From Stigmatella aurantiaca DW4/3-1 (lineage in GTDB: Bacteria; Myxococcota; Myxococcia; Myxococcales; Myxococcaceae): DNA of 64,000 bases. Position numbers and translations under genes: made by a program. The stretch spans positions 1,445,501 through 1,509,500 of the forward strand of contig NC_014623.1 in assembly GCF_000165485.1 (NCBI RefSeq), given 5' to 3'. Positions 1 to 64,000 of this stretch are shown here, in pieces. Below the pieces are notes generated by a model. The model saw nothing but the letters and a program-made list of their open reading frames with translations. It made no database searches and was not told the DNA's origin. Each line of letters starts with the position of its first letter. Position 1 is the stretch's first letter.

Positions 1-971
1 CGTGGACGCTGGTGGCCCTGGCCCTGGGGTGCTTCGGCGCGCTCTTCGTCCGCCACCTGTGGATGCCGGGCGCGGATGCGCACGCCGCGCACCACCACAT
101 GGATGCGGTGCGCATGCACCTGGAGGGCATGTGGGCGGCCTTCGGGCTGGCCGCGGCCGTCATCGTCTACTTCGTCCAGCGCGTCACCCGGGCGCTGGCC
201 GAGCGTGAGGCGGAGCTGGAGGCCTCCCGCGCGGTGACGGCTCGCAACGAGAAGCTGGCTGCCCTGGCCACGCTGGCCGCGGGGGCCGCGCACGAGCTGT
301 CCACGCCCCTGTCCACCATCGCCGTGGTGGCCCGGGAACTGGAGCGCCACGGGGAGCTGTCGCCCGCGAGCCGCGAGGATGCGCAGCTCATCCGCCAGCA
401 GGTGGCGCGCTGCCGGGACATCCTCGTCCAGATGGCCGCCGATGCCGGGGCCAGCCATGGTGAGGCCTTCGTCCCCCTGTCCCCCGCGCTGCTGCTGGAC
501 GGGGCCTTGGAGGGGCTGCGGGGCCGTGAGCGGGTGCAGGTGGACATGCAGGGCACGCCTCCGCAGGAGGTGATGTCCGTGCCCGCTCGGGCCCTCACGC
601 ACGCCATCCGGGGCGTGGTGAAGAACGCCCTCCAGGCCTCCCCCGAAGGCGCGCCGGTGCAGTTGGCGTTGAGCCGGAAGGAGGCGGGCTGGCGGCTGCT
701 CGTGAAGGACGAGGGCTCGGGGATGGCCGACGAAGTGCTTTCCCGGGCGGGCGAGCCGTTCTTCACCACGAAGCCGCAGGGCGAGGGCATGGGGCTGGGC
801 CTCTTCCTGGCCCGCGCCGTGCTGGATCAGCTCGGCGGGAGGTTGGAGGTCCGCTCGGTGCCGGGGAAGGGGACGCACGTGGAGCTGACGTGGCCGGCGC
901 GGAGCCTGCGACAATTTGACCCGTTGTCCCCCGGGCCCCGGGCAGCGAGCCTGCTCGAGCCGGGCATCTGA
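1..971 (+). CDS. RegB/PrrB-like redox sensor histidine kinase (5' partial)
   Basis: This is the C-terminal part of a membrane sensor kinase. The frame is already open at the window edge, so the start and most membrane helices lie upstream. One transmembrane segment remains near bases 135-180. Counting from the codon at 12, the dimerisation box GAAHELSTPLST carries the phospho-acceptor His at residue 94, and the ATPase domain shows an N box (KNALQAS), DEGSG and GMGLGLF. The H box is of the RegB/PrrB type. In that family a redox-active cysteine follows the H box in an RCRDIL context, and this protein has C134 in exactly that motif, so redox sensing is a fair inference. The quinone-binding loop would lie outside the window. 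The next gene, 13 bases downstream, is a RegA-like regulator and the obvious partner. Confidence 0.85.
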   Translation, partial: WTLVALALGCFGALFVRHLWMPGADAHAAHHHMDAVRMHLEGMWAAFGLAAAVIVYFVQRVTRALAEREAELEASRAVTARNEKLAALATLAAGAAHELSTPLSTIAVVARELERHGELSPASREDAQLIRQQVARCRDILVQMAADAGASHGEAFVPLSPALLLDGALEGLRGRERVQVDMQGTPPQEVMSVPARALTHAIRGVVKNALQASPEGAPVQLALSRKEAGWRLLVKDEGSGMADEVLSRAGEPFFTTKPQGEGMGLGLFLARAVLDQLGGRLEVRSVPGKGTHVELTWPARSLRQFDPLSPGPRAASLLEPGI

Positions 972-984
972 GCCTGGTCTCGCC

Positions 985-1542
985 ATGGCCCCTTTCCGGA
1001 ATCCCGACGCTCCTTCGCTGCTCCTGGTGGACGACGACACGGTCTTTCGTGAGCGCCTGGCCCGGGCCTTCCGGGAGCGGGGCTTCGAGGTGGCGACCGC
1101 GGGCTCCGTGGAGGAAGGGCTGGCGGTGGCTCAGCACGAGTCCCCGGAGCTGGCGGTGGTGGACCTGAGAATGCCGGGGCGGGGCGGGCTGGAGCTGGTG
1201 CGCGAGCTGCGCGCGCTGGATGCCTCCACGCGCATCATCGTCCTCACGGGCTACGGCAGCATCGCCACCGCCGTGGATGCGGTGCGGCTGGGGGCGCTCA
1301 ACTACATCCCGAAGCCCGCCGACGTGGATGACCTGTTGGCGGCACTGGCCCGGGGGCTGGGGGAGCCCAGTCCCATGGTGGCCGAGGCGTTTCAGGCGCC
1401 TTCCCTGGCCCGCGCCGAGTGGGAGCACATCCAGCGCGTGCTGGCCGACTGCGAGGGCAACATCTCCGAGGCGGCGCGGCGGCTGGGGCTTCACCGGCGC
1501 TCCCTCCAGCGCAAGCTCCAGAAGTACCCCCCCGCGCAATGA
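985..1542 (+). CDS. RegA/PrrA-like response regulator with Fis-type HTH
   Basis: 185 residues. An N-terminal receiver (about 1-120) has the acidic pair VDDD, the phospho-acceptor Asp in VVDLRMPG, a Thr in LTGYGS and the conserved Lys in PKPAD. A short linker leads to a Fis-type helix-turn-helix at the C-terminus (NISEAARRLGLHRRSLQRKL). There is no AAA+ domain, which is the RegA/PrrA/ActR layout rather than the NtrC layout. The ATG at 985 was chosen because it places the receiver at the N-terminus; a longer in-frame extension from 916 would overlap the kinase gene. It follows the RegB-like kinase directly and is presumably phosphorylated by it to control redox- or oxygen-dependent genes. Targets cannot be read from the sequence. 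Confidence 0.87.
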   Translation: MAPFRNPDAPSLLLVDDDTVFRERLARAFRERGFEVATAGSVEEGLAVAQHESPELAVVDLRMPGRGGLELVRELRALDASTRIIVLTGYGSIATAVDAVRLGALNYIPKPADVDDLLAALARGLGEPSPMVAEAFQAPSLARAEWEHIQRVLADCEGNISEAARRLGLHRRSLQRKLQKYPPAQ

Positions 1543-1659
1543 GCGCCCGGGCGCCCCTGGGCGCCTGGTGGCCATCCGGTCAGGCGGGGGGCCTCCGGAA
1601 AGGAGATCGTCCGTGTTCCGGACCTGGGCGTGGAGGGCTGTTATCCTCTCCGCTCCCGA

Positions 1660-3624
1660 ATGGCGCTCTCCCTCGTCCGCTCGTACAACGTCGATACCCT
1701 GCTCGGTCCAGGAGGTGCCCTCCAGGCGGCGCTGCCTGCCTATGAGCACCGTCCCGAGCAGCTCCAGATGGCGCGCGCCGTGGAGCGCGCCTTCTCCGAG
1801 CGCAGCTACCTGCTGGCCGAGGCGGGCACGGGCACGGGCAAGACGCTCGCCTACCTGGTGCCCGCGTTGCTCTCTGGGCGGCGCGTGGTGGTGTCCACGG
1901 CGACGAAGACCCTGCAAGAGCAGATCTTCTTCAAGGATTTGCCGCTCCTGAAGGAGCGGATGGGGCTGGAGTTCGAGGCCGCGTACCTCAAGGGCCGGGG
2001 CAACTACCTCTGCCTGCACCGGTACAACAGCTTCTCGAAGGACCCGACGTTTGGCTCCCGCGAGGAGGCCCGTCAGTGGCCCCACATCCAGTCGTGGGCC
2101 TCGCGCACCGAAACGGGAGACCGGGCCGAGCTCGAGCTGCCCGAGAACTTCAGCGCCTGGCCCCGGCTGTCCTCCACCGCGGAGACGTGCCTGGGCTCGC
2201 AGTGCCCCCTGTATGAGCAGTGCCATGTGACGCGCATGCGCCGGGAGGCGGAGCGGGCGGACCTGCTCGTGGTGAACCACCACCTCTTCGTCGCGGACCT
2301 CTCCCTGCGCGGCGCGGGGCGCCGGGGCGAGGGCGTGCTGCCGCTCTACGAGGCCGTCATCCTCGACGAGGCCCATGCGCTGGAGGACGCGGCGAGCGGG
2401 TACTTCGGCTGCGGTGTTTCCAACCACCGGCTGGAGGAGCTGGCGCGGGACGCGGTGGCGGCGCTGCCGGAGACGGACTCGCGCTTCACCACGCTGCGCG
2501 CCCTGGCGGCCCGGGTGAGGACGCACGCGGAGGTGCTCTTCACGCAGGCGCCCCGGGTGCTGGGGCTCGCGGGGAGCGAGGGCGGGGTGGCGCTGAAGCA
2601 GGACCGCATGGCGATGCTGGCGGGGCCCATGGAGCACGTGCGCCAGGGGCTGGCGGCGCTGACCGCCTTCTCCGCGAGCGCGCGCGAGCCAGAGCTGGCA
2701 GCGCTGACGCGCCGGGGGGCCGAGCTGGTCGAGGAGTTGAGCTTCCTGGAGAAGGTGGAGTCTCCGGACCACGTGTACTGGGCGGAGGCGCGCGGGCGGG
2801 GCGTCTTCCTGCGCGCCAGCCCCATCGACGTGGCCCGGGAACTGCGCGTGCGGCTCTACGATGCGGTGGACACGGTGGTGTTCACCTCGGCGACGCTGGC
2901 GGCCGGAGGGCGGTTCGACTTCTTCGCCCGGCGGATGGGGCTGTACGACGACGAAGGGACGCCGGTGGCCGAGGTGCGCACGCTCGCGGTGCCCAGCCCC
3001 TTCGACTTCGAATCGCAGTCCGCGCTCTACCTGCCCACGCACCTGCCGGACCCGGCGGCGCCCGGCTTCATCGAGGCCGCGGCGGAGGAGATTGTTCAGC
3101 TGTGCGAGGTGTCCGGAGGCCGAGCCTTCGTGCTCTTCACCTCGCTGCGCAACATGGAGCGCGCGTACGAGCTGACCAAGGCGCGGCTGCCGTACCAGGT
3201 GCTCCGGCAGGGAGATCGGCCCAAGCAGCAGCTCCTGGAGGCTTTCCGCGAGCAGCCCAGCGTGCTCTTCGCCGCGCACAGCTTCTGGGAGGGCGTGGAC
3301 GTGCCGGGGGAGGCGCTGAGCTTGCTCATCATCGACCGGCTGCCCTTCGCCTCTCCCGGGGACCCGCTGGTGGCGGCGCGCATCCGCCAGATTGAATCGC
3401 GGGGCGAAGGGGCCTTCGAGCAGTACCAGCTTCCCCAGGCGACGCTGGCGCTCCGCCAGGGCTTCGGGCGGCTCATCCGCACGCAGAGCGACCGGGGCGC
3501 GGTGGCGCTGCTGGATCGCCGCATCGTGACGAAGCCGTATGGCCGGGCGTTCCTGGAGAGCCTGCCCTCGGCACACCGGGTGCGGGACCTGGAGGGGCTG
3601 CGAGACTGGTTCTCCGAAGGGTAG
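1660..3624 (+). CDS. DinG/YoaA-family ATP-dependent DNA helicase
   Basis: 654 residues of a superfamily 2, XPD-like helicase. The Walker A motif (AGTGTGKT) is near residue 46, and a DEAH box appears as ILDEAHAL. Between them four cysteines (YLCLHRY, then TCLGSQCPLYEQC) match the Fe-S cluster domain of DinG and XPD enzymes. Late motifs include FWEGVDVPG and RQGFGRLIRT, typical of motifs V and VI. Family members unwind DNA 5' to 3' and act on forks, R-loops or damaged DNA. No exonuclease domain is fused at the N-terminus, unlike the Gram-positive DinG form. The ATG at 1660 is preferred over a GTG at 1630 because homology starts soon after it. The gene lies 117 bases after the response regulator and is probably expressed separately. 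Confidence 0.88.
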   Translation: MALSLVRSYNVDTLLGPGGALQAALPAYEHRPEQLQMARAVERAFSERSYLLAEAGTGTGKTLAYLVPALLSGRRVVVSTATKTLQEQIFFKDLPLLKERMGLEFEAAYLKGRGNYLCLHRYNSFSKDPTFGSREEARQWPHIQSWASRTETGDRAELELPENFSAWPRLSSTAETCLGSQCPLYEQCHVTRMRREAERADLLVVNHHLFVADLSLRGAGRRGEGVLPLYEAVILDEAHALEDAASGYFGCGVSNHRLEELARDAVAALPETDSRFTTLRALAARVRTHAEVLFTQAPRVLGLAGSEGGVALKQDRMAMLAGPMEHVRQGLAALTAFSASAREPELAALTRRGAELVEELSFLEKVESPDHVYWAEARGRGVFLRASPIDVARELRVRLYDAVDTVVFTSATLAAGGRFDFFARRMGLYDDEGTPVAEVRTLAVPSPFDFESQSALYLPTHLPDPAAPGFIEAAAEEIVQLCEVSGGRAFVLFTSLRNMERAYELTKARLPYQVLRQGDRPKQQLLEAFREQPSVLFAAHSFWEGVDVPGEALSLLIIDRLPFASPGDPLVAARIRQIESRGEGAFEQYQLPQATLALRQGFGRLIRTQSDRGAVALLDRRIVTKPYGRAFLESLPSAHRVRDLEGLRDWFSEG

Positions 3625-3634
3625 AGTCGGGGGC

Positions 3635-5617
3635 ATGCTCTCCCCCCTCGCCTTGACGGTGTGGTTGGCCACCGCGCCATCCCCGGACTTTCTCGAAGTG
3701 AGGCAGGTGGGCTCGGACCATCAGGTGCTGGCCACGGGCGGACTGCTGTACCGCTGGACGGGACGCGGGGCGCTGAGTCTGGAGGCGGAGCTGGGCGCGC
3801 CCATGGCGGCCCTGCACACGTGCGAGGGACGGCGCAGCGTGGCCGTGGGCCCCCGTGGGCGCATGCGCATGTCGCTGCCGGGGGGCCTGGGGTGGCGGCC
3901 TGTTCCGCTGGAGGGCGCCAAGGACCTGTGGGCCGTGGACTCGGCGAGCTGCGCCCAGGTGCTGGCGGTGGGGGAGGAGGGGGCCTTGTGGGAGGGCTCA
4001 CTGGAGGAGGCCGAGCCTCGGTTCCGTCGGCTGCCTTCGCCCACCCGGTTGCCGCTCTACGGCGTCGCGGTGGCGCAGGCCCGGGCGGTGGTGGTGGGGG
4101 CGGGCGGCACGGTGCTGGCCCGGCGCGGCGCGGCGGCCCCCTTCGAGGTGGTGGCCTCAGGCACCGAAGCGCCCTTGCTGGCGGTGACGTGGGTGGACGG
4201 GGAGCGCTTCGTGGTGGCGGGCGCGGGGGGGCTGTGGCTGGGAGAGGGAGCTTCGCTGCGGCAGGTGCTGGCGGATGAGCAGGACGTCTTCACGCGGGTG
4301 GTGTTCTCGGACCGGACCACGGGCGTGGCACTGGGGCAGGACCGCCTGTTCACCACCACGGATGGTGGGCAGACGTGGCGGCCGATGGCCATCGCGGGAG
4401 CGCTGAGCGTGGTGCCGCTGTCTGGCCCCCGATTTCTCGTGGTTGGGCGCGAGGGGCTGTGGCGCTACATCGAGGTGACGCCCCCCGAGCCCTCGGGTGC
4501 CCCCGTGCACGCACCGGCGCGTACGGCGCCAGTGGAGACCGCGAAGCCTGCTGCTCCCCCGAAACCCGCTGCCCCGACTCCGTCCGAGGTGAAAGACGTG
4601 CCGGCTCCCGCTGTCCGGAAGGACATGCCGCCGCCCGTGGAGGAGCGCTGCCGGCTGAAGCTCGAGAAGCAGCACATGCGAGAGGGGTTCGTGGATCTCA
4701 AGACGGCCGTGGGAGGCACCTTCGTGGCGAGTGGGGACGGCACGGTGCGCCGTGTGGAGGGCAATGAGCTGAAGATCGCGCACCGCACGGGTGAGCCGAT
4801 GCTCGGCGTGGCGGTCTCTCAGGAAGGGGTGCTCGTCACCGTCACGGGGTGGGGGGCGCTGGCAAGCTCGGAGAACGGGGGCCGCTCCTTCCGCACCGTC
4901 CGCGCCCCGAGCGACACGGCCTTCTTCGCCGGGGCCTATGCGGGCGATGCGCTGCTCGTCTTCGATGCGCGGGGGCAGGGCTGGCGGAGCGGCGAGGGCG
5001 GGACCTTCCAGCCCGTGAGCCTGCCGCGTCAGGTGACGTACTACGGCCTTTCCTTCGTGGACGCGCTGAGGGGCTACGCCTCGGGAGAGTGTGGCACGTT
5101 GCTGGAGACAGCGGACGGGGGCCGCTCCTGGAAGGTGCTGGGCACGCCGATGAAAAAGGACATCTCCGGCGTGTTGGCCTTCGGAGACACCGTCTATCTC
5201 AGCGGCAGCGAAGGGGTGTTTCGCAGCGGCGACCGGGGCCGCACGTTCAAGCAGGTCCTGGACGAGAAGCAGGGCTGTATCCGGTTGGCGCGCCGGGGGC
5301 CCGAGGTGGCCGTGGCCTGCCACCGGGGCCTGCACTACGCACCGGAGGGAGAGACCTTCTCCCTGGTCCCCGTGCCCCATCAGTCTGCCCTGCTGGCGGC
5401 GGCGTTTCTTCCCTCGGGCGAACTGGGCGCGGTGGGGGCCCGCGAGCTCTTCATCCGTGCCCAGCCCACGGGCGGCGCCATCGTCAATCGCTCCCCCGCC
5501 GTGGAGCGCTGGTTGAAGCTCTCCGAGCAGTGGCAGTTGGAGCTGCGCCGCGAGGCCCCCAAATCTCCGCCCAAGGTGGTCACCGTGCAGGCTCCCGCCA
5601 AGGTGCCAGGGAACTGA
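3635..5617 (+). CDS. Exported Ycf48/BNR-type beta-propeller protein
   Basis: 660 residues. A short hydrophobic N-terminus looks like a signal peptide. The rest is two beta-propeller-like halves joined by a Pro/Ala-rich linker around residues 285-330. Asp-box-like repeats are visible as TTDGGQTW, SENGGRSF, TADGGRSW and SGDRGRTF, the pattern of BNR repeats and Ycf48-like photosystem assembly factors. In non-photosynthetic bacteria such proteins are generally uncharacterised scaffolds of the cell envelope. The ATG at 3635 is chosen because upstream codons in this frame overlap the helicase and would remove the signal peptide. The gene sits 10 bases after dinG and one base before the next gene, so the three may be co-transcribed. 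No catalytic residues are evident. Confidence 0.72.
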   Translation: MLSPLALTVWLATAPSPDFLEVRQVGSDHQVLATGGLLYRWTGRGALSLEAELGAPMAALHTCEGRRSVAVGPRGRMRMSLPGGLGWRPVPLEGAKDLWAVDSASCAQVLAVGEEGALWEGSLEEAEPRFRRLPSPTRLPLYGVAVAQARAVVVGAGGTVLARRGAAAPFEVVASGTEAPLLAVTWVDGERFVVAGAGGLWLGEGASLRQVLADEQDVFTRVVFSDRTTGVALGQDRLFTTTDGGQTWRPMAIAGALSVVPLSGPRFLVVGREGLWRYIEVTPPEPSGAPVHAPARTAPVETAKPAAPPKPAAPTPSEVKDVPAPAVRKDMPPPVEERCRLKLEKQHMREGFVDLKTAVGGTFVASGDGTVRRVEGNELKIAHRTGEPMLGVAVSQEGVLVTVTGWGALASSENGGRSFRTVRAPSDTAFFAGAYAGDALLVFDARGQGWRSGEGGTFQPVSLPRQVTYYGLSFVDALRGYASGECGTLLETADGGRSWKVLGTPMKKDISGVLAFGDTVYLSGSEGVFRSGDRGRTFKQVLDEKQGCIRLARRGPEVAVACHRGLHYAPEGETFSLVPVPHQSALLAAAFLPSGELGAVGARELFIRAQPTGGAIVNRSPAVERWLKLSEQWQLELRREAPKSPPKVVTVQAPAKVPGN

Positions 5618-5618
5618 G

Positions 5619-6239
5619 ATGGACAGCGCCCTGCTCATTCCCATCGTGGTCGCCATTGCGCTGGTCGTCATCGCGCTCGGGCCCCTGCGGCAGGTCCGTC
5701 AGCGGGAGGAGCACTGGGGCCCTCTGGCCGAGGCCTTGGGGTTGCAACTCCAGGGAGGCGTGTTGCAGGGAGAGCTCCAGGGCCTTTCCGTCCGGATGGG
5801 CCTGGAGATGCACAAGGTGGGAGGCGAGGGCCTTATTCAGTTCTGCGTGGTGCGAGCGAAGGCGCCAGGCCCGCTTCCCCGGGGGTTCGTCGCCGCGCCG
5901 CGCCGCTGGACGTCGGGGCTCGGACGGCTGCTCGCCGACAACCTCTTCGCGTCGGGAGATCCCGCGCTCGATGAGATGTACCTCTTCCAGTGCGATGAGA
6001 AGGACGAGGGACAGGCGTTCGTCGAGGATGCCCAGGTGCAGCAGTCCCTGCGTGGCGTGCTTGGCGCCGGTCAGGTGGCCTTCGTGGAGAAGGGCTGGGT
6101 GGGCATCGCGTCCATGGGCCTCATCACGGATGCCGAGGAGGCCCGGCGCAAGTTCGAGGCCGTGGTGCGCTCGGCGCAAGGCCTCGCGGAAGCCCGGGAG
6201 AGACGCTCCCTTGCCTCGCCTCGCGCCACGGAGGAGTGA
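5619..6239 (+). CDS. Hypothetical single-pass membrane protein
   Basis: 206 residues. Residues 4-22 form a strong transmembrane helix (rich in Ile, Val, Ala and Leu), followed by a soluble domain with no motif I recognise. The start ATG is one base after the stop of the beta-propeller gene, so the two are almost certainly translated from one message and may work together at the inner membrane. The C-terminus is charged. It converges on the minus-strand gene ending at 6246 with only 6 bases between, so there is no room for a dedicated terminator. No function is proposed. Confidence 0.7.
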   Translation: MDSALLIPIVVAIALVVIALGPLRQVRQREEHWGPLAEALGLQLQGGVLQGELQGLSVRMGLEMHKVGGEGLIQFCVVRAKAPGPLPRGFVAAPRRWTSGLGRLLADNLFASGDPALDEMYLFQCDEKDEGQAFVEDAQVQQSLRGVLGAGQVAFVEKGWVGIASMGLITDAEEARRKFEAVVRSAQGLAEARERRSLASPRATEE

Positions 6240-6245
6240 GCCCCC

Positions 6246-8471
6246 TCAGGCCAGCTCCTTCTTTCCCAGGAGGGAGTCCGCCAGTCCCGCCACGGTGCTG
6301 AAGGCGGCCTGGTGGAGGCCCAGCCCCCAGAGCAGGGCGGTGGCGTGGGCGGTCCAGCCGCCCCACGTCGCGTCGGTCTGCCAGAGGGCGAGGACCCCCA
6401 GGATGCCCGCGAGCAGGGCCAGGAAGGCAGAAATCCCCACATCGCTCATCCTGCGCCAGGAAGTGACGGAGCCGAGGGGAGCGCGTGTGCGATCCTTCGC
6501 TGCTCCCAGCGGGGTGGGCCGGCCTGCCAGGGGGAGTTCCAGCGCCGCGGGGCTCGCCTCCGCGAGGGCGAGCCGCTCCGTGACTTGTCCCCGGATCTTC
6601 ACCCCCAAGGTGGCTTGCCGCAGTTCCGTGAGGGCCGCGTCGTACTGGGTGACGGCCTCGGAGAGTTGCCCCAGCCGGATCTTCTCCAGGACGGCTTGGA
6701 GCAGGGGCTCCAGCTTGCCGATGCGCTCCTTGCGTTCGGTCCTCTGGGAGGGGCTCAGCTCGGTGCTGCGATCCACGTCCTTCTTGAGTTCGTCGAGTGC
6801 GTTGGAGAGCGCCCGGGTGATGCCCGTGAGGAACAGCCGGTGGGCGCGCGGGTAGGCCTCGAAGGCCGCGTCCAGGTTCACCTTTTGTCCCCGCGCCGCT
6901 TCGAGCCCCGCCAGCACCCGTCCCCGGAGTTCTTCCCAGTCGTTGGTGCTGAACCCGAGCGGCGGGTTGCCACGAACCTGCGAGGCCAGCTCCTCCGCGA
7001 GCAACTCCACATAGGACTCGCGCGCCCGGTCATAGGCGGTGAAGGCCTCCGCGGCCTGGTTCTCCGCCAGGAGCGCCTGGGCTTTCTCCAGCTCGGGGGC
7101 CACCTCCGCGCCCAGCCTCCTGCCGAGCCTGGAGGCGGGAAGGTCCCGGCGGACTTTCACCTCGGTGTCCAGGGCCTCGAGCGCCTGCCGGAGGGCGCCG
7201 CGCGCGGCTTGGGTCATCTCCTCGGGCATCTTCTCCAGCGTCTTCAGCGCGGCGTCGATCACGGCGGGCGCGGGGGCTGTTCCCGTGAGGAGGTTTTCCA
7301 CCTGCGTGAGTGACTCCTGGAAGGGCGCTCGCAGCGAGGCGGGCCGGAGTGCCTGAACCTGACGGCGGATGGCCAGCCACAGGGGGAAGAGGCTCCGCTT
7401 GCCTTGGAGCGCATCCAGCCCGGCCTGGGCCTCCTGGGCTTTGAGCGCGCCCGCGCCCGAGCGCATGACGAGGAGGTCCGCCTCCCCCAGCATCCCGGCG
7501 AGCACCCGGTGCCCCGGGGTGTCTTGGGGCTCCAAAGCCTGGGCTTCCAGACCGAGCTCCTGGCGGAGCAGCAGGGCCGCGCGCTGGGTCTCCAGCCGGG
7601 GACGAACGCTCTGGACGAGCCAGCGGAACAACAAGGACACGGCAATGCCCGCGCAGATCCACCCGAAGGCCACCCACCAGCCCTCCTTGAGGAACACGTG
7701 AAACACCTGGTCCACGGGCTGCAAGGTGGACGAGGCGAGACGCAGCGTCCCTTTGTACTCGCCCGCGCCGTCCAGCCCCTCCACGGTGAGCGTGGTGGGA
7801 AGGGACGCGCCTCCTGCCAGTTTCAGCGGAGGGGCCGCGAGGGGGACGAAGGGCGCCTGGAACTCGAGCTGTCCACGGGTGACACGGCTCAGCTCCAGCA
7901 CTGTGGGGGTGACGACAAGCGCCTCTCCGGAGGTCTCCTGGACCGAGAGCCGCACCTGGACGCTGCTGCTGCCAAAGGCTTCCGCGGTCCCCTGCACCGG
8001 CTTGAGCTCCAGGACCTTCACGGGAAGGGGCGCTGGCCCGCGCGTGATGACGAGGCGGGTGCGCGAGGGCTCTCCGGTCGAGAGAAGGAGGATGTCTCCC
8101 GTATAGGTGCCATCCGCGGGCAGGCGGCCCTTCAGGGTCAGGGCGATGTTGCCGAACGGGGTGACGACCACCGGCGGCTCCGGGGGTTTGCCCTCGACCT
8201 CCCAGGTGATGTCCCAGAGCCGGCCCGCCTCATCCCTCAGCGGGGTGACGACGATCTTCACCGACACCGGCATGGAAAAGGTCGACTGGATGTGCAGCTC
8301 GCGCTGGAACTCCGCACCGGTCACGGCCAGCTTCACGCCTTCGAAAGGAGCAGCGCCTTGCAACTCCAGAGCGGGGGCAAGGCCCGGATCGCCTGGGGGG
8401 GCCGCGGTGGCCAGAGGCCCCAGGGTGAGTGTGAGCAGCAAGAGGGCCTGGGACAGTCGGTACAGCCACAT
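6246..8471 (-). CDS. Large exported membrane protein, unknown function
   Basis: 741 residues. There is a clear signal peptide (hydrophobic residues 7-20, cleavage near TAAPP). The N-terminal 250 residues look like beta-rich extracytoplasmic domains. A central transmembrane helix (about 266-285) is followed by a long helical, charged domain of about 370 residues with coiled-coil character. Two hydrophobic segments lie in the last 70 residues. The layout suggests a periplasmic sensor or scaffold domain joined to a cytoplasmic helical domain and a membrane-embedded tail. The ATG at 8471 has a good ribosome site (GGAGG about 8 bases upstream); an in-frame start at 8525 has none. The gene lies 61 bases downstream of the TonB-dependent receptor gene on the same strand and may be co-transcribed with it. 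Confidence 0.65.
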   Translation of the reverse strand: MWLYRLSQALLLLTLTLGPLATAAPPGDPGLAPALELQGAAPFEGVKLAVTGAEFQRELHIQSTFSMPVSVKIVVTPLRDEAGRLWDITWEVEGKPPEPPVVVTPFGNIALTLKGRLPADGTYTGDILLLSTGEPSRTRLVITRGPAPLPVKVLELKPVQGTAEAFGSSSVQVRLSVQETSGEALVVTPTVLELSRVTRGQLEFQAPFVPLAAPPLKLAGGASLPTTLTVEGLDGAGEYKGTLRLASSTLQPVDQVFHVFLKEGWWVAFGWICAGIAVSLLFRWLVQSVRPRLETQRAALLLRQELGLEAQALEPQDTPGHRVLAGMLGEADLLVMRSGAGALKAQEAQAGLDALQGKRSLFPLWLAIRRQVQALRPASLRAPFQESLTQVENLLTGTAPAPAVIDAALKTLEKMPEEMTQAARGALRQALEALDTEVKVRRDLPASRLGRRLGAEVAPELEKAQALLAENQAAEAFTAYDRARESYVELLAEELASQVRGNPPLGFSTNDWEELRGRVLAGLEAARGQKVNLDAAFEAYPRAHRLFLTGITRALSNALDELKKDVDRSTELSPSQRTERKERIGKLEPLLQAVLEKIRLGQLSEAVTQYDAALTELRQATLGVKIRGQVTERLALAEASPAALELPLAGRPTPLGAAKDRTRAPLGSVTSWRRMSDVGISAFLALLAGILGVLALWQTDATWGGWTAHATALLWGLGLHQAAFSTVAGLADSLLGKKELA

Positions 8472-8532
8472 CGGTTCTTCCTCCAGCGGACCTTCCCTTA
8501 TAACGCCGCCTGGCGCTGAGCGCACCGGGGGC

Positions 8533-10602
8533 TCAGAGTCCCCCGCGCAGCCTCAGGCCCATGCGCACCAGCAAGGGTTGGCCGATGGTGTCCACCCCCG
8601 CCCGTCCCACCAGGTACTCCCGGTCGAACAGGTTCTCCACCGCGGCGAACAGCTCCAGCCCCCGCACGAGGCGGCGGCTCACGGAGGCATCCACGACGGC
8701 ATAGCCGCCCATCTCCCGTGCGTTGAGGTCATCCTCGAACTGGGGACCGATGACGCGGAGCTGGACGGTCGCGGTGAGCAGTGACGGCTCGTCAAAGGTG
8801 ACAAGGGCCGTGCCCCGGTGCCGTGGGTCCTGCGCGAGCTGCTTGCCCACGAGCTCTTCGTTGCCGGGTGCGTCGCGGACCTCCGAGTCCACGAAGGTGT
8901 AGGCGAGCAGCACCGTCCACGCGCGGGCCAGGCGCCAGTCCGTGCTCGCCTCGAGGCCTCGGACCCGCGCCCGGCCCAGGTTCTGGCGCTGGCGCGCCGT
9001 GCCGTCGGGCAGGGGCGTGGCCAGGGTGGCATTGATGATGGGATCCTCCAGCGTGTTCCAGAAGCCGGTGACGCGGGCGGTGAGGCCTCGGGGGCCTTGC
9101 ACCTCGGCCCCGGCTTCCCCCCCCACGAGGCGCTCGGCGCGCAGGCGTTCGTTGGCGGCGGTGAGCACGGTGCCCACCTGGAAGGGCCGGTACAGCTCAT
9201 TGAGCGTGGGGGCGCGGAAGGAACGGTAGCCCGAGGCACGCAGGGTGAGCCACTCCAGGGGGCGCAGCCGCGCGCCGAGCCGGGGGCTGAGCTGGTACTC
9301 ACTCCGGTCCTCGAAGCGCACGGGGGTGACGGTGCCGCCCACCTGCTCCAGGCGGCTCTTGCCGTTTACGTTCTGCCACGCGTCCCACCGGAGCGCGGCC
9401 ATGAACTCCAGCGCCGGGGTCACGGTGTAGAGGTTCTGGAGGAAGAGTCCGCCAAAGCGTTGCTCGCCTCCGGCGTTGCGCAAGGCCGTGGAGGAGGGGG
9501 AGGGATTGGGGACGAAGAGGCGCTCGTCGGAGGTGCCCTCCACCCGCCGCACGTCCGCGCCCGCCGTCAGCACGTGGGTGCCGCCCAGCGTCCAGGAAGG
9601 GCCCGTCCACACGAGCGAGGCGCCCTGCTCGTTGGCGGGAACCTCTTGAATGGCGGAGAGCGCCTCGGTCGAGCGGTCCGCCGCCACTCGCGCCCGGCGC
9701 TGCTCGAAGCGCTGGAGGCGCCCAAAGAGCTGGAGCTCGAACTGGCCCGCCTCCTCCGTGGCGAGCTGGGCCCCGGCGCTGGCGAGGCCGGACTCCGCGC
9801 GGGCCGTGGTGTAGGTGGTGCCGCCGTTCTGGTTCTCGCGGAAGAGGCTCAGGCGCGCATTCAGCCGCAGGAAGGGGCTGGCCTCCACCTCCACCCGGCC
9901 ATTGAGGGTGGCGTGGTTGCCAGGGGTGCTCCGGTCGATCGCCCCCCGCTGGGCGGAGGCAACGACAGGATGGCCCCGGGTGGTGAGCAGGTCGGTCTCC
10001 ACGGCCGCGCCCACGGGGCCCCAGCGGTGGGCTCCGCGCGCGGAGAGCTGGCCGGTGTTCAGCAGGCCATAAGCCACGTCTCCTTCGAGGAGGGGAACCG
10101 TGATGGGACGGGAGAAGAGCTGCACCACGCCCCCCAGGGCCGCGCTCCCATAGAGGGCCGAGCCGCCACTGGGGACGACTTCGACCCGGTCCAGCCCCAG
10201 GCGGGGCAGGGAGCGCCAGTACACCCAGCCCCCAAAGGGATCATTGGCGGGCACGCCATCGACCAGCACGAGGCTGCGGGAGACGCCCGAGGGGGCCAAC
10301 CCGCGCAGGTTGAGCCCCTGGGCGGTGGGATCCGACACGAGGCTCGAGGTGCGGCGGAACGTGGCCACGGAGGGCACGGTGCGCAGCAGTCCGTCCTGGG
10401 TCAGCGAGGGACTGCGGTCGATCTCCGCGCGGGGCAGGACGATGACGGTGGCGGGCACATCCCGGACCGGTCTCGGCAAGCGGGTGGCGGTGACGACGGT
10501 GCCCTGAGGGGAGGGGGACTCCTCGGAGGAGGGGGGCGGCGGCTCGGGGACGAGGGTTTCCGGGCTGCCCATCAGAAGCAGCGCGAGGGAGAGGGGGAGC
10601 AT
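8533..10602 (-). CDS. TonB-dependent outer-membrane receptor (BtuB/FepA-like)
   Basis: 689 residues with a short signal peptide. A TonB-box-like segment (GTVVTATR) leads into a plug domain with [36 protein letters not shown] and an LNLRGL motif, all classic for BtuB-type receptors. A 22-stranded barrel of about 500 residues follows, including the conserved TLNELY stretch and a C-terminal [12 protein letters not shown]. The final strand ends in GGL rather than the usual aromatic residue. It would import a siderophore, cobalamin or other large ligand using TonB-ExbBD energy; the ligand cannot be read from sequence. The start is ambiguous between ATG 10602 and GTG 10608, and neither has a clear ribosome site. 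It is divergent from rocD across about 108 bases, in which I see no cobalamin riboswitch. Confidence 0.88.
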
Positions 10603-10710
10603 CGGCACGGCCGGAGGTTCTCAGCCAGGGGGGCCGTTCACCACTGGAGAGATGAAATGTGGCAGGTGGTGGACAGGTGCCTGCCTCCTCCGCTCTTGGT
10701 ACAAAGGGCC

Positions 10711-11940
10711 ATGCCAGAGAACCTCACGCAACGGGCCATCGCCCTCGAAGAGCGATACGGAGCACACAACTACCACCCTCTGCCCGTGGTCCTGACCCGC
10801 GGCGAGGGTGTCCACGTCTGGGACGTGGAGGGCAGGCGGTACCTGGACTTCCTGGCGGCCTACTCCGCGGTCAACCAGGGCCACTGCCATCCGCGGATCA
10901 TCGCCGCGCTGACGGAGCAGGCGCGGCAGTTGACGCTCACGTCGCGGGCGTTCCACTCCGACCGGCTCGGGGAGTGTGAGAAGTACCTGGCGGAGTACTT
11001 CGGGTACGACAAGGCCTTGATGATGAACACGGGCGTGGAGGGGGGCGAGACGTCCCTGAAGCTGACCCGGAAGTGGGCGTACAAGGTCAAAGGCGTGCCC
11101 GCCAATCAGGCGAAGACGGTCTACGCGGCTGGGAACTTCTGGGGCCGCACCCTGGCGGCCATCTCCGCATCGACGGATCCCGACAGCACGAGCGACTACG
11201 GTCCCTTCCTGCCCGGGTACATCATCATCCCGTACAACGACCTGGCCGCGCTGGAGCGCACCTTCGCCGCGGATCCAACCATCGCGGGCTTCATGGTGGA
11301 GCCGATCCAGGGCGAGGCCGGCGTGGTCGTCCCGGACGCGGGCTATCTGAAGGGCGTCCGCGAGCTGTGCACGAAGTACAACGTGCTGTTCATCGCGGAT
11401 GAAGTCCAGACGGGCCTGGGCCGGACGGGGAAGCGGCTGGCCTGTGACCATGAATCCGTCCGCCCTGACATCCTGGTGTTGGGCAAGGCCCTCTCGGGCG
11501 GGACGTATCCGGTGTCCTGCGTGCTCGCCGATGATCCCATCATGCTCACCATCAAGCCGGGAGAGCACGGCAGCACGTATGGTGGTAACCCGCTGGCATG
11601 CGCGGTGACGATGGCGGCCCTGAACGTGCTGCGCGAGGAGAAGCTCGCCGAGAACGCCGAGCGAATGGGCAACGTGTTCCGCCAGCGGATGAACGCCTTG
11701 GTGCAGAAGGGCGGACTGGTGTCGCTGGTGCGAGGGAAGGGCTTGCTCAATGCCATGGTCATCAATGACACGGAGGCGAGCAGCGCGGCCTGGAAGCTCT
11801 GCTTGAAGTTGAAGGACCAGGGGTTGCTGGCCAAGCCCACGCAGGGCAACAAGATCCGCTTCGCTCCGCCGCTGGTGATCACGGAGGCCCAGATGAACGA
11901 GGCCTGCGACATCATCGAGCGGGTCATCCAGAGCGTCTGA
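10711..11940 (+). CDS. rocD: Ornithine aminotransferase
   Basis: 409 residues, the usual length for class III PLP-dependent ornithine--oxo-acid aminotransferase, which converts L-ornithine and 2-oxoglutarate to glutamate-5-semialdehyde and glutamate. Diagnostic stretches are [20 protein letters not shown] at the N-terminus, [10 protein letters not shown] (phosphate-binding region), [15 protein letters not shown] with the PLP-binding Asp, and [10 protein letters not shown] containing the Schiff-base Lys. Conservation over the full length and the E-R-Y-G-A-H-N-Y motif separate it from acetylornithine or GABA aminotransferases. The ATG at 10711 begins the conserved N-terminus, although the frame is open far upstream as a shadow of the receptor gene. 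It is monocistronic and divergent from the TonB receptor. It probably links arginine and ornithine catabolism to proline or glutamate. Confidence 0.93.
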
Positions 11941-12094
11941 AGATTGGGGCGTGTCCGCAAATGAGAGCCAGAGCCGGATGGAGGCGATAGGCACCATCGT
12001 CCAAGCGCTCGGCCATCGAGAATGAACCCCCTCCCCACCCTGTCAGCCCCAGGTGGTGTGATGGCCCTGCCTGAAAGTAAGGAGGGTGGCGGAC

Positions 12095-13198
12095 ATGGAA
12101 CGGTTGGGGCTCGTCGGACGAGTGGAGCAGGACCTGGAGCGGGTGATTTCGCAAGGCCTGCTGCCCCAGGACGGCTTTCTTCCCTCGGAAAACTCGCTGG
12201 CCAAGCACTACGGCCTTTCACGCAGCACCGTCCGTGAAGCACTGAAGGGCCTGGCCGCCAGAGCGTTGATTGAGCAGCACCCGGGCCGTCGCAGTCGAGC
12301 CCTCCCCTTGGAGGGGGCGGTGACCCTGGAGAACCTGGGAGTGGTGCTGGAGGGCCCGGGCGCCGCTCAACCGGAGAGGCGGAGGCTGCTGGAAGGTTTT
12401 CTGGCCCTCAAGCGAGAGACGGCAGTGGAACTGCTGGCGGCGTGTTGCCAGCAGGCCTCTGCCAGGGACTTGGACACGCTAGGAGGCCTGTGCTTCGAGT
12501 TGGCGGAGGAGGCCCGCTGGGGCGACAACCCCGGCAGGTGGGCGGAGTTGGAGTTTGCGTTGCTGAGACAGGCGGCCCGCGCGGTGGAGCGTCCCGGACA
12601 GGCGCTGCTGCTGCAGTCGCTGGAGCGCTCGTACCGAGGAATGGCCCGGCGGCTGGTGCCGCACCTGAATGCGCAGGCTACTCGGCAGTGGGCGCTCTGT
12701 GCGCTGCACGCCCTGGCAGGCAAGGACGCGCAGCCCCTGCGCCAGGAATTGCCCGCCTTGCTCCAAGCCAGCGATGGGCACCTGCTCGCAGGCCTCCCAC
12801 CCCTGCAGGAGCCAAGGGGGTCGTCAGTGCCTCCACTCTGCGCAGACACCGCCCCCTCTCACCCCACCCCGGAGCATGGGGAGGCCACGGAGAGGGTGTC
12901 GGAGGCGAATGGTCCCATCCTGTCTGCTTGCCCTACAGGTTTGAGCCAACGGCCGCCCACGGGCGGCTCTCCACCCGAGGCTCCCTCCTTTGACTCACGC
13001 CCCCCTCTGGGAGACGGGGCTCTCGGCACGGATGTGCCTCAGGACCAGGAAGCGTCGCGAAGGGTCCCGCCTGGCCTCCAGGAGCGGCCGTCCCAGGCTT
13101 CGGTTGGCGCTGGCACTGGGGTGGAGCACCCGGGCAGAGAAGGCGGACACCTCCTCCTGTCACCAGAAGGTGCTCAACATCCATGTCCGGGAGCTTAG
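12095..13198 (+). CDS. GntR-family transcriptional regulator (FadR-like)
   Basis: 367 residues. Residues 5-70 are a GntR winged helix (FLPSENSLAKHYGLSRSTVREAL, then a wing with the HPGRRS segment). Residues of about 90-225 form an alpha-helical FadR/FCD-like effector domain. The last 140 residues are low-complexity and Pro/Gly/Ser-rich, with no domain; their end overlaps the glutathione S-transferase relic on the other strand. That suggests the original C-terminus was replaced by read-through into unrelated DNA. GGAGG at 12081 sits 9 bases before ATG 12095, which fixes the start; a GTG at 12086 is too close to it. No effector gene is adjacent, so the regulon is unknown. The gene marks the left edge of a gene-poor, decayed accessory stretch. 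Confidence 0.75.
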   Translation: MERLGLVGRVEQDLERVISQGLLPQDGFLPSENSLAKHYGLSRSTVREALKGLAARALIEQHPGRRSRALPLEGAVTLENLGVVLEGPGAAQPERRRLLEGFLALKRETAVELLAACCQQASARDLDTLGGLCFELAEEARWGDNPGRWAELEFALLRQAARAVERPGQALLLQSLERSYRGMARRLVPHLNAQATRQWALCALHALAGKDAQPLRQELPALLQASDGHLLAGLPPLQEPRGSSVPPLCADTAPSHPTPEHGEATERVSEANGPILSACPTGLSQRPPTGGSPPEAPSFDSRPPLGDGALGTDVPQDQEASRRVPPGLQERPSQASVGAGTGVEHPGREGGHLLLSPEGAQHPCPGA

Positions 13199-13225
13199 CG
13201 CACCCGGCTCACCGCGCGGCAATCG

Positions 13226-13549
13226 GGTGTTGAGCGCGGCGAAGCACCAGCGCGTCACCTGGGCGCGGCCCTGGAGATCCGCGGGTATCAATCTGCCCAT
13301 CTTCTCCGCCAGGTACAGCAGGAGCGCGCCCGTCTCGGTGAGTACGAAGCCGTCGTCCTCGAGCACCGGCACCTGAGAGAAGGGGTTCAGCCGCCGGTAC
13401 TCCTCGCTCCTAAGTTCCCCCGCGGGATGAGCCGGGCCGTGCACCCGGTAGGGCGCGCCTGGCTCTTCGAGCATCCACAGGGCGCGCAAATCGCGCGTGA
13501 GACCCACTACCTTCGAGTTGACGCGGCCGAAGCCTTAGAGCGTGAGCAC
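13226..13549 (-). pseudogene. Glutathione S-transferase relic (N-terminal domain only)
   Basis: A GTG at 13549 begins a typical GST N-terminus, but codon 5 is TAA (13537-13535), where the family has Tyr (the expected sequence is L-T-L-Y-G). After this stop the frame continues cleanly through the thioredoxin-like domain: RALWMLEEPGAPYRV, LNPFSQVPVLEDDG and LTETGALLLYLAEKMG, the last being the glutathione-binding E-T/S segment. Similarity stops after FAALNT at about 13226, so the helical C-terminal domain is gone. The gene is therefore broken twice, by a point nonsense mutation and by a deletion or replacement. It cannot make a functional transferase. A shorter GTG start at 13507 exists but would also give a truncated domain. 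Confidence 0.72.
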
Positions 13550-13581
13550 TCCAGCATTGTTGATGTCGTGCCCGCCCGCTG

Positions 13582-13644
13582 TCGAGGAGTTTGGCTGCTT
13601 ACCGCAAGCGCTGCCGTGTCGAGTGCCGCTTCAACCGACTGATT
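13582..13644 (+). mobile_element. Transposase C-terminal remnant (IS5/IS4-like)
   Basis: A short frame reads SLAAYRKRCRVECRFNRL. It fits the Y-x2-R-x3-E part of the YREK signature of DDE transposases of the IS4/IS5 families (Tyr codon at 13600, Glu at 13621). The reading frame is closed just upstream and runs into unrelated sequence just downstream. Only about 20 codons survive, and no terminal inverted repeats were found. It lies exactly between the GST relic and the DUF4279-like relic, so a past insertion and deletion event is a reasonable inference. The identification rests on one motif. Confidence 0.4.
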
Positions 13645-13838
13645 CCTGAAGCGCGGGTTCGAGCCGTTCCGCGGCGTGAAGGGTCTGCGCAAGCACCTCC
13701 TCGAAGTTCTCGCCTTCGGCCAGTGAAACGTTGAACCCGGAGGTGTCACTCGTTCGCTGGGCGGTCTCCCGGCCCTCTTTTCAAGAAGCTGTCCACATTG
13801 AACTGAGGCGCGCTCGTGCGGAGGGTGGCCCAGCTCAT
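13631..13838 (-). pseudogene. Frameshifted DUF4279-like gene
   Basis: An ATG at 13838 starts a coding-like frame (MSWATLRTSAPQFNVDSFLK). Within about 25 codons a second frame takes over and reads DTSGFNVSLAEGENFEEVL, then AQTLHAAERLEP, to a TGA at 13631. The two parts together resemble the short DUF4279 family: a beta strand start, a Gly-containing core, and an acidic helix near the end. One frame change, probably with some loss, lies between about 13745 and 13790. Codon choice in both halves is GC-rich and coding-like. The assignment to DUF4279 comes from general pattern and is not secure. Confidence 0.4.
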
Positions 13839-14014
13839 GACCGGCACCCTTTGCGTGACACGATGATTTCAGCTCGGTGCATCGCTTCTCCTTCCTGAAG
13901 GGGGTCAGGTATGTCGTCTTCCTGGCCTCCTGTCATTGGGAATGGAAGATGCCTACGCAGTGGGTAGGATGCGCTCAAGCAGAGCGGGTTGCTCTCCGGA
14001 CACCGAGGGATGCG

Positions 14015-15418
14015 ATGACGGACGTACAGGGCCTCGACACTCTGGGGGTGGGCAGCCAGGTGGGTCCCTGGCGCTTGGAGCGGCTTGCCGGACGTGGAAG
14101 CTTCGGGCTGGTGTTCCAGGCTCGCCGCGACGGACAGCCTCAGTCCGAGCCCGTGGCCTTGAAGGTCGCCCTCGCGCCCGACGACGCGCGCTATGCTCGA
14201 GAGGTGGAACTGCTCTCGCGCCTTCGTCATCCGGCTGTGCCCGCCTTGGTGGACCGAGGGCAGTGGCACCCCCAGGGAGGACCCCTGTATCCCTTTCTGG
14301 TCATGCAGTGGGTGGAGGGACTGAGGCTGTACGACTGGGCCCGGGTGTATGACCCTACCTCCCGGCAGTTGTTGAAGGTGTTGGCTCAGGTCGCACGGGC
14401 ACTGGAGGTATTGGAGGCGGTCGGTGGGGTTCACCGGGATGTCAAAGGCGACAATATCTTGGTGGGGAGTGATGGCCGGGCGAGCCTGATGGATTTCGGG
14501 TCGGGGACTTGGATGGGGGCTCCCTTGTTGACCCAAGGCATGCCGCCCAGCACGGCCGAATACCAGGCGCCCGAGGCCATCCGGTTCTCCTGGTACCTTC
14601 GTTGGGAGCGCCACACGCATTACGAGGCGCGGGCTTCGGATGACATCTACGCGCTGGGAGTGACGGCGTACCGGGTGGTGACCGGGAGGTATCCCCCTCC
14701 TGGAACGGATCCGATGGGTCGGCATCAGGGACAACAGGTGCCCATGCCGAAGCGCTCACCGGTGAGGTCGCTGAATGCCTGTGTGGCCCCAGAACTGGAG
14801 ACGCTCATTGAGCGGATGCTGTCGCCGGTGGCCGAGGCGAGGCCCCGGGCTCGGGAAGTGGCGGAGGCGGCGGAGGCAGCCGTCGAACATGCGGGGTCCG
14901 AAGCGGATGTCCCGATGCTCGCAGGCAGTCGCCTCGTGGCGAAGGCGGACACGGGACAAGCCCCTTTGCGGTTCACCGCGCCCCGGGTGCTGGAGTGGTT
15001 GGCTGCTGCCTCTGTGAGCGCGCTCATGATTCTGGGGACGTGGTGGGTCATGCACGAGCAGCGATTTGAGGCTGCTCCGCTGGAGATGGAAGAAGAATGG
15101 AGAGAGGAGGGATTGCAGGGGGTACGAACCACGGGTCTGGCGGATGCGGGGCTGAGCGAATGGACAAGCTTGGAGGGACAACCTGTCTCATCCAACCGTA
15201 TCGGGCTCGATATGCCCCGTAAACCCTTTCAGGGGCAGCTTCGGCCAAATGGAAGCAATCGATGCCCCCGTCAGACGCAAATAGCCATCAATGGTGGATG
15301 TTGGGTTGCTTTGCGCGATGCCCATCCCCCCTGTGGAGGGGAAGGTTATGAGTGGAAGGGAGGCTGCTATTATCCCGCGTATGACATGCCACGGCAGCCC
15401 ACTTCCGAGCCGCCATAG
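14015..15418 (+). CDS. Membrane-anchored Hanks-type Ser/Thr protein kinase
   Basis: 467 residues. The kinase domain covers about 18-300, with glycine loop GRGSFG (26-31), catalytic Lys50 in VALK, HRDVKGDN with catalytic Asp142, and DFG at 160-162. All the residues needed for activity are present. A single transmembrane helix (about 330-350) puts the C-terminal 110 residues outside the cytoplasm. That tail holds six Cys in CP, GGCW, PPCGGE and GGCYYP contexts, a tail also seen in other myxobacterial kinases and probably disulphide-stabilised. The ATG at 14015 has GAGGGA just upstream; the frame is open from 13877 but that extension has no kinase sequence. The gene stands alone between decayed genes and the DUSAM cassette. 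Its ligand and targets are unknown. Confidence 0.85.
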   Translation: MTDVQGLDTLGVGSQVGPWRLERLAGRGSFGLVFQARRDGQPQSEPVALKVALAPDDARYAREVELLSRLRHPAVPALVDRGQWHPQGGPLYPFLVMQWVEGLRLYDWARVYDPTSRQLLKVLAQVARALEVLEAVGGVHRDVKGDNILVGSDGRASLMDFGSGTWMGAPLLTQGMPPSTAEYQAPEAIRFSWYLRWERHTHYEARASDDIYALGVTAYRVVTGRYPPPGTDPMGRHQGQQVPMPKRSPVRSLNACVAPELETLIERMLSPVAEARPRAREVAEAAEAAVEHAGSEADVPMLAGSRLVAKADTGQAPLRFTAPRVLEWLAAASVSALMILGTWWVMHEQRFEAAPLEMEEEWREEGLQGVRTTGLADAGLSEWTSLEGQPVSSNRIGLDMPRKPFQGQLRPNGSNRCPRQTQIAINGGCWVALRDAHPPCGGEGYEWKGGCYYPAYDMPRQPTSEPP

Positions 15419-15437
15419 CCCGTCCGTCTCCAAGTGT

Positions 15438-15465
15438 AGCTCACTGCTCGGAGGGCTGTTTCACC
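15438..15465. repeat. Imperfect direct repeat, left copy
   Basis: 28 bases starting AGCTCAC, matching 17262-17289 at 24 of 28 positions. It spans the last codons of the minus-strand DUF3969-like gene. The two copies are about 1.8 kb apart and bracket the DUF3969-like, lipoprotein and DUSAM genes. Confidence 0.6.
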
Positions 15466-15845
15466 TCGGGCGTCTTTACCAACCACTTGTCGCCAGACAT
15501 TTCGCCTGGAGCCAAGTCCGCAAGTACCTTCAAAAGCTTACTCTCGATCTCGGCAATCGAATCGGCCAGTTTATCAGGCACAAGGCCGGCCACATCTTCA
15601 AGTTCACTGGCCAAGTGAATCGCGTGGCGGAGTTCAGCATGCGCCTCAAGTTTCTCAATGCGCGCCAGCAGGGCCGGACCAAAGAGCCGTTGACACGCAT
15701 ACGCTGAGGTAACCGTGCCCGTCGCCAATGCGCGACACATGCCCAGCGCAGCAATGGAAACCAGGCGCTGCACGTCCACAGTTCCTTCTGCTCGAAGCCA
15801 TAGTTCCTCCTGCGGAGTCATGCGAATTGGCTGGGAGTCATTCAT
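15441..15845 (-). CDS. Small helical protein, DUF3969-like
   Basis: 134 residues, mostly alpha-helical, with no signal peptide or membrane segment. The segment LVSIAALGMCRALATGTV, followed by ACQRLFGPALLARIEKL, resembles the DUF3969 family (early LxxLGM helix, then a LF-P motif). I hold that call with limited confidence. GGAGGAG lies 6 bases before ATG 15845, a strong ribosome site. Members of small families like this often sit beside polymorphic toxins as immunity proteins, but nothing in the sequence proves it. Its 3' end carries one arm of a direct repeat that recurs at the 3' end of the RND pump gene, suggesting it arrived as part of a cassette. Confidence 0.6.
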   Translation of the reverse strand: MNDSQPIRMTPQEELWLRAEGTVDVQRLVSIAALGMCRALATGTVTSAYACQRLFGPALLARIEKLEAHAELRHAIHLASELEDVAGLVPDKLADSIAEIESKLLKVLADLAPGEMSGDKWLVKTPEVKQPSEQ

Positions 15846-15957
15846 TGAGTGCTCCTCCCATGCTTCATCTTAAAGGTGAAGGATCACGATTAACCGAGCA
15901 AGTTTAGAGGCAGGTGCACAACCTCGGGAGCCGTCGGCGACCGGCTTCGGCTGTTCT

Positions 15958-16447
15958 ATGACGTCGTTCATGAAATCAGCGAGCCGCGCCCTTGTTCTCT
16001 GGTTGCCGGTCATCCTCACGGGCCTGATGGTGGGGGGGCTGCTCCACGGGGGCTCACTCCGCCGCGAGCCGTCCGCGCGAGCCAAGCGCCCCGGCCGCCT
16101 CGAGCGATCAGATCTACATGGCGCAGGCTGCTGGAAGCTGCTGGAGCACCGTGAGCTGCTGTGTCCAGAACCATCCTCTCACCCCCGTTGAGAGCTGCGG
16201 CGCTGATCCCTTGGAAGCGGCGCGGATCCTCGAAACCCTGGGACAACTTGAAGCCGCCCAGCACGTCATGGAAGCAACAGAACGGAAGGAGCCACCTTGG
16301 AAGAAGGAGTGCCGTCGGTTCTATCACAGGTGCATCAATGAAGGCTGGGTCGGAACATGGAACTGCGTTGACTGCCTCCGGTACTGTGAAGGTCAGCAGG
16401 GGAACTGGCCTGATGACCGGTGTTTCAAGGCCAAAGAGTCGAGGTAG
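15958..16447 (+). CDS. Small Cys-rich lipoprotein with an apparent frameshift in a G7 tract
   Basis: Read directly, the frame from ATG 15958 (or ATG 15970) gives a signal-peptide core (ALVLWLPVILTGLMVGG) and then shifts to nonsense. A second frame, open from ATG 16118 to 16447, encodes 109 residues. If one G is removed from the run of seven at 16032-16038 the two join, and the junction reads LMVGGCSTGAHSA, a lipobox with the acylated Cys. The joined product has about 158 residues. The mature part contains SCWSTVSCC, ESCGADPLEAARILETL and WNCVDCLRYCEGQ, that is, many Cys plus a helical stretch. The gene is either disrupted, phase-variable or mis-sequenced here. It lies 6 bases upstream of the DUSAM gene. 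An annotation based on ORFs alone would show only 16118-16447. Confidence 0.65.
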
Positions 16448-16453
16448 GTCACC

Positions 16454-17242
16454 ATGACCACTGAAATCGATTGGGGACCCATTCGAGCCCTGGGACAGCG
16501 CGTAATCGAGCGCGGTGAACCGCTCGAGCTCACGGACGAGGTGCGCGCTCTCTTGCAACGTTCCGCAGAAGAGGTAGCGCTCGCTCCAGAGGACGCGCAG
16601 AACGCTCTACGCAGTATTCCCACGGCCACCACGCTGCTGGGGGAGATCAGACGCCGCATCCGTGAGGGCTCAGCCCAGCTCGGCGCGGCCACACTCCGGG
16701 CTTATGACCTTCGGGATGATGGGGATCTGGACAGCGCGTGCAGGCAGATGGAAGAAGTGCTCGCTGTTGAGGTCGTACCGCTGTACCGGGAGCACGCCGA
16801 AGCCATGCTCCGCGAGATGACCCAGCTCAAATCGGTTGCCTCGAGCGGCCAAGTCGATCCGAAGCTCTCTGACCGGGCTCAGGCCCCGATCCTTCTGCAT
16901 CGAGTTCAGCAAGGACACCCATTGGAACTCAACGAGGGGATGCGCGCCTTCCTGCGAAGGTCCGCCTCTGACGCGGGCATGAGCGAGGCTGAGACGGAAG
17001 AGGCTCTCGCAATCCCTGAGCGTGCAGGGACTCTCTTGGGGCAGATCATGCAGCGCCTCCGTGATGCCTCAGACCGGCTTGAGAGCGCCATGTATCGGAT
17101 GACGGAACTCCAGGACGCAGGGGATGTCGAAGGGGCACGGCAGCAGATCCGCGACTGGCTGGCCGTGGAGGTTGTCCCGAGGTTTCGCCGTGCCGCCGAG
17201 GAGCAGCTCACGTACCTGGATTCGCTCCCCCCTGCGCCGTAG
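16454..17242 (+). CDS. Double DUSAM-domain protein
   Basis: 262 residues built of two homologous halves, about 3-125 and 135-260. Paired stretches include PLELTDEVRALLQRSA with PLELNEGMRAFLRRSA, TLLGEIRRRIREGS with TLLGQIMQRLRDAS, and LAVEVVPLYREHAE with LAVEVVPRFRRAAE. This is the DUSAM domain, a family of unknown function found as single or tandem copies in myxobacteria. There is no signal peptide, so the protein is cytoplasmic and very likely all-helical. The start at 16454 follows the lipoprotein stop by 6 bases, so the two form one unit. A lipoprotein next to a soluble partner is the layout of SitA/SitI toxin-immunity pairs exchanged between myxobacteria; applying it here is inference. 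Confidence 0.8.
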   Translation: MTTEIDWGPIRALGQRVIERGEPLELTDEVRALLQRSAEEVALAPEDAQNALRSIPTATTLLGEIRRRIREGSAQLGAATLRAYDLRDDGDLDSACRQMEEVLAVEVVPLYREHAEAMLREMTQLKSVASSGQVDPKLSDRAQAPILLHRVQQGHPLELNEGMRAFLRRSASDAGMSEAETEEALAIPERAGTLLGQIMQRLRDASDRLESAMYRMTELQDAGDVEGARQQIRDWLAVEVVPRFRRAAEEQLTYLDSLPPAP

Positions 17243-17259
17243 CCCTTTGGGTTCAAGAT

Positions 17260-20200
17260 TCAGCTCACCGCTCGGTGGGCTGTTCCGCCGGTGTCTGGCT
17301 TCTCTTGAGGGCGGTCGTCCTCCTTGTCCTGAACCGCGCTGAACACCGAGTAGAGAACAGGCAGCACCAGCAGCGTCAACAGGGTCGAAGAGAGGACGCC
17401 TCCGATGACCACGGTGGCCAGGGGGCGCTGTACCTCTGCGCCGACCCCTGTGTTGAGCGCCATGGGAACGAACCCGAGGGCCGCGACGGAGGACGTCATC
17501 AGCACTGGACGCAGGCGTGACAGGGCTGCCTCACGGAGGGCGTCTCCGAGCGTCCTGCCCCGCTGAAGGAGCTGGCGCACGCGGCTGACGAGCACCATGT
17601 CTCCCAGCACCGAGACGCCCGAGAGGGCGATGAAACCCACGGCTGCGGAGATCGAGAAGGGCATGCCGCGTGCGAGGAGCGCCAGCACACCGCCCACCAG
17701 CGCGAAAGGCACGCCCGCGAAGATGCGCAGGGCATCCAACACGCGGCCATACGTGAGGTAGAGCAAGAGGAAGATGAGCGCCAGGGCGATGGGCACCACG
17801 ATCAGGAGCCGCTTCCGGGCACGCTCCAGGTTCTCGAAGGCCCCCCCCATGCGGACGGAATATCCCGTGGGCAATTCCAGCTTCTCGTCCAGGGTGCGGC
17901 GCACGTCGTCCACGAAGCCTCCCAGATCGCGCCCCCGCACGTTGGCTTGAATGATGAGCCGGCGCTGGCCCCACTCCCTCTGGAGGGTGGTGGGGCCAGA
18001 CACCTCGCGCAAGGTGGCCAGGCGTCCCAGCGGCACCCGGACCCCATCGGGGGCGACCACGGACACGGTGGCGAGCTGGGCCGGGCTCTGCCGGTATTCC
18101 TCGCTCAGTCGCACCGCCAAGTCGAACCGCCGCTCGCCTTCGCGCACTTCCCCCACGGTGCGCGTGCCCACGGCCTCTACCACATCCAGCACGTCCCGGG
18201 CTGGAATGCCGTAGCGGGCGATGGCCGCGCGGTCCACCGTCACTTGCAAGATGGGCTGACCCGTCACCTGCTCCACGGTGACGTCCGCAGCGCCGTCCAG
18301 AGGGCGCACCAGTGCCTCCACCTCGCGCGCCTTGGCCTTCAAGATGTCCAGGTCCTCCCCGAAGAGTTTGATGGCCACATCTCCACGCACCCCGGCGAGC
18401 ATCTCGTTGACGCGCATTTCAATGGGCTGGAGGAACGCCATGCGCATGCCCGGGAGATCCGCCAGCTCCGCCTTCATTTCCGCCACGAGTTCCTCTTGGG
18501 TGTCGGCGCGCTTCCACTGCTCACGGGGCTGGAGGGTGACGAAGACATCGGACAGCTCGATGCCCATGGGGTCCGTCGCCACCTCCGCCGTGCCGGTGCG
18601 CGTCCACACGCGCTTCACCTCGTCTGGGAACTGGTGGCGCAGGAGGTTTTCGATCTGCCCGCCGTAGCGCACGGACTCGGCAAGCGAGACCTCGGCCAGC
18701 CGGACGGTGTTGATGACGAGGGTTCCCTCGGACAGACGCGGAACGAACTCACTGCCGAGCCACCCGGCGGCCACGGCGGCCCCCACGACCAGAAGGACGG
18801 CCCCGGTGAGCACGGCCCGGCCGTGGCGGAGGGCTCCGTCGAGCACCGGCCGGTAGAGACGCTGGAGCAGCGTCACGAGGCGGGGCTCGCGGTGCGCTTT
18901 CCCGCCAGGCTTCAGCGCGAAGGAGGCGAGCACTGGCATCAGCGTCATGGAGAGGATCGCACTGCCGAGCAAGGCGAAGATGAGGGTGAGCGCCATGGGG
19001 CGGAAGAGCTTTCCCTCCACCCCTTCGAGCGTGAGGATGGGCAGGTACACCACCATGATGATGAGCTCGCCAAAGAGGGTGGGCTTGCGCACCTCGACGG
19101 CCGCGTCACGCACCACCTCCAGGACACTGCGGCGTCCTGCGGCCTCGGTGAGTCTCCGCTCCGCGTTCTCCACGAGGATGACGGACGAGTCCACGACGAG
19201 ACCAAAATCGATGGCGCCCAGAGACATGAGCGTGCCCGCGATGCCGAAGCGCAGCATCGCGTTGAAGGCGAACAGCAGCGACAGGGGAATGGCCGCCGCC
19301 ACGATGAGCCCCGCCCGCCAGTTGCCCAGGAAGAGGAAGAGGATGGCGATGACGAGGAGCGCCCCCTCGAAGAGGTTCGTTCGCACCGTGTTCAGCACCT
19401 GCTCCACCAGCTCCGTGCGCTCGTAGACGATGTCCACTTGCACGTCCTGGGGCAGGCTCTTGCGCACCTCGGCCAGCCGCTCGGCGAGCGCCCGCGTCAC
19501 CTCGTGGGAGTTCTCTCCCATGAGCATGAAGCCCAGGCCCAGCACCGCCTCGCCTTCACCGTCCGCGGTGGTCGCGCCCCGGCGGATCTCGCTGCCCACC
19601 TCCACCCGGGCCACGTCCCGCACGCGCACGGGCACGCCATCGCGGGCGGCCACGACGACGTCCTCCACCGCCTTGCCGTCTTCCAGGGCTCCCACGCCGA
19701 GCACGAGGTGCGCCCCCCCGCCATGCTCCACCCTCCCGCCCCCCACGTTGGCGTTGTTGGCCTCCAGGGCGCGGTAGAGGTCTCCCAGCGACAGGTGGAA
19801 CTGTTGGAGCCGCCGGGGTTCCACCACCACGTGCCATTGTTTCTCCTCGCCGCCCCAGCTGTTCACCTCCGCCAGCCCCGGCACGCTGCGCAGCCGTGGC
19901 GCGATGACCCAGTCATGAAGCGTTCGCAGTTCCGTGAGGCTCCGCGTCCGGCTTTTCACCAGGTAGTGGAAGATCTCTCCCAGCCCCGTGGCCACCGGGC
20001 CCAGCGTTGGGCGCTCGATGCCCCGGGGCATGCTCACCCGGTCCAGCCGCTCCGACACCTGTTGCCTCGCGAACCACACCTCCGTGCCATCGCCGAACTG
20101 GAGCGTCACCTGAGACAGCCCAGACTTGGAGAGGGAGCGCATCTCCTCCAGGTGGGGGAGTCCCGCGAGGGCCTGCTCGATGGGCGCGGTGACCTGACGC

Positions 20201-20385
20201 TCCACCTCCACGGGCGTGAGCGCTGGCACGAGGGTGTTCACCTGGACCTGTGCGGGCGTGGTGTCCGGGAGGGCGTCCAGGGGCAGCGCCCGGAAGGAGA
20301 GCACACCGGAGATGGCGAGCGCCACCGTGCCCAAGAGCACCGCCGCGCGGTGGTTCAGGCTCCAATCGATGATGCGGGTGAGCAT
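17260..20385 (-). CDS. Heavy-metal efflux RND pump (CzcA/CusA family)
   Basis: 1041 residues, a normal length for the proton-driven inner-membrane pump of a tripartite metal exporter. It has the N-terminal helix and ALPDTTPAQVQV start of this family, two large periplasmic loops and twelve membrane helices. In the fourth helix, DFGLVVDSSVILVEN matches the HME-RND signature with both Asp and the Glu of the proton relay. The periplasmic segment IEMRVNEMLAGVRGDVAIK is also typical. Divalent cations such as Zn, Co or Ni, or Cu(I), are possible; the exact ion cannot be fixed. It starts 5 bases after the adaptor gene. No outer-membrane factor gene lies in the window. The last residues coincide with one arm of a direct repeat and may have been altered by insertion next door. 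Confidence 0.93.
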   Translation of the reverse strand: MLTRIIDWSLNHRAAVLLGTVALAISGVLSFRALPLDALPDTTPAQVQVNTLVPALTPVEVERQVTAPIEQALAGLPHLEEMRSLSKSGLSQVTLQFGDGTEVWFARQQVSERLDRVSMPRGIERPTLGPVATGLGEIFHYLVKSRTRSLTELRTLHDWVIAPRLRSVPGLAEVNSWGGEEKQWHVVVEPRRLQQFHLSLGDLYRALEANNANVGGGRVEHGGGAHLVLGVGALEDGKAVEDVVVAARDGVPVRVRDVARVEVGSEIRRGATTADGEGEAVLGLGFMLMGENSHEVTRALAERLAEVRKSLPQDVQVDIVYERTELVEQVLNTVRTNLFEGALLVIAILFLFLGNWRAGLIVAAAIPLSLLFAFNAMLRFGIAGTLMSLGAIDFGLVVDSSVILVENAERRLTEAAGRRSVLEVVRDAAVEVRKPTLFGELIIMVVYLPILTLEGVEGKLFRPMALTLIFALLGSAILSMTLMPVLASFALKPGGKAHREPRLVTLLQRLYRPVLDGALRHGRAVLTGAVLLVVGAAVAAGWLGSEFVPRLSEGTLVINTVRLAEVSLAESVRYGGQIENLLRHQFPDEVKRVWTRTGTAEVATDPMGIELSDVFVTLQPREQWKRADTQEELVAEMKAELADLPGMRMAFLQPIEMRVNEMLAGVRGDVAIKLFGEDLDILKAKAREVEALVRPLDGAADVTVEQVTGQPILQVTVDRAAIARYGIPARDVLDVVEAVGTRTVGEVREGERRFDLAVRLSEEYRQSPAQLATVSVVAPDGVRVPLGRLATLREVSGPTTLQREWGQRRLIIQANVRGRDLGGFVDDVRRTLDEKLELPTGYSVRMGGAFENLERARKRLLIVVPIALALIFLLLYLTYGRVLDALRIFAGVPFALVGGVLALLARGMPFSISAAVGFIALSGVSVLGDMVLVSRVRQLLQRGRTLGDALREAALSRLRPVLMTSSVAALGFVPMALNTGVGAEVQRPLATVVIGGVLSSTLLTLLVLPVLYSVFSAVQDKEDDRPQEKPDTGGTAHRAVS
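17262..17289. repeat. Imperfect direct repeat, right copy
   Basis: Partner of the repeat at 15438-15465 (24 of 28 bases identical, same orientation). It spans the last codons of the RND pump gene. Together the copies flank the DUF3969-like, lipoprotein and DUSAM cassette. Confidence 0.6.
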
Positions 20386-20390
20386 GGCCG

Positions 20391-21959
20391 CTACTCGCCG
20401 CCTTCCTCACAACAGCCCGCACCAATGGAGTCCTTGAGGATCTCCGTTTTGAGGAGAAACGCCCCCGTGGTGACGACCTCGGCGCCAGGCATGAGCCCCT
20501 TCACCACCTCCACCTGCTCGGGGGTTTCCGTTCCCAGCTCCACGGCGACGGGTTCATAGAGGCCTACTTCCTTCTTCACGAAGACGAGGAAGCGGCCCTC
20601 CGCGCGCTGGATGGCTTGGCGGGGAACCACCCATGCCGCACGCGCTTCGGAGATTTGAATGCGCCCTCTCAGGAAGAGGCCTGCCTTGAGGGCATGGTCC
20701 GGGTTGGGCAACTCCACGCGGGCGCGCACGGTGCGGGTGGCCGGATCCACGGACGCGCCGACGCGGGTGAGGGTGGCCTCGCGTGTCTCTCCGGGAATGC
20801 CCTCGAAGTGGAGCGTCACCTTCTGGCCCGCGCGCACGGACAGGGCGTCTGCCTCGGGAATGTCGAGCTGTGCCCAGAGGGTGGAGAGGTCTGCCACGTG
20901 AAGGAGTGTCTGGCCAGCGGCCACGTGCTGGCCGGGGACGGCATCCCGTGACACCACCGTGCCGGACAGAGGGGCCCTGAGCGTGTACTGCCCTTGAGCG
21001 CTCGCGCTCCCTGCCCCCGCGGCGGAGAGCGCCGCGCGTGCCGCGGCCATCGCGCCTTCCGCCGAGGCCAGCTCGGTCTGGGCCTGCTCCATGTCCTGCC
21101 TGGCGCTGATGCCCCGCTGAACGAGGGACTGTTCACGGGCGAGGGCCGCACGGGCGGCGGAGACGCGCGCCTGAGCCGCGAGGAGGCGGCCCTGGTCCTC
21201 CCCCACGGAGGCGGACGCCACCTCGGCCAGGGGTTGGCCTTCCTTCACCTCATCGCCCACGTCGGCGTGCACCTTCAGGACGAGCACGTCTCCCCGGGCC
21301 GAGAGCGGGGCGTGACGGTTGTGATTGAAGGCGAGCTGGCCCACCACCTCCAGGGTCCGGGCGAGGTGCCGTTCCTCCACGCGTTGCGTGACAAGGCCCG
21401 CCTCTCGCGCGGTTTCCTCCGAGGCGAGGCGCACGCGCATGCCGGGAGGGGGGAAGACCGGGGGCGTTGCGCCCGCGGCCTTGACCCGCTCCGGGTGGCA
21501 ATGAGGGCAGACCGATTCCGGGAAGCCATGCTCCCGGCAGTAGTCGCCTGCTTCAATGAAGCGCGCGATGAGCTGCGGGTGGCACTTCGTGCATTGGGAT
21601 TCCGGAACCGCGTGCTCCTGGCACCAGTCTTTGGGCGTGGAGGCGGGTGCCGTGAAGGTGAGGGCGGGGTTGCATGTGCGGCAGTGCGACTCGGGCACCT
21701 GGTGCTCCTCACACCAATCGCCCTGGGCTTTGAAGACATCCACGAGTTCGGGGATGCACCGCGTGCACAGATCCGCTGGCACGCCATGCTCACACAAATG
21801 AATGCCCTGGGAGGCTTCGGCGGCCATGGGGCTGCCCGCATCCGCGTGGCGCGGGGGGGAGACGGCCGCGGAGGGAGGCGGAGGGCTCTTCGTGCACGCG
21901 GCGGCTCCCCAGATCAGGAGCACTGCGAGCGCGATCGAATGGATGCGGGCAGGCCTCAT
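20391..21959 (-). CDS. RND periplasmic adaptor (CusB/CzcB-like) with four Cys/His metal-binding-like repeats
   Basis: 522 residues. A lipobox (AAAC, Cys22) anchors it. Residues 55-156 hold four repeats of the form C-x-E-H-x2-P-E-x2-C-x2-C-x-P, with Cys at 56/65/68, 83/93/96, 113/123/126 and 141/151/154 and a His in each. From about 170 on it is an ordinary membrane-fusion protein: barrel-sandwich half motifs, a helical hairpin (residues ~255-310), a second half with APLSGTVVSRDAVPGQHV, and beta-barrel and membrane-proximal domains. The C-terminus ends with a CC pair. The repeats look like a periplasmic metal trap feeding the pump; this is inference. The start immediately follows the stop of the small repeat protein upstream and the pump follows 5 bases later, a tight operon. 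Confidence 0.9.
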   Translation of the reverse strand: MRPARIHSIALAVLLIWGAAACTKSPPPPSAAVSPPRHADAGSPMAAEASQGIHLCEHGVPADLCTRCIPELVDVFKAQGDWCEEHQVPESHCRTCNPALTFTAPASTPKDWCQEHAVPESQCTKCHPQLIARFIEAGDYCREHGFPESVCPHCHPERVKAAGATPPVFPPPGMRVRLASEETAREAGLVTQRVEERHLARTLEVVGQLAFNHNRHAPLSARGDVLVLKVHADVGDEVKEGQPLAEVASASVGEDQGRLLAAQARVSAARAALAREQSLVQRGISARQDMEQAQTELASAEGAMAAARAALSAAGAGSASAQGQYTLRAPLSGTVVSRDAVPGQHVAAGQTLLHVADLSTLWAQLDIPEADALSVRAGQKVTLHFEGIPGETREATLTRVGASVDPATRTVRARVELPNPDHALKAGLFLRGRIQISEARAAWVVPRQAIQRAEGRFLVFVKKEVGLYEPVAVELGTETPEQVEVVKGLMPGAEVVTTGAFLLKTEILKDSIGAGCCEEGGE

Positions 21960-22235
21960 CTACTTCACACCTTTCTGCGCAAGATCCGGGTGGCAGAGCA
22001 CGCACTGGGATTCGGGTCGCTCGTGCTCGGCGCACCAGTCCCCCTTGGACTTGTAGACAGGCGCCAGCTTGGGATTGCAGCGGGTGCAGAGGGATTTCTG
22101 CACCCCGTGCTCGCACTTCTGTTTTCCAGCCTCCGAGGGGGCGGCTTGCGGCGGCGGGGTTTCCCCGGCCCAGGCAGGGAGGGTGGGGGCGGACACGAGG
22201 CTCAGCAACACGGCAAAGGAACGAAGAGAACGCAT
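21960..22235 (-). CDS. Small periplasmic protein with two Cys/His repeats
   Basis: 91 residues: a signal peptide (hydrophobic 5-22, cleavage near AWAGE), then two units of the same repeat as in the adaptor, KCEHGVQKSLCTRCNP and WCAEHERPESQCVLCHP. Each has three Cys and one His. Its stop codon directly abuts the ATG of the adaptor gene, so the two are coupled. It probably works as a soluble periplasmic metal-binding partner or chaperone for the pump; the metal is unknown. GGAG lies about 7 bases before ATG 22235. A strong hairpin (22249-22278) touches this leader. Confidence 0.8.
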   Translation of the reverse strand: MRSLRSFAVLLSLVSAPTLPAWAGETPPPQAAPSEAGKQKCEHGVQKSLCTRCNPKLAPVYKSKGDWCAEHERPESQCVLCHPDLAQKGVK

Positions 22236-22248
22236 GAAGGGAACTCCA

Positions 22249-22278
22249 GCCGTGAAGGCCTGAGAGGGCCCTCACGGC
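22249..22278 (-). terminator. Intercistronic hairpin upstream of the metal operon
   Basis: Arms GCCGTGA and TCACGGC with inner GGCC pairs and a six-base loop form an 11-pair stem with one mismatch. It lies between the Cys-rich peptide gene and the small repeat protein. There is no U-tract, so it may be a partial terminator, attenuator or processing site. Confidence 0.4.
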
Positions 22279-22399
22279 GGCAAAGGCCTCGTGCGGGATG
22301 CGCGAGGAGGTAGGGACTTCAGGAAGAGGGGGGGCCAGGCGCGCGCGAAGACACAGCGCCTGGAGGACGCTGGACACACGCCGGCCTAGAAGGGCGGTT

Positions 22400-22699
22400 T
22401 CAGGCTCTCGGGGGCCGGAAGATGTCCGCGAGAACGCCCGAGGAAACGGGCGTGTTCAGGGCTTGGGGCGCTGGCGGAGGAAGGGAGGCGGGGATGAGGA
22501 CCCGCACCTCCACCCTTGGCGCGCTTGGAGCGGCCCGGAGGGGGCAGCACAGGCACAGCGCGCAGTCCGCGCAGGGCTGTCCCGATTCCTCCTCATCCGC
22601 GCATGCCACGGTGCCTTCGCTGGCGAGCGCGAGCGTCTGGAAGACGCCGCCAGTCGTCAGCACGAGGAGCAAGGCCAGGATGCGCAGGAGGAACGGCAT
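22400..22699 (-). CDS. Small exported Cys-rich protein
   Basis: 99 residues. Residues 1-26 are a hydrophobic signal peptide. The mature part starts with a cluster of seven Cys (ACADEEESGQPCADCALCLCC) and then a Pro-rich tail with no more Cys. Family unknown to me. The cluster could bind a soft metal such as copper, which fits the downstream efflux genes on the same strand. The start is taken as ATG 22699; a TTG at 22708 is possible, and neither has a good ribosome site. An inverted repeat lies just upstream of the ATG. It is separated from the repeat-protein gene by 164 bases that contain a hairpin. Confidence 0.6.
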   Translation of the reverse strand: MPFLLRILALLLVLTTGGVFQTLALASEGTVACADEEESGQPCADCALCLCCPLRAAPSAPRVEVRVLIPASLPPPAPQALNTPVSSGVLADIFRPPRA

Positions 22700-22703
22700 C
22701 AGT

Positions 22704-22720
22704 CCCAAGGCTTACTTGGG
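22704..22720. promoter_or_regulatory. Inverted repeat in the leader of the Cys-rich peptide gene
   Basis: CCCAAG and CTTGGG separated by GCTTA. It ends 5 bases from ATG 22699, where a ribosome site would be expected. It could be a repressor operator or an RNA hairpin limiting translation. Which one cannot be told from the sequence. Confidence 0.35.
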
Positions 22721-22733
22721 GACGCGGGGGGAG

Positions 22734-23288
22734 TCAACGTGCAGGGACCGCCGCGGGGGACGGCTCCTGGAGCAATTTCCCCAGCAGGCGCCGCATGGCC
22801 CGGGAATCCCAGTCCCTGCTGCCCGAGAAGCGAGCGGTCAGGCGTCCGTCGATGACCAGGATGCTCGCGGGGAGCGCATCGATGCCGAGTGCGCCGGCGG
22901 CCGCGTGCGCCTCATCCAGGCGCAGGTGAAGCCCGGCTGGAGGAGGGCCCCCCAGGAAGGACTCGACGGCTTGGAGGTGCGCATCGTGGCTGAAGACAAC
23001 GACCCGCAGCCCTTCCGGGGGCTGCTCCGCCAGCTTCAAGAGGGACGGCAGCTCCTCCCGGCAGGGGGGGCACCAGGAGGCCCAGAAGACCCAGAGCCAT
23101 GCCCGGGACGAAGGCATGTCCGTGAGGTTGGGGGCCGTCCCACCGAGCCGGACATAGGGCGGTGGCGGCTCGTTCTGACAACCGGGCGGTGCGGCCAGCA
23201 GGAGCAGACTGGCCATGACCCGGACGAGGGGGCGCGCGGCGCGAACCCCGTGGACGTTGCGCGGACTGTGACGGATCGCTGCCCTCAC
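22734..23288 (-). CDS. TlpA/ResA-like thioredoxin-fold lipoprotein
   Basis: 184 residues. A lipobox-like AAPPGC follows a hydrophobic stretch around residues 24-37, then a TlpA-like thioredoxin domain with the active site WASWCPPC near residue 71 and the cis-Pro in DALPAS. Such proteins reduce disulphides in the envelope, for example in cytochrome c assembly or copper-site metallation. The GTG start at 23288 overlaps the stop of the M56 peptidase gene by four bases, so the two are translationally coupled. An internal ATG (residue 25) would give a cleaner signal peptide. It ends 35 bases before the Cys-rich peptide gene, so the BlaI-type operon may read into the metal operon. Confidence 0.82.
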   Translation of the reverse strand: MRAAIRHSPRNVHGVRAARPLVRVMASLLLLAAPPGCQNEPPPPYVRLGGTAPNLTDMPSSRAWLWVFWASWCPPCREELPSLLKLAEQPPEGLRVVVFSHDAHLQAVESFLGGPPPAGLHLRLDEAHAAAGALGIDALPASILVIDGRLTARFSGSRDWDSRAMRRLLGKLLQEPSPAAVPAR

Positions 23289-25198
23289 TGTTTCGGCTGC
23301 CGCGACAGCCGGCGGATGAAGTCCGTGTCGATGCCGCTGGTCCGCAGGCGGATCAGCTCCTCGGTGGTGAGCGCCTCCAGACCGGCGTCTCTCATTTCCT
23401 GGATGAAGGCGGGACTCACGCCGAGGACGCGCAACTGGGTCAGGTCATCGGTGGAGAGGTCCTTCAGACCGGCCTCGCGCATGCTCTGGATGAAGTCCGG
23501 CGTGACGCCCACGGCGCGCATGTCCGTGATCCGCTCCAGCTCCAGGCCCGTGTATCCCGCGGCCTTCAGCTCGCTCACGTACGCCTCGTTCACGCCCACC
23601 GCGTGGGCGCTCGCCAGGGTGTCCGGGGTGACTTTCGAGAAGCCCAGCCGCTTCATGGCCTCCACTTCCGCGGCGGTGACCCCCAGGTGCTTGAGTTGCA
23701 CCAGTTCCTCCGCGGACGGTGGCTTGCCAAAGCTGGCGCTGAGGCCCTTCATGTACTCCTCGGTGATGCCCGCGTGGCCGAACTGCGTCAGGGTATCCAC
23801 TGTCGGCTCGTAGCCCATGGCCTCCACTGACTGGAGGGTGCTGGGGGTGACGCCCGCGACCTTCAACGCGACGAGCTGATCCACCGAGAGCTTGTCCTTG
23901 CCCACGCGCGGGCTCTCCTCTTCCGCTGGGCGGGGGGAGGGCCTGGACGAGGGAGAAGGCTTGGGAGCGGGCGAAGGCGGGGGGGGGGGCGCAACGGCAG
24001 GCTTGGGGGCGGCGGCCGTGCTGGGCGCGGGGACGGGGGAAGAGGTGTTTGCGGGCGGGGTGGCGGGCGGGACCGCGGCAGGAGTGGCGGGGCTTGCGGC
24101 CAGGAAGGTGCGGGGGGCCTGGGAGGGCAGCACCAGCGTGGTCAGGGGGGCAGCGACCGCGAGGCTGCTCATCAGTGTGAGGACGGAAGCCCCCGCGGCC
24201 CACCGCGAGGCGCAGCGAGACGAGGGCGCGGCCACGAGACGGCGCACGCGCTCCGGCAGCGAGCCGCCCAGGGCGGAGAGGGCGGGGGTGGGCTCCAGGG
24301 AGGGCAGCACGCGCAGCGCCTCCAGCGCCGTGAGTGCCCGGGCGTAGGAGAGGGTGTTGCCCGTCAGGCCCGCGGCCAGATCGTCACAGCAGTTCTCACG
24401 CTCCACGCGGATGACGTGGGACATCCACCAGATGGCCGGGTGATAGAAGAGCAGTGTTTCCACCAAGGTCTGGAGCAGGTTCACCACGAAGTCATGGCGG
24501 CGGATGTGTGCCAGCTCGTGCGCGAGGATCATCTCGAGCTGCCGCGTGGACAGGCCGGTGAGCGTGAAGACGGGCAGCAGCACCACGGGCCGCAGCCACC
24601 CCAGGGCCGAGGGCACGTCGAGCGCCGTGGACTGGAGCAGGCGCACCGCGCGCTTCATCCCGAGGCGCCGCGAGAGTGCCTCCAGCCGCTGTTGCCACTC
24701 CTCGGGCACGGGCGAAGCCGCGCGCACGCTCCGGCGCAGGCGCATCCACCCGGCCAGCAGCCGCAAGGAGGAGGCCACCACCCCCAGCCCCCAGGCGAGC
24801 ACCAGCCAGGGCAGGAGGCCGCGGAGCCGCGTGGCCTCCAGGGCGGTCTGGGGCAGGAACGTGGGCACGGAAGCAGGTGAGGCGAAGGGGGCGGAGACGG
24901 CCGGGGGGGGCACGGTGCTGTCCGTGGCCGCGTGCGGGGATGCCTCCGGTGTCTTCGCGAGGGAGACCCAGGGGGAGGCGCTGGGGGCCCGGAGCCGTGC
25001 GGCCTGGAAGTGCTGCCAGCCGGTGGCGACAGGCAAGACGAGCATTGCGCCGAGCGCGCCACAGGCCAGCCCATAGCGGGCGCTGGCCCGCTGTCCCAGC
25101 AGGCGCAGCCCAAGGGCGAGCACCGCCGCCACGAGCGCTCCCTGCCACAGCAAGTGCAACAGCGCCCAGCCCAGAGACTCCAGGATGATGTGCGTCAT
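23285..25198 (-). CDS. BlaR1/MecR1-like M56 metallopeptidase with C-terminal helical repeats
   Basis: 637 residues. Four membrane helices surround a cytoplasmic zinc protease domain with HELAH at 227-231, the M56 motif. After a Pro/Ala/Ser-rich linker (about 370-435), the extracytoplasmic part is not a penicillin-binding sensor. Instead there are seven repeats of about 29 residues with the pattern L-x2-L-x2-x-G-V-T/S-x3-I/L-x2-M-x2-A-G (residues 435-637). Repeats of this sort occur in other bacterial M56 proteins of unknown ligand. By analogy, signal binding activates cleavage of the BlaI-like repressor encoded just upstream (four-base ATGA overlap). The linker is encoded over an 11-base homopolymer (23979-23989), a slip-prone site that could switch off the repeat domain. 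Confidence 0.87.
   Translation of the reverse strand: MTHIILESLGWALLHLLWQGALVAAVLALGLRLLGQRASARYGLACGALGAMLVLPVATGWQHFQAARLRAPSASPWVSLAKTPEASPHAATDSTVPPPAVSAPFASPASVPTFLPQTALEATRLRGLLPWLVLAWGLGVVASSLRLLAGWMRLRRSVRAASPVPEEWQQRLEALSRRLGMKRAVRLLQSTALDVPSALGWLRPVVLLPVFTLTGLSTRQLEMILAHELAHIRRHDFVVNLLQTLVETLLFYHPAIWWMSHVIRVERENCCDDLAAGLTGNTLSYARALTALEALRVLPSLEPTPALSALGGSLPERVRRLVAAPSSRCASRWAAGASVLTLMSSLAVAAPLTTLVLPSQAPRTFLAASPATPAAVPPATPPANTSSPVPAPSTAAAPKPAVAPPPPPSPAPKPSPSSRPSPRPAEEESPRVGKDKLSVDQLVALKVAGVTPSTLQSVEAMGYEPTVDTLTQFGHAGITEEYMKGLSASFGKPPSAEELVQLKHLGVTAAEVEAMKRLGFSKVTPDTLASAHAVGVNEAYVSELKAAGYTGLELERITDMRAVGVTPDFIQSMREAGLKDLSTDDLTQLRVLGVSPAFIQEMRDAGLEALTTEELIRLRTSGIDTDFIRRLSRQPKQ
23979..23989. 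repeat. 11-base G/C homopolymer in the linker of the M56 gene
   Basis: Eleven consecutive G on the plus strand (C on the coding strand) within the Pro-rich linker codons. Gain or loss of one base would remove the C-terminal repeat domain while leaving the protease domain intact. Confidence 0.6.
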
Positions 25199-25581
25199 GG
25201 CTCTTCCTCCTTCTCCAGCGAATCCAGGAGCCGGCGCAACTCGGCCAGCTCTTCGGGTGAGGTTTTCTTCGAGGACAACGCCTGCAGGGCAAGCTGGGCC
25301 GGTGACCCTCCGAAGGCGCGATCCATGAGATCCGCCACGAGCTGCCGCTGTGTCTTCTGCTGTGGGACACGCGCGCTGTAGACGTGCGCGCGCTGGGACT
25401 CATCGCGGACCACGAGCCCTTTCTCGGTCATGATCTGCATCAGCTTGAGAAGGGTGGTGTAGCCCGTCCCATCCTGGAAGGCCTCGTGCACCTCCCGGAC
25501 CGTGCTGGGGCCTCGCTTCCAGAGCACGCGCAGGATCGCCAGCTCGGCGTCCGTGGGACGCGGCAGTTTCAATTCGCCCAT
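25195..25581 (-). CDS. BlaI/MecI-type transcriptional repressor
   Basis: 128 residues. A winged-helix domain (LPRPTDAELAILRVLWKRGPSTVREV, then GYTTLLKLMQIMTEKGLV) and a C-terminal helical dimerisation region ending in LRRLLDSLEKEEE are typical of the family. Such repressors are cleaved when a partner M56 protease is activated. The ATG at 25581 begins the conserved domain; the frame is open to 25680 but that part crosses the operator. A perfect 9-base inverted repeat (25608-25629) lies 27 bases upstream. It is translationally coupled to the protease gene. It probably represses its own operon, and the target may include the downstream thioredoxin and metal-efflux genes. Confidence 0.9.
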   Translation of the reverse strand: MGELKLPRPTDAELAILRVLWKRGPSTVREVHEAFQDGTGYTTLLKLMQIMTEKGLVVRDESQRAHVYSARVPQQKTQRQLVADLMDRAFGGSPAQLALQALSSKKTSPEELAELRRLLDSLEKEEEP

Positions 25582-25607
25582 GGGGTCTCCCTCGTCATTC
25601 GAGAGCA

Positions 25608-25629
25608 ATATACGAAGCAATTCGTATAT
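25608..25629. promoter_or_regulatory. Palindromic operator for the BlaI-like repressor
   Basis: Arms ATATACGAA and TTCGTATAT are perfect inverted copies around GCAA. It is strikingly AT-rich for this genome and lies between the repressor start and the divergent gene. A further half site TTCGTA occurs at 25643. The position fits autoregulation. Confidence 0.7.
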
Positions 25630-25757
25630 GTCAACGAGGACCTTCGTAGACAGCGGGTGTTGCCCCGCTGAATCCCGCAAGCCCCGGGAGGAATGACAGC
25701 CAGGATGTGATAAAATGTCTCACGACTTCCCGGCTGTGGCTCGAAGGGGTTTCCCAG

Positions 25758-27566
25758 ATGGGTTTTTCAAAAGTGATGTTCTTCAGTGGAAGCATTCTTC
25801 ATGAGACCTTCGCGGAGACCGAGACGGCCTCGGAGACCATCGCGCGGTACTCCTACTTGGACTACCTCCGGTGCGTCACCGGCAAGCTTGGGACCTTCCT
25901 CGGGCAGGAGCCCTGCAAGTACCTGCTCTACAAGGGCACGCCCGTCCTGAATCAAGGCTCGACCCGGTTCGAGCTTCACCAGCCTGGAACGAATCAGTTC
26001 GCGGGCACCGAGACGGCGGTGAAGTCCGTGCTGGGCACGGGAACGGTGGTCGGCGCGTTCGCCCGAACGGCCAGCGTGGCCTCCATGCAGCCCGCTTACA
26101 ATCTGCCGGCCAAGGTCTACTTCGTCCGGGACAACAAGACGGGCGCCTATGATGTGGTGAAGGACGGGGATGAGCTTCCTCCGGGGAAGACGCGGGCGAC
26201 GTACACGCTGCGGGGCGCCCAGACCACGGATGCTGTCGGGAATACGTCGTCCCGCATCATCAAGGACGACGCGGACCGCTTCGTCGGCCAGATGCTGAAG
26301 GCGAAGATCGGCTTCCCGGCGTTCTCGGTGTGTGATTGCAACAGCTTTCACACGTCTGGGTATCTCTGGGGGACCTACGCCATCCGCTCGGTCATGGATC
26401 CTGGGAGTGACGATGCGGTGGCCATCCTCAACTTCGATCAGCACCAGGACCTCGGGGGCGGGGCGCTGGTGGCCAGCGATGCCTGGGGACTGCCCACGCT
26501 CGCGTCCGTGAAGAACGGGTGCTACCTCTCGATTGGCAACGCGGCCTCGCGGCGCTCCGGCGAAGGGCTGGGGGGCGAGTACCAGTGGTCGACGACGGTG
26601 GCTTTGCGCAAGGACGGCGCCACGACCCACAGCCCCATCAAGGTCATGACGGTGAAGACGCAGATCGCCCAGAAGGCGATCTCCGCCATGACCGCCGAGG
26701 AGAAGGTCCAGTATTACGGCGCCCTGCTCTCGTCGCTGAGCTCCAAGTGGACGCGGGTGGATCCGCTGGGCAGCGCTCAGGACTGCAGGCTCTCGGACCT
26801 CAAGAACGCGACCCTGGGCATGCCGCTCGCGCCAGGGTGCACGCTGACGCTGGATGCGCTCGATGCGGGGGAGCTGTTCACGTGCTTCTTCCAGGCCCTG
26901 GTGCAGTACCTGGGCCGCCCCATCAAGTACGTGTTCGTCACGGTGGACCGGGACGTCATTCAGAACCACCACACGCAGTGGGGAGACAAGTCCCTGTTCC
27001 CCAATGGCTTCACGCTCGTGCGGACAATCTCCACGGTGCATGAGGCCCTGCTCGCCGCATCCCCCCAATGCACGCTCATCGGCGTGGACATCACCGGATT
27101 GCCCGAGTCGCGGAAGGTCTACGGCCAGTGGACCGACAACATCCAACCGGTGGCATCCACCTGGGAGGGCGCCGAGGAGCAGATCCTCAAGCTGTTCCAG
27201 TGGGGCGAGTCCTGCTTGCAGAGCCAGAGCAGCGCGACGGCGTTGTTCATGTACCGGATGGGCATCATCTTCGACAACTTGACCAAGGACCTCAAGGGAC
27301 GCGCCTTGAGGCCGTATGTCTCGGATGGGGTCCGCAAGGAGATCTCCACCTTCTGGAATCCACTCCGGGCCTCCTTCGAGTCTTCCCAGAAGGGCGGCAA
27401 GGGGCTGATCACTGTCGTGCCCGTCTCCATGCCACCGAAGCTGGAGGAGATCGCCAGCGCGCTCCGATCGGCGAGCCGCACCTCGGGCTATATCTCGAAG
27501 GAGATCAAGACCCAGCTCATTGCCTACGCCAACCGCATTGACAGCCTCCTGAAGCTGGAGGCCTGA
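25758..27566 (+). CDS. Uncharacterised protein with arginase/ureohydrolase-like motifs
   Basis: 602 residues, no signal peptide or membrane segment. Around residues 215-245, AILNFDQHQDLGG resembles the D-A-H-x-D metal-binding strand of the arginase/deacetylase superfamily. Around 390-415, YVFVTVDRDVIQNHH resembles its S-x-D-x-D motif, and later TLIGVDITGLPESR resembles the closing strand. These three in the right order suggest an arginase-like alpha/beta fold with a metal site, as in UPF0489-type proteins. The large N-terminal (about 200 residues) and C-terminal extensions are unfamiliar. The substrate is unknown. The start is uncertain: ATG 25758 is preferred, but a GTG at 25707 is in frame. 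It is divergent from the BlaI operon and converges on modA, so it is expressed alone. Confidence 0.6.
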   Translation: MGFSKVMFFSGSILHETFAETETASETIARYSYLDYLRCVTGKLGTFLGQEPCKYLLYKGTPVLNQGSTRFELHQPGTNQFAGTETAVKSVLGTGTVVGAFARTASVASMQPAYNLPAKVYFVRDNKTGAYDVVKDGDELPPGKTRATYTLRGAQTTDAVGNTSSRIIKDDADRFVGQMLKAKIGFPAFSVCDCNSFHTSGYLWGTYAIRSVMDPGSDDAVAILNFDQHQDLGGGALVASDAWGLPTLASVKNGCYLSIGNAASRRSGEGLGGEYQWSTTVALRKDGATTHSPIKVMTVKTQIAQKAISAMTAEEKVQYYGALLSSLSSKWTRVDPLGSAQDCRLSDLKNATLGMPLAPGCTLTLDALDAGELFTCFFQALVQYLGRPIKYVFVTVDRDVIQNHHTQWGDKSLFPNGFTLVRTISTVHEALLAASPQCTLIGVDITGLPESRKVYGQWTDNIQPVASTWEGAEEQILKLFQWGESCLQSQSSATALFMYRMGIIFDNLTKDLKGRALRPYVSDGVRKEISTFWNPLRASFESSQKGGKGLITVVPVSMPPKLEEIASALRSASRTSGYISKEIKTQLIAYANRIDSLLKLEA

Positions 27567-27576
27567 GGCGGCCCCA

Positions 27577-28389
27577 TCACTCTCCCAGCAGGGAGAAGCC
27601 ATAGCGCTTCAGGAGCGCCCGGCCCTCGGCGCCCAGCAGTTCCTCGCGGAACTGCTTCGCCAGGGCCACGTCCCGGGCGCCCTTCAGGATGGCGCCCCCC
27701 TGTTCCATGCGCGGGTAGGCCTCCAGGGGCACCTCCCAGCTCCGGCCCTGGTCCTTCATGGCCGGGGCCAGCGCGAGCGCCAGGGCGATGATGCCCACGT
27801 CCGCCGAGCCGCTCTGCACGAACTGGGCGGCCTGCGCGATGTTCTCGCCCAAGACGAGCTTGTCCTTCACGGCCTCATAGACCCCCTGGCTCTTCAAGGC
27901 AGCCTCGGCCGCGCGGCCATAAGGTGCATGCTGGGGGTTGGCGATGGCGATGCGCTTGGCGGCGGGGTCTTCCAGGGCCTTCAGCCCGAGTGTCTCCACG
28001 GGCAGCGAGGAGCCGTTGGGCACCCACACCACGATGCGGCCCACGGCATAGTGGAAGACGCCACTGTCATCGACGAGCCCCTTGTTGGCCAGCTCGCGGG
28101 GGTAGGCCACATCCGCGGACAGGAAGACGTCGAAGGGGGCGCCCTGGGAAATCTGCGCGAGGAAGTTGCCCGACGAGCCATAGGTGGCCTGGACTTCCGC
28201 GCCCGGGTGTCTTGCCCGGAACTCCTTCAGGAATTCATCCAGCGCGAACTTGAGATCCGACGCCGCGGCGATGGTGAGCGTGCCGGCGGGTTTGGGCGCC
28301 GCCTCCTCGCTGCGCAAGCCTTTCACGAGGCCCACGCCGACGATGAGTGCCGCGCCCGCCACGAGGGCGGTCTTCACAAGGGAGTTCAT
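27577..28389 (-). CDS. modA: ModA-type molybdate/oxyanion substrate-binding protein
   Basis: 270 residues. An uncleaved or cleaved N-terminal signal helix (7-25) precedes a type II periplasmic binding protein: AAASDLKFALDEF, YGSSGNFLAQISQGAPFDVF and LSADVAYP are diagnostic of ModA and carry the anion-binding Ser residues. Further on, IANPQHAPYGRAAE and SADVGIIAL are family features. It would capture molybdate or tungstate for an ABC transporter, but no modB or modC gene lies within the window. The start overlaps the stop of the upstream HTH-PBP regulator (ATGA), so they are a coupled pair. A role as sensor component or partner of a distant transporter is possible. Confidence 0.88.
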   Translation of the reverse strand: MNSLVKTALVAGAALIVGVGLVKGLRSEEAAPKPAGTLTIAAASDLKFALDEFLKEFRARHPGAEVQATYGSSGNFLAQISQGAPFDVFLSADVAYPRELANKGLVDDSGVFHYAVGRIVVWVPNGSSLPVETLGLKALEDPAAKRIAIANPQHAPYGRAAEAALKSQGVYEAVKDKLVLGENIAQAAQFVQSGSADVGIIALALALAPAMKDQGRSWEVPLEAYPRMEQGGAILKGARDVALAKQFREELLGAEGRALLKRYGFSLLGE

Positions 28390-29339
28390 CGGGCTTCACC
28401 TCTGCTGGAGGAAGGGGGGGATGGCCGTGGGGCGGCGCGTGCCGCGAGGAGCTGGAGCTTCCCGGTCTCCCCGGGTTCGTAACCGGGAATCGCCTGGAGC
28501 GAGCGCTTGAACGCAGGCCCTTGGGCGGTTTCGCACAAGCCCACCACGGCGGGATTTCCCAGACAGGTGGCTGGGAGGACGAGCCCATAGGCTTCGTGTC
28601 CAAGGGAGCGGAAGGACAGCCCGAGCCGCGCCGCCCAAGCCCGGGACGCGAGCCCCACGTCTGCCTCTCCCCTCGCCACGGCGCAGGCCACGTCCCGGTG
28701 AGAGGCGAGGAGCGCCGCGCGCTGGTGAACAACCCGTGGGTCCAATCCGGCTTCCCGCAGCACCTGGTCGAGGTGGTGCCGGACGCCGGCCGTGGGGGGG
28801 CGGCTGGCGAACCTCGCCCGCGAGAGCCGTTCGAGGGGAGGCGGTTTCTTCCCGGGCGCGGCGAGCAGGCCGACCTCCCGGTGAACGAGGTGGAGGCGCG
28901 CCAGCCCGCCCTGGGTGTCGAGGGTGGCGGGCAGCTCGCCGTGCCACCCGGCCGCGAGGACCTGGCCCTGCTGCAACCACTCCAGCGCATGCGAGCGGTC
29001 GGCGAGCACGAAGCCCATGAGCGGATGGCCTCCCGCCGCGTGCTGGGAGAGCAGGGCCTCCACGGCGAGGTCTCCGTTCGCGGCCAGCAGCGGGGCGGGG
29101 GAGGCGTCGCCGCGCGAGGGGCTGGGCCCGGGGGCAGGGCGGGGGGAGACCTCTGACCAGCGAAGCACCTCCTCGCGGGGGAAGAGCCACTTGCCCCCGG
29201 CGCGGCGCGCGGGGATTCCCCGCTTCAGCAGGCGGTAGACGTGCTTGGGGTGAACGCGCAGCAGCGCCGCCACCTCGTCCGTGGTGAGCAGCTCATCCGG
29301 GGAGCCAGGAGCACGGGGGGCGGGAACCATGGTCACCAT
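28386..29339 (-). CDS. HTH regulator fused to a periplasmic-binding-protein-like domain
   Basis: 317 residues. Residues 15-62 form an excisionase/MerR-like helix-turn-helix (LLTTDEVAALLRVHPKHVYR, then GGKWLFPREEVLRW). After a Pro-rich linker, residues of about 90-300 resemble the PBP-like domain seen fused to such HTH domains in one-component molybdate-type regulators. The ligand-binding domain is cytoplasmic here, as there is no signal peptide. It is coupled to modA, so molybdate or a related anion is the likely effector. ATG 29339 is the first start; a second ATG lies three codons later. Two direct copies of an AT-rich word overlap its start and are candidate autoregulatory sites. Confidence 0.8.
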   Translation of the reverse strand: MVTMVPAPRAPGSPDELLTTDEVAALLRVHPKHVYRLLKRGIPARRAGGKWLFPREEVLRWSEVSPRPAPGPSPSRGDASPAPLLAANGDLAVEALLSQHAAGGHPLMGFVLADRSHALEWLQQGQVLAAGWHGELPATLDTQGGLARLHLVHREVGLLAAPGKKPPPLERLSRARFASRPPTAGVRHHLDQVLREAGLDPRVVHQRAALLASHRDVACAVARGEADVGLASRAWAARLGLSFRSLGHEAYGLVLPATCLGNPAVVGLCETAQGPAFKRSLQAIPGYEPGETGKLQLLAARAAPRPSPPSSSRGEAR

Positions 29340-29358
29340 TTTCTACAATTTTCTACCA
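29338..29358. promoter_or_regulatory. Tandem AT-rich repeats between divergent genes
   Basis: Two direct copies, ATTTTCTACA and ATTTTCTACC, in a very GC-rich background, placed over the 5' end of the regulator gene and about 55 bases before the divergent lipoprotein start. A candidate binding site for the HTH-PBP regulator. Confidence 0.5.
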
Positions 29359-29410
29359 AAGGGAACAATGCGGGTAGATTGAGGCGCTCTTGAACCCCTT
29401 GGAGAAACCG

Positions 29411-30292
29411 ATGCGCGCTGCCGTTGGGGCGATGGTCCTGTTGGCCCTCTGTGCTTGTGGAAGTACGCCCGGCCCCTCGGGTCCGGGTCCTCTCGACCGT
29501 GGTCCGAAGGCCGTCAGCCTGGAGGCGGATCCCAACGGGTTGTGGTGGGACGCCGCCTCGGGGACGCTTTTCCTGGCGGATGATGAGAACAACCGCGTCC
29601 TCCAGTGGACGGACGCCGGGGGGGTCTCGTTGGTGGCGGATCTTCCGCCCGCGCCGGCCAATGGGGCGGGGTTGGGCAATCTCGTGCGGATGCCCGATGG
29701 CACCCTCGTCGTCGTGCGCTTCGGGGGCGGGACCGCGGGGGATGTCGTGTTCATCCGCCCCGATGGGAGCACCCACAAGGTGCCGGGCTTGAAACCCGAT
29801 CGGCGGCGCATCGGGCTGACCCTGGCCCAGGATGGTCAGCTCTACGTCACCTATTTCGTGCGCGTGAGCAACGTCAACGTGGGCTCCGTGGCGCGGCTCA
29901 CCCTGGAGGGGGTGGAGCAGGAGGTGATTGGCGCGCTGGAGAAGCCGGTGGGCGTCATCGGCGTGGGCGATGCGCTCTTCGTGAGCGATCAGCTGGCGGG
30001 CAAGGTGTACCGCGCGCCCCTGGCCTCACCCCAGGAGTATACGCTCCATGCGGACCTTCCGAGTCCGGACTTGCTGGCGGTGGGACCCGGTGGATCGCTG
30101 CTCACCGGAAGCCGTGAGGGGAAGGTGTTTCAGATAAGCCCCTCGGGAGAAGTGGGTGTCCTGGCGGCCGGGTATCAGCAGCCGCGCGGGCTGGCCTACG
30201 ACGCGGAGAACCGGCGCCTGTTCATCGCCGACCACGATGGGGACACCTCCAACGGCACCACTCACGTGCTGCAGATCATCCCGGTCGAATGA
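29411..30292 (+). CDS. Beta-propeller (SMP-30/NHL-like) lipoprotein
   Basis: 293 residues. The signal peptide ends in LALCAC, a lipobox, so it is an envelope lipoprotein. The remainder is repeated four-stranded sheets: LWWDAASGTLFLADDENNRV, LGNLVRMPDGTLVVV, VGVIGVGDALFVSDQ and GLAYDAENRRLFIADHDGD. These resemble NHL and SMP-30/gluconolactonase-like blades with Asp-rich loops. A catalytic function cannot be claimed. GGAG lies 7 bases before ATG 29411; an in-frame TTG at 29390 has none. The stop overlaps the start of the porin gene by four bases, so the two are coupled. It may form an outer-membrane complex with the porin. Confidence 0.78.
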   Translation: MRAAVGAMVLLALCACGSTPGPSGPGPLDRGPKAVSLEADPNGLWWDAASGTLFLADDENNRVLQWTDAGGVSLVADLPPAPANGAGLGNLVRMPDGTLVVVRFGGGTAGDVVFIRPDGSTHKVPGLKPDRRRIGLTLAQDGQLYVTYFVRVSNVNVGSVARLTLEGVEQEVIGALEKPVGVIGVGDALFVSDQLAGKVYRAPLASPQEYTLHADLPSPDLLAVGPGGSLLTGSREGKVFQISPSGEVGVLAAGYQQPRGLAYDAENRRLFIADHDGDTSNGTTHVLQIIPVE

Positions 30293-31449
30293 TGCGCGCC
30301 TGCCTGGTGTTGGTTGGGGTCCTGCTTTCGGGGCAGGCCATGGCGGAGCCCTTGTTCTCGCCGCTCTTGGTCGGGGAACTGGACTACCGGGTGCACTCCA
30401 CCGAGGTGGAAGGGTTCACGGGCTTTGCCCTGGGACGCTTCCGTCTGGGCGGCGCGCTGCGGCCCACGGAGAGGTTCCTCGCGGTGGGCAGTGTGGAGTG
30501 GGCCCTCGAGAAGCCCCTGCTCACGGACGCCTTGGTGCTGTTCACTCCCGTGGAGGGCATTCACCTGAGCCTCGGCTATGGCAAGACGCCGCTCTTTGCC
30601 TCGGCGAAGGATGTGGCCGTGGAGGCGCTCTCCATTCCCGAGCTGTCCCTGCCCGTGCGGGCGCTGTGGCCGCAGCGAGACCTGGGGTTGGAGGCGCAAT
30701 TCTCCCCGAAGACGCTGCCCCTGGAGGCGTGGTTGCGGGTCGGCAACGGCTCCCGGAGTTCCCTGGGAAATGACAACGCGGCGCCCGCGGTGGATGTCCG
30801 CCTGGATTCGCTGTGGGGAGGCGCCTCCCCCGCCGCGGCGCCAGACACCTCATGGGGCCTGCGGCTGGGGGGCGGCGTGCATGCCGAAGATGCCTTCGAC
30901 CGCGCAGGCATCGGGGGCACGACCCCCACGGGCTTTCTCTTCTATCGGCCGGTGCCCGTGTCCGGTTGGCGCTGGGTGACGGAAGCCCACGCGGTGTTCT
31001 GGAGCGGTCCTCTCCAGGTGACGGCCGAGGGCGGCGTGGCCTGGGAGCAGCGCTCGCGTGACACCGATGGCAATCCCCAGACGCCCCGCGAGACGCTTCC
31101 GGGCATCCGGGCACAAGGAGGCGCGGTGGAGGTCTCCTGGCTGGTGCGGGGAAAGCGCAGGCCGGCCCGGGGCTGGCCCGTGGTTCCGTCCGAGGGCGAG
31201 GGGATGGGGATCCAGGGGGCCGTGGAGGTTGCCGGGCGGGTGGAGCGGCTCGTCGCGGGGCTGGGCGCCTCGGATGTTCAAACCGGGGGCTCGGGGGGAG
31301 GCGCCTTGGCGGTGCGGTGGTGGGCCACGGACTTCGTGGGGGCCGGGGTGGCGGGGTACTACCTCCGCTATGACCATCCCCCCATCGAAGCGCCGGACCG
31401 GCGCGACTCATGGCTCGTGCTGAGCCGTGTCACGGTGAGCTTCCGCTAG
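30289..31449 (+). CDS. Outer-membrane porin (OprO/P-like)
   Basis: 386 residues with a signal peptide ending in AMA-E. The mature protein is rich in amphipathic beta strands and Gly/aromatic residues: LGRFRLGGALRPTERF, HLSLGYGKTPLFASAKD, LGLEAQFSPKTLPLEAWLRVGN and a C-terminal VLSRVTVSFR with a penultimate Phe as expected for a barrel. The region resembling phosphate-selective porins is the GYGKTP to RVGNG part. The ligand is unknown. It starts inside the stop of the upstream propeller lipoprotein (ATGATG). It converges on the pilT-like gene with 11 bases between. Confidence 0.72.
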   Translation: MMRACLVLVGVLLSGQAMAEPLFSPLLVGELDYRVHSTEVEGFTGFALGRFRLGGALRPTERFLAVGSVEWALEKPLLTDALVLFTPVEGIHLSLGYGKTPLFASAKDVAVEALSIPELSLPVRALWPQRDLGLEAQFSPKTLPLEAWLRVGNGSRSSLGNDNAAPAVDVRLDSLWGGASPAAAPDTSWGLRLGGGVHAEDAFDRAGIGGTTPTGFLFYRPVPVSGWRWVTEAHAVFWSGPLQVTAEGGVAWEQRSRDTDGNPQTPRETLPGIRAQGGAVEVSWLVRGKRRPARGWPVVPSEGEGMGIQGAVEVAGRVERLVAGLGASDVQTGGSGGGALAVRWWATDFVGAGVAGYYLRYDHPPIEAPDRRDSWLVLSRVTVSFR

Positions 31450-31460
31450 GCGAAGCGCGG

Positions 31461-32567
31461 TCAGGCCTTGAGGTCTTCGGACAGCACGAAGTCCGGCTTG
31501 ATGCGCTGAAGGGTCTTGGCGAAGGACTCCCGGTCCTGGGCCTTGTCCAGCGCGGCCTCGGGGGCGATGGTGCCCGCGGCCACCAGCTTCTCCAGGTGCA
31601 TGTCCAGCGTCTGCATGCCCTGGGACTGGCCCGCCTGCATCTTGCTGGCGATCTGGAAGACCTTGCCCTCGCGGATCATCGACGCGATGGCGCTGCCGCC
31701 GATGAGGATCTCCAGCGCCGCCACGCGGCCCTTGCCGTCCGCGGTGCGCACGAGCTGCTGGGCGACGATGCCCGCGAGGCTCTCGGCCAGCATGCCGCGG
31801 ATGGCCGGCTGCTCGTCCGCGGGGAAGGAGTTAACGATGCGGTCGATGGTGGCCGGGGCGCTGTTGGTGTGCACCGTGGCGAACACCAGCACGCCGAAGC
31901 TCGCCAGCTGGAGCGCCAGCTTCATCGTCTCGTTGGTGCGCAACTCGCCGATGAGGATGACGTTCGGGTCCTCGCGGCCCGCCGAGCGGATGGCGGTGGC
32001 GAAGCTGATGGCGTGAGGGCCCACCTCGCGGTGCGTCACCTGGGCCTTGATGGACTCGTGCACGAACTCCACCGGGTCCTCGATGGTGAGGATGTGCGCG
32101 TGGCGGGTCTGATTGATGTGGTTGATCATCCCCGCCAGGGTGGTGGACTTGCCGCTGCCCGTGGGGCCGGTGACGAGCACCAGGCCGCTGCGGCGCTCGG
32201 CCAGCTTGCGCACCACCTCCGGGGTGTTCAGGTCCGTGAGCGTGAGCACCTTGCTGGGAATGGTGCGGAAGACCGCCGCCAGCCCCGTCGCCTTGTAGAA
32301 GTAGTTGGCGCGGAAGCGGGCCTTCGTCCCGTAGCTGTAGGCGAAGTCGAGGTCCATCTCCTCGGTGATCTGCTTCTTCTGGTCCGGGTTGACGATATCG
32401 AAGAGCAGGCTCTCCATCTCGGGCGGGGTGAGGGGGGCCTCGCGCAGGGGCGTCAGCTCTCCCCGGATGCGGCCCATCGGGGGGTGCCCGATGCTCATGT
32501 GGAGGTCGCTGCCCTTCTCGGCGAGGAGGGCGTCGAACAGGGGGGCGATGCGGGGCTGGGCGGTCAT
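31461..32567 (-). CDS. PilT-family type IV pilus retraction ATPase
   Basis: 368 residues, the usual PilT length. Walker A GPTGSGKSTT, an Asp box (ILTIEDPVEFVH), Walker B VILIGELRTNETM and the HT motif in FATVHTNSAPATIDR are all present. One oddity: the Walker B region reads GELR rather than the usual GEMR. It lacks the typical AIRNLIRE near the C-terminus in exact form but has AIASMIREGKVFQI instead. Family members power pilus retraction in S-motility. It is 10 bases downstream of a second PilT-like gene. In Myxococcus xanthus a pair of pilT paralogues also lies near the dif locus, and the same neighbourhood appears here. Confidence 0.9.
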   Translation of the reverse strand: MTAQPRIAPLFDALLAEKGSDLHMSIGHPPMGRIRGELTPLREAPLTPPEMESLLFDIVNPDQKKQITEEMDLDFAYSYGTKARFRANYFYKATGLAAVFRTIPSKVLTLTDLNTPEVVRKLAERRSGLVLVTGPTGSGKSTTLAGMINHINQTRHAHILTIEDPVEFVHESIKAQVTHREVGPHAISFATAIRSAGREDPNVILIGELRTNETMKLALQLASFGVLVFATVHTNSAPATIDRIVNSFPADEQPAIRGMLAESLAGIVAQQLVRTADGKGRVAALEILIGGSAIASMIREGKVFQIASKMQAGQSQGMQTLDMHLEKLVAAGTIAPEAALDKAQDRESFAKTLQRIKPDFVLSEDLKA

Positions 32568-32577
32568 GGTCGGTCCC

Positions 32578-34254
32578 TCACGCGCTCCGGCGGCCCAGCA
32601 GCGAGCCCACCTTGTTCATCAGCTTCCCATCCTGCGCGGGCGCCTCGGGCTGCGGGGCGCCGGGCCGCTTGCCGGTCACCACGGCCTCCAGCTCGTCTGG
32701 GCTCTCCGCGAAGCCGCGGGCGATCTCCAGCGTCGTCTTGCCCGCCTTGACCAGCTCCGCCAGCGAGTCGTCGAAGCGGATGATGCCCAGGCTCTTGCCG
32801 CGCTGCTGGAGCGAGGGGATCTGGAAGGTCTTGTTGTCGCGGATGAGGTTGCCCAGGGCCACCGAGCCCGGGAGCACCTCGGCCGCCGCCACCAGGCCCT
32901 TGCCATCGGCGCTCGGCAGCAGCCGCTGGCTGACGATGAGCCGCAGGCTGGAGGCCAGCGTCAAGCGCACCTGCGCCTGGTCGCCGGGGGGAAACAGGTC
33001 GATCAACCGGTCGATGGTCTTCGCCGCGCTGGGGGTGTTCATCGTGCTGATGAGCAGGTGGCCCGTTTCGCTGGCCGCCAGCGCCATGCGCACCGTCTCC
33101 GTGTCGCGCAATTCGCCCACGACGATGACGTCTGGATCCTCGCGCAGCGAGCCCTTGAGGGCGCTGGCGAACGTGCGGGTGTGGGTGCCCACCTCGCGCT
33201 GGCTCAGCAGCGCCTGCTTGCGGGGGTGGAGGTACTCCACGGGGTCTTCCACGGTGAGCACGTGGTGCTTGGATTCGCGGTTGATGAGGTCCACGAGGGC
33301 CGTCAGCGTGCTCGTCTTGCCGTGGCCCGAAGGGCCGGTGACGACGATGAGCCCCTGGTGGTGGTGGGCGGCCTTGGCGATGCTCGGCGGCAGGCCGAGG
33401 GACTCCAGGGTGGGAATCTCCCGGGAGATGACGCGGAAGGAGCCCTTGAAGCCGGTGCGCTGGCGGCACACGTTGACGCGGAACCGCCCGCTGGCGGCGG
33501 ATTCGAGCGAGAAGTCACAGCTGCCATCCTTCTCCAGCACGGGGCGGAGCCGGGCGGGAACCTGCGGTAGGAGCATCTGCTCCACCTTCTCGGGGGAGAG
33601 CACCTCGCCCTCGGGCCTTAGCTCCGAGGCCACGCGGAACAGGGCCGGCCGGCCCGCGACGACGTGCAAGTCGCTGGCGCCCAGCCGCCGCGCCTCCTCC
33701 ATCAAGGAAGGCAGATCCTTCCAGAACTCCACCCGGGGGGGCGCGGCCGGCGCGGCCGGGGAGGGCTGGAGGGTGGGGGGCTGCACCGGGTTGGGCGAGG
33801 CCTTGATGACCTTCATGCCCACGGACGAGGGGCGGATGGGGGGAATGTTGGGCGCCACGGGCGCATTCGGGTCCCCGGCGGGGGCTTCCGGGGCGGCGGG
33901 GGCCTCGGCGGCGGCCTCCGCGGGGCGGGCGCCTGGGACGGTGGCGGCGCTGTCCCCGGTGCGCATCACCCGCAGGCTGAGGAGTTCTCCCCGGCGCGCC
34001 GCGATGATGGAGAGGGTGGCCATGCCCTCGGCGCGCACGGACCACTTCACGGGCTTCTCCGTCACCGAGGCGGCGCGCGCGGGGCCCACCATCGCCAGCA
34101 GGGTGCGGTTCAGCTCGTCCGCGGTCAGGACAGCGTTGTCCACCGGCTCATAGCCATTGAGGCTTTTGATCATCGGGCAGCGCCCGGTGGTCAGGGCGAG
34201 CTCGGTGATGGCCGGATGGGACAGGTAGCGCAGCATCTCCGCGATGGGCTTCAT
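32578..34254 (-). CDS. PilT/PilU-like ATPase with an extra N-terminal domain
   Basis: 558 residues, about 200 more than PilT. Residues 1-110 form a small alpha/beta domain resembling the N-domain of secretion ATPases (starts MKPIAEMLRYLSHPAITELA). A Pro/Ala-rich linker (110-180) follows, then a full PilT core with GPSGHGKTSTL, LTVEDPVEYLHPRK, VIVVGELRDTETV and STMNTPSAAKTIDR. Here HT is replaced by MN, a change from canonical PilT in the His box. The linker encodes many repeated Pro-Ala residues. It probably modulates retraction alongside the downstream PilT; a direct role is not proven. The two genes form an operon. Confidence 0.87.
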   Translation of the reverse strand: MKPIAEMLRYLSHPAITELALTTGRCPMIKSLNGYEPVDNAVLTADELNRTLLAMVGPARAASVTEKPVKWSVRAEGMATLSIIAARRGELLSLRVMRTGDSAATVPGARPAEAAAEAPAAPEAPAGDPNAPVAPNIPPIRPSSVGMKVIKASPNPVQPPTLQPSPAAPAAPPRVEFWKDLPSLMEEARRLGASDLHVVAGRPALFRVASELRPEGEVLSPEKVEQMLLPQVPARLRPVLEKDGSCDFSLESAASGRFRVNVCRQRTGFKGSFRVISREIPTLESLGLPPSIAKAAHHHQGLIVVTGPSGHGKTSTLTALVDLINRESKHHVLTVEDPVEYLHPRKQALLSQREVGTHTRTFASALKGSLREDPDVIVVGELRDTETVRMALAASETGHLLISTMNTPSAAKTIDRLIDLFPPGDQAQVRLTLASSLRLIVSQRLLPSADGKGLVAAAEVLPGSVALGNLIRDNKTFQIPSLQQRGKSLGIIRFDDSLAELVKAGKTTLEIARGFAESPDELEAVVTGKRPGAPQPEAPAQDGKLMNKVGSLLGRRSA

Positions 34255-34331
34255 GAAGGATCCGCGTCGGCTCGAAGGTCAAAAAGGAGAAAGAACCCGG
34301 CACAGGATAGTCCAACCCCTCGAAAACATCG

Positions 34332-35249
34332 TTACGAGGGGGGAGCGGATTGGTGCCGGGCCAGGGTACGCGCTTCTGCCACCTGCGCGGCCAGGGCGCG
34401 GGAGAGGTACTCCCGGTTGGATTCGAGGCGCAGGGCCACCAGGGCCGCCCGAGGGCCATCCTTCCGTTCGAGGAGCAGCGAGAGCAGCCGCTCCTGGTTG
34501 AGCCAATTGGAGGGAAAGGGGCGCTGGAGCTGTCGGCCCAGGGCCATGGCCTGGGTCCATACGGCCTCGAAGGCCGCGCTGTCCTGGGCGCGGTGGGCCC
34601 GCTCCAGCAGCAGCGTGGCGGCCCAGTCCACGTGGAGGCGCTCGGGCCACAACTCGGGGGTGCGCCAGTCCACGGCCAGGGTGGCCTCCAGCAGGGGTTG
34701 GGCCTCCTGGACGCGGCCTGCCTGGTACAGGGCGATGCCGGCGTCGGCGCGGTGCACGGGGGCGCGCCCCGAGGCGTCGCGGCGTGCGCCCACGAGGAAG
34801 AGTTCGGCGGCGCGCGCGGGGTGGGCGGCGCGCAAGAGGCTGGCGGCCTCGAGCACTTCCTCCAAGGGGGCCTGCTCGGCGCGCTCGGGCGTCATGCGTT
34901 CCGCGGCCAGCTCGCGGGCGGTTTCCTCGGCCAACGCGCGCTCGACCTCCTCGCGCAGGGGGGCCACGGCCTCCAGCGACATCCCGGCCTCGCAGGCGCG
35001 CTCCAGCAGCGTCAGGGCCTCCTGCGCGGCGGGCATCAGCTCCGTCACCATCACCTCGCGCGCGTCTTGAAAGCGCACGAAGGCCAGCAACACGAGGAGC
35101 CGGGGGGGAGGGTTGTCGGGCAGGACGTCGCGCAGCAGGGCGAGGGCGGTGCCGTAACTTTCCTGTTCCAGCGCCCGGGCCAGCTCCGCGTCGAGGTCAC
35201 CGGGCAGCCCCCAGGGGCCCGCCAGCAGGTGCTCGGAAGAGACAGTCAT
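34332..35249 (-). CDS. Alpha-helical (TPR-like) hypothetical protein
   Basis: 305 residues, almost wholly alpha-helical, with Ala/Leu/Glu-rich repeats of about 35 residues reminiscent of degenerate TPR units (ALALLRDVLPDNPPPRLLVL, ADAGIALYQAGRVQEAQPLL). No signal peptide, no catalytic motif. ATG 35249 is chosen because the frame beyond it (to 35324) is not coding-like. It lies 77 bases upstream of the PilT-like operon on the same strand, so it may be its first gene. A scaffold role in motility would fit the neighbourhood but is inference. Confidence 0.65.
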   Translation of the reverse strand: MTVSSEHLLAGPWGLPGDLDAELARALEQESYGTALALLRDVLPDNPPPRLLVLLAFVRFQDAREVMVTELMPAAQEALTLLERACEAGMSLEAVAPLREEVERALAEETARELAAERMTPERAEQAPLEEVLEAASLLRAAHPARAAELFLVGARRDASGRAPVHRADAGIALYQAGRVQEAQPLLEATLAVDWRTPELWPERLHVDWAATLLLERAHRAQDSAAFEAVWTQAMALGRQLQRPFPSNWLNQERLLSLLLERKDGPRAALVALRLESNREYLSRALAAQVAEARTLARHQSAPPS

Positions 35250-35343
35250 GAGGTGAGAAGTTCCCTGGCGCCCTCGGGTGAGGCCACCTCGGGTGGCGGG
35301 CGGGAGGCAGCGCGTTCCTCCCACCCAGACACGCCCGCGGCGC

Positions 35344-35877
35344 TTACAGCTCGCGGGACATCAACAGGCGCAGCTTGCCGGACTTCTTGGACACCACCGT
35401 GGCCACGGTGGTGAAGCCCGCCTTGCGGTAGAAGCTCACCGCGGGGCCGTTGGCCGGGTCCACGCGCAGCGCGATCGTCTTGCGGTACATGTCGCGCGCC
35501 GTCTGCACGCCGTGGTTGAGCAGCACCATGCCGAGCCCCTGCTTGCGCAGGTCCTGACGGACCACGATGTTGCGCATGTATGCGGCGCCCGGCACGGGGC
35601 CGTCGCGCTCCACGGTGACATAGCCCACGGCCTGTCCCTGGAGCTTCGCCACGTGGAGGAAAGGCCGCAGCTGCGTGAGGGCCTGGAGGCTCTCTTCCTG
35701 GGTCTCGCCCCGGCTCTTCCAAGGGTCAGAGCTGGCGCGCAGGGAGGCCACCACGCTCATGTCTTCATCGGTCGGTTGGGACAGCTTGACCGCCGAGTTC
35801 AGATCATTGGGCAGGTTGGCTGAGTCCAGTACCGGCACTGCAACCTCCACGCCCGGGTCCACCTGCTTCATCGTCAT
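35344..35877 (-). CDS. GNAT-family N-acetyltransferase
   Basis: 177 residues. The acetyl-CoA fold is visible as YMRNIVVRQDLRKQGLGMVL, with the R/Q-x2-G-x-G/A loop (RKQGLG), followed by ALRVDPANGPAVSFYRKAGF, a very common GNAT strand-helix motif. The substrate (small molecule or protein N-terminus) is unknown. GGAGGAG lies 7 bases before ATG 35877, which decides the start against longer alternatives. It stands between the helical gene and the divergent GTPase gene. No partner is evident. Confidence 0.85.
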   Translation of the reverse strand: MTMKQVDPGVEVAVPVLDSANLPNDLNSAVKLSQPTDEDMSVVASLRASSDPWKSRGETQEESLQALTQLRPFLHVAKLQGQAVGYVTVERDGPVPGAAYMRNIVVRQDLRKQGLGMVLLNHGVQTARDMYRKTIALRVDPANGPAVSFYRKAGFTTVATVVSKKSGKLRLLMSREL

Positions 35878-36134
35878 CGCCTTGCTCCTCCGTCGCGCTG
35901 CGATCCTAACCGTTAGACCGGTAGACGTGCACGAGGTGTTTCCGCGCACATTTCCCCTCAACTCGTGAGAAGCCGGACTTGGCCAAACGGGTCATCCCGA
36001 CTGGGCATTCCAAGCACGGTTTCCCGCTCTTCTCGTCTGCTCTCCGAGCGGCTTTCCATTGGCGGACACCTCACTATAAAGATGTCCCAGGGCAAGGGTG
36101 GGATGGCCCTCTTCCTTGACCGCTCGGGTCCTGC

Positions 36135-36848
36135 TTGCAACTCAACCACGCTCAGCGAGAGCTCACGCTCAAGATCGTCTACTACGGGCCCGGGCTCAGT
36201 GGGAAGACGACCAACTTGCGCCAGCTGTACGTCCGGGCGAGCCCGCAGGTCCGGGGCAGGCTCCTGTCCGTGGAGACGCGCGACGACCGGACACTCTTCT
36301 TCGACGTTCTGCCGGTCTTCTTCTCCTCGTCTCAGGGTTACAACGTCCGGGTGAAGTTGCTCACCGTGCCAGGTCAGATCATCCACGTCGCCACGCGCCG
36401 CATCGTGTTGAGGGCCGCGGACGCGGTGGCCTTCGTGGCGGACAGCCGGCGCAGCGCCACGAAGGAGAACAACCGGTACTGGCACAGCCTGCGGGAGGAC
36501 ATGCGGGAGAACGGGTTGGATCCCGACCGGGTGCCGGTGGTCATCCAGTTCAACAAGCGCGACCTGCCGGACGCTCGCTCGGAGGAGGAACTGGAGCTGC
36601 TGCGGCGCCGGGGCCGGGAGCCCGTGGTGGGCGCGGTGGCCGTACGGGGCGAGGGCGTCTGTGAAACGTTGCATGAGCTGATGCAGCTGGCCTGGCAACG
36701 GCTCGACGCGGACGCGAACCTCTCCCGCAACCTCGGGATGAGCGAAGAGGAGTTCCTCCTCCGGGTATTTCGAAACATGAATCTCGATGGCACTTCGCTC
36801 GCGGAGCGTTACAAGGCCGGGACTACCTGGAGAGGAGGGTCGGGATGA
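36135..36848 (+). CDS. MglA-like small Ras-type GTPase
   Basis: 237 residues. It has a P-loop (GPGLSGKTT, 18-26), a TVPGQ motif (77-81), in which Thr replaces the usual Asp as in MglA, and NKRD (140-143) for guanine recognition. Together these mark the MglA subfamily of bacterial Ras-like GTPases, which control cell polarity and motility. A C-terminal tail of about 45 residues is longer than in MglA. The start appears to be TTG at 36135, because the frame is closed by a stop at 36117 and no ATG or GTG lies between. The stop overlaps the ATG of the histidine kinase gene, so GTPase and kinase are coupled. No MglB-like GAP gene is adjacent. A TATAAA at 36075 may be a promoter element. Confidence 0.87.
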   Translation: MQLNHAQRELTLKIVYYGPGLSGKTTNLRQLYVRASPQVRGRLLSVETRDDRTLFFDVLPVFFSSSQGYNVRVKLLTVPGQIIHVATRRIVLRAADAVAFVADSRRSATKENNRYWHSLREDMRENGLDPDRVPVVIQFNKRDLPDARSEEELELLRRRGREPVVGAVAVRGEGVCETLHELMQLAWQRLDADANLSRNLGMSEEEFLLRVFRNMNLDGTSLAERYKAGTTWRGGSG

Positions 36849-38236
36849 GCGCGGACCAAGGGCCTACGTCATGGGGGGAAGATGTGCCGCCCCGCGCCGA
36901 CACCCTCCTGAGCCGAACGCCGGCACTGGCGGAGCTGCTGGACGTGCCGTCGCTCGCGGGAATGGTGGAGGGCTTCGCGGGGCTGCACGGCATGGGCGTG
37001 CAGGTTCTCGATGCCCAGGGTGCGTGTTTGGCCGGCACCCCGGGGCGCCAGGGGCCCTTCTGCACCCACGTCACCTCCGGGAAGCAGGAGGGGGAGGGGT
37101 GCGCGGCCCGGGCGCCGCTCGGCTCGGGGATCCACTCGGTGGCGTGCCCTCCGGTGGGGCGCTACCTGGTGCTCCAGGTGCGGTGGGAGGGCAGCGAGCT
37201 GGGGCGGGTGGTGTTTGGCCCCTTCGTGCCCGAGGTCGTGGCGGCCCTGCCGGAGCGGATGGACGTCGTCCGGGCGCAGGGGCTGGGCTCGCCCCTGGCG
37301 GCGGCCGTGGCGTACTTCTCCCAGGTGCTGGAGGCGCTCATGGCGGTGGGGCACCGCTCCTGGCTGGCCAGCCGCATCCAGCTCGAGTCCGCCGGGGAGA
37401 TCCGCCGGGAGCTGGAGGTCCGCGACGCGCGGATGGCCTCGCTCCAGGCCCGCCTGCGGGAGATGGACCGGCTCCAGTCGAGCTTCCTGGGCACCGTGAG
37501 CCACGAGCTGCGCACGCCCCTGGCCTCCATCATCGCCTACTCGGAGCTGCTCTCCGAGGGCATCACCGGGATGCTCAACCCGGAGCAGCTCCAGTGCGTG
37601 CAGTCCATCACGGAGATGGGGCGCACGCTGCTGGACCTCATCACCTCCATCCTGGACATCAGCCAGCTCGAGGCGGGCAAGCTGCGGCTGGCCTTCGCCC
37701 CGGTGGACATGGCCGAGGTGGTGGTCTCCGCGGTGTCCAGCGTGACGCCCCAGTCGCGGCGCAAGGGCTTGAAGCTGGAGGTGGTGCTGCCAGAGCTGCG
37801 GCAGCCCCGGGTGCTCGCGGACAAGGGACGGCTGTACCAGGTGCTGGTGAACCTGCTGGCCAACGCCCTGAAGTTCACCCCGGAGGGCCACGTGCGCGTG
37901 CGGCTCTCGGAGGTGGGGCCCCAGGAGGAGCTGGGGACGCTGGGCTACCGCTTCTGCGTCGAGGACACGGGGGTGGGCATCCGCCAGGATCAGCTCGAGC
38001 GCATCTTCCAGACCTTCTACCAGGTGGACTCCAGCTCCACCCGGGAGTTCGGAGGCGTGGGGCTGGGGCTCTCCATCGTCAAGCGCTTCGTGGAGGGGCA
38101 CGGCGGCAAGGTGCTGGTGACGAGCCAGCCGGGCCAGGGCTCGTGCTTCACCGCGGTGCTGCCGTCACGGCCTCCCCAAGTGGGGGAGAGTGGGGTGCAT
38201 GTCCTGCCGCCCTTGCCCGAGCCGGACCGGTTCTGA
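36845..38236 (+). CDS. PocR-domain sensor histidine kinase
   Basis: 463 residues, no membrane helices. Residues 25-175 resemble a PocR-type sensory domain, with [15 protein letters not shown] and [16 protein letters not shown] coiled-coil linker leads to the dimerisation box ([12 protein letters not shown]) with the phospho-His, then N box [13 protein letters not shown]1 EDTGVGI and G2 [13 protein letters not shown]. It is a cytoplasmic kinase with no receiver domain, so a separate response regulator is expected; none is directly adjacent. It overlaps the MglA-like GTPase gene by four bases, implying a shared task such as polarity signalling. thiL follows after 12 bases. Confidence 0.88.
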
Positions 38237-38248
38237 GGGGGTCTGGCG

Positions 38249-39199
38249 ATGCGCGGAGAGTTCTCCTTCATCGAGCGGTTCCTGAGCGCCTTTCCCCGGG
38301 CGCGCGTGCCGCTGGGCCCGGGGGATGATTGCGCCGTGCTCGCGCCCTCCCGGCGCCCGCTGTGCGTCACCACGGACGCGGTGGTGGAGGAGGTGCACTT
38401 CACGCGCGCGCACTTCTCCCCGGAGGACATTGGACACAAGGCGCTCGCGGTGAACCTGTCGGACCTGGCCGCCATGGGCGCCACGCCGCGCTGGTTTCTC
38501 TGTGCCCTGGCCCTGCCCCGGGATTTTCCCATGCGCGAGTTGGTGCGCATGGCCCGGGGGATGGCCGCGCTGGCCCGGGAGCACCGCGTGGCGCTCGTGG
38601 GCGGCAACTTCACCTCCGCGCGCGAGCTGTCCCTCACCCTCACCGCCGCGGGCGAACTCCAGCGCCCCGCGCTCACCCGGCACGGCGGTCGGCCGGGCCA
38701 CCTCCTTTATGTGTCCGGAACCCTCGGGGAGGCCCGCCTGGGGCTGGACCTGCTCCGCCAGGGCCATCGCCGGGGCACCGCCGTGCAGCGGCAGCGAAGG
38801 CCCCAGCCCCGCGTGGCGCTGGGCCGGCTCGCCTCCCGTTTTGCCTCCGCGGCGATGGATCTCTCCGATGGGCTGGCGCAGGACCTCGGCCACCTGTGCG
38901 AGGCCTCGGGTGTGGGGGCGGAGGTGGAACTGTCCCACCTGCCGCTGTCTGCCGCCGTGCGGCAAGCGCTGGGCTTCGACGGCGGCTTGCGGGGCGGCGA
39001 GGACTACGAGCTGTTGCTGTCCGTCCCCCCGGCGCGGGTGGCCGCCTTCGAGCGGGCGTGTGCCCGGGCGGGCGAGCGCGTCACGGCCATTGGCGTGCTC
39101 ACCCGGGACCGGCGCCGGGTGCTTCGCGACCCCCAAGGTCGGCTGATTCCTCCCCCACCAGGCTTTGACCATTTCCGGGTCCGCCCGCCGGTGGATTGA
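38249..39199 (+). CDS. thiL: Thiamine-monophosphate kinase
   Basis: 316 residues, the usual ThiL length. The enzyme phosphorylates thiamine monophosphate to the active diphosphate with ATP. Diagnostic parts are [20 protein letters not shown] with metal-binding Asp, [27 protein letters not shown] and GGEDYELL. The protein belongs to the PurM-like family, but the DLAAMGATP signature and length point to ThiL. It is the only thiamine gene here, sitting 12 bases after the histidine kinase; a housekeeping gene carried in a signalling operon. Confidence 0.9.
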
Positions 39200-39256
39200 C
39201 CCTGCCGGACGGCAAGGCTAAACCCCCTGAACGCTTCGCCGTCTCTCCGGAAACGC

Positions 39257-40621
39257 TTGCCCGTGCGCCGCCCCCTTCGTGATGAATTGACTCCTGGAGC
39301 CTCCTCGCCCCGCCGTGAGCCCGTGCAGCGGCTCCTGCGCTCCGTGGAGCCGCCCAACAGTGGGCGGATCGTCTCGCTCCAGCGGAAGATCTTTAACGGC
39401 TACGTGCTGCTCGGCTTGGCGCTGTCGGCGGCCTTCATCACCATGGAGGAGATGAAGCTGCCCGTCTGGGTCCGGCTCATCATCGCCACGGGGGTGACGC
39501 TGATGGCCGCCGTGCAGTTGCCCTCGCTGCTGGCGCGCGTGACGCGTGTCCGGGTGCTGTCGCGCTCCGCCTTCGAGATCTCCCAGGGCGACCTCTCCAA
39601 GACGGTGAGCGCGGACACCTCCAGCGCGCGCGACGAGATCGACGAGCTGACGAGCGCCATCAGCAAGATGCAGGAGAACCTCCGCGAACTGGTGGGCAAG
39701 ATTCAAGACACCGCCAAGAGCGTGGCGGACACGGCCATCGACCTGCAGCGCTCGGCGGAGAACGTCAACAGCTCCACCGAGGAGGTGGGCTCCTCGATGG
39801 AGAAGATCGCCTCGGGCGCCGAGGCGCAGTCGCTCCTGGTCAGCAAGGCCTCCAAGGTCATCACCGAGATGGCCGGCTCCATCCAGCGCACCGCCGCCAG
39901 CGCCGAGGACGCGGCGCGCACCGTGGCCGGCACGAGCGGCGCGGCCGAGGACGGCAGCAAGGCGGCGCGGCTGGCCGGTGAGAAGGTGAAGAAGGTGTTC
40001 AGCCGCATCGAGGCGGCGAGCCACCAGGTGTTCGCCTTCGGGGAGAAGACGCAGGAGATCTCGAAGATCGTCGACGCCATCACCCAGGTGGCGCAGCAGA
40101 CGAACCTCCTGGCGCTCAACGCCACCATCGAGGCGGCGCGCGCGGGCGAGTACGGCCGCGGCTTCGCGGTGGTCGCCGACGAGGTGCGCAAGCTGGCCGA
40201 GAGCGCGGGCCGCTCCGCCGAGCAGATCTCCAAGCTGGCGCGGGACATCTCCGGCCAGTCCACCGCGGTGGTGTCCGCCATGAAGGAGGGCATCGAGGAG
40301 CTGTCCGAGGGCCGCGAGGACCTGACGAACATCGTCAAGTACATGGGCGCCATCACCGACACCGTGCGTCAAGGCGCCGAGAAGGTGCACCTCATCTCGG
40401 AGAGCTCTCGCGAGCAGCTTGAGGGCCGCAAGGAGATGGTGAAGGCCATCGAGGAGATCTCCCTGGTGGCGCGCAACAACGCGGCCTCCACCGAGGCCAT
40501 CCAGACGGTCATCCAGGAGCAGACCAGCGCCGTGTCGCGCATGACGTCGCTGGCCAATGAGCTGACCAACACCTCCGTCGAGCTGCAGAGCGTGGTCCGC
40601 AGCTTCCGGCTGGGCTCGTGA
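39257..40621 (+). CDS. difA: Methyl-accepting chemotaxis protein, DifA-like
   Basis: Up to 454 residues. Two transmembrane helices (about 48-62 and 72-90) are separated by only a few residues, so there is almost no periplasmic domain. A HAMP-like segment follows ([15 protein letters not shown]) and then a long coiled-coil signalling domain with the tip sequence [20 protein letters not shown], then [20 protein letters not shown]. The short loop is a feature of DifA of M. xanthus, which senses type IV pili rather than a soluble ligand. With the CheW, CheY, CheA and CheC genes that follow, this looks like the dif operon for exopolysaccharide control. The TTG start at 39257 is only one option; GTG 39263 is also in frame. 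I did not find a difB gene. Confidence 0.78.
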
Positions 40622-40642
40622 TTTCCGCGCGCGGAGGCCTCC

Positions 40643-41068
40643 TTGCGGCACGTCATCTTCCGGGTGGAGAAGGAGCGCTATGGGCTGCCCCTCTCCGCGG
40701 TGCGCGAGGTGGTGGTTCCTCCCGAGCGCTTCACCCGCGTGCCCCGCGCCCCGCCGGCCGTGTCCGGGGTGATGAACTTCCGGGGCCGTGTCGTCACCGT
40801 GGTGGAGATGCGGCAGCTCCTGAGCCTGCCGGAGGGGCAGAACCCGCCGGCGCGGGTGCTCCTGCTGGACCGTGGCCGCAGGGACCTGGGGTTCCTGGTC
40901 ACCGACGTGGAGGGCATCGAGGCGCTGGAGCGGGTCAGCGCCGCGGCCCCAGGCAAGGCCATCCCTGCCGTGCGCGGGGTCGCCCGGCTCAAGGGGGTGG
41001 GGGTTACGGTGTTGGATCCCGAAGGTTTGGATGCGGCGGTGCTTGCCTTGTTCACCCCGCAGAAGTGA
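40643..41068 (+). CDS. difC: CheW-like coupling protein (DifC)
   Basis: 141 residues covering one CheW domain: VIFRVEKERYGLPLSAVREVV, a central GVMNFRGRVVTVVEM and DLGFLVTDVEGIE, all characteristic. It links the receptor to the kinase CheA. The start is a TTG at 40643 with GGAGG five bases ahead, which decides it. It follows the receptor gene by 21 bases. The C-terminus is slightly shorter than in standalone CheW but complete. Confidence 0.87.
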   Translation: MRHVIFRVEKERYGLPLSAVREVVVPPERFTRVPRAPPAVSGVMNFRGRVVTVVEMRQLLSLPEGQNPPARVLLLDRGRRDLGFLVTDVEGIEALERVSAAAPGKAIPAVRGVARLKGVGVTVLDPEGLDAAVLALFTPQK

Positions 41069-41140
41069 GTAGCTCCTCGAAAAGCGCCAGTGCTAGTGTG
41101 CGCGTTCCTCTCGAGGCCTTACGCGGAGGCGATGCTTCAC

Positions 41141-41509
41141 ATGGCTAAGCGGGTCCTGGTCGTCGACGACGCCATCTTCATGCGCAACATGATCAAGGAC
41201 ATCTTCGCGTCCGGAGGGTTCGAGGTCGTTGGCGAGGCGGCCAACGGGCTTGAGGCCGTGGAGAAGTACAAGGAACTCAAGCCGGACCTGACGACGATGG
41301 ACATCGTCATGCCGTTCAAGAGCGGCATCGAGGCCACGCGAGAGATCCTCAAGCATGACACCAACGCGGTGGTCATCATGTGCTCGGCGTTGGGGCAGGA
41401 GAGCCTGGTGATGGAGGCCATCGAGGCGGGAGCCTCGGACTTCATCGTCAAGCCGTTCCGTGCCGAGGACGTGCTGGCCGTCGTGAAGAAGGTGCTGGGC
41501 GAAGGTTAG
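41141..41509 (+). CDS. difD: CheY-like response regulator (DifD)
   Basis: 122 residues, a single receiver domain. Acidic pair VDDA, phospho-acceptor Asp54 in TTMDIVMP, Ser in MCSALGQ and Lys in IVKPF are present. The start is ATG 41141, 11 bases after GGAGG; ATG 41132 is only 2 bases from that site. In the M. xanthus Dif system DifD acts as a phosphate sink that lowers exopolysaccharide production together with DifG. No output domain is attached. It lies 72 bases after the CheW gene and 45 before the kinase. Confidence 0.88.
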   Translation: MAKRVLVVDDAIFMRNMIKDIFASGGFEVVGEAANGLEAVEKYKELKPDLTTMDIVMPFKSGIEATREILKHDTNAVVIMCSALGQESLVMEAIEAGASDFIVKPFRAEDVLAVVKKVLGEG

Positions 41510-41554
41510 CGCTCCCAGCGTGCCCTTCTTCCCTTCCTCCCCGCGAGGTCCGGC

Positions 41555-43621
41555 ATGACGATGGACATGTCCCGGTACCTCGGGCTCTTCGTCACCGAGG
41601 CGACCGAGCACCTGGAAGCGCTGGGGCGCGACCTGGTGCAGCTCGAGCGCGAAGGTGGTGCCGGGGTGGTGGACTCCATGTTCCGCCACGCCCACTCCGT
41701 CAAGGGCATGGCCTCCTCCATGGGCTTCGAGCCCATCGCCACCCTGGCGCACCGGGTGGAGGACCTCGTCGATGCCGTCCGCCAGGATGCCAGCCGCCTC
41801 AACCGGGAGCTGGTGGACCTGCTGCTGTCCTCCGCGGACACGATGCTGGCGCAGGTGCGCGCCGTGTCGGCCAACCAGCCTCCGGACGATGCCGCCTCGT
41901 TGTTGACCCAGCTCGCCGCGCGCGTCTCCTCCCTCACCGGCCAGGAGCCCGCGCCCACGCGGGTCATGCGCACCACGGCGATGCGCACGACGCCGGCGCC
42001 CCTTCCCCCCGCCCCCGCCGCGAAGCCGCCCGAAGCCCCCCGGGGAGAAGCGCCCCCGCCCGTGGCGCCTTCCCCCGTGGCGCCTCCCCCCGTGGCCCCG
42101 TCGGCTCCGGAGGCCAAGGTCGCGGAGCCAGCCCGTCCTGCGGCGCGCTGGGATGTGAAGGTGCGCATCGTTCCGACCTGCCAGGTGCCGGGGGTACGGG
42201 CGTTTCTGGCGCACAAGCGGCTGTCGGGGCTGGGCACGTTGCTGGACCTGAAGCCGCCCCTGGAGGACTTGAAGGCTGGGCGGGTTCCGGACGGCTTCAT
42301 CCAATGTGAGCTGGAGACCGCCGTGGGCGAGGCGGGCATCCAGACGGCGCTGAAGAACGTGTCCGAGGTGGAGGTGGTCTCCATCCTGCCCTCGGCACCG
42401 CCGGCGCCCGCCGCCCCGGTGCCAGCGCCTTCGTCCGAGGGCTCGCGCGTGGTGGGCGAGTCCACCTCGCGCACGGTGCGGGTGCGGACCGAGCTGCTGG
42501 ACTACTTCCTGGATACCGTGGGCGAGCTGATGCTCGCCACCGCCCGGCTGCGCGAGGTGGGCAAGGTGCTGCCGGAGAACGCGCGCCCGGCGCTGGAGGA
42601 GGGCGTCTACCGGCTGCATGCGCTGGTGAAGGACCTGCACGACAAGGTCATGTCGGCGCGCATGACGCCGCTGTCGCTCATCACGGACCGGTTGCCCCGG
42701 GCGGCGCGGGACATCGCGCGCAAGCGGGGGCGCGAGGTGGACCTGGTCGTCACCGGCGCGGAGATCGAACTGGACCGGGCCATCCTGGATGAGCTGGCGG
42801 ACCCGATGCTGCACCTGCTGCGCAACTGCATCGACCACGGGCTGGAGTCGCCCGAGGAGCGGGTCGCGGTGGGCAAGGAGCCCCGGGGGCGTGTGCAGGT
42901 GACGGTGCGCCGGATGAGGGACCGGGTCGTCATCGAAATCGAGGACGACGGCCGGGGCATGGACCCGGAGAAGCTCAAGGCGGCGGCCCTGGCCCGGGGC
43001 GTCATCACCGCGGAGACGGCGGCTCGCATGTCCGAGCGCGAGGCCTTCCTGCTCTCGTGTCTGCCCGGGGTGTCCACGGCCAAGGACGTGTCCGAGATTT
43101 CTGGCCGCGGCGTGGGCATGGATGCGGTGAAGCGGGTGGTGGAGAACACCGGCGGCACCCTGGAGATTGGCAGCGAGAAAGGGGTGGGCACGCGCTTCAC
43201 GCTGCGGCTGCCGCTGACGGTGGCGGTGATTCACCTGCTGCTGGTGGAGGTGGGCGAGGAGGTGTTCGGCCTGCCCATCGCCAAGGTGCTGGGGGCCACC
43301 GAGGCGGACGGGGACGCGCTGAGCCGCAGCCGCGAGACGGCGCTGCTGCCACATGGCAATACATTGCTGCCTGTTCACGCACTCGATGCCTTGCTGGGCA
43401 TTCCCGAGTCGTCCCACAAAGGCCTACGTCCCTTCGTGGTGATGGAGGTGGACACGGGGAAGGTGGCGCTGGCCGTCGATCGCCTGCTCGGTCAGGAAGA
43501 GGCAGTGCTCAAGCCTTTGTCGAAGCCCTTGGACTTGCTGCCAGGCCTTTCTGGGGTGACGATTCTGGGAAGTGGCCGTCCGGTCTTCATTCTGGACGTT
43601 CCGAGGTTACTGTCCGCGTGA
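41555..43621 (+). CDS. difE: CheA-type histidine kinase (DifE)
   Basis: 688 residues. The Hpt domain (1-105) has HAHSVKG with the phospho-His at 47. A Pro/Ala-rich linker (150-195) is followed by a P2-like domain (about 196-275). Then come the dimerisation domain (TVRVRTELLDYFLDTVGE), the ATPase domain with LRNCIDHGLE, EDDGRGMD and GRGVGMDAVK, and a C-terminal CheW-like domain ending in VFILDVPRLL. There is no fused receiver. In M. xanthus the kinase DifE is required for exopolysaccharide production. The linker repeats Pro-Val-Ala-Pro-Ser units. The stop overlaps the start of the CheC gene. Confidence 0.87.
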   Translation: MTMDMSRYLGLFVTEATEHLEALGRDLVQLEREGGAGVVDSMFRHAHSVKGMASSMGFEPIATLAHRVEDLVDAVRQDASRLNRELVDLLLSSADTMLAQVRAVSANQPPDDAASLLTQLAARVSSLTGQEPAPTRVMRTTAMRTTPAPLPPAPAAKPPEAPRGEAPPPVAPSPVAPPPVAPSAPEAKVAEPARPAARWDVKVRIVPTCQVPGVRAFLAHKRLSGLGTLLDLKPPLEDLKAGRVPDGFIQCELETAVGEAGIQTALKNVSEVEVVSILPSAPPAPAAPVPAPSSEGSRVVGESTSRTVRVRTELLDYFLDTVGELMLATARLREVGKVLPENARPALEEGVYRLHALVKDLHDKVMSARMTPLSLITDRLPRAARDIARKRGREVDLVVTGAEIELDRAILDELADPMLHLLRNCIDHGLESPEERVAVGKEPRGRVQVTVRRMRDRVVIEIEDDGRGMDPEKLKAAALARGVITAETAARMSEREAFLLSCLPGVSTAKDVSEISGRGVGMDAVKRVVENTGGTLEIGSEKGVGTRFTLRLPLTVAVIHLLLVEVGEEVFGLPIAKVLGATEADGDALSRSRETALLPHGNTLLPVHALDALLGIPESSHKGLRPFVVMEVDTGKVALAVDRLLGQEEAVLKPLSKPLDLLPGLSGVTILGSGRPVFILDVPRLLSA

Positions 43622-44217
43622 ACGCCTTGGTTCCCAGCGAGATGCAGCTCGATGTGCTGCGCGAGGTGGCCAACATCGGCTGTGGCCATGCGGCCAATGC
43701 CCTGGCCCGGTTGGTGGGGGGCAAGCGGGTGAACCTGTCCGTGCCCCGCGCCGTGATAGCCAGCGCGGAGGAGACGGCGGAGCGGCTGGGCGGTGACGAG
43801 CCGGTGGTGGGTGCGCGTCTGGGCATGGAGGGAGAGCTGCGCGGGGTGATGCTCTTCGTGCTGCCCGTCCGGGACGGGGCGGCGCTGGGCTCGGTGCTGC
43901 TGGGGCAGGTGGCCCGGGGAGCGGAACTGGAGAGCGCGCTGTCGGAGACGGCGAACATCGTCGCGAGCGCGTGCCTGTCGGCCATCGGGAAGCTGACGCG
44001 GTGGCGGCTCCTGCCCACGGTGCCGGAGATGTTGAAGGGCTCGGCGCGGGAGGTGCTGGCCAGCGCGGTGAAGGAGACAGAGGGCGGACAGACGAGCCCG
44101 GTGGTCGTCCTCGAGGCGCGCTTCTCGGCGGACTGTGCTCCTCCGGTCTCGGGGCAGATGTTGTTGGTGCTGGAGCGCGAGGGCTCGAAGGCGCTCCTGC
44201 ATCGGTTGGGCGTCTGA
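43618..44217 (+). CDS. difG: CheC-like CheY phosphatase (DifG)
   Basis: 199 residues. Two phosphatase active-site motifs are visible: EVANIGCGHAANAL and ETANIVASACLSAIG, each E-x2-N with a Pro about 22 residues later. Such proteins dephosphorylate CheY-P. The GTG at 43618 overlaps the CheA stop (GTGA), which gives translational coupling and decides the start. In M. xanthus DifG and DifD together reduce exopolysaccharide production. No CheD gene is adjacent. Confidence 0.87.
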   Translation: MNALVPSEMQLDVLREVANIGCGHAANALARLVGGKRVNLSVPRAVIASAEETAERLGGDEPVVGARLGMEGELRGVMLFVLPVRDGAALGSVLLGQVARGAELESALSETANIVASACLSAIGKLTRWRLLPTVPEMLKGSAREVLASAVKETEGGQTSPVVVLEARFSADCAPPVSGQMLLVLEREGSKALLHRLGV

Positions 44218-44266
44218 CCGTTTCGGTGGGTTCTCCTCCCCCAGGCTTTGGGGTAGAGGGGCTCCC

Positions 44267-45019
44267 ATGGATGAAAAGGCGCTCACGCGGCTCCTGTCAC
44301 AGGTGAAGGGCGGCAAGGTCTCCGTGGACGAGGCCGTGGGCCAGCTCAAGGACTTGCCTTTCGCGGAGCTGGGCTACGCGACGCTGGACACGCACCGCTC
44401 GCTGCGCTTCGGCTTTCCGGAGGTGGTGCTGGGCGAGCCCAAGACGGTGGAGCAGATCTTGGGCATCGTCGGGGCGCTGGTGGAGCGCAAGCAGACGGTG
44501 CTGGTGACGCGGCTTCAGCCGGACAAGGCCGAGGCGCTGGTGGCGCGCTTTCCCAAGGGCGAGTACCACCCGGTGGCGCGCATTTTCCACCTGCGCCAGG
44601 GCAAGGCCCGCGCGGGGAAGGTGGCGGTGGTGACGGCGGGGACGGGCGACATTCCGGTGGCGGAGGAGGCGGCGCTGACGGCGGAGGCGCTGGGGGCCAC
44701 GGTGCGGCGCGTGTACGACGTGGGGGTGGCGGGCATCCACCGGCTGCTGCGGCGGCGGGAGGAGATTCAGGAGTGCCACGCGGCGGTGGTGGTGGCGGGG
44801 ATGGAAGGGGCACTGGCGAGCGCGGTAGGGGGGCTGGTGGGCATTCCGGTGGTGGCGGTGCCGACCTCGGTGGGCTACGGGGCGAACTTCCAGGGGGTGT
44901 CGGCGCTGCTGGCGATGGTGAACTCGTGCGCGTCGAACGTGGCCACGATGAACATCGACAATGGCTTTGGGGGAGGCTTCTACGCGGCGCTCATCTCGCG
45001 CACGAAGGGCCGGCGCTGA
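44267..45019 (+). CDS. larB: LarB, nicotinic acid adenine dinucleotide carboxylase/hydrolase
   Basis: 250 residues, the normal LarB length. The C-terminal half is AIR-carboxylase-like: VVTAGTGDIPVAEEAALTAE, VYDVGVAGIHRLL, AAVVVAGMEGAL and VVAVPTSVGYGA. LarB carboxylates the pyridinium ring of NaAD and cleaves its phosphoanhydride in the first step of nickel-pincer nucleotide synthesis, the cofactor of lactate racemase-like enzymes. ATG 44267 starts the conserved helical N-domain. It follows difG by 49 bases and precedes larC by 22. LarE and LarA are not in the window. Confidence 0.92.
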   Translation: MDEKALTRLLSQVKGGKVSVDEAVGQLKDLPFAELGYATLDTHRSLRFGFPEVVLGEPKTVEQILGIVGALVERKQTVLVTRLQPDKAEALVARFPKGEYHPVARIFHLRQGKARAGKVAVVTAGTGDIPVAEEAALTAEALGATVRRVYDVGVAGIHRLLRRREEIQECHAAVVVAGMEGALASAVGGLVGIPVVAVPTSVGYGANFQGVSALLAMVNSCASNVATMNIDNGFGGGFYAALISRTKGRR

Positions 45020-45041
45020 GGCGCGGGAGAGGGAACGGACG

Positions 45042-46208
45042 GTGCGGAAGATTCTCTATCTGGAGCCGGTGGGCGGCATTGCGGGGGACATGTTCCTGGC
45101 GGCGGGCGTGGACCTGGGGCTGTCGCCCGAGGCCATTGCCCAGGCGCTCAGCGGGCTGAAGGTGCCGGGCTGGAAGCTGGCGGTGAGCCGGGCGGTGCGG
45201 CACGCCATCAGCGGCACGCACCTGGACGTGGTGCTGGACGAGCGCGAGGCGCACCCCCACCGCGCGTACGCGGACATCCAGCGGCTCATCGAGGCGGCGG
45301 AGACGCTGCCGCCGCGCGCGAAGGAGCGGGCCCTGGCGGTGTTCCGCGCCATCGGCGAGGCCGAGGCGAAGGTGCACGGGGTGGCCATCGAGGAGATCCA
45401 CTTCCACGAGGTGGGCGCGGTGGACTCCATCGTGGACATCTGCGGCGCGGCGGTGGTGTTGGAACTGCTGGGCAACCCGGAGGTGTACGCGGCGCCCCCG
45501 CCGCTGGGCAGCGGCACCATCCGGGTGGCGCACGGGAGCATGCCCATCCCGGTGCCGGCCACGCTGGAGCTGCTCCGGGACGTGCCGGTGCGCTTCGAGG
45601 GGGTGGGGGAGCTGACGACGCCCACGGGCGCGGCGCTGTTGAAGGTGCTCGCCCGCATTGGCCATGCGCCAGACTTCATCGTGGAGCGCGTGGGCTACGG
45701 GGTGGGGACGAAGGACTTCAAGGACCGGCCGAACGTGCTGCGCGCGTCGCTGGGGCGGGCGGAGGCGCGGGCCGAGGGACTCTGGGAGGTGGCGGCGAAC
45801 CTGGATGACAGCACGCCGCAGCTCCTGGGGCACTTGGTGGAGCGGCTGCTGGACCATGGGGCGCTGGATGCGTGGGTGACGCCCGTGGTGATGAAGAAGG
45901 GGCGTCCGGGACACCTGCTGGGCGTGTTGGTGGAAGGCGGCAAGCGGGAGACGGTGGTGGACTTGGTGCTGCGCGAGTCCACGACGCTTGGGGTGCGCTT
46001 CCACCAGGTGGAGCGGCACGCGCTGGAGCGGGATTGGGTGGAGGTGGAGACGCCGTGGGGCCGGGTCCGCGTGAAGCGGGGACTGCGGGGCACGGAGGTG
46101 CTCAACGCGCACCCGGAGTTCGAGGACTGCCGCCAGGTGGCCGAAGCGGCGGGTGTTCCCCTCAAGCAGGTGATGGCGGCGGCGCTGGCGGCGTTGGCCC
46201 GAGGGTGA
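45042..46208 (+). CDS. larC: LarC, nickel-insertion protein for the pincer cofactor
   Basis: 388 residues in one unbroken frame; in some lactobacilli LarC is made by a programmed frameshift, not needed here. Start LYLEPVGGIAGDMFLAAGVD, a His/Asp segment HFHEVGAVDSIVDICGAA, TPTGAALLKVLA and GYGVGTKD are hallmarks. LarC is a CTP-dependent cyclometallase that inserts Ni into the pincer. A GTG at 45042 begins the conserved domain and has a purine-rich leader (GGGAGAGGGA). Its last 47 bases overlap the convergent oxidoreductase gene. Confidence 0.92.
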   Translation: MRKILYLEPVGGIAGDMFLAAGVDLGLSPEAIAQALSGLKVPGWKLAVSRAVRHAISGTHLDVVLDEREAHPHRAYADIQRLIEAAETLPPRAKERALAVFRAIGEAEAKVHGVAIEEIHFHEVGAVDSIVDICGAAVVLELLGNPEVYAAPPPLGSGTIRVAHGSMPIPVPATLELLRDVPVRFEGVGELTTPTGAALLKVLARIGHAPDFIVERVGYGVGTKDFKDRPNVLRASLGRAEARAEGLWEVAANLDDSTPQLLGHLVERLLDHGALDAWVTPVVMKKGRPGHLLGVLVEGGKRETVVDLVLRESTTLGVRFHQVERHALERDWVEVETPWGRVRVKRGLRGTEVLNAHPEFEDCRQVAEAAGVPLKQVMAAALAALARG

Positions 46209-47187
46209 TGCGGCGCCCCTGCTGCTCGGACTCCACGGCGGCGGCGAGGAGGCGTTGAACGGTGGCCCCGTCCTCGACGGTGGCGAGCCCCGCGAGGGGC
46301 CCTCCCCGAAGGACGGAGAGGAAGTGCCGGGCGGTCTCCACATGGGCCTCGGCCCAGGGCTCGCGGACGCCGGGGTGCGGTTCCAGGCCCGGGGACAGCT
46401 CGCGCCATTGGCCCTCCTGGAAGGTGCTGACGGGGGAGAGGCACCAGCCGTTTCGGGAAGGCACATACCCGGCGGAGAACCCGGCTTCCCAGCCAGAGCC
46501 CAGGAGGGACCAGCCCCCATGGATTCCCGGCTCGGCGCAGGCGGCATGGGTGAGGACGAGGATGGCGCCCGAGGACAGCCCCATGTGCAGCGAGGCGGTG
46601 TGGACGGGACGGCCCGAGAGCGATGCCTGCACCCAGGTGGGCGTGGCGCCGGACAGCCACAGGGCCGCATCGACCACGTGGGAGAACCCACCCCAGTCCG
46701 CGGACGCGCCCATGAAGGGGCCAGGCCCGTCCCCCTCCACGGGAACGAAGCCATTGCGGAGCGTCACAACGAGGTGGCGCGGGGCCCGGTGCGCCAGCCA
46801 GCCCTTGAGCGCGCGCAGGGTGGGAAGCATCCGGTAGGGAAAATTCACCACGCAGGGGCGGCCCATTGCGCGGGCCTTCTCCACGAGCGCCTGGGCTTCT
46901 TCGTTCGTGCGGGCCAGGGGCTTCTCGCACAGCACGGCCCGGCCCGCGTCGAGGGCCTGCTCGACATGCTCCCGGTGGGCCGCATCGGGGCTGGCCACCA
47001 CGACCGCATCCACGGCGTGGCACAGCTCACGGACATCCGTGGTGGCCAGGGGAATCTGTTCCTGGGCCGCCACTTCGCGGGTGGCGTCTGAGCGACGGCC
47101 ACACAGCGCGGCCACCTCGGCGCCCGCGGCGCGGAAGGCGCCCACGTGCATCCGTCCCCATCCCGTTCCGATGATTCCGATGCGCAT
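46162..47187 (-). CDS. Gfo/Idh/MocA-family NAD(P)-dependent oxidoreductase
   Basis: 341 residues. The Rossmann start IGIIGTGWGRMHVGAFRAAG and the family strand VLCEKPLARTNEEA (with the catalytic Lys of the EKP motif) are clear. C-terminal domain: ASADWGGFSHVVDAALWLSG, with the conserved H. Substrate, probably a sugar or inositol derivative, unknown. It ends inside the 3' end of larC on the other strand, so the overlap is convergent. The gene lies 11 bases downstream of the secreted nuclease-like gene on the same strand. Confidence 0.87.
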   Translation of the reverse strand: MRIGIIGTGWGRMHVGAFRAAGAEVAALCGRRSDATREVAAQEQIPLATTDVRELCHAVDAVVVASPDAAHREHVEQALDAGRAVLCEKPLARTNEEAQALVEKARAMGRPCVVNFPYRMLPTLRALKGWLAHRAPRHLVVTLRNGFVPVEGDGPGPFMGASADWGGFSHVVDAALWLSGATPTWVQASLSGRPVHTASLHMGLSSGAILVLTHAACAEPGIHGGWSLLGSGWEAGFSAGYVPSRNGWCLSPVSTFQEGQWRELSPGLEPHPGVREPWAEAHVETARHFLSVLRGGPLAGLATVEDGATVQRLLAAAVESEQQGRRITLGPTPPAPPPSPA

Positions 47188-47198
47188 GGGGTGAACCG

Positions 47199-48779
47199 TC
47201 AGAACGCCGGGTCGCCGAAGTCAAAGCGGCTCTGGATGGGGTAGTGGTCGGACGTCGTGTTGGCGTAGTTGGGGATGGCCGGGTAGAGCACCTGGGTGGA
47301 GTTGCCGACGTAGTCGCCGAACAGTTCGTTGCTGATGAGCTGGTGGTCGATGAAGGTGGAATAGCCCACGGTGCTGCCGACCCCGCTCACGGACAAGGGC
47401 ATCGTGAGGAACTGGTAGGAGGCGGGGGCCTCGACGAAGTTCTGGTAGGGCGATGGGAGATAGCTGCCCGAGTCCCGGTAGATGGAGATGTCCACATCGT
47501 CGTTCCAGTCGCCGAGAACGATGACCCGGACGTTGGACAGCTGTGAGTCCAGGTACTGCTTGAGGGCCGCGCCGGCGGCTTTGCGCTGGTTGTAGTCGTC
47601 GATGCCGCCGGTCTGGGCCTTCATGTGCAGGATGATGGCGAACATCTCCAAGCTGGTGTTCCCCCGGGTGACGCGCAGCCGCAATTGCAGGGGAGGCCGT
47701 CCCGCGAACTCGTAATTGAAGTGGGTCAGGATGATCTCGGCCGTGAGCACCTGCACGGTGCCAGACTTGAAGAGCACGGCCGGTTTTTGCTCGGAGGCCG
47801 TGTAGTAGCTGGCGCCGTAGATGACCCGGGAGTCGTTCGCCGCGAAGCCGTCATAGCCAGGCATGGCTTGCTTGAGCTGGGCCAGCGTTCCGGCATTCAC
47901 CACTTCCTGCAAGGCCCAGAAGTCGATCCCAGCGTCTGCCATGACGGCGCGCACGTTGCTGAGCTGGAGCGAATCGTCGGACGGGCCGTTCGTGGTGCTC
48001 CCGAACCACTCGAGGTTCCAGTTGCCGACGGAGAGGGGAAAGGGCGTGCCTGCGTCCGGGGTGCCGCTGTCCGGGGTGCCGCTGTCCGGAGTGCCGCTGT
48101 CCGGAGTGCCACTGTCCGGAGTGCCACTGTCCGGAGTGCCACTGTCCGGAGTACCGCTGTCTGGAGTACCGCTGTCTGGGGGCGGTTCGCTCACTGCCAG
48201 GGACAACTGCTCCGTTGCCTGCGCGCCATTGGCGTCCTGGACGCGCACCCTGAAGAGTCCGGGGATCGTGTCCAGGGTGACACCTGTGATGTCACCGCTC
48301 TCCGAGAGCCTCAGCCCCAGGGGCAGCGTCCCCTCGACGAGCGCCCACTTCAGCGGCGGTTGTCCGCCAGTGGCGCTCAAGGAAAACGCATATGCGGCAT
48401 GCAAGGTGGCGGCAGGAAGGTCCGTGCGGGTCACCCTGGGAGCCGGGTAGACGCGCAGCGAGTAGGTCCTCGCATCTCCCTCTCCCGTGTCGTCCTTCAC
48501 CCCCACATACAGGGTGAACGTTCCCGGTGCCGCCGCAGGACCCTTGAGCAGGCCCGTGTCCGCGTAGAACGAGAAACCTTCCGGGACCTCCTCCACGGAG
48601 TAGCGCAGCGTGCCTGTACCCCCGGTCGCGGTGAGACGGACCTCATAGGCCAGGCCCACCGTGGTGGAGGGAAGCTGGATGGTGGGCAGGAGGGGGCCAT
48701 CCCCGGATTCCTCGCGTCCTGCGCAAGCGCTCAGCACGAGGACGGTGAGGAGGGTGGCCGCCGCGCGGGCGAACAACAT
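47199..48779 (-). CDS. Secreted endonuclease/exonuclease/phosphatase-like lipoprotein with Ig-like domains
   Basis: 526 residues. Lipobox VLSAC at residues 15-19, then two putative Ig-like domains of the cadherin-like type (about 32-110 and 112-197) with repeated LPLGL and TGG patterns. A DSGTP repeat linker follows (199-245). Then an EEP-fold domain: VGNWNLEWFGS, LQEVVNAGT, ILHMKAQ, VIVLGDWNDD and a final TSDHYPIQSRF with the catalytic His. It could be an extracellular nuclease or phosphodiesterase; the substrate is unknown. The linker DNA is a 15-base tandem repeat and is likely to vary in length. Confidence 0.82.
   Translation of the reverse strand: MLFARAAATLLTVLVLSACAGREESGDGPLLPTIQLPSTTVGLAYEVRLTATGGTGTLRYSVEEVPEGFSFYADTGLLKGPAAAPGTFTLYVGVKDDTGEGDARTYSLRVYPAPRVTRTDLPAATLHAAYAFSLSATGGQPPLKWALVEGTLPLGLRLSESGDITGVTLDTIPGLFRVRVQDANGAQATEQLSLAVSEPPPDSGTPDSGTPDSGTPDSGTPDSGTPDSGTPDSGTPDSGTPDAGTPFPLSVGNWNLEWFGSTTNGPSDDSLQLSNVRAVMADAGIDFWALQEVVNAGTLAQLKQAMPGYDGFAANDSRVIYGASYYTASEQKPAVLFKSGTVQVLTAEIILTHFNYEFAGRPPLQLRLRVTRGNTSLEMFAIILHMKAQTGGIDDYNQRKAAGAALKQYLDSQLSNVRVIVLGDWNDDVDISIYRDSGSYLPSPYQNFVEAPASYQFLTMPLSVSGVGSTVGYSTFIDHQLISNELFGDYVGNSTQVLYPAIPNYANTTSDHYPIQSRFDFGDPAF
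48046..48180. repeat. 15-base tandem repeat encoding DSGTP
   Basis: About nine copies of the unit (eight DSGTP and one DAGTP) inside the linker of the nuclease-like lipoprotein. Neighbouring copies differ only by a few synonymous bases. Because the unit is a multiple of three, length change keeps the frame. Confidence 0.85.
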
Positions 48780-49010
48780 GGGTGTAGCTCCAAAGGCAGG
48801 GCCCGGACGGGGGACCCATGGCTTGCCATCTTACTGCTTTCGGGAGCAGGCGGTGCCGGGCGCGGTGACGCTCCGCATAGGAAAGCTTTGCGCTCCCGGC
48901 GGCGCTGAAGTCAGATGGCCTCAAGCGCCCGCCCGGGTTAGCTCGTTTTTGGGGGGTTGCCTCGGTTGGCGCCAACAGAACCCGCCGCTCCCGAAGGAGG
49001 CAGAAGCAAT

Positions 49011-49493
49011 ATGGCCGAGAAATGGGACAAGCAGTTCATGGCTTTCATCCGGCGCACCAGTGAGGACATCCGGCGCACCGGGGAAGATCTCAAGGTCGAA
49101 GCCGAGCGCCTCCTGGTCGAGGTGCGGGACCCTGCCCGGCAGGCCAAGCTCAAGGCGACCCTCACTGACTTCCGGGACAAGGCGGCCGCGGTGACCAAAG
49201 AGGCTGCCGAGCGGCTGGAAGGTGCGGCGCGTCACGTCGAGGACTTCGTGAGCCGGGGGCTCGAACTCGAAAAGCCGCCGGGCAACTCCGCCAAGACGGC
49301 CTCTGCCGCCTCTGCGGCCCAAGCCGCCCCGTCCGCGAAGGAGCCGCCTCCCGCCAAGGCCCCACGCAAGACGGGAAAAACCATCGGCAAGAAGCCTGCC
49401 GCCAAGAAGGCTCCTGCCGCCAAGAAGGCCTCCGCCGCCAAGAAGGCCTCCGCCAGCAAGACAGCCAAGACCCTGGGCCGCAAGGGGGTTTGA
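49011..49493 (+). CDS. Histone H1-like basic protein
   Basis: 160 residues. Residues 1-85 are a charged helical domain (SEDIRRTGEDLKVEAERLLV). Residues 90-160 are Lys/Ala/Pro-rich with AAKKA repeats (KKPAAKKAPAAKKASAAKKA), the hallmark of H1-like tails that bind DNA without sequence specificity. GGAGG about 8 bases before ATG 49011 fixes the start; the frame is open to 48957. It may condense the nucleoid or bridge DNA. Expression is likely to be independent, as the next gene, grpE, is 118 bases away. Whether the N-domain has a partner is unknown. Confidence 0.75.
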   Translation: MAEKWDKQFMAFIRRTSEDIRRTGEDLKVEAERLLVEVRDPARQAKLKATLTDFRDKAAAVTKEAAERLEGAARHVEDFVSRGLELEKPPGNSAKTASAASAAQAAPSAKEPPPAKAPRKTGKTIGKKPAAKKAPAAKKASAAKKASASKTAKTLGRKGV

Positions 49494-49611
49494 GCCCCGG
49501 TTTCTGCCTTGGCCATACATCTTCAATGAGGCGCGGTGGCCCGCTTGTCCGGGGGTCTTCCAGCCGATACGGCGAGTTGGATCGAACGGGGAGCCGTGAC
49601 ATAGTGTTCGG

Positions 49612-50487
49612 GTGTCTGGTTCCAACGAGAAGGGCAACTTCAGCGCGGATATCGCGCAGGAAGTGATCAACGCGGCGCTGCAGAGCGTTCAGCGCCGCTC
49701 CACGCAGTCCCACGCAGAAGAAGGCGTCTCCCTGGATGTGGAGGCCGCCGCGCCACCGGATGAACTTCCAGTGGAAGCCCCCAGCGAGGGGGCCTCCGCC
49801 GAGGTGGCCGAGCTGACCGCGGCGCTCGCCGAGGCGCGCAAGGAGGCCGAGAACCTCCGCGCGCAGCTCGACTTCAGCCAGGGCGAGAGCCGCAAGCTGA
49901 TGGAGCGCCTGAAGGCGGACCACGAACGCTCGCTGCGCGCCGCGGCCGACCTGGAGAACTACAAGAAGCGCGCCCAGAAGGAGAAGGAGGAGGTCCAGAA
50001 GTTCGGCTCCGAGAAGCTCCTCAAAGACATCCTGCCGGTCATGGACAACCTGGATCGCGCGATGGACGCGGCGGCCAAGTCTCCAGACTTCACCAGCTTC
50101 CAGAAGGGCGTGGCGATGACGCGCAAGTCCTTCGAGGACACGCTGAGCCGCCACGGGGTGAAGGCCTTCAGCGCCCAGGGGCAGGCGTTTGATCCGCGCC
50201 TCCACGAGGCCATGTCCCAGGCGGAGACCGCCGATGTCCCTGCGGGGCACGTCGCCTACGAGGTTCTCCGGGGGTATCACCTCAACGAGCGGTTGATCCG
50301 CCCCGCCATGGTGGTCGTCGCGCGCGCGCCGGCCCCGCCGCCCGAGCCGGTGGCCGCGGCCCCTGAAGCCCCTGCTGCGACGACTGCCACGACCGATACC
50401 GAAGCCGGTGCCGCTGCCGCGCCGGAGGCGGGCGACGCGCCCGCCGTTCCTGCCGAAACCGGGCATTCCGCCGGGGGGAGCCAGTAA
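49612..50487 (+). CDS. grpE: GrpE nucleotide exchange factor
   Basis: 291 residues, longer than the usual 190. The GrpE core lies in the middle (about 62-235): a coiled-coil helix ([19 protein letters not shown]), then [32 protein letters not shown] and [11 protein letters not shown], all diagnostic. The N-terminal 60 residues and the C-terminal Ala/Pro/Thr tail are low complexity. It releases ADP from DnaK. The GTG at 49612 is preferred as the first codon of the frame. dnaK starts 6 bases downstream. I see no CIRCE element in the 118 bases upstream. Confidence 0.93.
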
Positions 50488-50493
50488 GACGCC

Positions 50494-52326
<1,833 letters not shown>

Positions 52327-52341
52327 AGTCTCGCCTCCTCT

Positions 52342-52359
52342 CCCCGGGGCATCCCGGGG
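52342..52359 (+). terminator. Short GC hairpin after dnaK
   Basis: CCCCGGG and CCCGGGG flank GCAT, a 7-pair stem in the 52-base gap between dnaK and the next kinase gene. No U-tract follows. It could reduce read-through or mask the ribosome site of the kinase gene. Confidence 0.35.
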
Positions 52360-52378
52360 GGAGCTCTCCGGGGGGTTT

Positions 52379-53878
52379 ATGAAGGCCGTGAGCTTCCCAT
52401 CGCTCGAAGCCGAGGTCTCTTTCCTGCGAGGATTGACGGCCGTCCACCGCATGGCGGACGACATCCTCGAGGACTGCTTCGAGCGAGGGCTGGATCTCGA
52501 CACCGCCTTGGACGTGTTCCTCACCCAGTGCGCCCGGATGGTGCACGCGGTGGCGGGCTTCGTGCTGGTGCGGGGCACGCGGGGCCCGGTGCTGACCCGG
52601 GTGCTGGGCACGCAGGGCGCGGACGTCTTCGAGGTGGCGAAGGAGACGGGCCCGCTCCGGCAGCCGGAAGGGCGGATGCTCTTCTGCACGCAGCTGACGC
52701 TCGGCAAGCTGAACCTGGGCGCGATGGGGCTCGTGGTGGAGGGGCGCTTCGAGGATGGTGGCCAGCTGGTGATGGGGCTGGTGGAAGCCATTGGGGAGCA
52801 GCTCGACTCGGCCATGCTGGGCTTCCTGGCGCTGATGGATGGGGAGAGTGTGCTGGAGCGCCTGGACTCCCTGGCGGTGGACGATGACGCCACGCCGGTG
52901 CCGCAGGGCCGCATCGGCCGCTACGAGGTGGTGACGCCGCTGGGCACGGGCGGCATGGCGCAGGTGCTGGTGGCCCGCGCCCGGGGGCCCGAGGGGCTGG
53001 GGCGCCTGGTGGCCCTCAAGCGCATCCTCCCGCACTTGTCCGCGGATCCCTCCATCGTGGGGCAGTTCCTGGATGAGGCCCGCATCGGCCTGCGCTTGGC
53101 ACACCCCAACCTCGTCACCGTCTATGACATCGGCGAGGCGCAGGGGGCGTACTACATCGCGATGGAGCTGGTGCGCGGGATTGACCTGGACCGGCTGCTC
53201 CGGGCCGTGGAGGCCCCCTTGCCGCCGGCCGTGGCCGTGGCCGTGGTGGTGCAAGGGCTTCGCGGGCTGTACGCGGCGCACACCCTCCGGGGCGAGGACG
53301 GGGTGCCATTGAGCCTGGTGCACAGGGACCTGTCGCCCCACAACTTGATGGTGGGCTTCGACGGGCGCGTGAAGGTGCTCGACTTCGGCGTGGCCAAGGC
53401 CCGCTCCCAGCGCACGGTGACGTTGCCGGGCATCGTCAAGGGCAAGCCGCTTTACATGTCCCCGGAGCAGGCACGCGGCGCGCGGCTGGACGCGCGCAGT
53501 GACTTGTTCGCCATGGGCCTCATCCTCTACCAGGCCCTCACGGGCGAGCGCGCCTTCGACCGGGGCGAGGAGCTGGCCAGCATGTACGCCATCTGCGACG
53601 AAGCGCTGGCGCGGCCGGAAATCATCCCCCTGCCCCTCTGGGAAGTGATGGCGGTGGCGTTGGCCAAGCGCCCGGAGAAGCGCTTTCGTTCGGCTCAGGA
53701 GATGGCGGACCGGCTGGCCTCGGTGGTGGCTCCCATGCACGAGGAGGCGCTGTCCCGGCTCGTCTCGGGCCGCTTTCCGGACCGGGTGCGTGAGCTGGAC
53801 CGGCTGGACCGCCCCTCCGCGGGCCAGACCCGGCCCGCGCGGACGCGCGCGCTCGCGACGGTGAAGACCCCGCGTTGA
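52379..53878 (+). CDS. Ser/Thr protein kinase with an N-terminal GAF-like domain
   Basis: 499 residues. Residues 10-170 resemble a GAF-like sensory domain (DTALDVFLTQCARMVHAV, then LVMGLVEAIGEQLDSAMLGF). The kinase domain begins at GRIGRYEVVTPLGTGGMAQV (about 182), with catalytic Lys in VALKRI, HRDLSPHN with catalytic Asp, DFGVAK and SPEQARG. No transmembrane segment, so it is cytoplasmic, unlike the kinase at 14.0 kb. ATG 52379 is chosen; it follows GGGGGG rather than a standard site. The first upstream gene is dnaK, so heat or stress co-expression is possible. Confidence 0.88.
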   Translation: MKAVSFPSLEAEVSFLRGLTAVHRMADDILEDCFERGLDLDTALDVFLTQCARMVHAVAGFVLVRGTRGPVLTRVLGTQGADVFEVAKETGPLRQPEGRMLFCTQLTLGKLNLGAMGLVVEGRFEDGGQLVMGLVEAIGEQLDSAMLGFLALMDGESVLERLDSLAVDDDATPVPQGRIGRYEVVTPLGTGGMAQVLVARARGPEGLGRLVALKRILPHLSADPSIVGQFLDEARIGLRLAHPNLVTVYDIGEAQGAYYIAMELVRGIDLDRLLRAVEAPLPPAVAVAVVVQGLRGLYAAHTLRGEDGVPLSLVHRDLSPHNLMVGFDGRVKVLDFGVAKARSQRTVTLPGIVKGKPLYMSPEQARGARLDARSDLFAMGLILYQALTGERAFDRGEELASMYAICDEALARPEIIPLPLWEVMAVALAKRPEKRFRSAQEMADRLASVVAPMHEEALSRLVSGRFPDRVRELDRLDRPSAGQTRPARTRALATVKTPR

Positions 53879-54059
53879 ACCTTTCCGGAAAACACGTGAA
53901 TCCCTTGCTCCTGACGCGAGGCGTCGGTGCGACGGGGTGTGGGGACATTCGTTGACCCCTGTGGAACAGGCGCTCACGATGGGGCGCACTCCGCACCAGG
54001 CCCAGTGCGCCGCGCGCAGCTGCAACCCTTCTCCTAACCGCTGGACGGAGCATTCCTCC

Positions 54060-55439
54060 ATGAGCCCAGAACCCTTGCCGGACACCCCGGCACCCGTGAC
54101 CGCCGAGTCGGCGGCCAAGCAGTACAAGATCTGGCAGGTCATCGCCGCCTCGGCCGCGGGAACGATGATCGAGTGGTACGACTTCTACATCTTCGGCAGC
54201 TTGGCCCCCATCATCTCGGGCCTCTTCTTCCCCAAGGACAACCCCACGGCGGGTTACCTGCTGACGTTGGCCACGTTCGCCACCGGGTTCGCGGTGCGTC
54301 CCTTCGGCGCGCTCTTTTTCGGGCGCATCGGCGACTTGGTGGGACGCAAGTACGCCTTCCTGGTGACGCTGCTGCTCATGGGAGGGGCCACCACCGTCAT
54401 CGGCGTGCTGCCCACGTACACCCAGATTGGCATCGTGGCGCCCCTGCTGCTGGTGGTGATCCGGTTGCTCCAGGGGCTGGCCCTGGGCGGTGAATACGGT
54501 GGCGCGGCGGTGTACGTGGCCGAGCACTCACCCGATGAGCGGCGCGGCTTCTACACCTCGTTCATCCAGATTACCGCCACGCTGGGGCTCTTCGTCTCGC
54601 TGGCGGTCGTTCTCAGCGTGCGGCTGTTTCTGGGAGAGGAAGAGTTCAAGGCGTGGGGTTGGCGAATTCCCTTCCTGTTGTCCGCGCTGTTGGTGGGCAT
54701 GTCGCTCTACATCCGGCTGCGGCTGAAGGAATCGCCCATCTTCACGAAGCTCAAGAAGGAGGGAAAGACGTCGAGCGCTCCCATCAAGGACAGCTTCGGC
54801 AACAAGCGCAACTGGAAGGTCATCCTGCTGGCGCTGTTCGGTGCCACGGCGGGGCAGGGCGTCATCTGGTACACCGGCCAGTTCTACGCGCTGTTCTTCC
54901 TGCAGAACACGCTCAAGGTGTCCTTCGTTCACGCCAACATCATCGTCGCGGTGGCCCTGGCGCTGGCCATGCCGCTGTTCGTCTTCTTCGGGTCCCTGTC
55001 GGACCGCATCGGCCGCAAGAAGGTGATGATGGCGGGCAACCTGCTGGCGGCGCTGAGCTACTACCCCATCTACATGGGCATGAAAGCGTTCAGCGAGCCC
55101 TACAACCCCATCGCGCTCACCGGCCTTGTCTTCATCCAGGTGGTGTTCGTCACGCTCGTGTACGGCCCCATCGCGGCCTATCTGGTCGAAGCCTTCCCCG
55201 CGAAGATCCGCTACACCTCGTTGTCACTGCCCTACCACGTGGGCAACGGCGTCTTCGGTGGGTTGCTCCCCTTCATCGCCTCGGCGGTGACGGTGGCCAC
55301 CGGCAACATCTACGCCGGGTTGCTGTACCCCATCGCCGTGGCGTCCATCACCTTCGTCGTGGGCAGCCTCTACCTCAAGGAGACGAAAGACGTCCGCATC
55401 TGGGAGGAGCTGGAGGCTTCTCGCAAGCCCGAGGCGTAA
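54060..55439 (+). CDS. MFS transporter, metabolite:H+ symporter (MHS) family
   Basis: 459 residues with twelve transmembrane helices. Signatures: GTMIEWYDFYIFGSLA at the start of helix 1, GRIGDLVGRKYAF between helices 2 and 3, RLLQGLALGGEYGGA in helix 4, and LSDRIGRKKVMM in the central loop. The MHS subfamily imports small organic acids or osmolytes (for example ShiA, KgtP, ProP). The substrate is unknown; it lacks the long C-terminal coiled coil of ProP. ATG 54060 follows GGAG at about 12 bases. It is monocistronic and ends at a strong hairpin. Confidence 0.9.
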   Translation: MSPEPLPDTPAPVTAESAAKQYKIWQVIAASAAGTMIEWYDFYIFGSLAPIISGLFFPKDNPTAGYLLTLATFATGFAVRPFGALFFGRIGDLVGRKYAFLVTLLLMGGATTVIGVLPTYTQIGIVAPLLLVVIRLLQGLALGGEYGGAAVYVAEHSPDERRGFYTSFIQITATLGLFVSLAVVLSVRLFLGEEEFKAWGWRIPFLLSALLVGMSLYIRLRLKESPIFTKLKKEGKTSSAPIKDSFGNKRNWKVILLALFGATAGQGVIWYTGQFYALFFLQNTLKVSFVHANIIVAVALALAMPLFVFFGSLSDRIGRKKVMMAGNLLAALSYYPIYMGMKAFSEPYNPIALTGLVFIQVVFVTLVYGPIAAYLVEAFPAKIRYTSLSLPYHVGNGVFGGLLPFIASAVTVATGNIYAGLLYPIAVASITFVVGSLYLKETKDVRIWEELEASRKPEA

Positions 55440-55462
55440 GGACGCGAGGCCTCCACTCCCCA

Positions 55463-55491
55463 GGCGCTGTCCGTGAAGCGCGGACAGCGCC
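55463..55491. terminator. Bidirectional hairpin terminator
   Basis: GGCGCTGTCCG and CGGACAGCGCC form a perfect 11-pair stem with a seven-base loop. It lies midway between the convergent MFS and DUF2382 genes and serves both. There is a short CT-rich tail on the plus side. Confidence 0.75.
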
Positions 55492-55509
55492 CGCTTCCTC
55501 TCTTCACGC

Positions 55510-56295
55510 TCAGGAGCGGCGCAGGAGGGGATCGTCGTTGCTCAGGTCCAGCTTGCGGCCGGGTTCCTGGTCGCCGTCGATCTCCACGCGCTCCCGGCGG
55601 ACCGTCTCGTCGATCTGGCGCTCGTCCTCGACGGCCTCCTTGCGGATGACGACTTCCTCCTCCACCACGGGACGCTTGCGGATCTCCACCTCCTCGGCGC
55701 GCAGGGGCACCACCACCGTCTCCTCTTGGAAGGAGGCGTTCATCGCCGGCCGCTCCTTCACATCGCGGCGCTCCACGCTCACGCGTTCGCGGCGCACGGG
55801 CACGGTGACATGCTGCTCTTCTTCGATGACGTCCTTGTGGACGCGGACCTCACCGGCCTGCGTCTGGTGCTTGATGACGTCCAGCTTCTCTCTGTAGATG
55901 GGGACAGTGACCTCATCCTCCGTGGTCCGTCCGGTCTCCAGCGGCAGGGGACGTGCCGCCCGGTCCGTTTCGAGTCCCAACCCCGTGATGGGCGCGGGGT
56001 TCGCCCCGATGGCTCCTGGGCCTACGCCCGCTCCACCGCCCGTGCCCGCGAGTACCCCCCGGTCCTCCGTGCCGTCGAACGAGAAGCGGTGCAGCCCTTC
56101 CCGGCCGTGCATCAGAACGATTTCTCCATCCCGGATGCCGCTGATCTCCGAGTAGCGGCACAGATAGTCCTTGGGGAAGAAGAGGCCTTTCTCGATGAGG
56201 AACTCATCCTCGTTCACGGCAAACACCTTGCCGAGCTTCTCGCCATCAAGGCTGCGAACTGTCATGCCTTCTCTCACGTCGCTGCGCTGATACAT
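55510..56295 (-). CDS. PRC-barrel/DUF2382 (YsnF-like) stress protein
   Basis: 261 residues. The N-terminal 60 residues (SLDGEKLGKVFAVNEDEFLI) resemble a PRC-barrel. After a Gly-rich linker, two DUF2382 copies are visible: EDEVTVPIYREKLDVIKHQ through HVTVPVRRERVSVERR, and EETVVVPLRAEEVEIRKR through TVRRERVEIDGD. The family is linked to general stress in Gram-positives (YsnF) but its biochemistry is unknown. GGAGG lies 7 bases before ATG 56295. The gene ends at a terminator. Confidence 0.85.
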   Translation of the reverse strand: MYQRSDVREGMTVRSLDGEKLGKVFAVNEDEFLIEKGLFFPKDYLCRYSEISGIRDGEIVLMHGREGLHRFSFDGTEDRGVLAGTGGGAGVGPGAIGANPAPITGLGLETDRAARPLPLETGRTTEDEVTVPIYREKLDVIKHQTQAGEVRVHKDVIEEEQHVTVPVRRERVSVERRDVKERPAMNASFQEETVVVPLRAEEVEIRKRPVVEEEVVIRKEAVEDERQIDETVRRERVEIDGDQEPGRKLDLSNDDPLLRRS

Positions 56296-56624
56296 GGCTT
56301 TCCTCCACGTGCTGGCCTGCCGCAAAGCAAGCACCCGCCTGCTGTCTGCCGTGCGGCCGGATGGTCGAGGGCGGCCGCGAGCAGCTTCGCGTCGCGGAAA
56401 CCTTCCCCCGATTGAAGGTGTAGGTGAGCCCCACACGTGACACCCCGCGAGGGGAGACCCGTCAGGTGGCTTGGTGGCGCGCCACGCTGCTGCAACCAAC
56501 GCGTGCTCTGTTGCCTGCCCTTCAGGGGACAGAGGGGCCCTGCTGGCCGTGGGCTTCCAGGCGTGCACGGGCGGCCCAATCCTTCGCTGCGCGGTGTCCG
56601 GGTCATCCCCGGGAGGAGAGGCCC
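56296..56624. other. 329-base intergenic region between divergent genes
   Basis: The stretch separates the minus-strand DUF2382 gene from the plus-strand small gene at 56625. It must carry both promoters. I see no open frame with coding character, no clear hairpin and no repeat. Confidence 0.5.
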
Positions 56625-56951
56625 ATGAAGAGCAGGCAAGGGAGCGGACCTCAGGGAGGCTGGGGGCGCGTGTTGCTGGGAAGCACGGCGGGCCTGCTGG
56701 CCGCCTGGGTGGGCCGGAAGCTGGCTCGGCGTCCACCTCTGGGACCTTCTCCAGAGCCCTCTTTAGTGCTCTCCTCGGAACCCTCTTCAGTGCCTTCCCA
56801 GGTCCTGGCCGCCTTCGAGTCCCAGGAGCCAGGGGCAGAAACCCCGGGTGCGGCGGAGCCCTCCTGGGCTGGGGCCGCGCGGCTCCGGCGAGGACCGAAT
56901 GGCCGCGAGCATTACGAATTTATCGGGGCGGAACCCGCGTACTCGCTTTGA
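56625..56951 (+). CDS. Small hypothetical protein with N-terminal membrane segment
   Basis: 108 residues. A short hydrophobic stretch (LLGSTAGLLAAWVG) near residues 17-30 may anchor it, followed by a Pro/Ser-rich region with repeated SSEPS units, then a Gly/Arg-rich tail. GGAGGAG about 7 bases before ATG 56625 gives good support for translation. The low-complexity content means I give no function. The liv operon follows after 122 bases. Confidence 0.6.
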   Translation: MKSRQGSGPQGGWGRVLLGSTAGLLAAWVGRKLARRPPLGPSPEPSLVLSSEPSSVPSQVLAAFESQEPGAETPGAAEPSWAGAARLRRGPNGREHYEFIGAEPAYSL

Positions 56952-57073
56952 GCTCCTGGCTTGGCCGGGGAGGGGGGCACGAGAAAAGAGCCGAGGAGAC
57001 ATGGCTGCGCGCTTGACCCACCTGGCAGGCTCTCCTAGAAGAGCGGAGCTTCTGACGCCGATGGGAGATCCGC

Positions 57074-58284
57074 ATGCGACGTCTCGTGCCGCTGCTGCTG
57101 GCTGGGTTTGCCTTGATTGCTGCCGGCTGTGAGAAGAAGTCCCAGCCTTCGCCAACCGAAACGCCTCCGTCCACCGCGCAAGCGCCAGGAGGGGATGTTC
57201 CGGGAACACCCCCGCCTCCCGCCAATTCCGGCACCTTGCTGCTGGGGGTCGCCACTGCCCTCACGGGAGGGCAAGCCACTTTCGGCATCTCCACCCGCAA
57301 CGGCGTCGAGCTGGCCATCAAGGAAGCCAACGCCGCGGGGGGCGTGAAGGGCCAGAAGGTGGCGATGAAGGTGTACGACAACCAGGGCAAGCCCGAGGAG
57401 TCGGCCCAGGCGGTCAGCCGCCTCATCACCCAGGACAAGGTGCTCGTCATCCTGGGCGACGTGGCCTCCTCGAACTCGCTGGCCATGGCGGAGAAGGCGC
57501 AGCCGGCCGGCGTGCCGATGATCTCCCCCGCCTCCACCAATCCGGCCGTGACCGAGAAGGGGGACTACATCTTCCGGGTCTGCTTCATCGACCCGTTCCA
57601 GGGCTTCGTGATGGCGAAGTTCGCCCGGGAGACCTTGAAGACCGCCAACGTGGCGGTGTTGCAGGACAACAAGAGCGCCTACTCCATCGGCCTCACGGAA
57701 GTCTTCGTGCGCAAGTTCACCGAGATGGGCGGGAAGATCACCACCACGGAGAGCTTCAGCCAGGGCGACACCGACTACCGGGCACAGCTGACCGCCATCA
57801 AGAAGACGCAGCCGGACGCCATCTACGTGCCTGGGTACTACAGCGAGGTGGGCATCATCGCCCGCCAGGCGCGGGAGCTGGGGCTGAAGGTGCCGCTGCT
57901 GGGCGGCGACGGCTGGGACTCGGAGAAGCTCTTCGAACTGGGCGGCAGCGCCATCCAGGGCAGCTATTTCTCCAACCACTACTCGCCCGACAACAAGGAG
58001 CCGCGCGTGCAGAAGTTCGTCGCGGACTACAAGGCCGCCTATGGCGGTGTGCCGGACGCGCTGGCGGCGCTGGGGTATGACGCGGCCAATGTGGCCATCG
58101 ATGCCCTGAAGCGCGCGCCCGATACGTCGGGCCCCGCGGTGCGGGATGCCATCGCCCAGACGAAGAACTTCCCGGGCATCGCGGGCACCATCACGCTGGA
58201 CGACAAGCGCAACGCGGTGAAGTCCGCCGTCGTCCTGAAAGTGGGGGACGGCAAGGCGGAGTTCGTCACCACCGTTAATCCCTA

Positions 58285-58285
<1 letters not shown>
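57074..58285 (+). CDS. livK: Branched-chain amino acid ABC transporter, substrate-binding lipoprotein
   Basis: 403 residues. Lipobox LIAAGC at residues 15-20, a Pro-rich linker, then a type I periplasmic binding protein: GVATALTGGQATFGISTRNG, VILGDVASSNSLAMAEKAQ, NPAVTEKGDYIFRVCFID and GDGWDSEKL. It belongs with the LivJ/K family. It delivers ligand to LivHMGF. The gene is first in a five-gene operon; its stop overlaps the next start (TAATG). Confidence 0.93.
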
Positions 58286-59205
<920 letters not shown>

Positions 59206-59210
59206 CCCGC

Positions 59211-60272
59211 ATGGAAACCTCGTCTGTTCCGAGGACGGTTCCGGGCGTACCCGCGGCGCTCCGGGGCATCCTCCCGGTGCTGGTGGCGGTGCCGGTGCTG
59301 GTGGCGCTGGAGTGGCTGCTGAGCGGCTCCCCCTTCGCGCAGCAGCTCACCTACCGCGTGGGCGTCAACGTCGTGCTGGCGGTGAGCCTCAACATCGTCA
59401 ACGGGATGACGGGGCAGTTCTCCATCGGCCACGCGGGCTTCATGGCGGTGGGAGCCTACGTCTCCTCGGTGCTCTCGCTGAGCCTGAAGGAGATCGCCCT
59501 CTCGTTCCTGCCCGTGGCGGTGAGTGACCAGTTGTTCTTCATCGCCGCGCTCCTGGTGGGTGGGGCGGCGGCGGCGCTGTGTGGCTTCCTCGTGGGCCTG
59601 CCCTCGCTGCGCTTGCGCGGGGACTACCTGGCCATCGTCACCCTGGGGTTCGGGGAGATCATCCGCGTCATCGTGCAGAACACGGCGGTCTTCGGCCGGG
59701 CGCTGGGCCTGTCGGGGATTCCGCCCGCCACCAGCGTGATGATGGTGGGCTTCTGGGTGTTCCTGACCGTGCTGGTGGCGCGGCGCATCGCGGGTTCGAG
59801 CCACGGCCGCAGCCTGTGGGCCATCCGTGAGGACGAGGTGGCCGCCGAGGCGATGGGCGTGGACACCACCGGTTACAAGGTCCGCGCCTTCGTCATCTCC
59901 TCGTTCTTCGCGGGCGTGGCCGGAGGGCTGTTCGCCCACTTCGTGCAGGTCATCAACCCGAACTCCTTCACCTTCGTGCAGTCGATGGAGATTGTCGTCA
60001 TGGTGGTGCTGGGGGGGCTGGGCTCCACCACGGGCGCCATCGTGGCGGCGGTGTTCCTCACCTTGCTGCCCGAGGCGCTGCGCTCCCTGCTGCCGATGCT
60101 GACGGAGGAGGGCAGCTCGCTGTCCTCGCGCGTGGACCAGATCCGCATGCCGCTGTACGGACTGCTGCTGGTGGCGCTGATGCTGCTGCGCCCGCAGGGG
60201 CTCTTCGGGACGAAGGAGATCTGGGAGGTGCTTCCGAGGTGGCTCCCCCGGCGGAGAAAGGGGCTCGCGTGA
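59211..60272 (+). CDS. livM: Branched-chain amino acid ABC transporter permease LivM
   Basis: 353 residues. NVVLAVSLNIVNGMTGQFSI, GHAGFMAVGAYVSSVLSL and GDYLAIVTLGFGEIIRV are LivM hallmarks; VVLGGLGSTTGAIVAAVFLT carries the ATPase contact loop. It has about ten helices. It begins 5 bases after livH and its stop overlaps livG. Confidence 0.94.
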   Translation: METSSVPRTVPGVPAALRGILPVLVAVPVLVALEWLLSGSPFAQQLTYRVGVNVVLAVSLNIVNGMTGQFSIGHAGFMAVGAYVSSVLSLSLKEIALSFLPVAVSDQLFFIAALLVGGAAAALCGFLVGLPSLRLRGDYLAIVTLGFGEIIRVIVQNTAVFGRALGLSGIPPATSVMMVGFWVFLTVLVARRIAGSSHGRSLWAIREDEVAAEAMGVDTTGYKVRAFVISSFFAGVAGGLFAHFVQVINPNSFTFVQSMEIVVMVVLGGLGSTTGAIVAAVFLTLLPEALRSLLPMLTEEGSSLSSRVDQIRMPLYGLLLVALMLLRPQGLFGTKEIWEVLPRWLPRRRKGLA

Positions 60273-61153
60273 GCGCCGCGCTGCAGACCACACCGGAGCA
60301 GGCCGGCGAGGCACTGCTCGAGACGGACGGGGTGAGCATCCAGTTCGGAGGCTTGCGCGCCCTGACGGACTTCCGGCTGGCCATCCGCAAAGGGGACCTG
60401 CAAGGGCTCATCGGTCCCAACGGGGCGGGGAAGACGACCGCGTTCAACGTGCTGACGGGCGTGTACCGGCCCACTCAGGGCTCGGTGCGAGTGGCGGGGC
60501 AGCGGGTGAACGGGTGGCTGCCGCACCAGATCAACCACCTGGGGCTGGCGCGCACCTTCCAGAACATCCGCCTGTTCCGGTCGCTCTCCACGTTGGACAA
60601 CGTGAAGGTGGCGTGCCGGGCGCAGGGGGCGCTGAACCCGGAGGGCGTGGGGCTGGGGACGAAGATGCGGGCGGCGGTGCGCAACTACCGGGACTGGTGG
60701 CGGGCGATGCTGCTCACCCCGGGCTTCCTGGAGGAAGAGCGCGATTTGACCCGGCAGGCCGAGCGCCTGCTGGAGGTGATGGGGCTGTCGCACCGGCGGG
60801 ACGAGGAGGCGCGCAACCTGCCCTATGGCGAGCAGCGGCGGCTGGAGATTGCGCGCGCGCTGGGCACGCGTCCCAAGGTGCTGCTGCTGGACGAGCCCGC
60901 GGCGGGCATGAACACCCGCGAGAAGGCGGACCTGATGGTGCTCATCCGCAAGCTGCGGGATGAGTTCTCGCTGGGCATCCTGGTCATCGAGCACGACATG
61001 AAGCTGGTGATGGGCATCTGCGAGCAGATCACCGTGCTCGACCATGGGGAGACGATTGCCCGGGGAGCGCCCGAGCAGGTGCGCAGCGACCGGAAGGTCA
61101 TCGAGGCATACCTGGGGGACAACTACCTGGAGACGCACGGAGGGGCGGCGTGA
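60269..61153 (+). CDS. livG: Branched-chain amino acid ABC transporter ATPase LivG
   Basis: 294 residues. Walker A GPNGAGKTT, signature LPYGEQRRLEIARAL and Walker B VLLLDEPAAGMNTRE, with the EPAAG and H-loop VIEHDMKLVMGIC expected for LivG. The start is GTG 60269, overlapping the livM stop; the frame is open upstream but that part lies in livM. It has the longer insert typical of LivG compared with LivF. Confidence 0.94.
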   Translation: MSAALQTTPEQAGEALLETDGVSIQFGGLRALTDFRLAIRKGDLQGLIGPNGAGKTTAFNVLTGVYRPTQGSVRVAGQRVNGWLPHQINHLGLARTFQNIRLFRSLSTLDNVKVACRAQGALNPEGVGLGTKMRAAVRNYRDWWRAMLLTPGFLEEERDLTRQAERLLEVMGLSHRRDEEARNLPYGEQRRLEIARALGTRPKVLLLDEPAAGMNTREKADLMVLIRKLRDEFSLGILVIEHDMKLVMGICEQITVLDHGETIARGAPEQVRSDRKVIEAYLGDNYLETHGGAA

Positions 61154-61902
61154 GCGAGGCGTTGAAGACGCTGGGCACGCGTGAGAGCCGCCCGCCGCTG
61201 CTGACGGTGGAGGCCATCAAGGTCCACTACGGGGCCATCCAGGCGCTCCGGGGCGTGTCGTTGACGGTGGGCAAGGGCGAGGTGGTGGCGCTCATCGGGG
61301 CCAACGGCGCGGGCAAGACGAGCACGCTGCGCGCGGTGAGCGGGATGCTGAAGCCGAGCGCGGGGCACATCCATTTCGCGGGCCACGACACGACGGGGAT
61401 GAAGGCGCACCTGCTGGTCCCGCGGGGCATGGCGCACGCGCCGGAAGGGCGGGGCATCTTCCCGAACCTGACGGTGCAGGAGAACCTGGACCTGGGCGCG
61501 TACCTGCGGCGGGACACGGACGGCATCGCGGCGGACCAGGAGAAGAGCTTCGCGTTGTTCCCGGTGCTGAAGGCGCGGCGGAAACAGCTCGCGGGGACGC
61601 TGTCGGGTGGCGAGCAGCAGATGTTGGCCATCGCCCGGGCGTTGCTGAGCAAGCCGCAACTGCTCCTCTTGGATGAGCCGTCGCTGGGGCTGGCGCCTCA
61701 GGTGACGGAGACGATTTTCCGCACGCTGCGCGAGGTGAACACCACGGGGATGAGCATCCTGTTGGTGGAGCAGAACGCGCACCTGGCGCTGAACATGGCC
61801 CACTATGGCTATGTGCTGGAGACGGGCGAGGTGGTGATGGCCGGGCCCGGGAAGGCGCTGCTGGAGAGCTCCGAGGTCCGCAAGGCGTACCTGGGCGAGT
61901 AG
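61150..61902 (+). CDS. livF: Branched-chain amino acid ABC transporter ATPase LivF
   Basis: 250 residues. Walker A GANGAGKTST, signature LSGGEQQMLAIARALL, Walker B LLLLDEPSLGLAP and a VEQNAHLAL H-loop. These are the LivF features. The GTG start overlaps the livG stop (GTGA). It ends the operon, followed by a small hairpin. Confidence 0.94.
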   Translation: MSEALKTLGTRESRPPLLTVEAIKVHYGAIQALRGVSLTVGKGEVVALIGANGAGKTSTLRAVSGMLKPSAGHIHFAGHDTTGMKAHLLVPRGMAHAPEGRGIFPNLTVQENLDLGAYLRRDTDGIAADQEKSFALFPVLKARRKQLAGTLSGGEQQMLAIARALLSKPQLLLLDEPSLGLAPQVTETIFRTLREVNTTGMSILLVEQNAHLALNMAHYGYVLETGEVVMAGPGKALLESSEVRKAYLGE

Positions 61903-61907
61903 GGACA

Positions 61908-61926
61908 GGCGCCGCGAGGCGGCACC
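61908..61926. terminator. Small hairpin after livF
   Basis: GGCGCCGC and GCGGCACC around GAG give an 8-pair stem with one mismatch. It lies in the 43-base gap between the convergent livF and 61946 genes and may end both transcripts. Confidence 0.45.
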
Positions 61927-61945
61927 CGGTCCCCGGAGCATCACG

Positions 61946-63010
61946 TCACGGCAGCAGGACGAGAATGCCGACTTGGTGGGGGCCCGCGAGGATGCGGGTT
62001 GTCCCGGCAGCGGGTGTGGAACTCTTGTCCTTGAGGGCGGTGTCGATGCCGAAGAGGGCCCCGCCAGCGGCCAGCAGGGCCCCGCCGGCAATCATGATGA
62101 GCTTGCCGTTCTTGCGCTGAGACTCACCGTCCTCGCGGAGTTGAATCAATCCGGGGAGTTCGTCTCGCGTGGGGAGATTGCCTTCCGCAAAGGCTTGGTT
62201 GAAATCCTTGGCCTTCGAGTCAGCACCGAGCAAGAAGGCGGTTGCGACGCCCAGCCCCACGATGCCGGCACCTCCGGCGGCGATACCCGCGGGCGTCATC
62301 CAGGTGCGTCCCCGGGGGCGAGGTGGGGGGGGCGGCTCGGCCTTCAGGGGCGGTGCCGCAGGCGTAGGCTGAGCGACGGTAGGCGCGGGATCCGGTTCAA
62401 TGGGCTTGTCCGTGAGCGATTGGGGGATGAACTCCGGCTCGGGAGGCCGGGTCGTTTCGAGCTGGTCGAGGAGCTGCGAGACCGCCGAGCGGACAAGCTC
62501 AGGCTCGGGAGGGATGGGGGAAGAGAGAATCAGGTCCTTGAGCTTCTCCTCGATGAGCTTCCCGGAAGCATCCACCGCCCGCCCGGTGATGCGAGTGCCC
62601 TTGAGGGCGCCTCGGACGTAGGTGAACTGGATGCTCAGGTAGAGGGAGCGAGCAGCCTGGGTGGTAGAGGCAAGGCGACCGAGGCAGGCATCACGTTCCT
62701 TGAGGAGCTTCTTGGAGGCACAGGAGACAGCGGCCTCCTTTTTCTTCCCCTTCTTGGGCTTGTCCTTCGCCTTCTCCTCCTCGAAGAAGGCATTGACCTC
62801 CGTGGAGGGAACGAAGTCGATGTTGTCGCGGACGGCGGCGGTGACGCAGGCAAGCTGAAGGTCGGAAGCGGAAGCCTTCTTGTTTCCGGTGATGACGCAG
62901 GGGTGGAGGGCGATGCGCTCTCGCGCGGCGGCCTGAGCCCCCGCCACGGGGAACAGGAGGGCAGCGGAGAGGGCAAGCAGGAGGCCGTGTGAAGAGAGGC
63001 GATTCAGCAT
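61946..63010 (-). CDS. Exported protein with C-terminal membrane helices
   Basis: 354 residues. Signal peptide (hydrophobic 8-26, cleavage near AQAAA). The N-domain (30-175) contains a Cys-containing motif (HPCVITGNKKASASDLQLAC) and a Lys-rich stretch (KAKDKPKKGKKKEA). A Pro-rich linker (190-235) leads to two hydrophobic segments (about 240-260 and 305-325). This layout recurs in myxobacterial proteins that link a periplasmic domain to the membrane; no function is known. ATG 63010 has GAGGG just upstream. The frame continues to 63184 but that part is not coding-like. Confidence 0.68.
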   Translation of the reverse strand: MLNRLSSHGLLLALSAALLFPVAGAQAAARERIALHPCVITGNKKASASDLQLACVTAAVRDNIDFVPSTEVNAFFEEEKAKDKPKKGKKKEAAVSCASKKLLKERDACLGRLASTTQAARSLYLSIQFTYVRGALKGTRITGRAVDASGKLIEEKLKDLILSSPIPPEPELVRSAVSQLLDQLETTRPPEPEFIPQSLTDKPIEPDPAPTVAQPTPAAPPLKAEPPPPPRPRGRTWMTPAGIAAGGAGIVGLGVATAFLLGADSKAKDFNQAFAEGNLPTRDELPGLIQLREDGESQRKNGKLIMIAGGALLAAGGALFGIDTALKDKSSTPAAGTTRILAGPHQVGILVLLP

Positions 63011-63132
63011 GGGTGCCCTCGTGTCGGGCGTGAGAAAGAGGAGGGGTTGAGGTGGTGTCTCAACCTTTCGTGAACAGGGGGCCCATGGTATCCACCAGCG
63101 GTGGGCCGTCAAAAGGTTTGGGGAGATCAGTG

Positions 63133-64000
63133 ATGTGGCGAAAACTCCTGAGCACAGCGCTTCTGGTGGGGGCGCTGGCCGCATGCACCGAGTTCAAGGA
63201 CATAACGTGTGTCACGGATGCTGACTGCGTCTCCAACGGAGTGTGTGAAGTAATCGACGGGCAAGGGTACTGCCGCAAAAAGCCGGATGTCACTGAGCCA
63301 GATCAGTGCACGCCCGCATGCCAGGCGTATGAAGCGTGCACCACGGAGGGATGCAAGCCGCGTTTCTCTGCTTTGAAGATCAAGGAACCCGCCAATGGCG
63401 CTTCGCTGAATGGTGGATCCATTTCCATCGTCGCGGAACTGACGGAGCAATATGCCACCTCCGCAGAGTGGCCTGCCCTCGTGTTCACTGCGATAAGGGG
63501 AGGTGGCGGCCCAGCGGGTTCGGTCCCAGCCCCAACGCGAAACGGTAACACGTACACGGCGCTGTGGACGGTCCCCAACCTGGATGAGCAGATCACCGTG
63601 ACAGCGGCCTACCCTGAGGCCAACCTCAGAGACACGGTGACGGTTGATGTCGATACCTTGGCTCCAACGCTCACCATCAGCTTCTCGAACCCACCTACGC
63701 GTGCTCCTGGAAGCCAAGGCGTTCAGGCGGAGCAGAGGGACCAAACGCCAGGGTACGAGGGTGCGTTCCGGAGAGATGAACCCGTCACGGTGACGGTCTC
63801 CTCTAACGACGAGACGGTGACAAAGGCTGAATTGACAGTCATTGGGATTGGCGCGGGAGGGGCCCCTGGCCGGGCGGAGCCTGTCGTCACGGTTGATTTG
63901 CAGCCAAGAACTTCGTGCCCAAGTGGGCAGCCCGTTTGTGGCGAGAAGATTGTGGACCTCTCCGTTCCGGAGATGAGCGACTTTCGAGGAGCCATGCGGT
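63133..64000 (+). CDS. Lipoprotein with EGF-like Cys region and Ig-like domains (3' partial)
   Basis: At least 289 residues, open to the window edge. Lipobox LAAC at residues 14-17 after a short signal peptide. Residues 20-75 have many Cys (CVTDADCVSNGVCEV, CTPACQAYEACTTEGC), like disulphide-rich EGF-like or Dickkopf-type repeats in myxobacterial lipoproteins. Then Ig-like beta domains (from about residue 80), with repeated VTV strands. It is likely surface-exposed. GGGAGAT lies 6 bases before the codon GTG 63130, so GTG 63130 or ATG 63133 is the start. It is divergent from the 61946 gene over 122 bases. Confidence 0.72.
   Translation, partial: MWRKLLSTALLVGALAACTEFKDITCVTDADCVSNGVCEVIDGQGYCRKKPDVTEPDQCTPACQAYEACTTEGCKPRFSALKIKEPANGASLNGGSISIVAELTEQYATSAEWPALVFTAIRGGGGPAGSVPAPTRNGNTYTALWTVPNLDEQITVTAAYPEANLRDTVTVDVDTLAPTLTISFSNPPTRAPGSQGVQAEQRDQTPGYEGAFRRDEPVTVTVSSNDETVTKAELTVIGIGAGGAPGRAEPVVTVDLQPRTSCPSGQPVCGEKIVDLSVPEMSDFRGAMR

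Follow-up and report, generated by a model that had tools for sequence, protein, structure and literature searches.

We wondered why a periplasmic efflux adaptor of Stigmatella aurantiaca DW4/3-1 and a small exported protein encoded beside it should carry copies of the same cysteine-rich repeat, and what this repeat might do for the associated pump. The stretch of contig NC_014623.1 that we analyzed (64,000 nucleotides, hereafter the window) encodes both proteins in a row of minus-strand genes. In the order of transcription these are a BlaI-type repressor (25195..25680, Pfam), whose gene overlaps that of an M56 (BlaR1-type) membrane peptidase (23285..25198, Pfam); a thioredoxin-like protein with a WCPPC motif, a signal and a lipobox-like Cys (22734..23288); a small exported Cys-rich protein (P0004, CADCALCLCC, 22400..22708, recognised from its sequence); a 91-residue exported two-module protein (P0002, 21960..22235); a 522-residue periplasmic adaptor with a lipobox-like Cys22 (P0001, 20391..21959, by Pfam, NCBIfam and an AlphaFold2 model); and a CusA/CzcA-family RND pump (P0003, 17260..20385; TIGR00914 with 1178.6 bits at a cut-off of 701.45). 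For the thioredoxin-like protein, the Redoxin (39.1 bits) and Thioredoxin (29.3 bits) matches both lie above cut-off and the signal was judged by eye. P0004 starts the last part of this row 164 bases upstream of P0002, which abuts P0001, and 5 bases separate P0001 from P0003. Given the abutting genes and this short gap, P0002, P0001 and P0003 are very likely co-transcribed on one transcript.

The M56 peptidase is likely a regulator of the pump operon; a BlaI/BlaR1-type pair heading the metal-efflux operon was seen in two of 15 relatives, members of the same genus. P0004 found no family match in a Pfam search. It recurs in relatives between the thioredoxin gene and the two-module gene and is possibly another metal protein or a regulator. 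No outer-membrane channel gene was found near the operon, the nearest OEP match being about 0.5 Mb away. Just downstream, on the other strand (16454-17242), lies a gene for a protein with two DUF2379 matches (202 bits) and unrelated sequence. The periplasmic location that an earlier note on this DNA had assigned to the small protein agrees with the Sec-type export signal that we recognised by eye in P0002. The protein is without a lipobox in S. aurantiaca, and most of its aligned relatives have a lipobox-like Cys instead.

The same note had counted four repeats in the adaptor and two in the small protein, each with three Cys and one His, and the count is right. The six copies occupy residues 56-70, 83-98, 113-128 and 141-156 of P0001 and residues 41-55 and 68-83 of P0002, and all six keep the three Cys and the His. 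On the minus strand, P0002 modules 1 (short type, CEHGVQKSLCTRCNP) and 2 (CAEHERPESQCVLCHP) lie at 22071..22115 and 21987..22034, and P0001 modules 1 (short type, CEHGVPADLCTRCIP), 2 (CEEHQVPESHCRTCNP), 3 (CQEHAVPESQCTKCHP) and 4 (CREHGFPESVCPHCHP) at 21750..21794, 21666..21713, 21576..21623 and 21492..21539. The consensus proposed as the shared repeat, C-x-E-H-x2-P-E-x2-C-x2-C-x-P, proved too narrow: the repeat is present in both proteins, but its strict form describes only four of the six copies. The first copy of P0001 and that of P0002 are one residue shorter (CEH) and lack P-E while keeping C-H-C-C. A six-frame scan of the 64 kb with the looser C-x(1,2)-H-x(6,7)-C-x2-C returned exactly these six matches. 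Sixty Markov-1 simulated windows contained 0.37 loose matches on average, two at most and no strict ones, and a chance origin of the repeats was therefore rejected. Since both proteins start with a short-type module and continue with the long type, a two-module unit appears to be common to both; residues 17-85 of P0002 share 46% identity with P0001 (tblastn).

The four modules of the adaptor sit in an N-terminal extension ahead of a HlyD/CzcB-like core that begins at about residue 180. P0001 passed the TIGR01730 model for RND periplasmic adaptors (187.1 bits, cut-off 94.9) and remained below the curated cut-off of the CzcB/NccB adaptor model TIGR00999 (185.1 bits, cut-off 319.3). Its Pfam and NCBIfam matches run from residue 181 on, the Pfam stretches starting at 199 or later, and all 25 PDB sequence matches begin at residue 186 or later. 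No model in Pfam or NCBIfam, CusF- and CusB-type metal domains included, covers the repeats, and no Pfam metal-binding domain was found at E up to 1 in P0002 or in residues 1-180 of P0001. P0002 yielded one B-box match in Pfam, far below cut-off (E 0.34), and a single PDB sequence match (E 0.63). The module thus differs from the classical CusB-type metal domain, as had been supposed. The earlier note had also allowed for an already characterised family, and we found neither a Pfam or NCBIfam model nor a solved fold that covers the repeats.

AlphaFold2 modelled the modules with confidence. Block means of pLDDT were 91-95 over residues 51-80 of P0002, and values of 89-96 and 83-96 were reached over residues 61-100 and 121-160 of P0001, separated by a weak linker at 101-110. 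From these blocks and the linker, the extension of P0001 looks like two double-module domains, each resembling P0002, which suggests that the predicted structural unit is a module pair of about 45 residues. Foldseek found no PDB match for the P0002 model at E up to 10; five structures of a viral library matched, all with E of 6 or more. The P0001 model found known adaptors only. The motif and a domain description of the module were not found mentioned in the openly licensed PMC literature, the NCBIfam name IhpB led to no relevant paper among the matches listed, and the repeats are absent from the available parts of PMC7726332 (Geobacter cobalt) and PMC3707914 (Myxococcus copper). Judged by sequence, the tandem Cys3His module therefore appears to be without a description in the libraries and the openly licensed PMC literature searched.

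To see how far the module extends, we scanned one genome per species with two short peptide patterns. This gave 188 stretches, 170 of which encode a relative, and the pattern search that the earlier note had proposed places the module in several distant phyla. Most relatives belong to Planctomycetota and Myxococcota. A few Zixibacteria and individual genome assemblies from Bacteroidales, Riflebacteria, Armatimonadetes and Calditrichaeota carry it too, and for these misbinning is possible. Among Myxococcota, P0002 relatives at E up to 0.01 occur in 67 of 195 genomes and 19 of 90 genera. Two plasmids carry the module, one of them typed as mobilizable. This plasmid, of Planctomycetes bacterium K2D (L037 / L133), holds merA, czcC, czcB, czcA and cadA together with genes for a two-module protein, an HMA protein, an exported thioredoxin and CDF proteins.

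Cysteines outside the search anchor are kept almost without exception (fourth Cys 71/71, first Cys 70/71), and a complete upstream module, which the patterns did not require, was present in 17 of 17 cases. In 301 aligned copies, conservation extends to W, E, P and S positions. How often ligands are lost can hardly be read from this set, since complete copies served as seed of the profile. An adaptor carries between one and six modules. Six modules were seen in the adaptor at L097, L103, L104, L107, L113 and L118 and in a small protein at L115 (6189-6812). Degenerate copies exist in L140, in L065, where a Cys is lost, and in planctomycete adaptors, which combine one full copy with a degenerate second one. 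The planctomycete copy and the loss of Cys in L065 indicate that some of these systems manage with fewer than all sites intact.

The module keeps close company with one type of pump. In the best 80 of the 170 loci, on which all our locus counts rest, we found an RND gene in 76, a module-bearing adaptor in 69, a separate two-module protein in 65 and all three in 54. The four loci without RND (L088, L098, L105, L116) stop in or just past the adaptor, and many of the 11 without a module-bearing adaptor are short contigs. Thirteen loci have the adaptor and, by the filter applied, lack a separate small protein; two of them, L084 and L104, have a two-module frame beyond the filter length. In myxobacteria the gene for the small protein comes first, followed by those for adaptor and RND, whereas in planctomycetes it stands last, behind adaptor and RND. 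On a FastTree tree of 116 RND proteins, for which long branches were warned of, the module label changes only twice, compared with a mean of 30.4 after shuffling, and none of 500 shuffles was as low; 78 of the 81 module-linked RNDs fall into one clade and three outside. The assignment of the module to the pump made in the earlier note is upheld by these two label changes and by the 76 of 80 loci with an RND.

The linkage was also seen when loci were selected on the RND alone. Among 189 Myxococcota genomes, 47 P0003 relatives have at least 64% identity, separated by a gap from the rest at 52% or below. Forty-five of them adjoin module matches (paired by hand), and for each of the remaining two the start is no more than 1.2 kb away from where the contig stops. 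Thirty of these loci were fetched; all show VDSS in the RND and the GAGCC tail of the adaptor described below, and 29 show modules, the remaining one (L206) being cut by the contig. The module-linked clade has its own signature in transmembrane segment 4, which reads LGAIDFGLVVDSSVILVEN in P0003 (19165..19221, minus strand). Of 81 module-linked RNDs, 77 combine DFG with DSS, DSA or DNA. None of 35 other RNDs does so; these show DG(A/S/T) or have no DFG. The three module-linked RNDs outside the main clade have a TM4 without DFG.

Two variations on this theme were noticed. Adaptors of L152, L153, L154 and L074 have one or three modules (of CEHG..TFECDECRYEVGVV type in the first three), a GAGCAD end and RNDs without DFG in TM4, and could by their sequences represent another class of pump whose adaptors carry thiols at the same two ends. 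In L163 and L176, a module-bearing adaptor-RND pair lies directly beside a module-less VDGA pair, so that the two related pumps may act one after the other or alternate with each other.

A second thiol site is located at the other end of the adaptor. P0001 terminates in a GAGCC tail (residues 513-517, 20409..20423, minus strand), identified by comparison of tails and by AlphaFold2, in which residues 514-522 are predicted to be disordered (pLDDT below 50). A GxGC(C) end, mostly GAGCC and in planctomycetes GCxC, is shared by 78 of 79 module adaptors as opposed to two of 37 others. These comparison adaptors were mostly picked away from module matches, so that their lack of modules is by choice, whereas their lack of the tail is not. 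Three exceptions were seen: L065, whose module lost a Cys, L069, which is cut by the contig, and L071, which stops at GAG. E. coli CusB, the SilB-like adaptor of pMOL30 and four plasmid-borne CzcB-like adaptors have no tail Cys and 0 or 1 Cys overall.

What might a pump gain from thiols at both ends of its adaptor? The answer to which we give a little better than an even chance is a cysteine-based supply line for Zn/Cd-class ions that belongs to an HME-type RND efflux system and has thioredoxin as reductant. The sequences show the repeats, their conservation, the link to one RND clade, the company of the thiol tail and the order of genes with thioredoxin; from these we infer metal binding, the metal, the direction of transfer and the roles of tail and thioredoxin. 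We considered whether the modules could instead be structural, zinc-finger-like docking domains that hold one tight Zn each without handing it over and that join adaptor, two-module protein and thioredoxin. This is improbable in our judgement, yet it has to be taken seriously: the modules are compact mini-domains modelled with confidence (pLDDT 91-96 over the modules), non-ligand W, P, E and S residues are strongly kept, as in a fold, and the module exists without a pump when fused to thioredoxin (see below). However, a copy number of one to six per adaptor looks like a matter of capacity rather than of a single docking surface, and docking leaves aside that the module tracks one RND clade as well as a further thiol site, the one at the opposite terminus of the adaptor.

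The supply line would require thiols that stay reduced, and an exported thioredoxin may provide for this. A gene for one is present in 24 of the best 80 loci; 56 show none, and some of their contigs are short. Inspected by eye, most of the thioredoxin N-termini listed contain a hydrophobic segment and many a lipobox-like Cys. In myxobacteria the usual order is thioredoxin-P0004-small protein-adaptor-RND. Of 15 myxobacterial module loci, 11 have a thioredoxin gene upstream in the same orientation and the other four have none, compared with one of 20 comparison RND loci from the phylum; these are not independent events, because the protein of the window itself served as query and the genomes are related. 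The sole comparison locus with a thioredoxin is L154, which itself has one weak module. In a third gene type, the encoded lipoprotein has two modules and, behind them, a thioredoxin domain. This type was found in all eight loci fetched for it (L135-L142, Myxococcota; e.g. L138:4873-5502), the thioredoxin domain being confirmed by Pfam in the one protein tested, and no RND gene was recognised by eye in these loci. The fusion is followed in seven of the eight by a conserved gene of about 290 codons (start near SVR..HE..CPD.GP.C), whose L138 copy is without a Pfam match.

The fusion joins modules and thioredoxin directly; it would fit reduction of periplasmic thiols and would also fit a purely redox role. 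In the latter case the modules might be redox elements on which thioredoxin acts or with which it cooperates, and their thiol-disulfide exchange would report oxidation or metal stress or shield the pump. The recurring thioredoxin gene beside the modules and a fusion with no pump gene nearby speak for this idea. We nevertheless think it quite unlikely, since an invariant His (part of the seed) and the set of three Cys and one His agree more readily with a metal site than with a disulfide relay, and the 56 loci that show no thioredoxin count against it as well.

If the modules supply metal, which class of metal would it be? ZneA is the nearest solved relative of P0003. The DFG...D...E pattern in TM4 of P0003 is present, and the segment reads LGAIDFGIIVDGAIV in ZneA. 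The positions that we take to be the metal methionines of CusA (573, 623 and 672, all three Met in the CusA sequence fetched) correspond to N559, L611 and E661 of P0003. None of the 81 module-linked RNDs has Met at any of these positions and all 81 have Glu at 672. A CadA-type ATPase is encoded in 29 and a CDF protein in eight of the best 80 loci. Three CadA proteins, one from the K2D plasmid and two from the 80 loci, pass the Cd-family cut-off and miss that of the Cu family. The CzcA-like RND and its context of CadA and CDF genes point to Zn/Cd-class ions without being proof, and the absent Met triad together with the Cd-type CadA makes the Cu/Ag class unlikely.

The same relay could serve Cu(I), Ag(I) or Hg(II) instead, as thiolates have a high affinity for Cu(I) and Hg(II), some planctomycete loci encode HMA/CopZ/MerP-like proteins, and the vicinal Cys pair on a flexible tail resembles that of mercuric reductase. 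With N, L and E at the CusA Met positions of P0003, no Met in the 81 module-linked RNDs, a DFG...D TM4 as in ZneA and Cd-family CadA in the tested loci, we hold this to be very unlikely. That the modules are c-type heme sites is next to impossible and was in essence rejected: three of the six window copies read CxxCH (CVLCH, CTKCH, CPHCH) and a relative has a weak Cytochrome_C7 match below cut-off (E 0.014), but of 301 aligned copies only 49 have His after CxxC, while 119 have Asn there and 68 Asp, and the first Cys and the preceding His are kept.

In the supply line for Zn/Cd-class ions that we prefer, a soft divalent cation, most likely of the Zn2+ or Cd2+ class, would be captured by the paired Cys3His modules on the periplasmic side. 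P0002 would take up the ion first and deliver it to the row of modules in the N-terminal extension of P0001. From there it would reach the acidic site of P0003, perhaps via the flexible GAGCC tail, for which a position close to the pump is expected, while the exported thioredoxin would hold the cysteines of modules and tail reduced. More tentatively, and with somewhat less than an even chance, these proteins may define a new family of periplasmic metallochaperones that form a thiolate bucket chain from P0002 over the adaptor and its GxGC(C) tail to the acidic site of the RND, for the Zn/Cd class and with a dedicated thioredoxin.

Periplasmic supply of ions to RND metal pumps has been worked out mainly for copper. 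The GxGC(C) tail, the distinct RND clade, the recurring exported thioredoxin and the module pair as a unit go beyond the earlier note. As the module marks one pump clade and is accompanied by a second thiol site and a thioredoxin, a zinc/cadmium supply step becomes directly testable, with the 91-residue protein as the first object. Our reading also raises the question of how free thiols stay available for metal handling in an oxidising compartment, and it would give a name to 'hypothetical' proteins beside czcA.

With zinc ribbons and other C-x-x-C zinc sites the module has in common four ligands, short knuckles and a predicted short helix at CxxC; unlike them, it has no Foldseek PDB match at E up to 10 and no Pfam match. 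In mercuric reductase, C-terminal vicinal Cys on a flexible tail are the point of metal hand-over. The vicinal Cys on the flexible tail of P0001 are alike, although they belong to another protein in another compartment. CzcCBA and ZneCAB likewise combine a CzcA-like RND with a HlyD-type adaptor, and ZneA and ZneB are the best solved relatives. In contrast, the adaptors of four module-less CzcA-like pumps from plasmids contain at most one Cys and neither modules nor a thiol tail, and their RNDs read VDGA where module-linked ones read VDSS. No outer-membrane channel gene was found by the operon described here, whereas the K2D plasmid relative has czcC adjacent. For zinc, PMC10393844 reports a model in which CzcB hands zinc to CzcA and describes CzcI of P. 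stutzeri as a possible chaperone.

The closest parallel in layout is CusF-CusB-CusA of E. coli, which unites a small periplasmic metal protein, an adaptor and an RND much as the putative metal protein P0002, P0001 and P0003 stand together here. According to PMC8277102, Cu+ passes from CusF to CusB to CusA, CusA has five methionine clusters, and membrane-adjacent adaptor domains present the substrate in HME pumps. The sequences are unrelated, the sites of Cus are Met-based as opposed to the Cys3His modules described here, and E. coli CusB is without Cys. With no domain in common with CusF or the N-terminus of CusB, the module is not a member of these families. If our reading is true, it would represent a counterpart of the methionine-based Cus relay that is powered by thiol-redox chemistry and found across several phyla as well as on a mobilizable plasmid.
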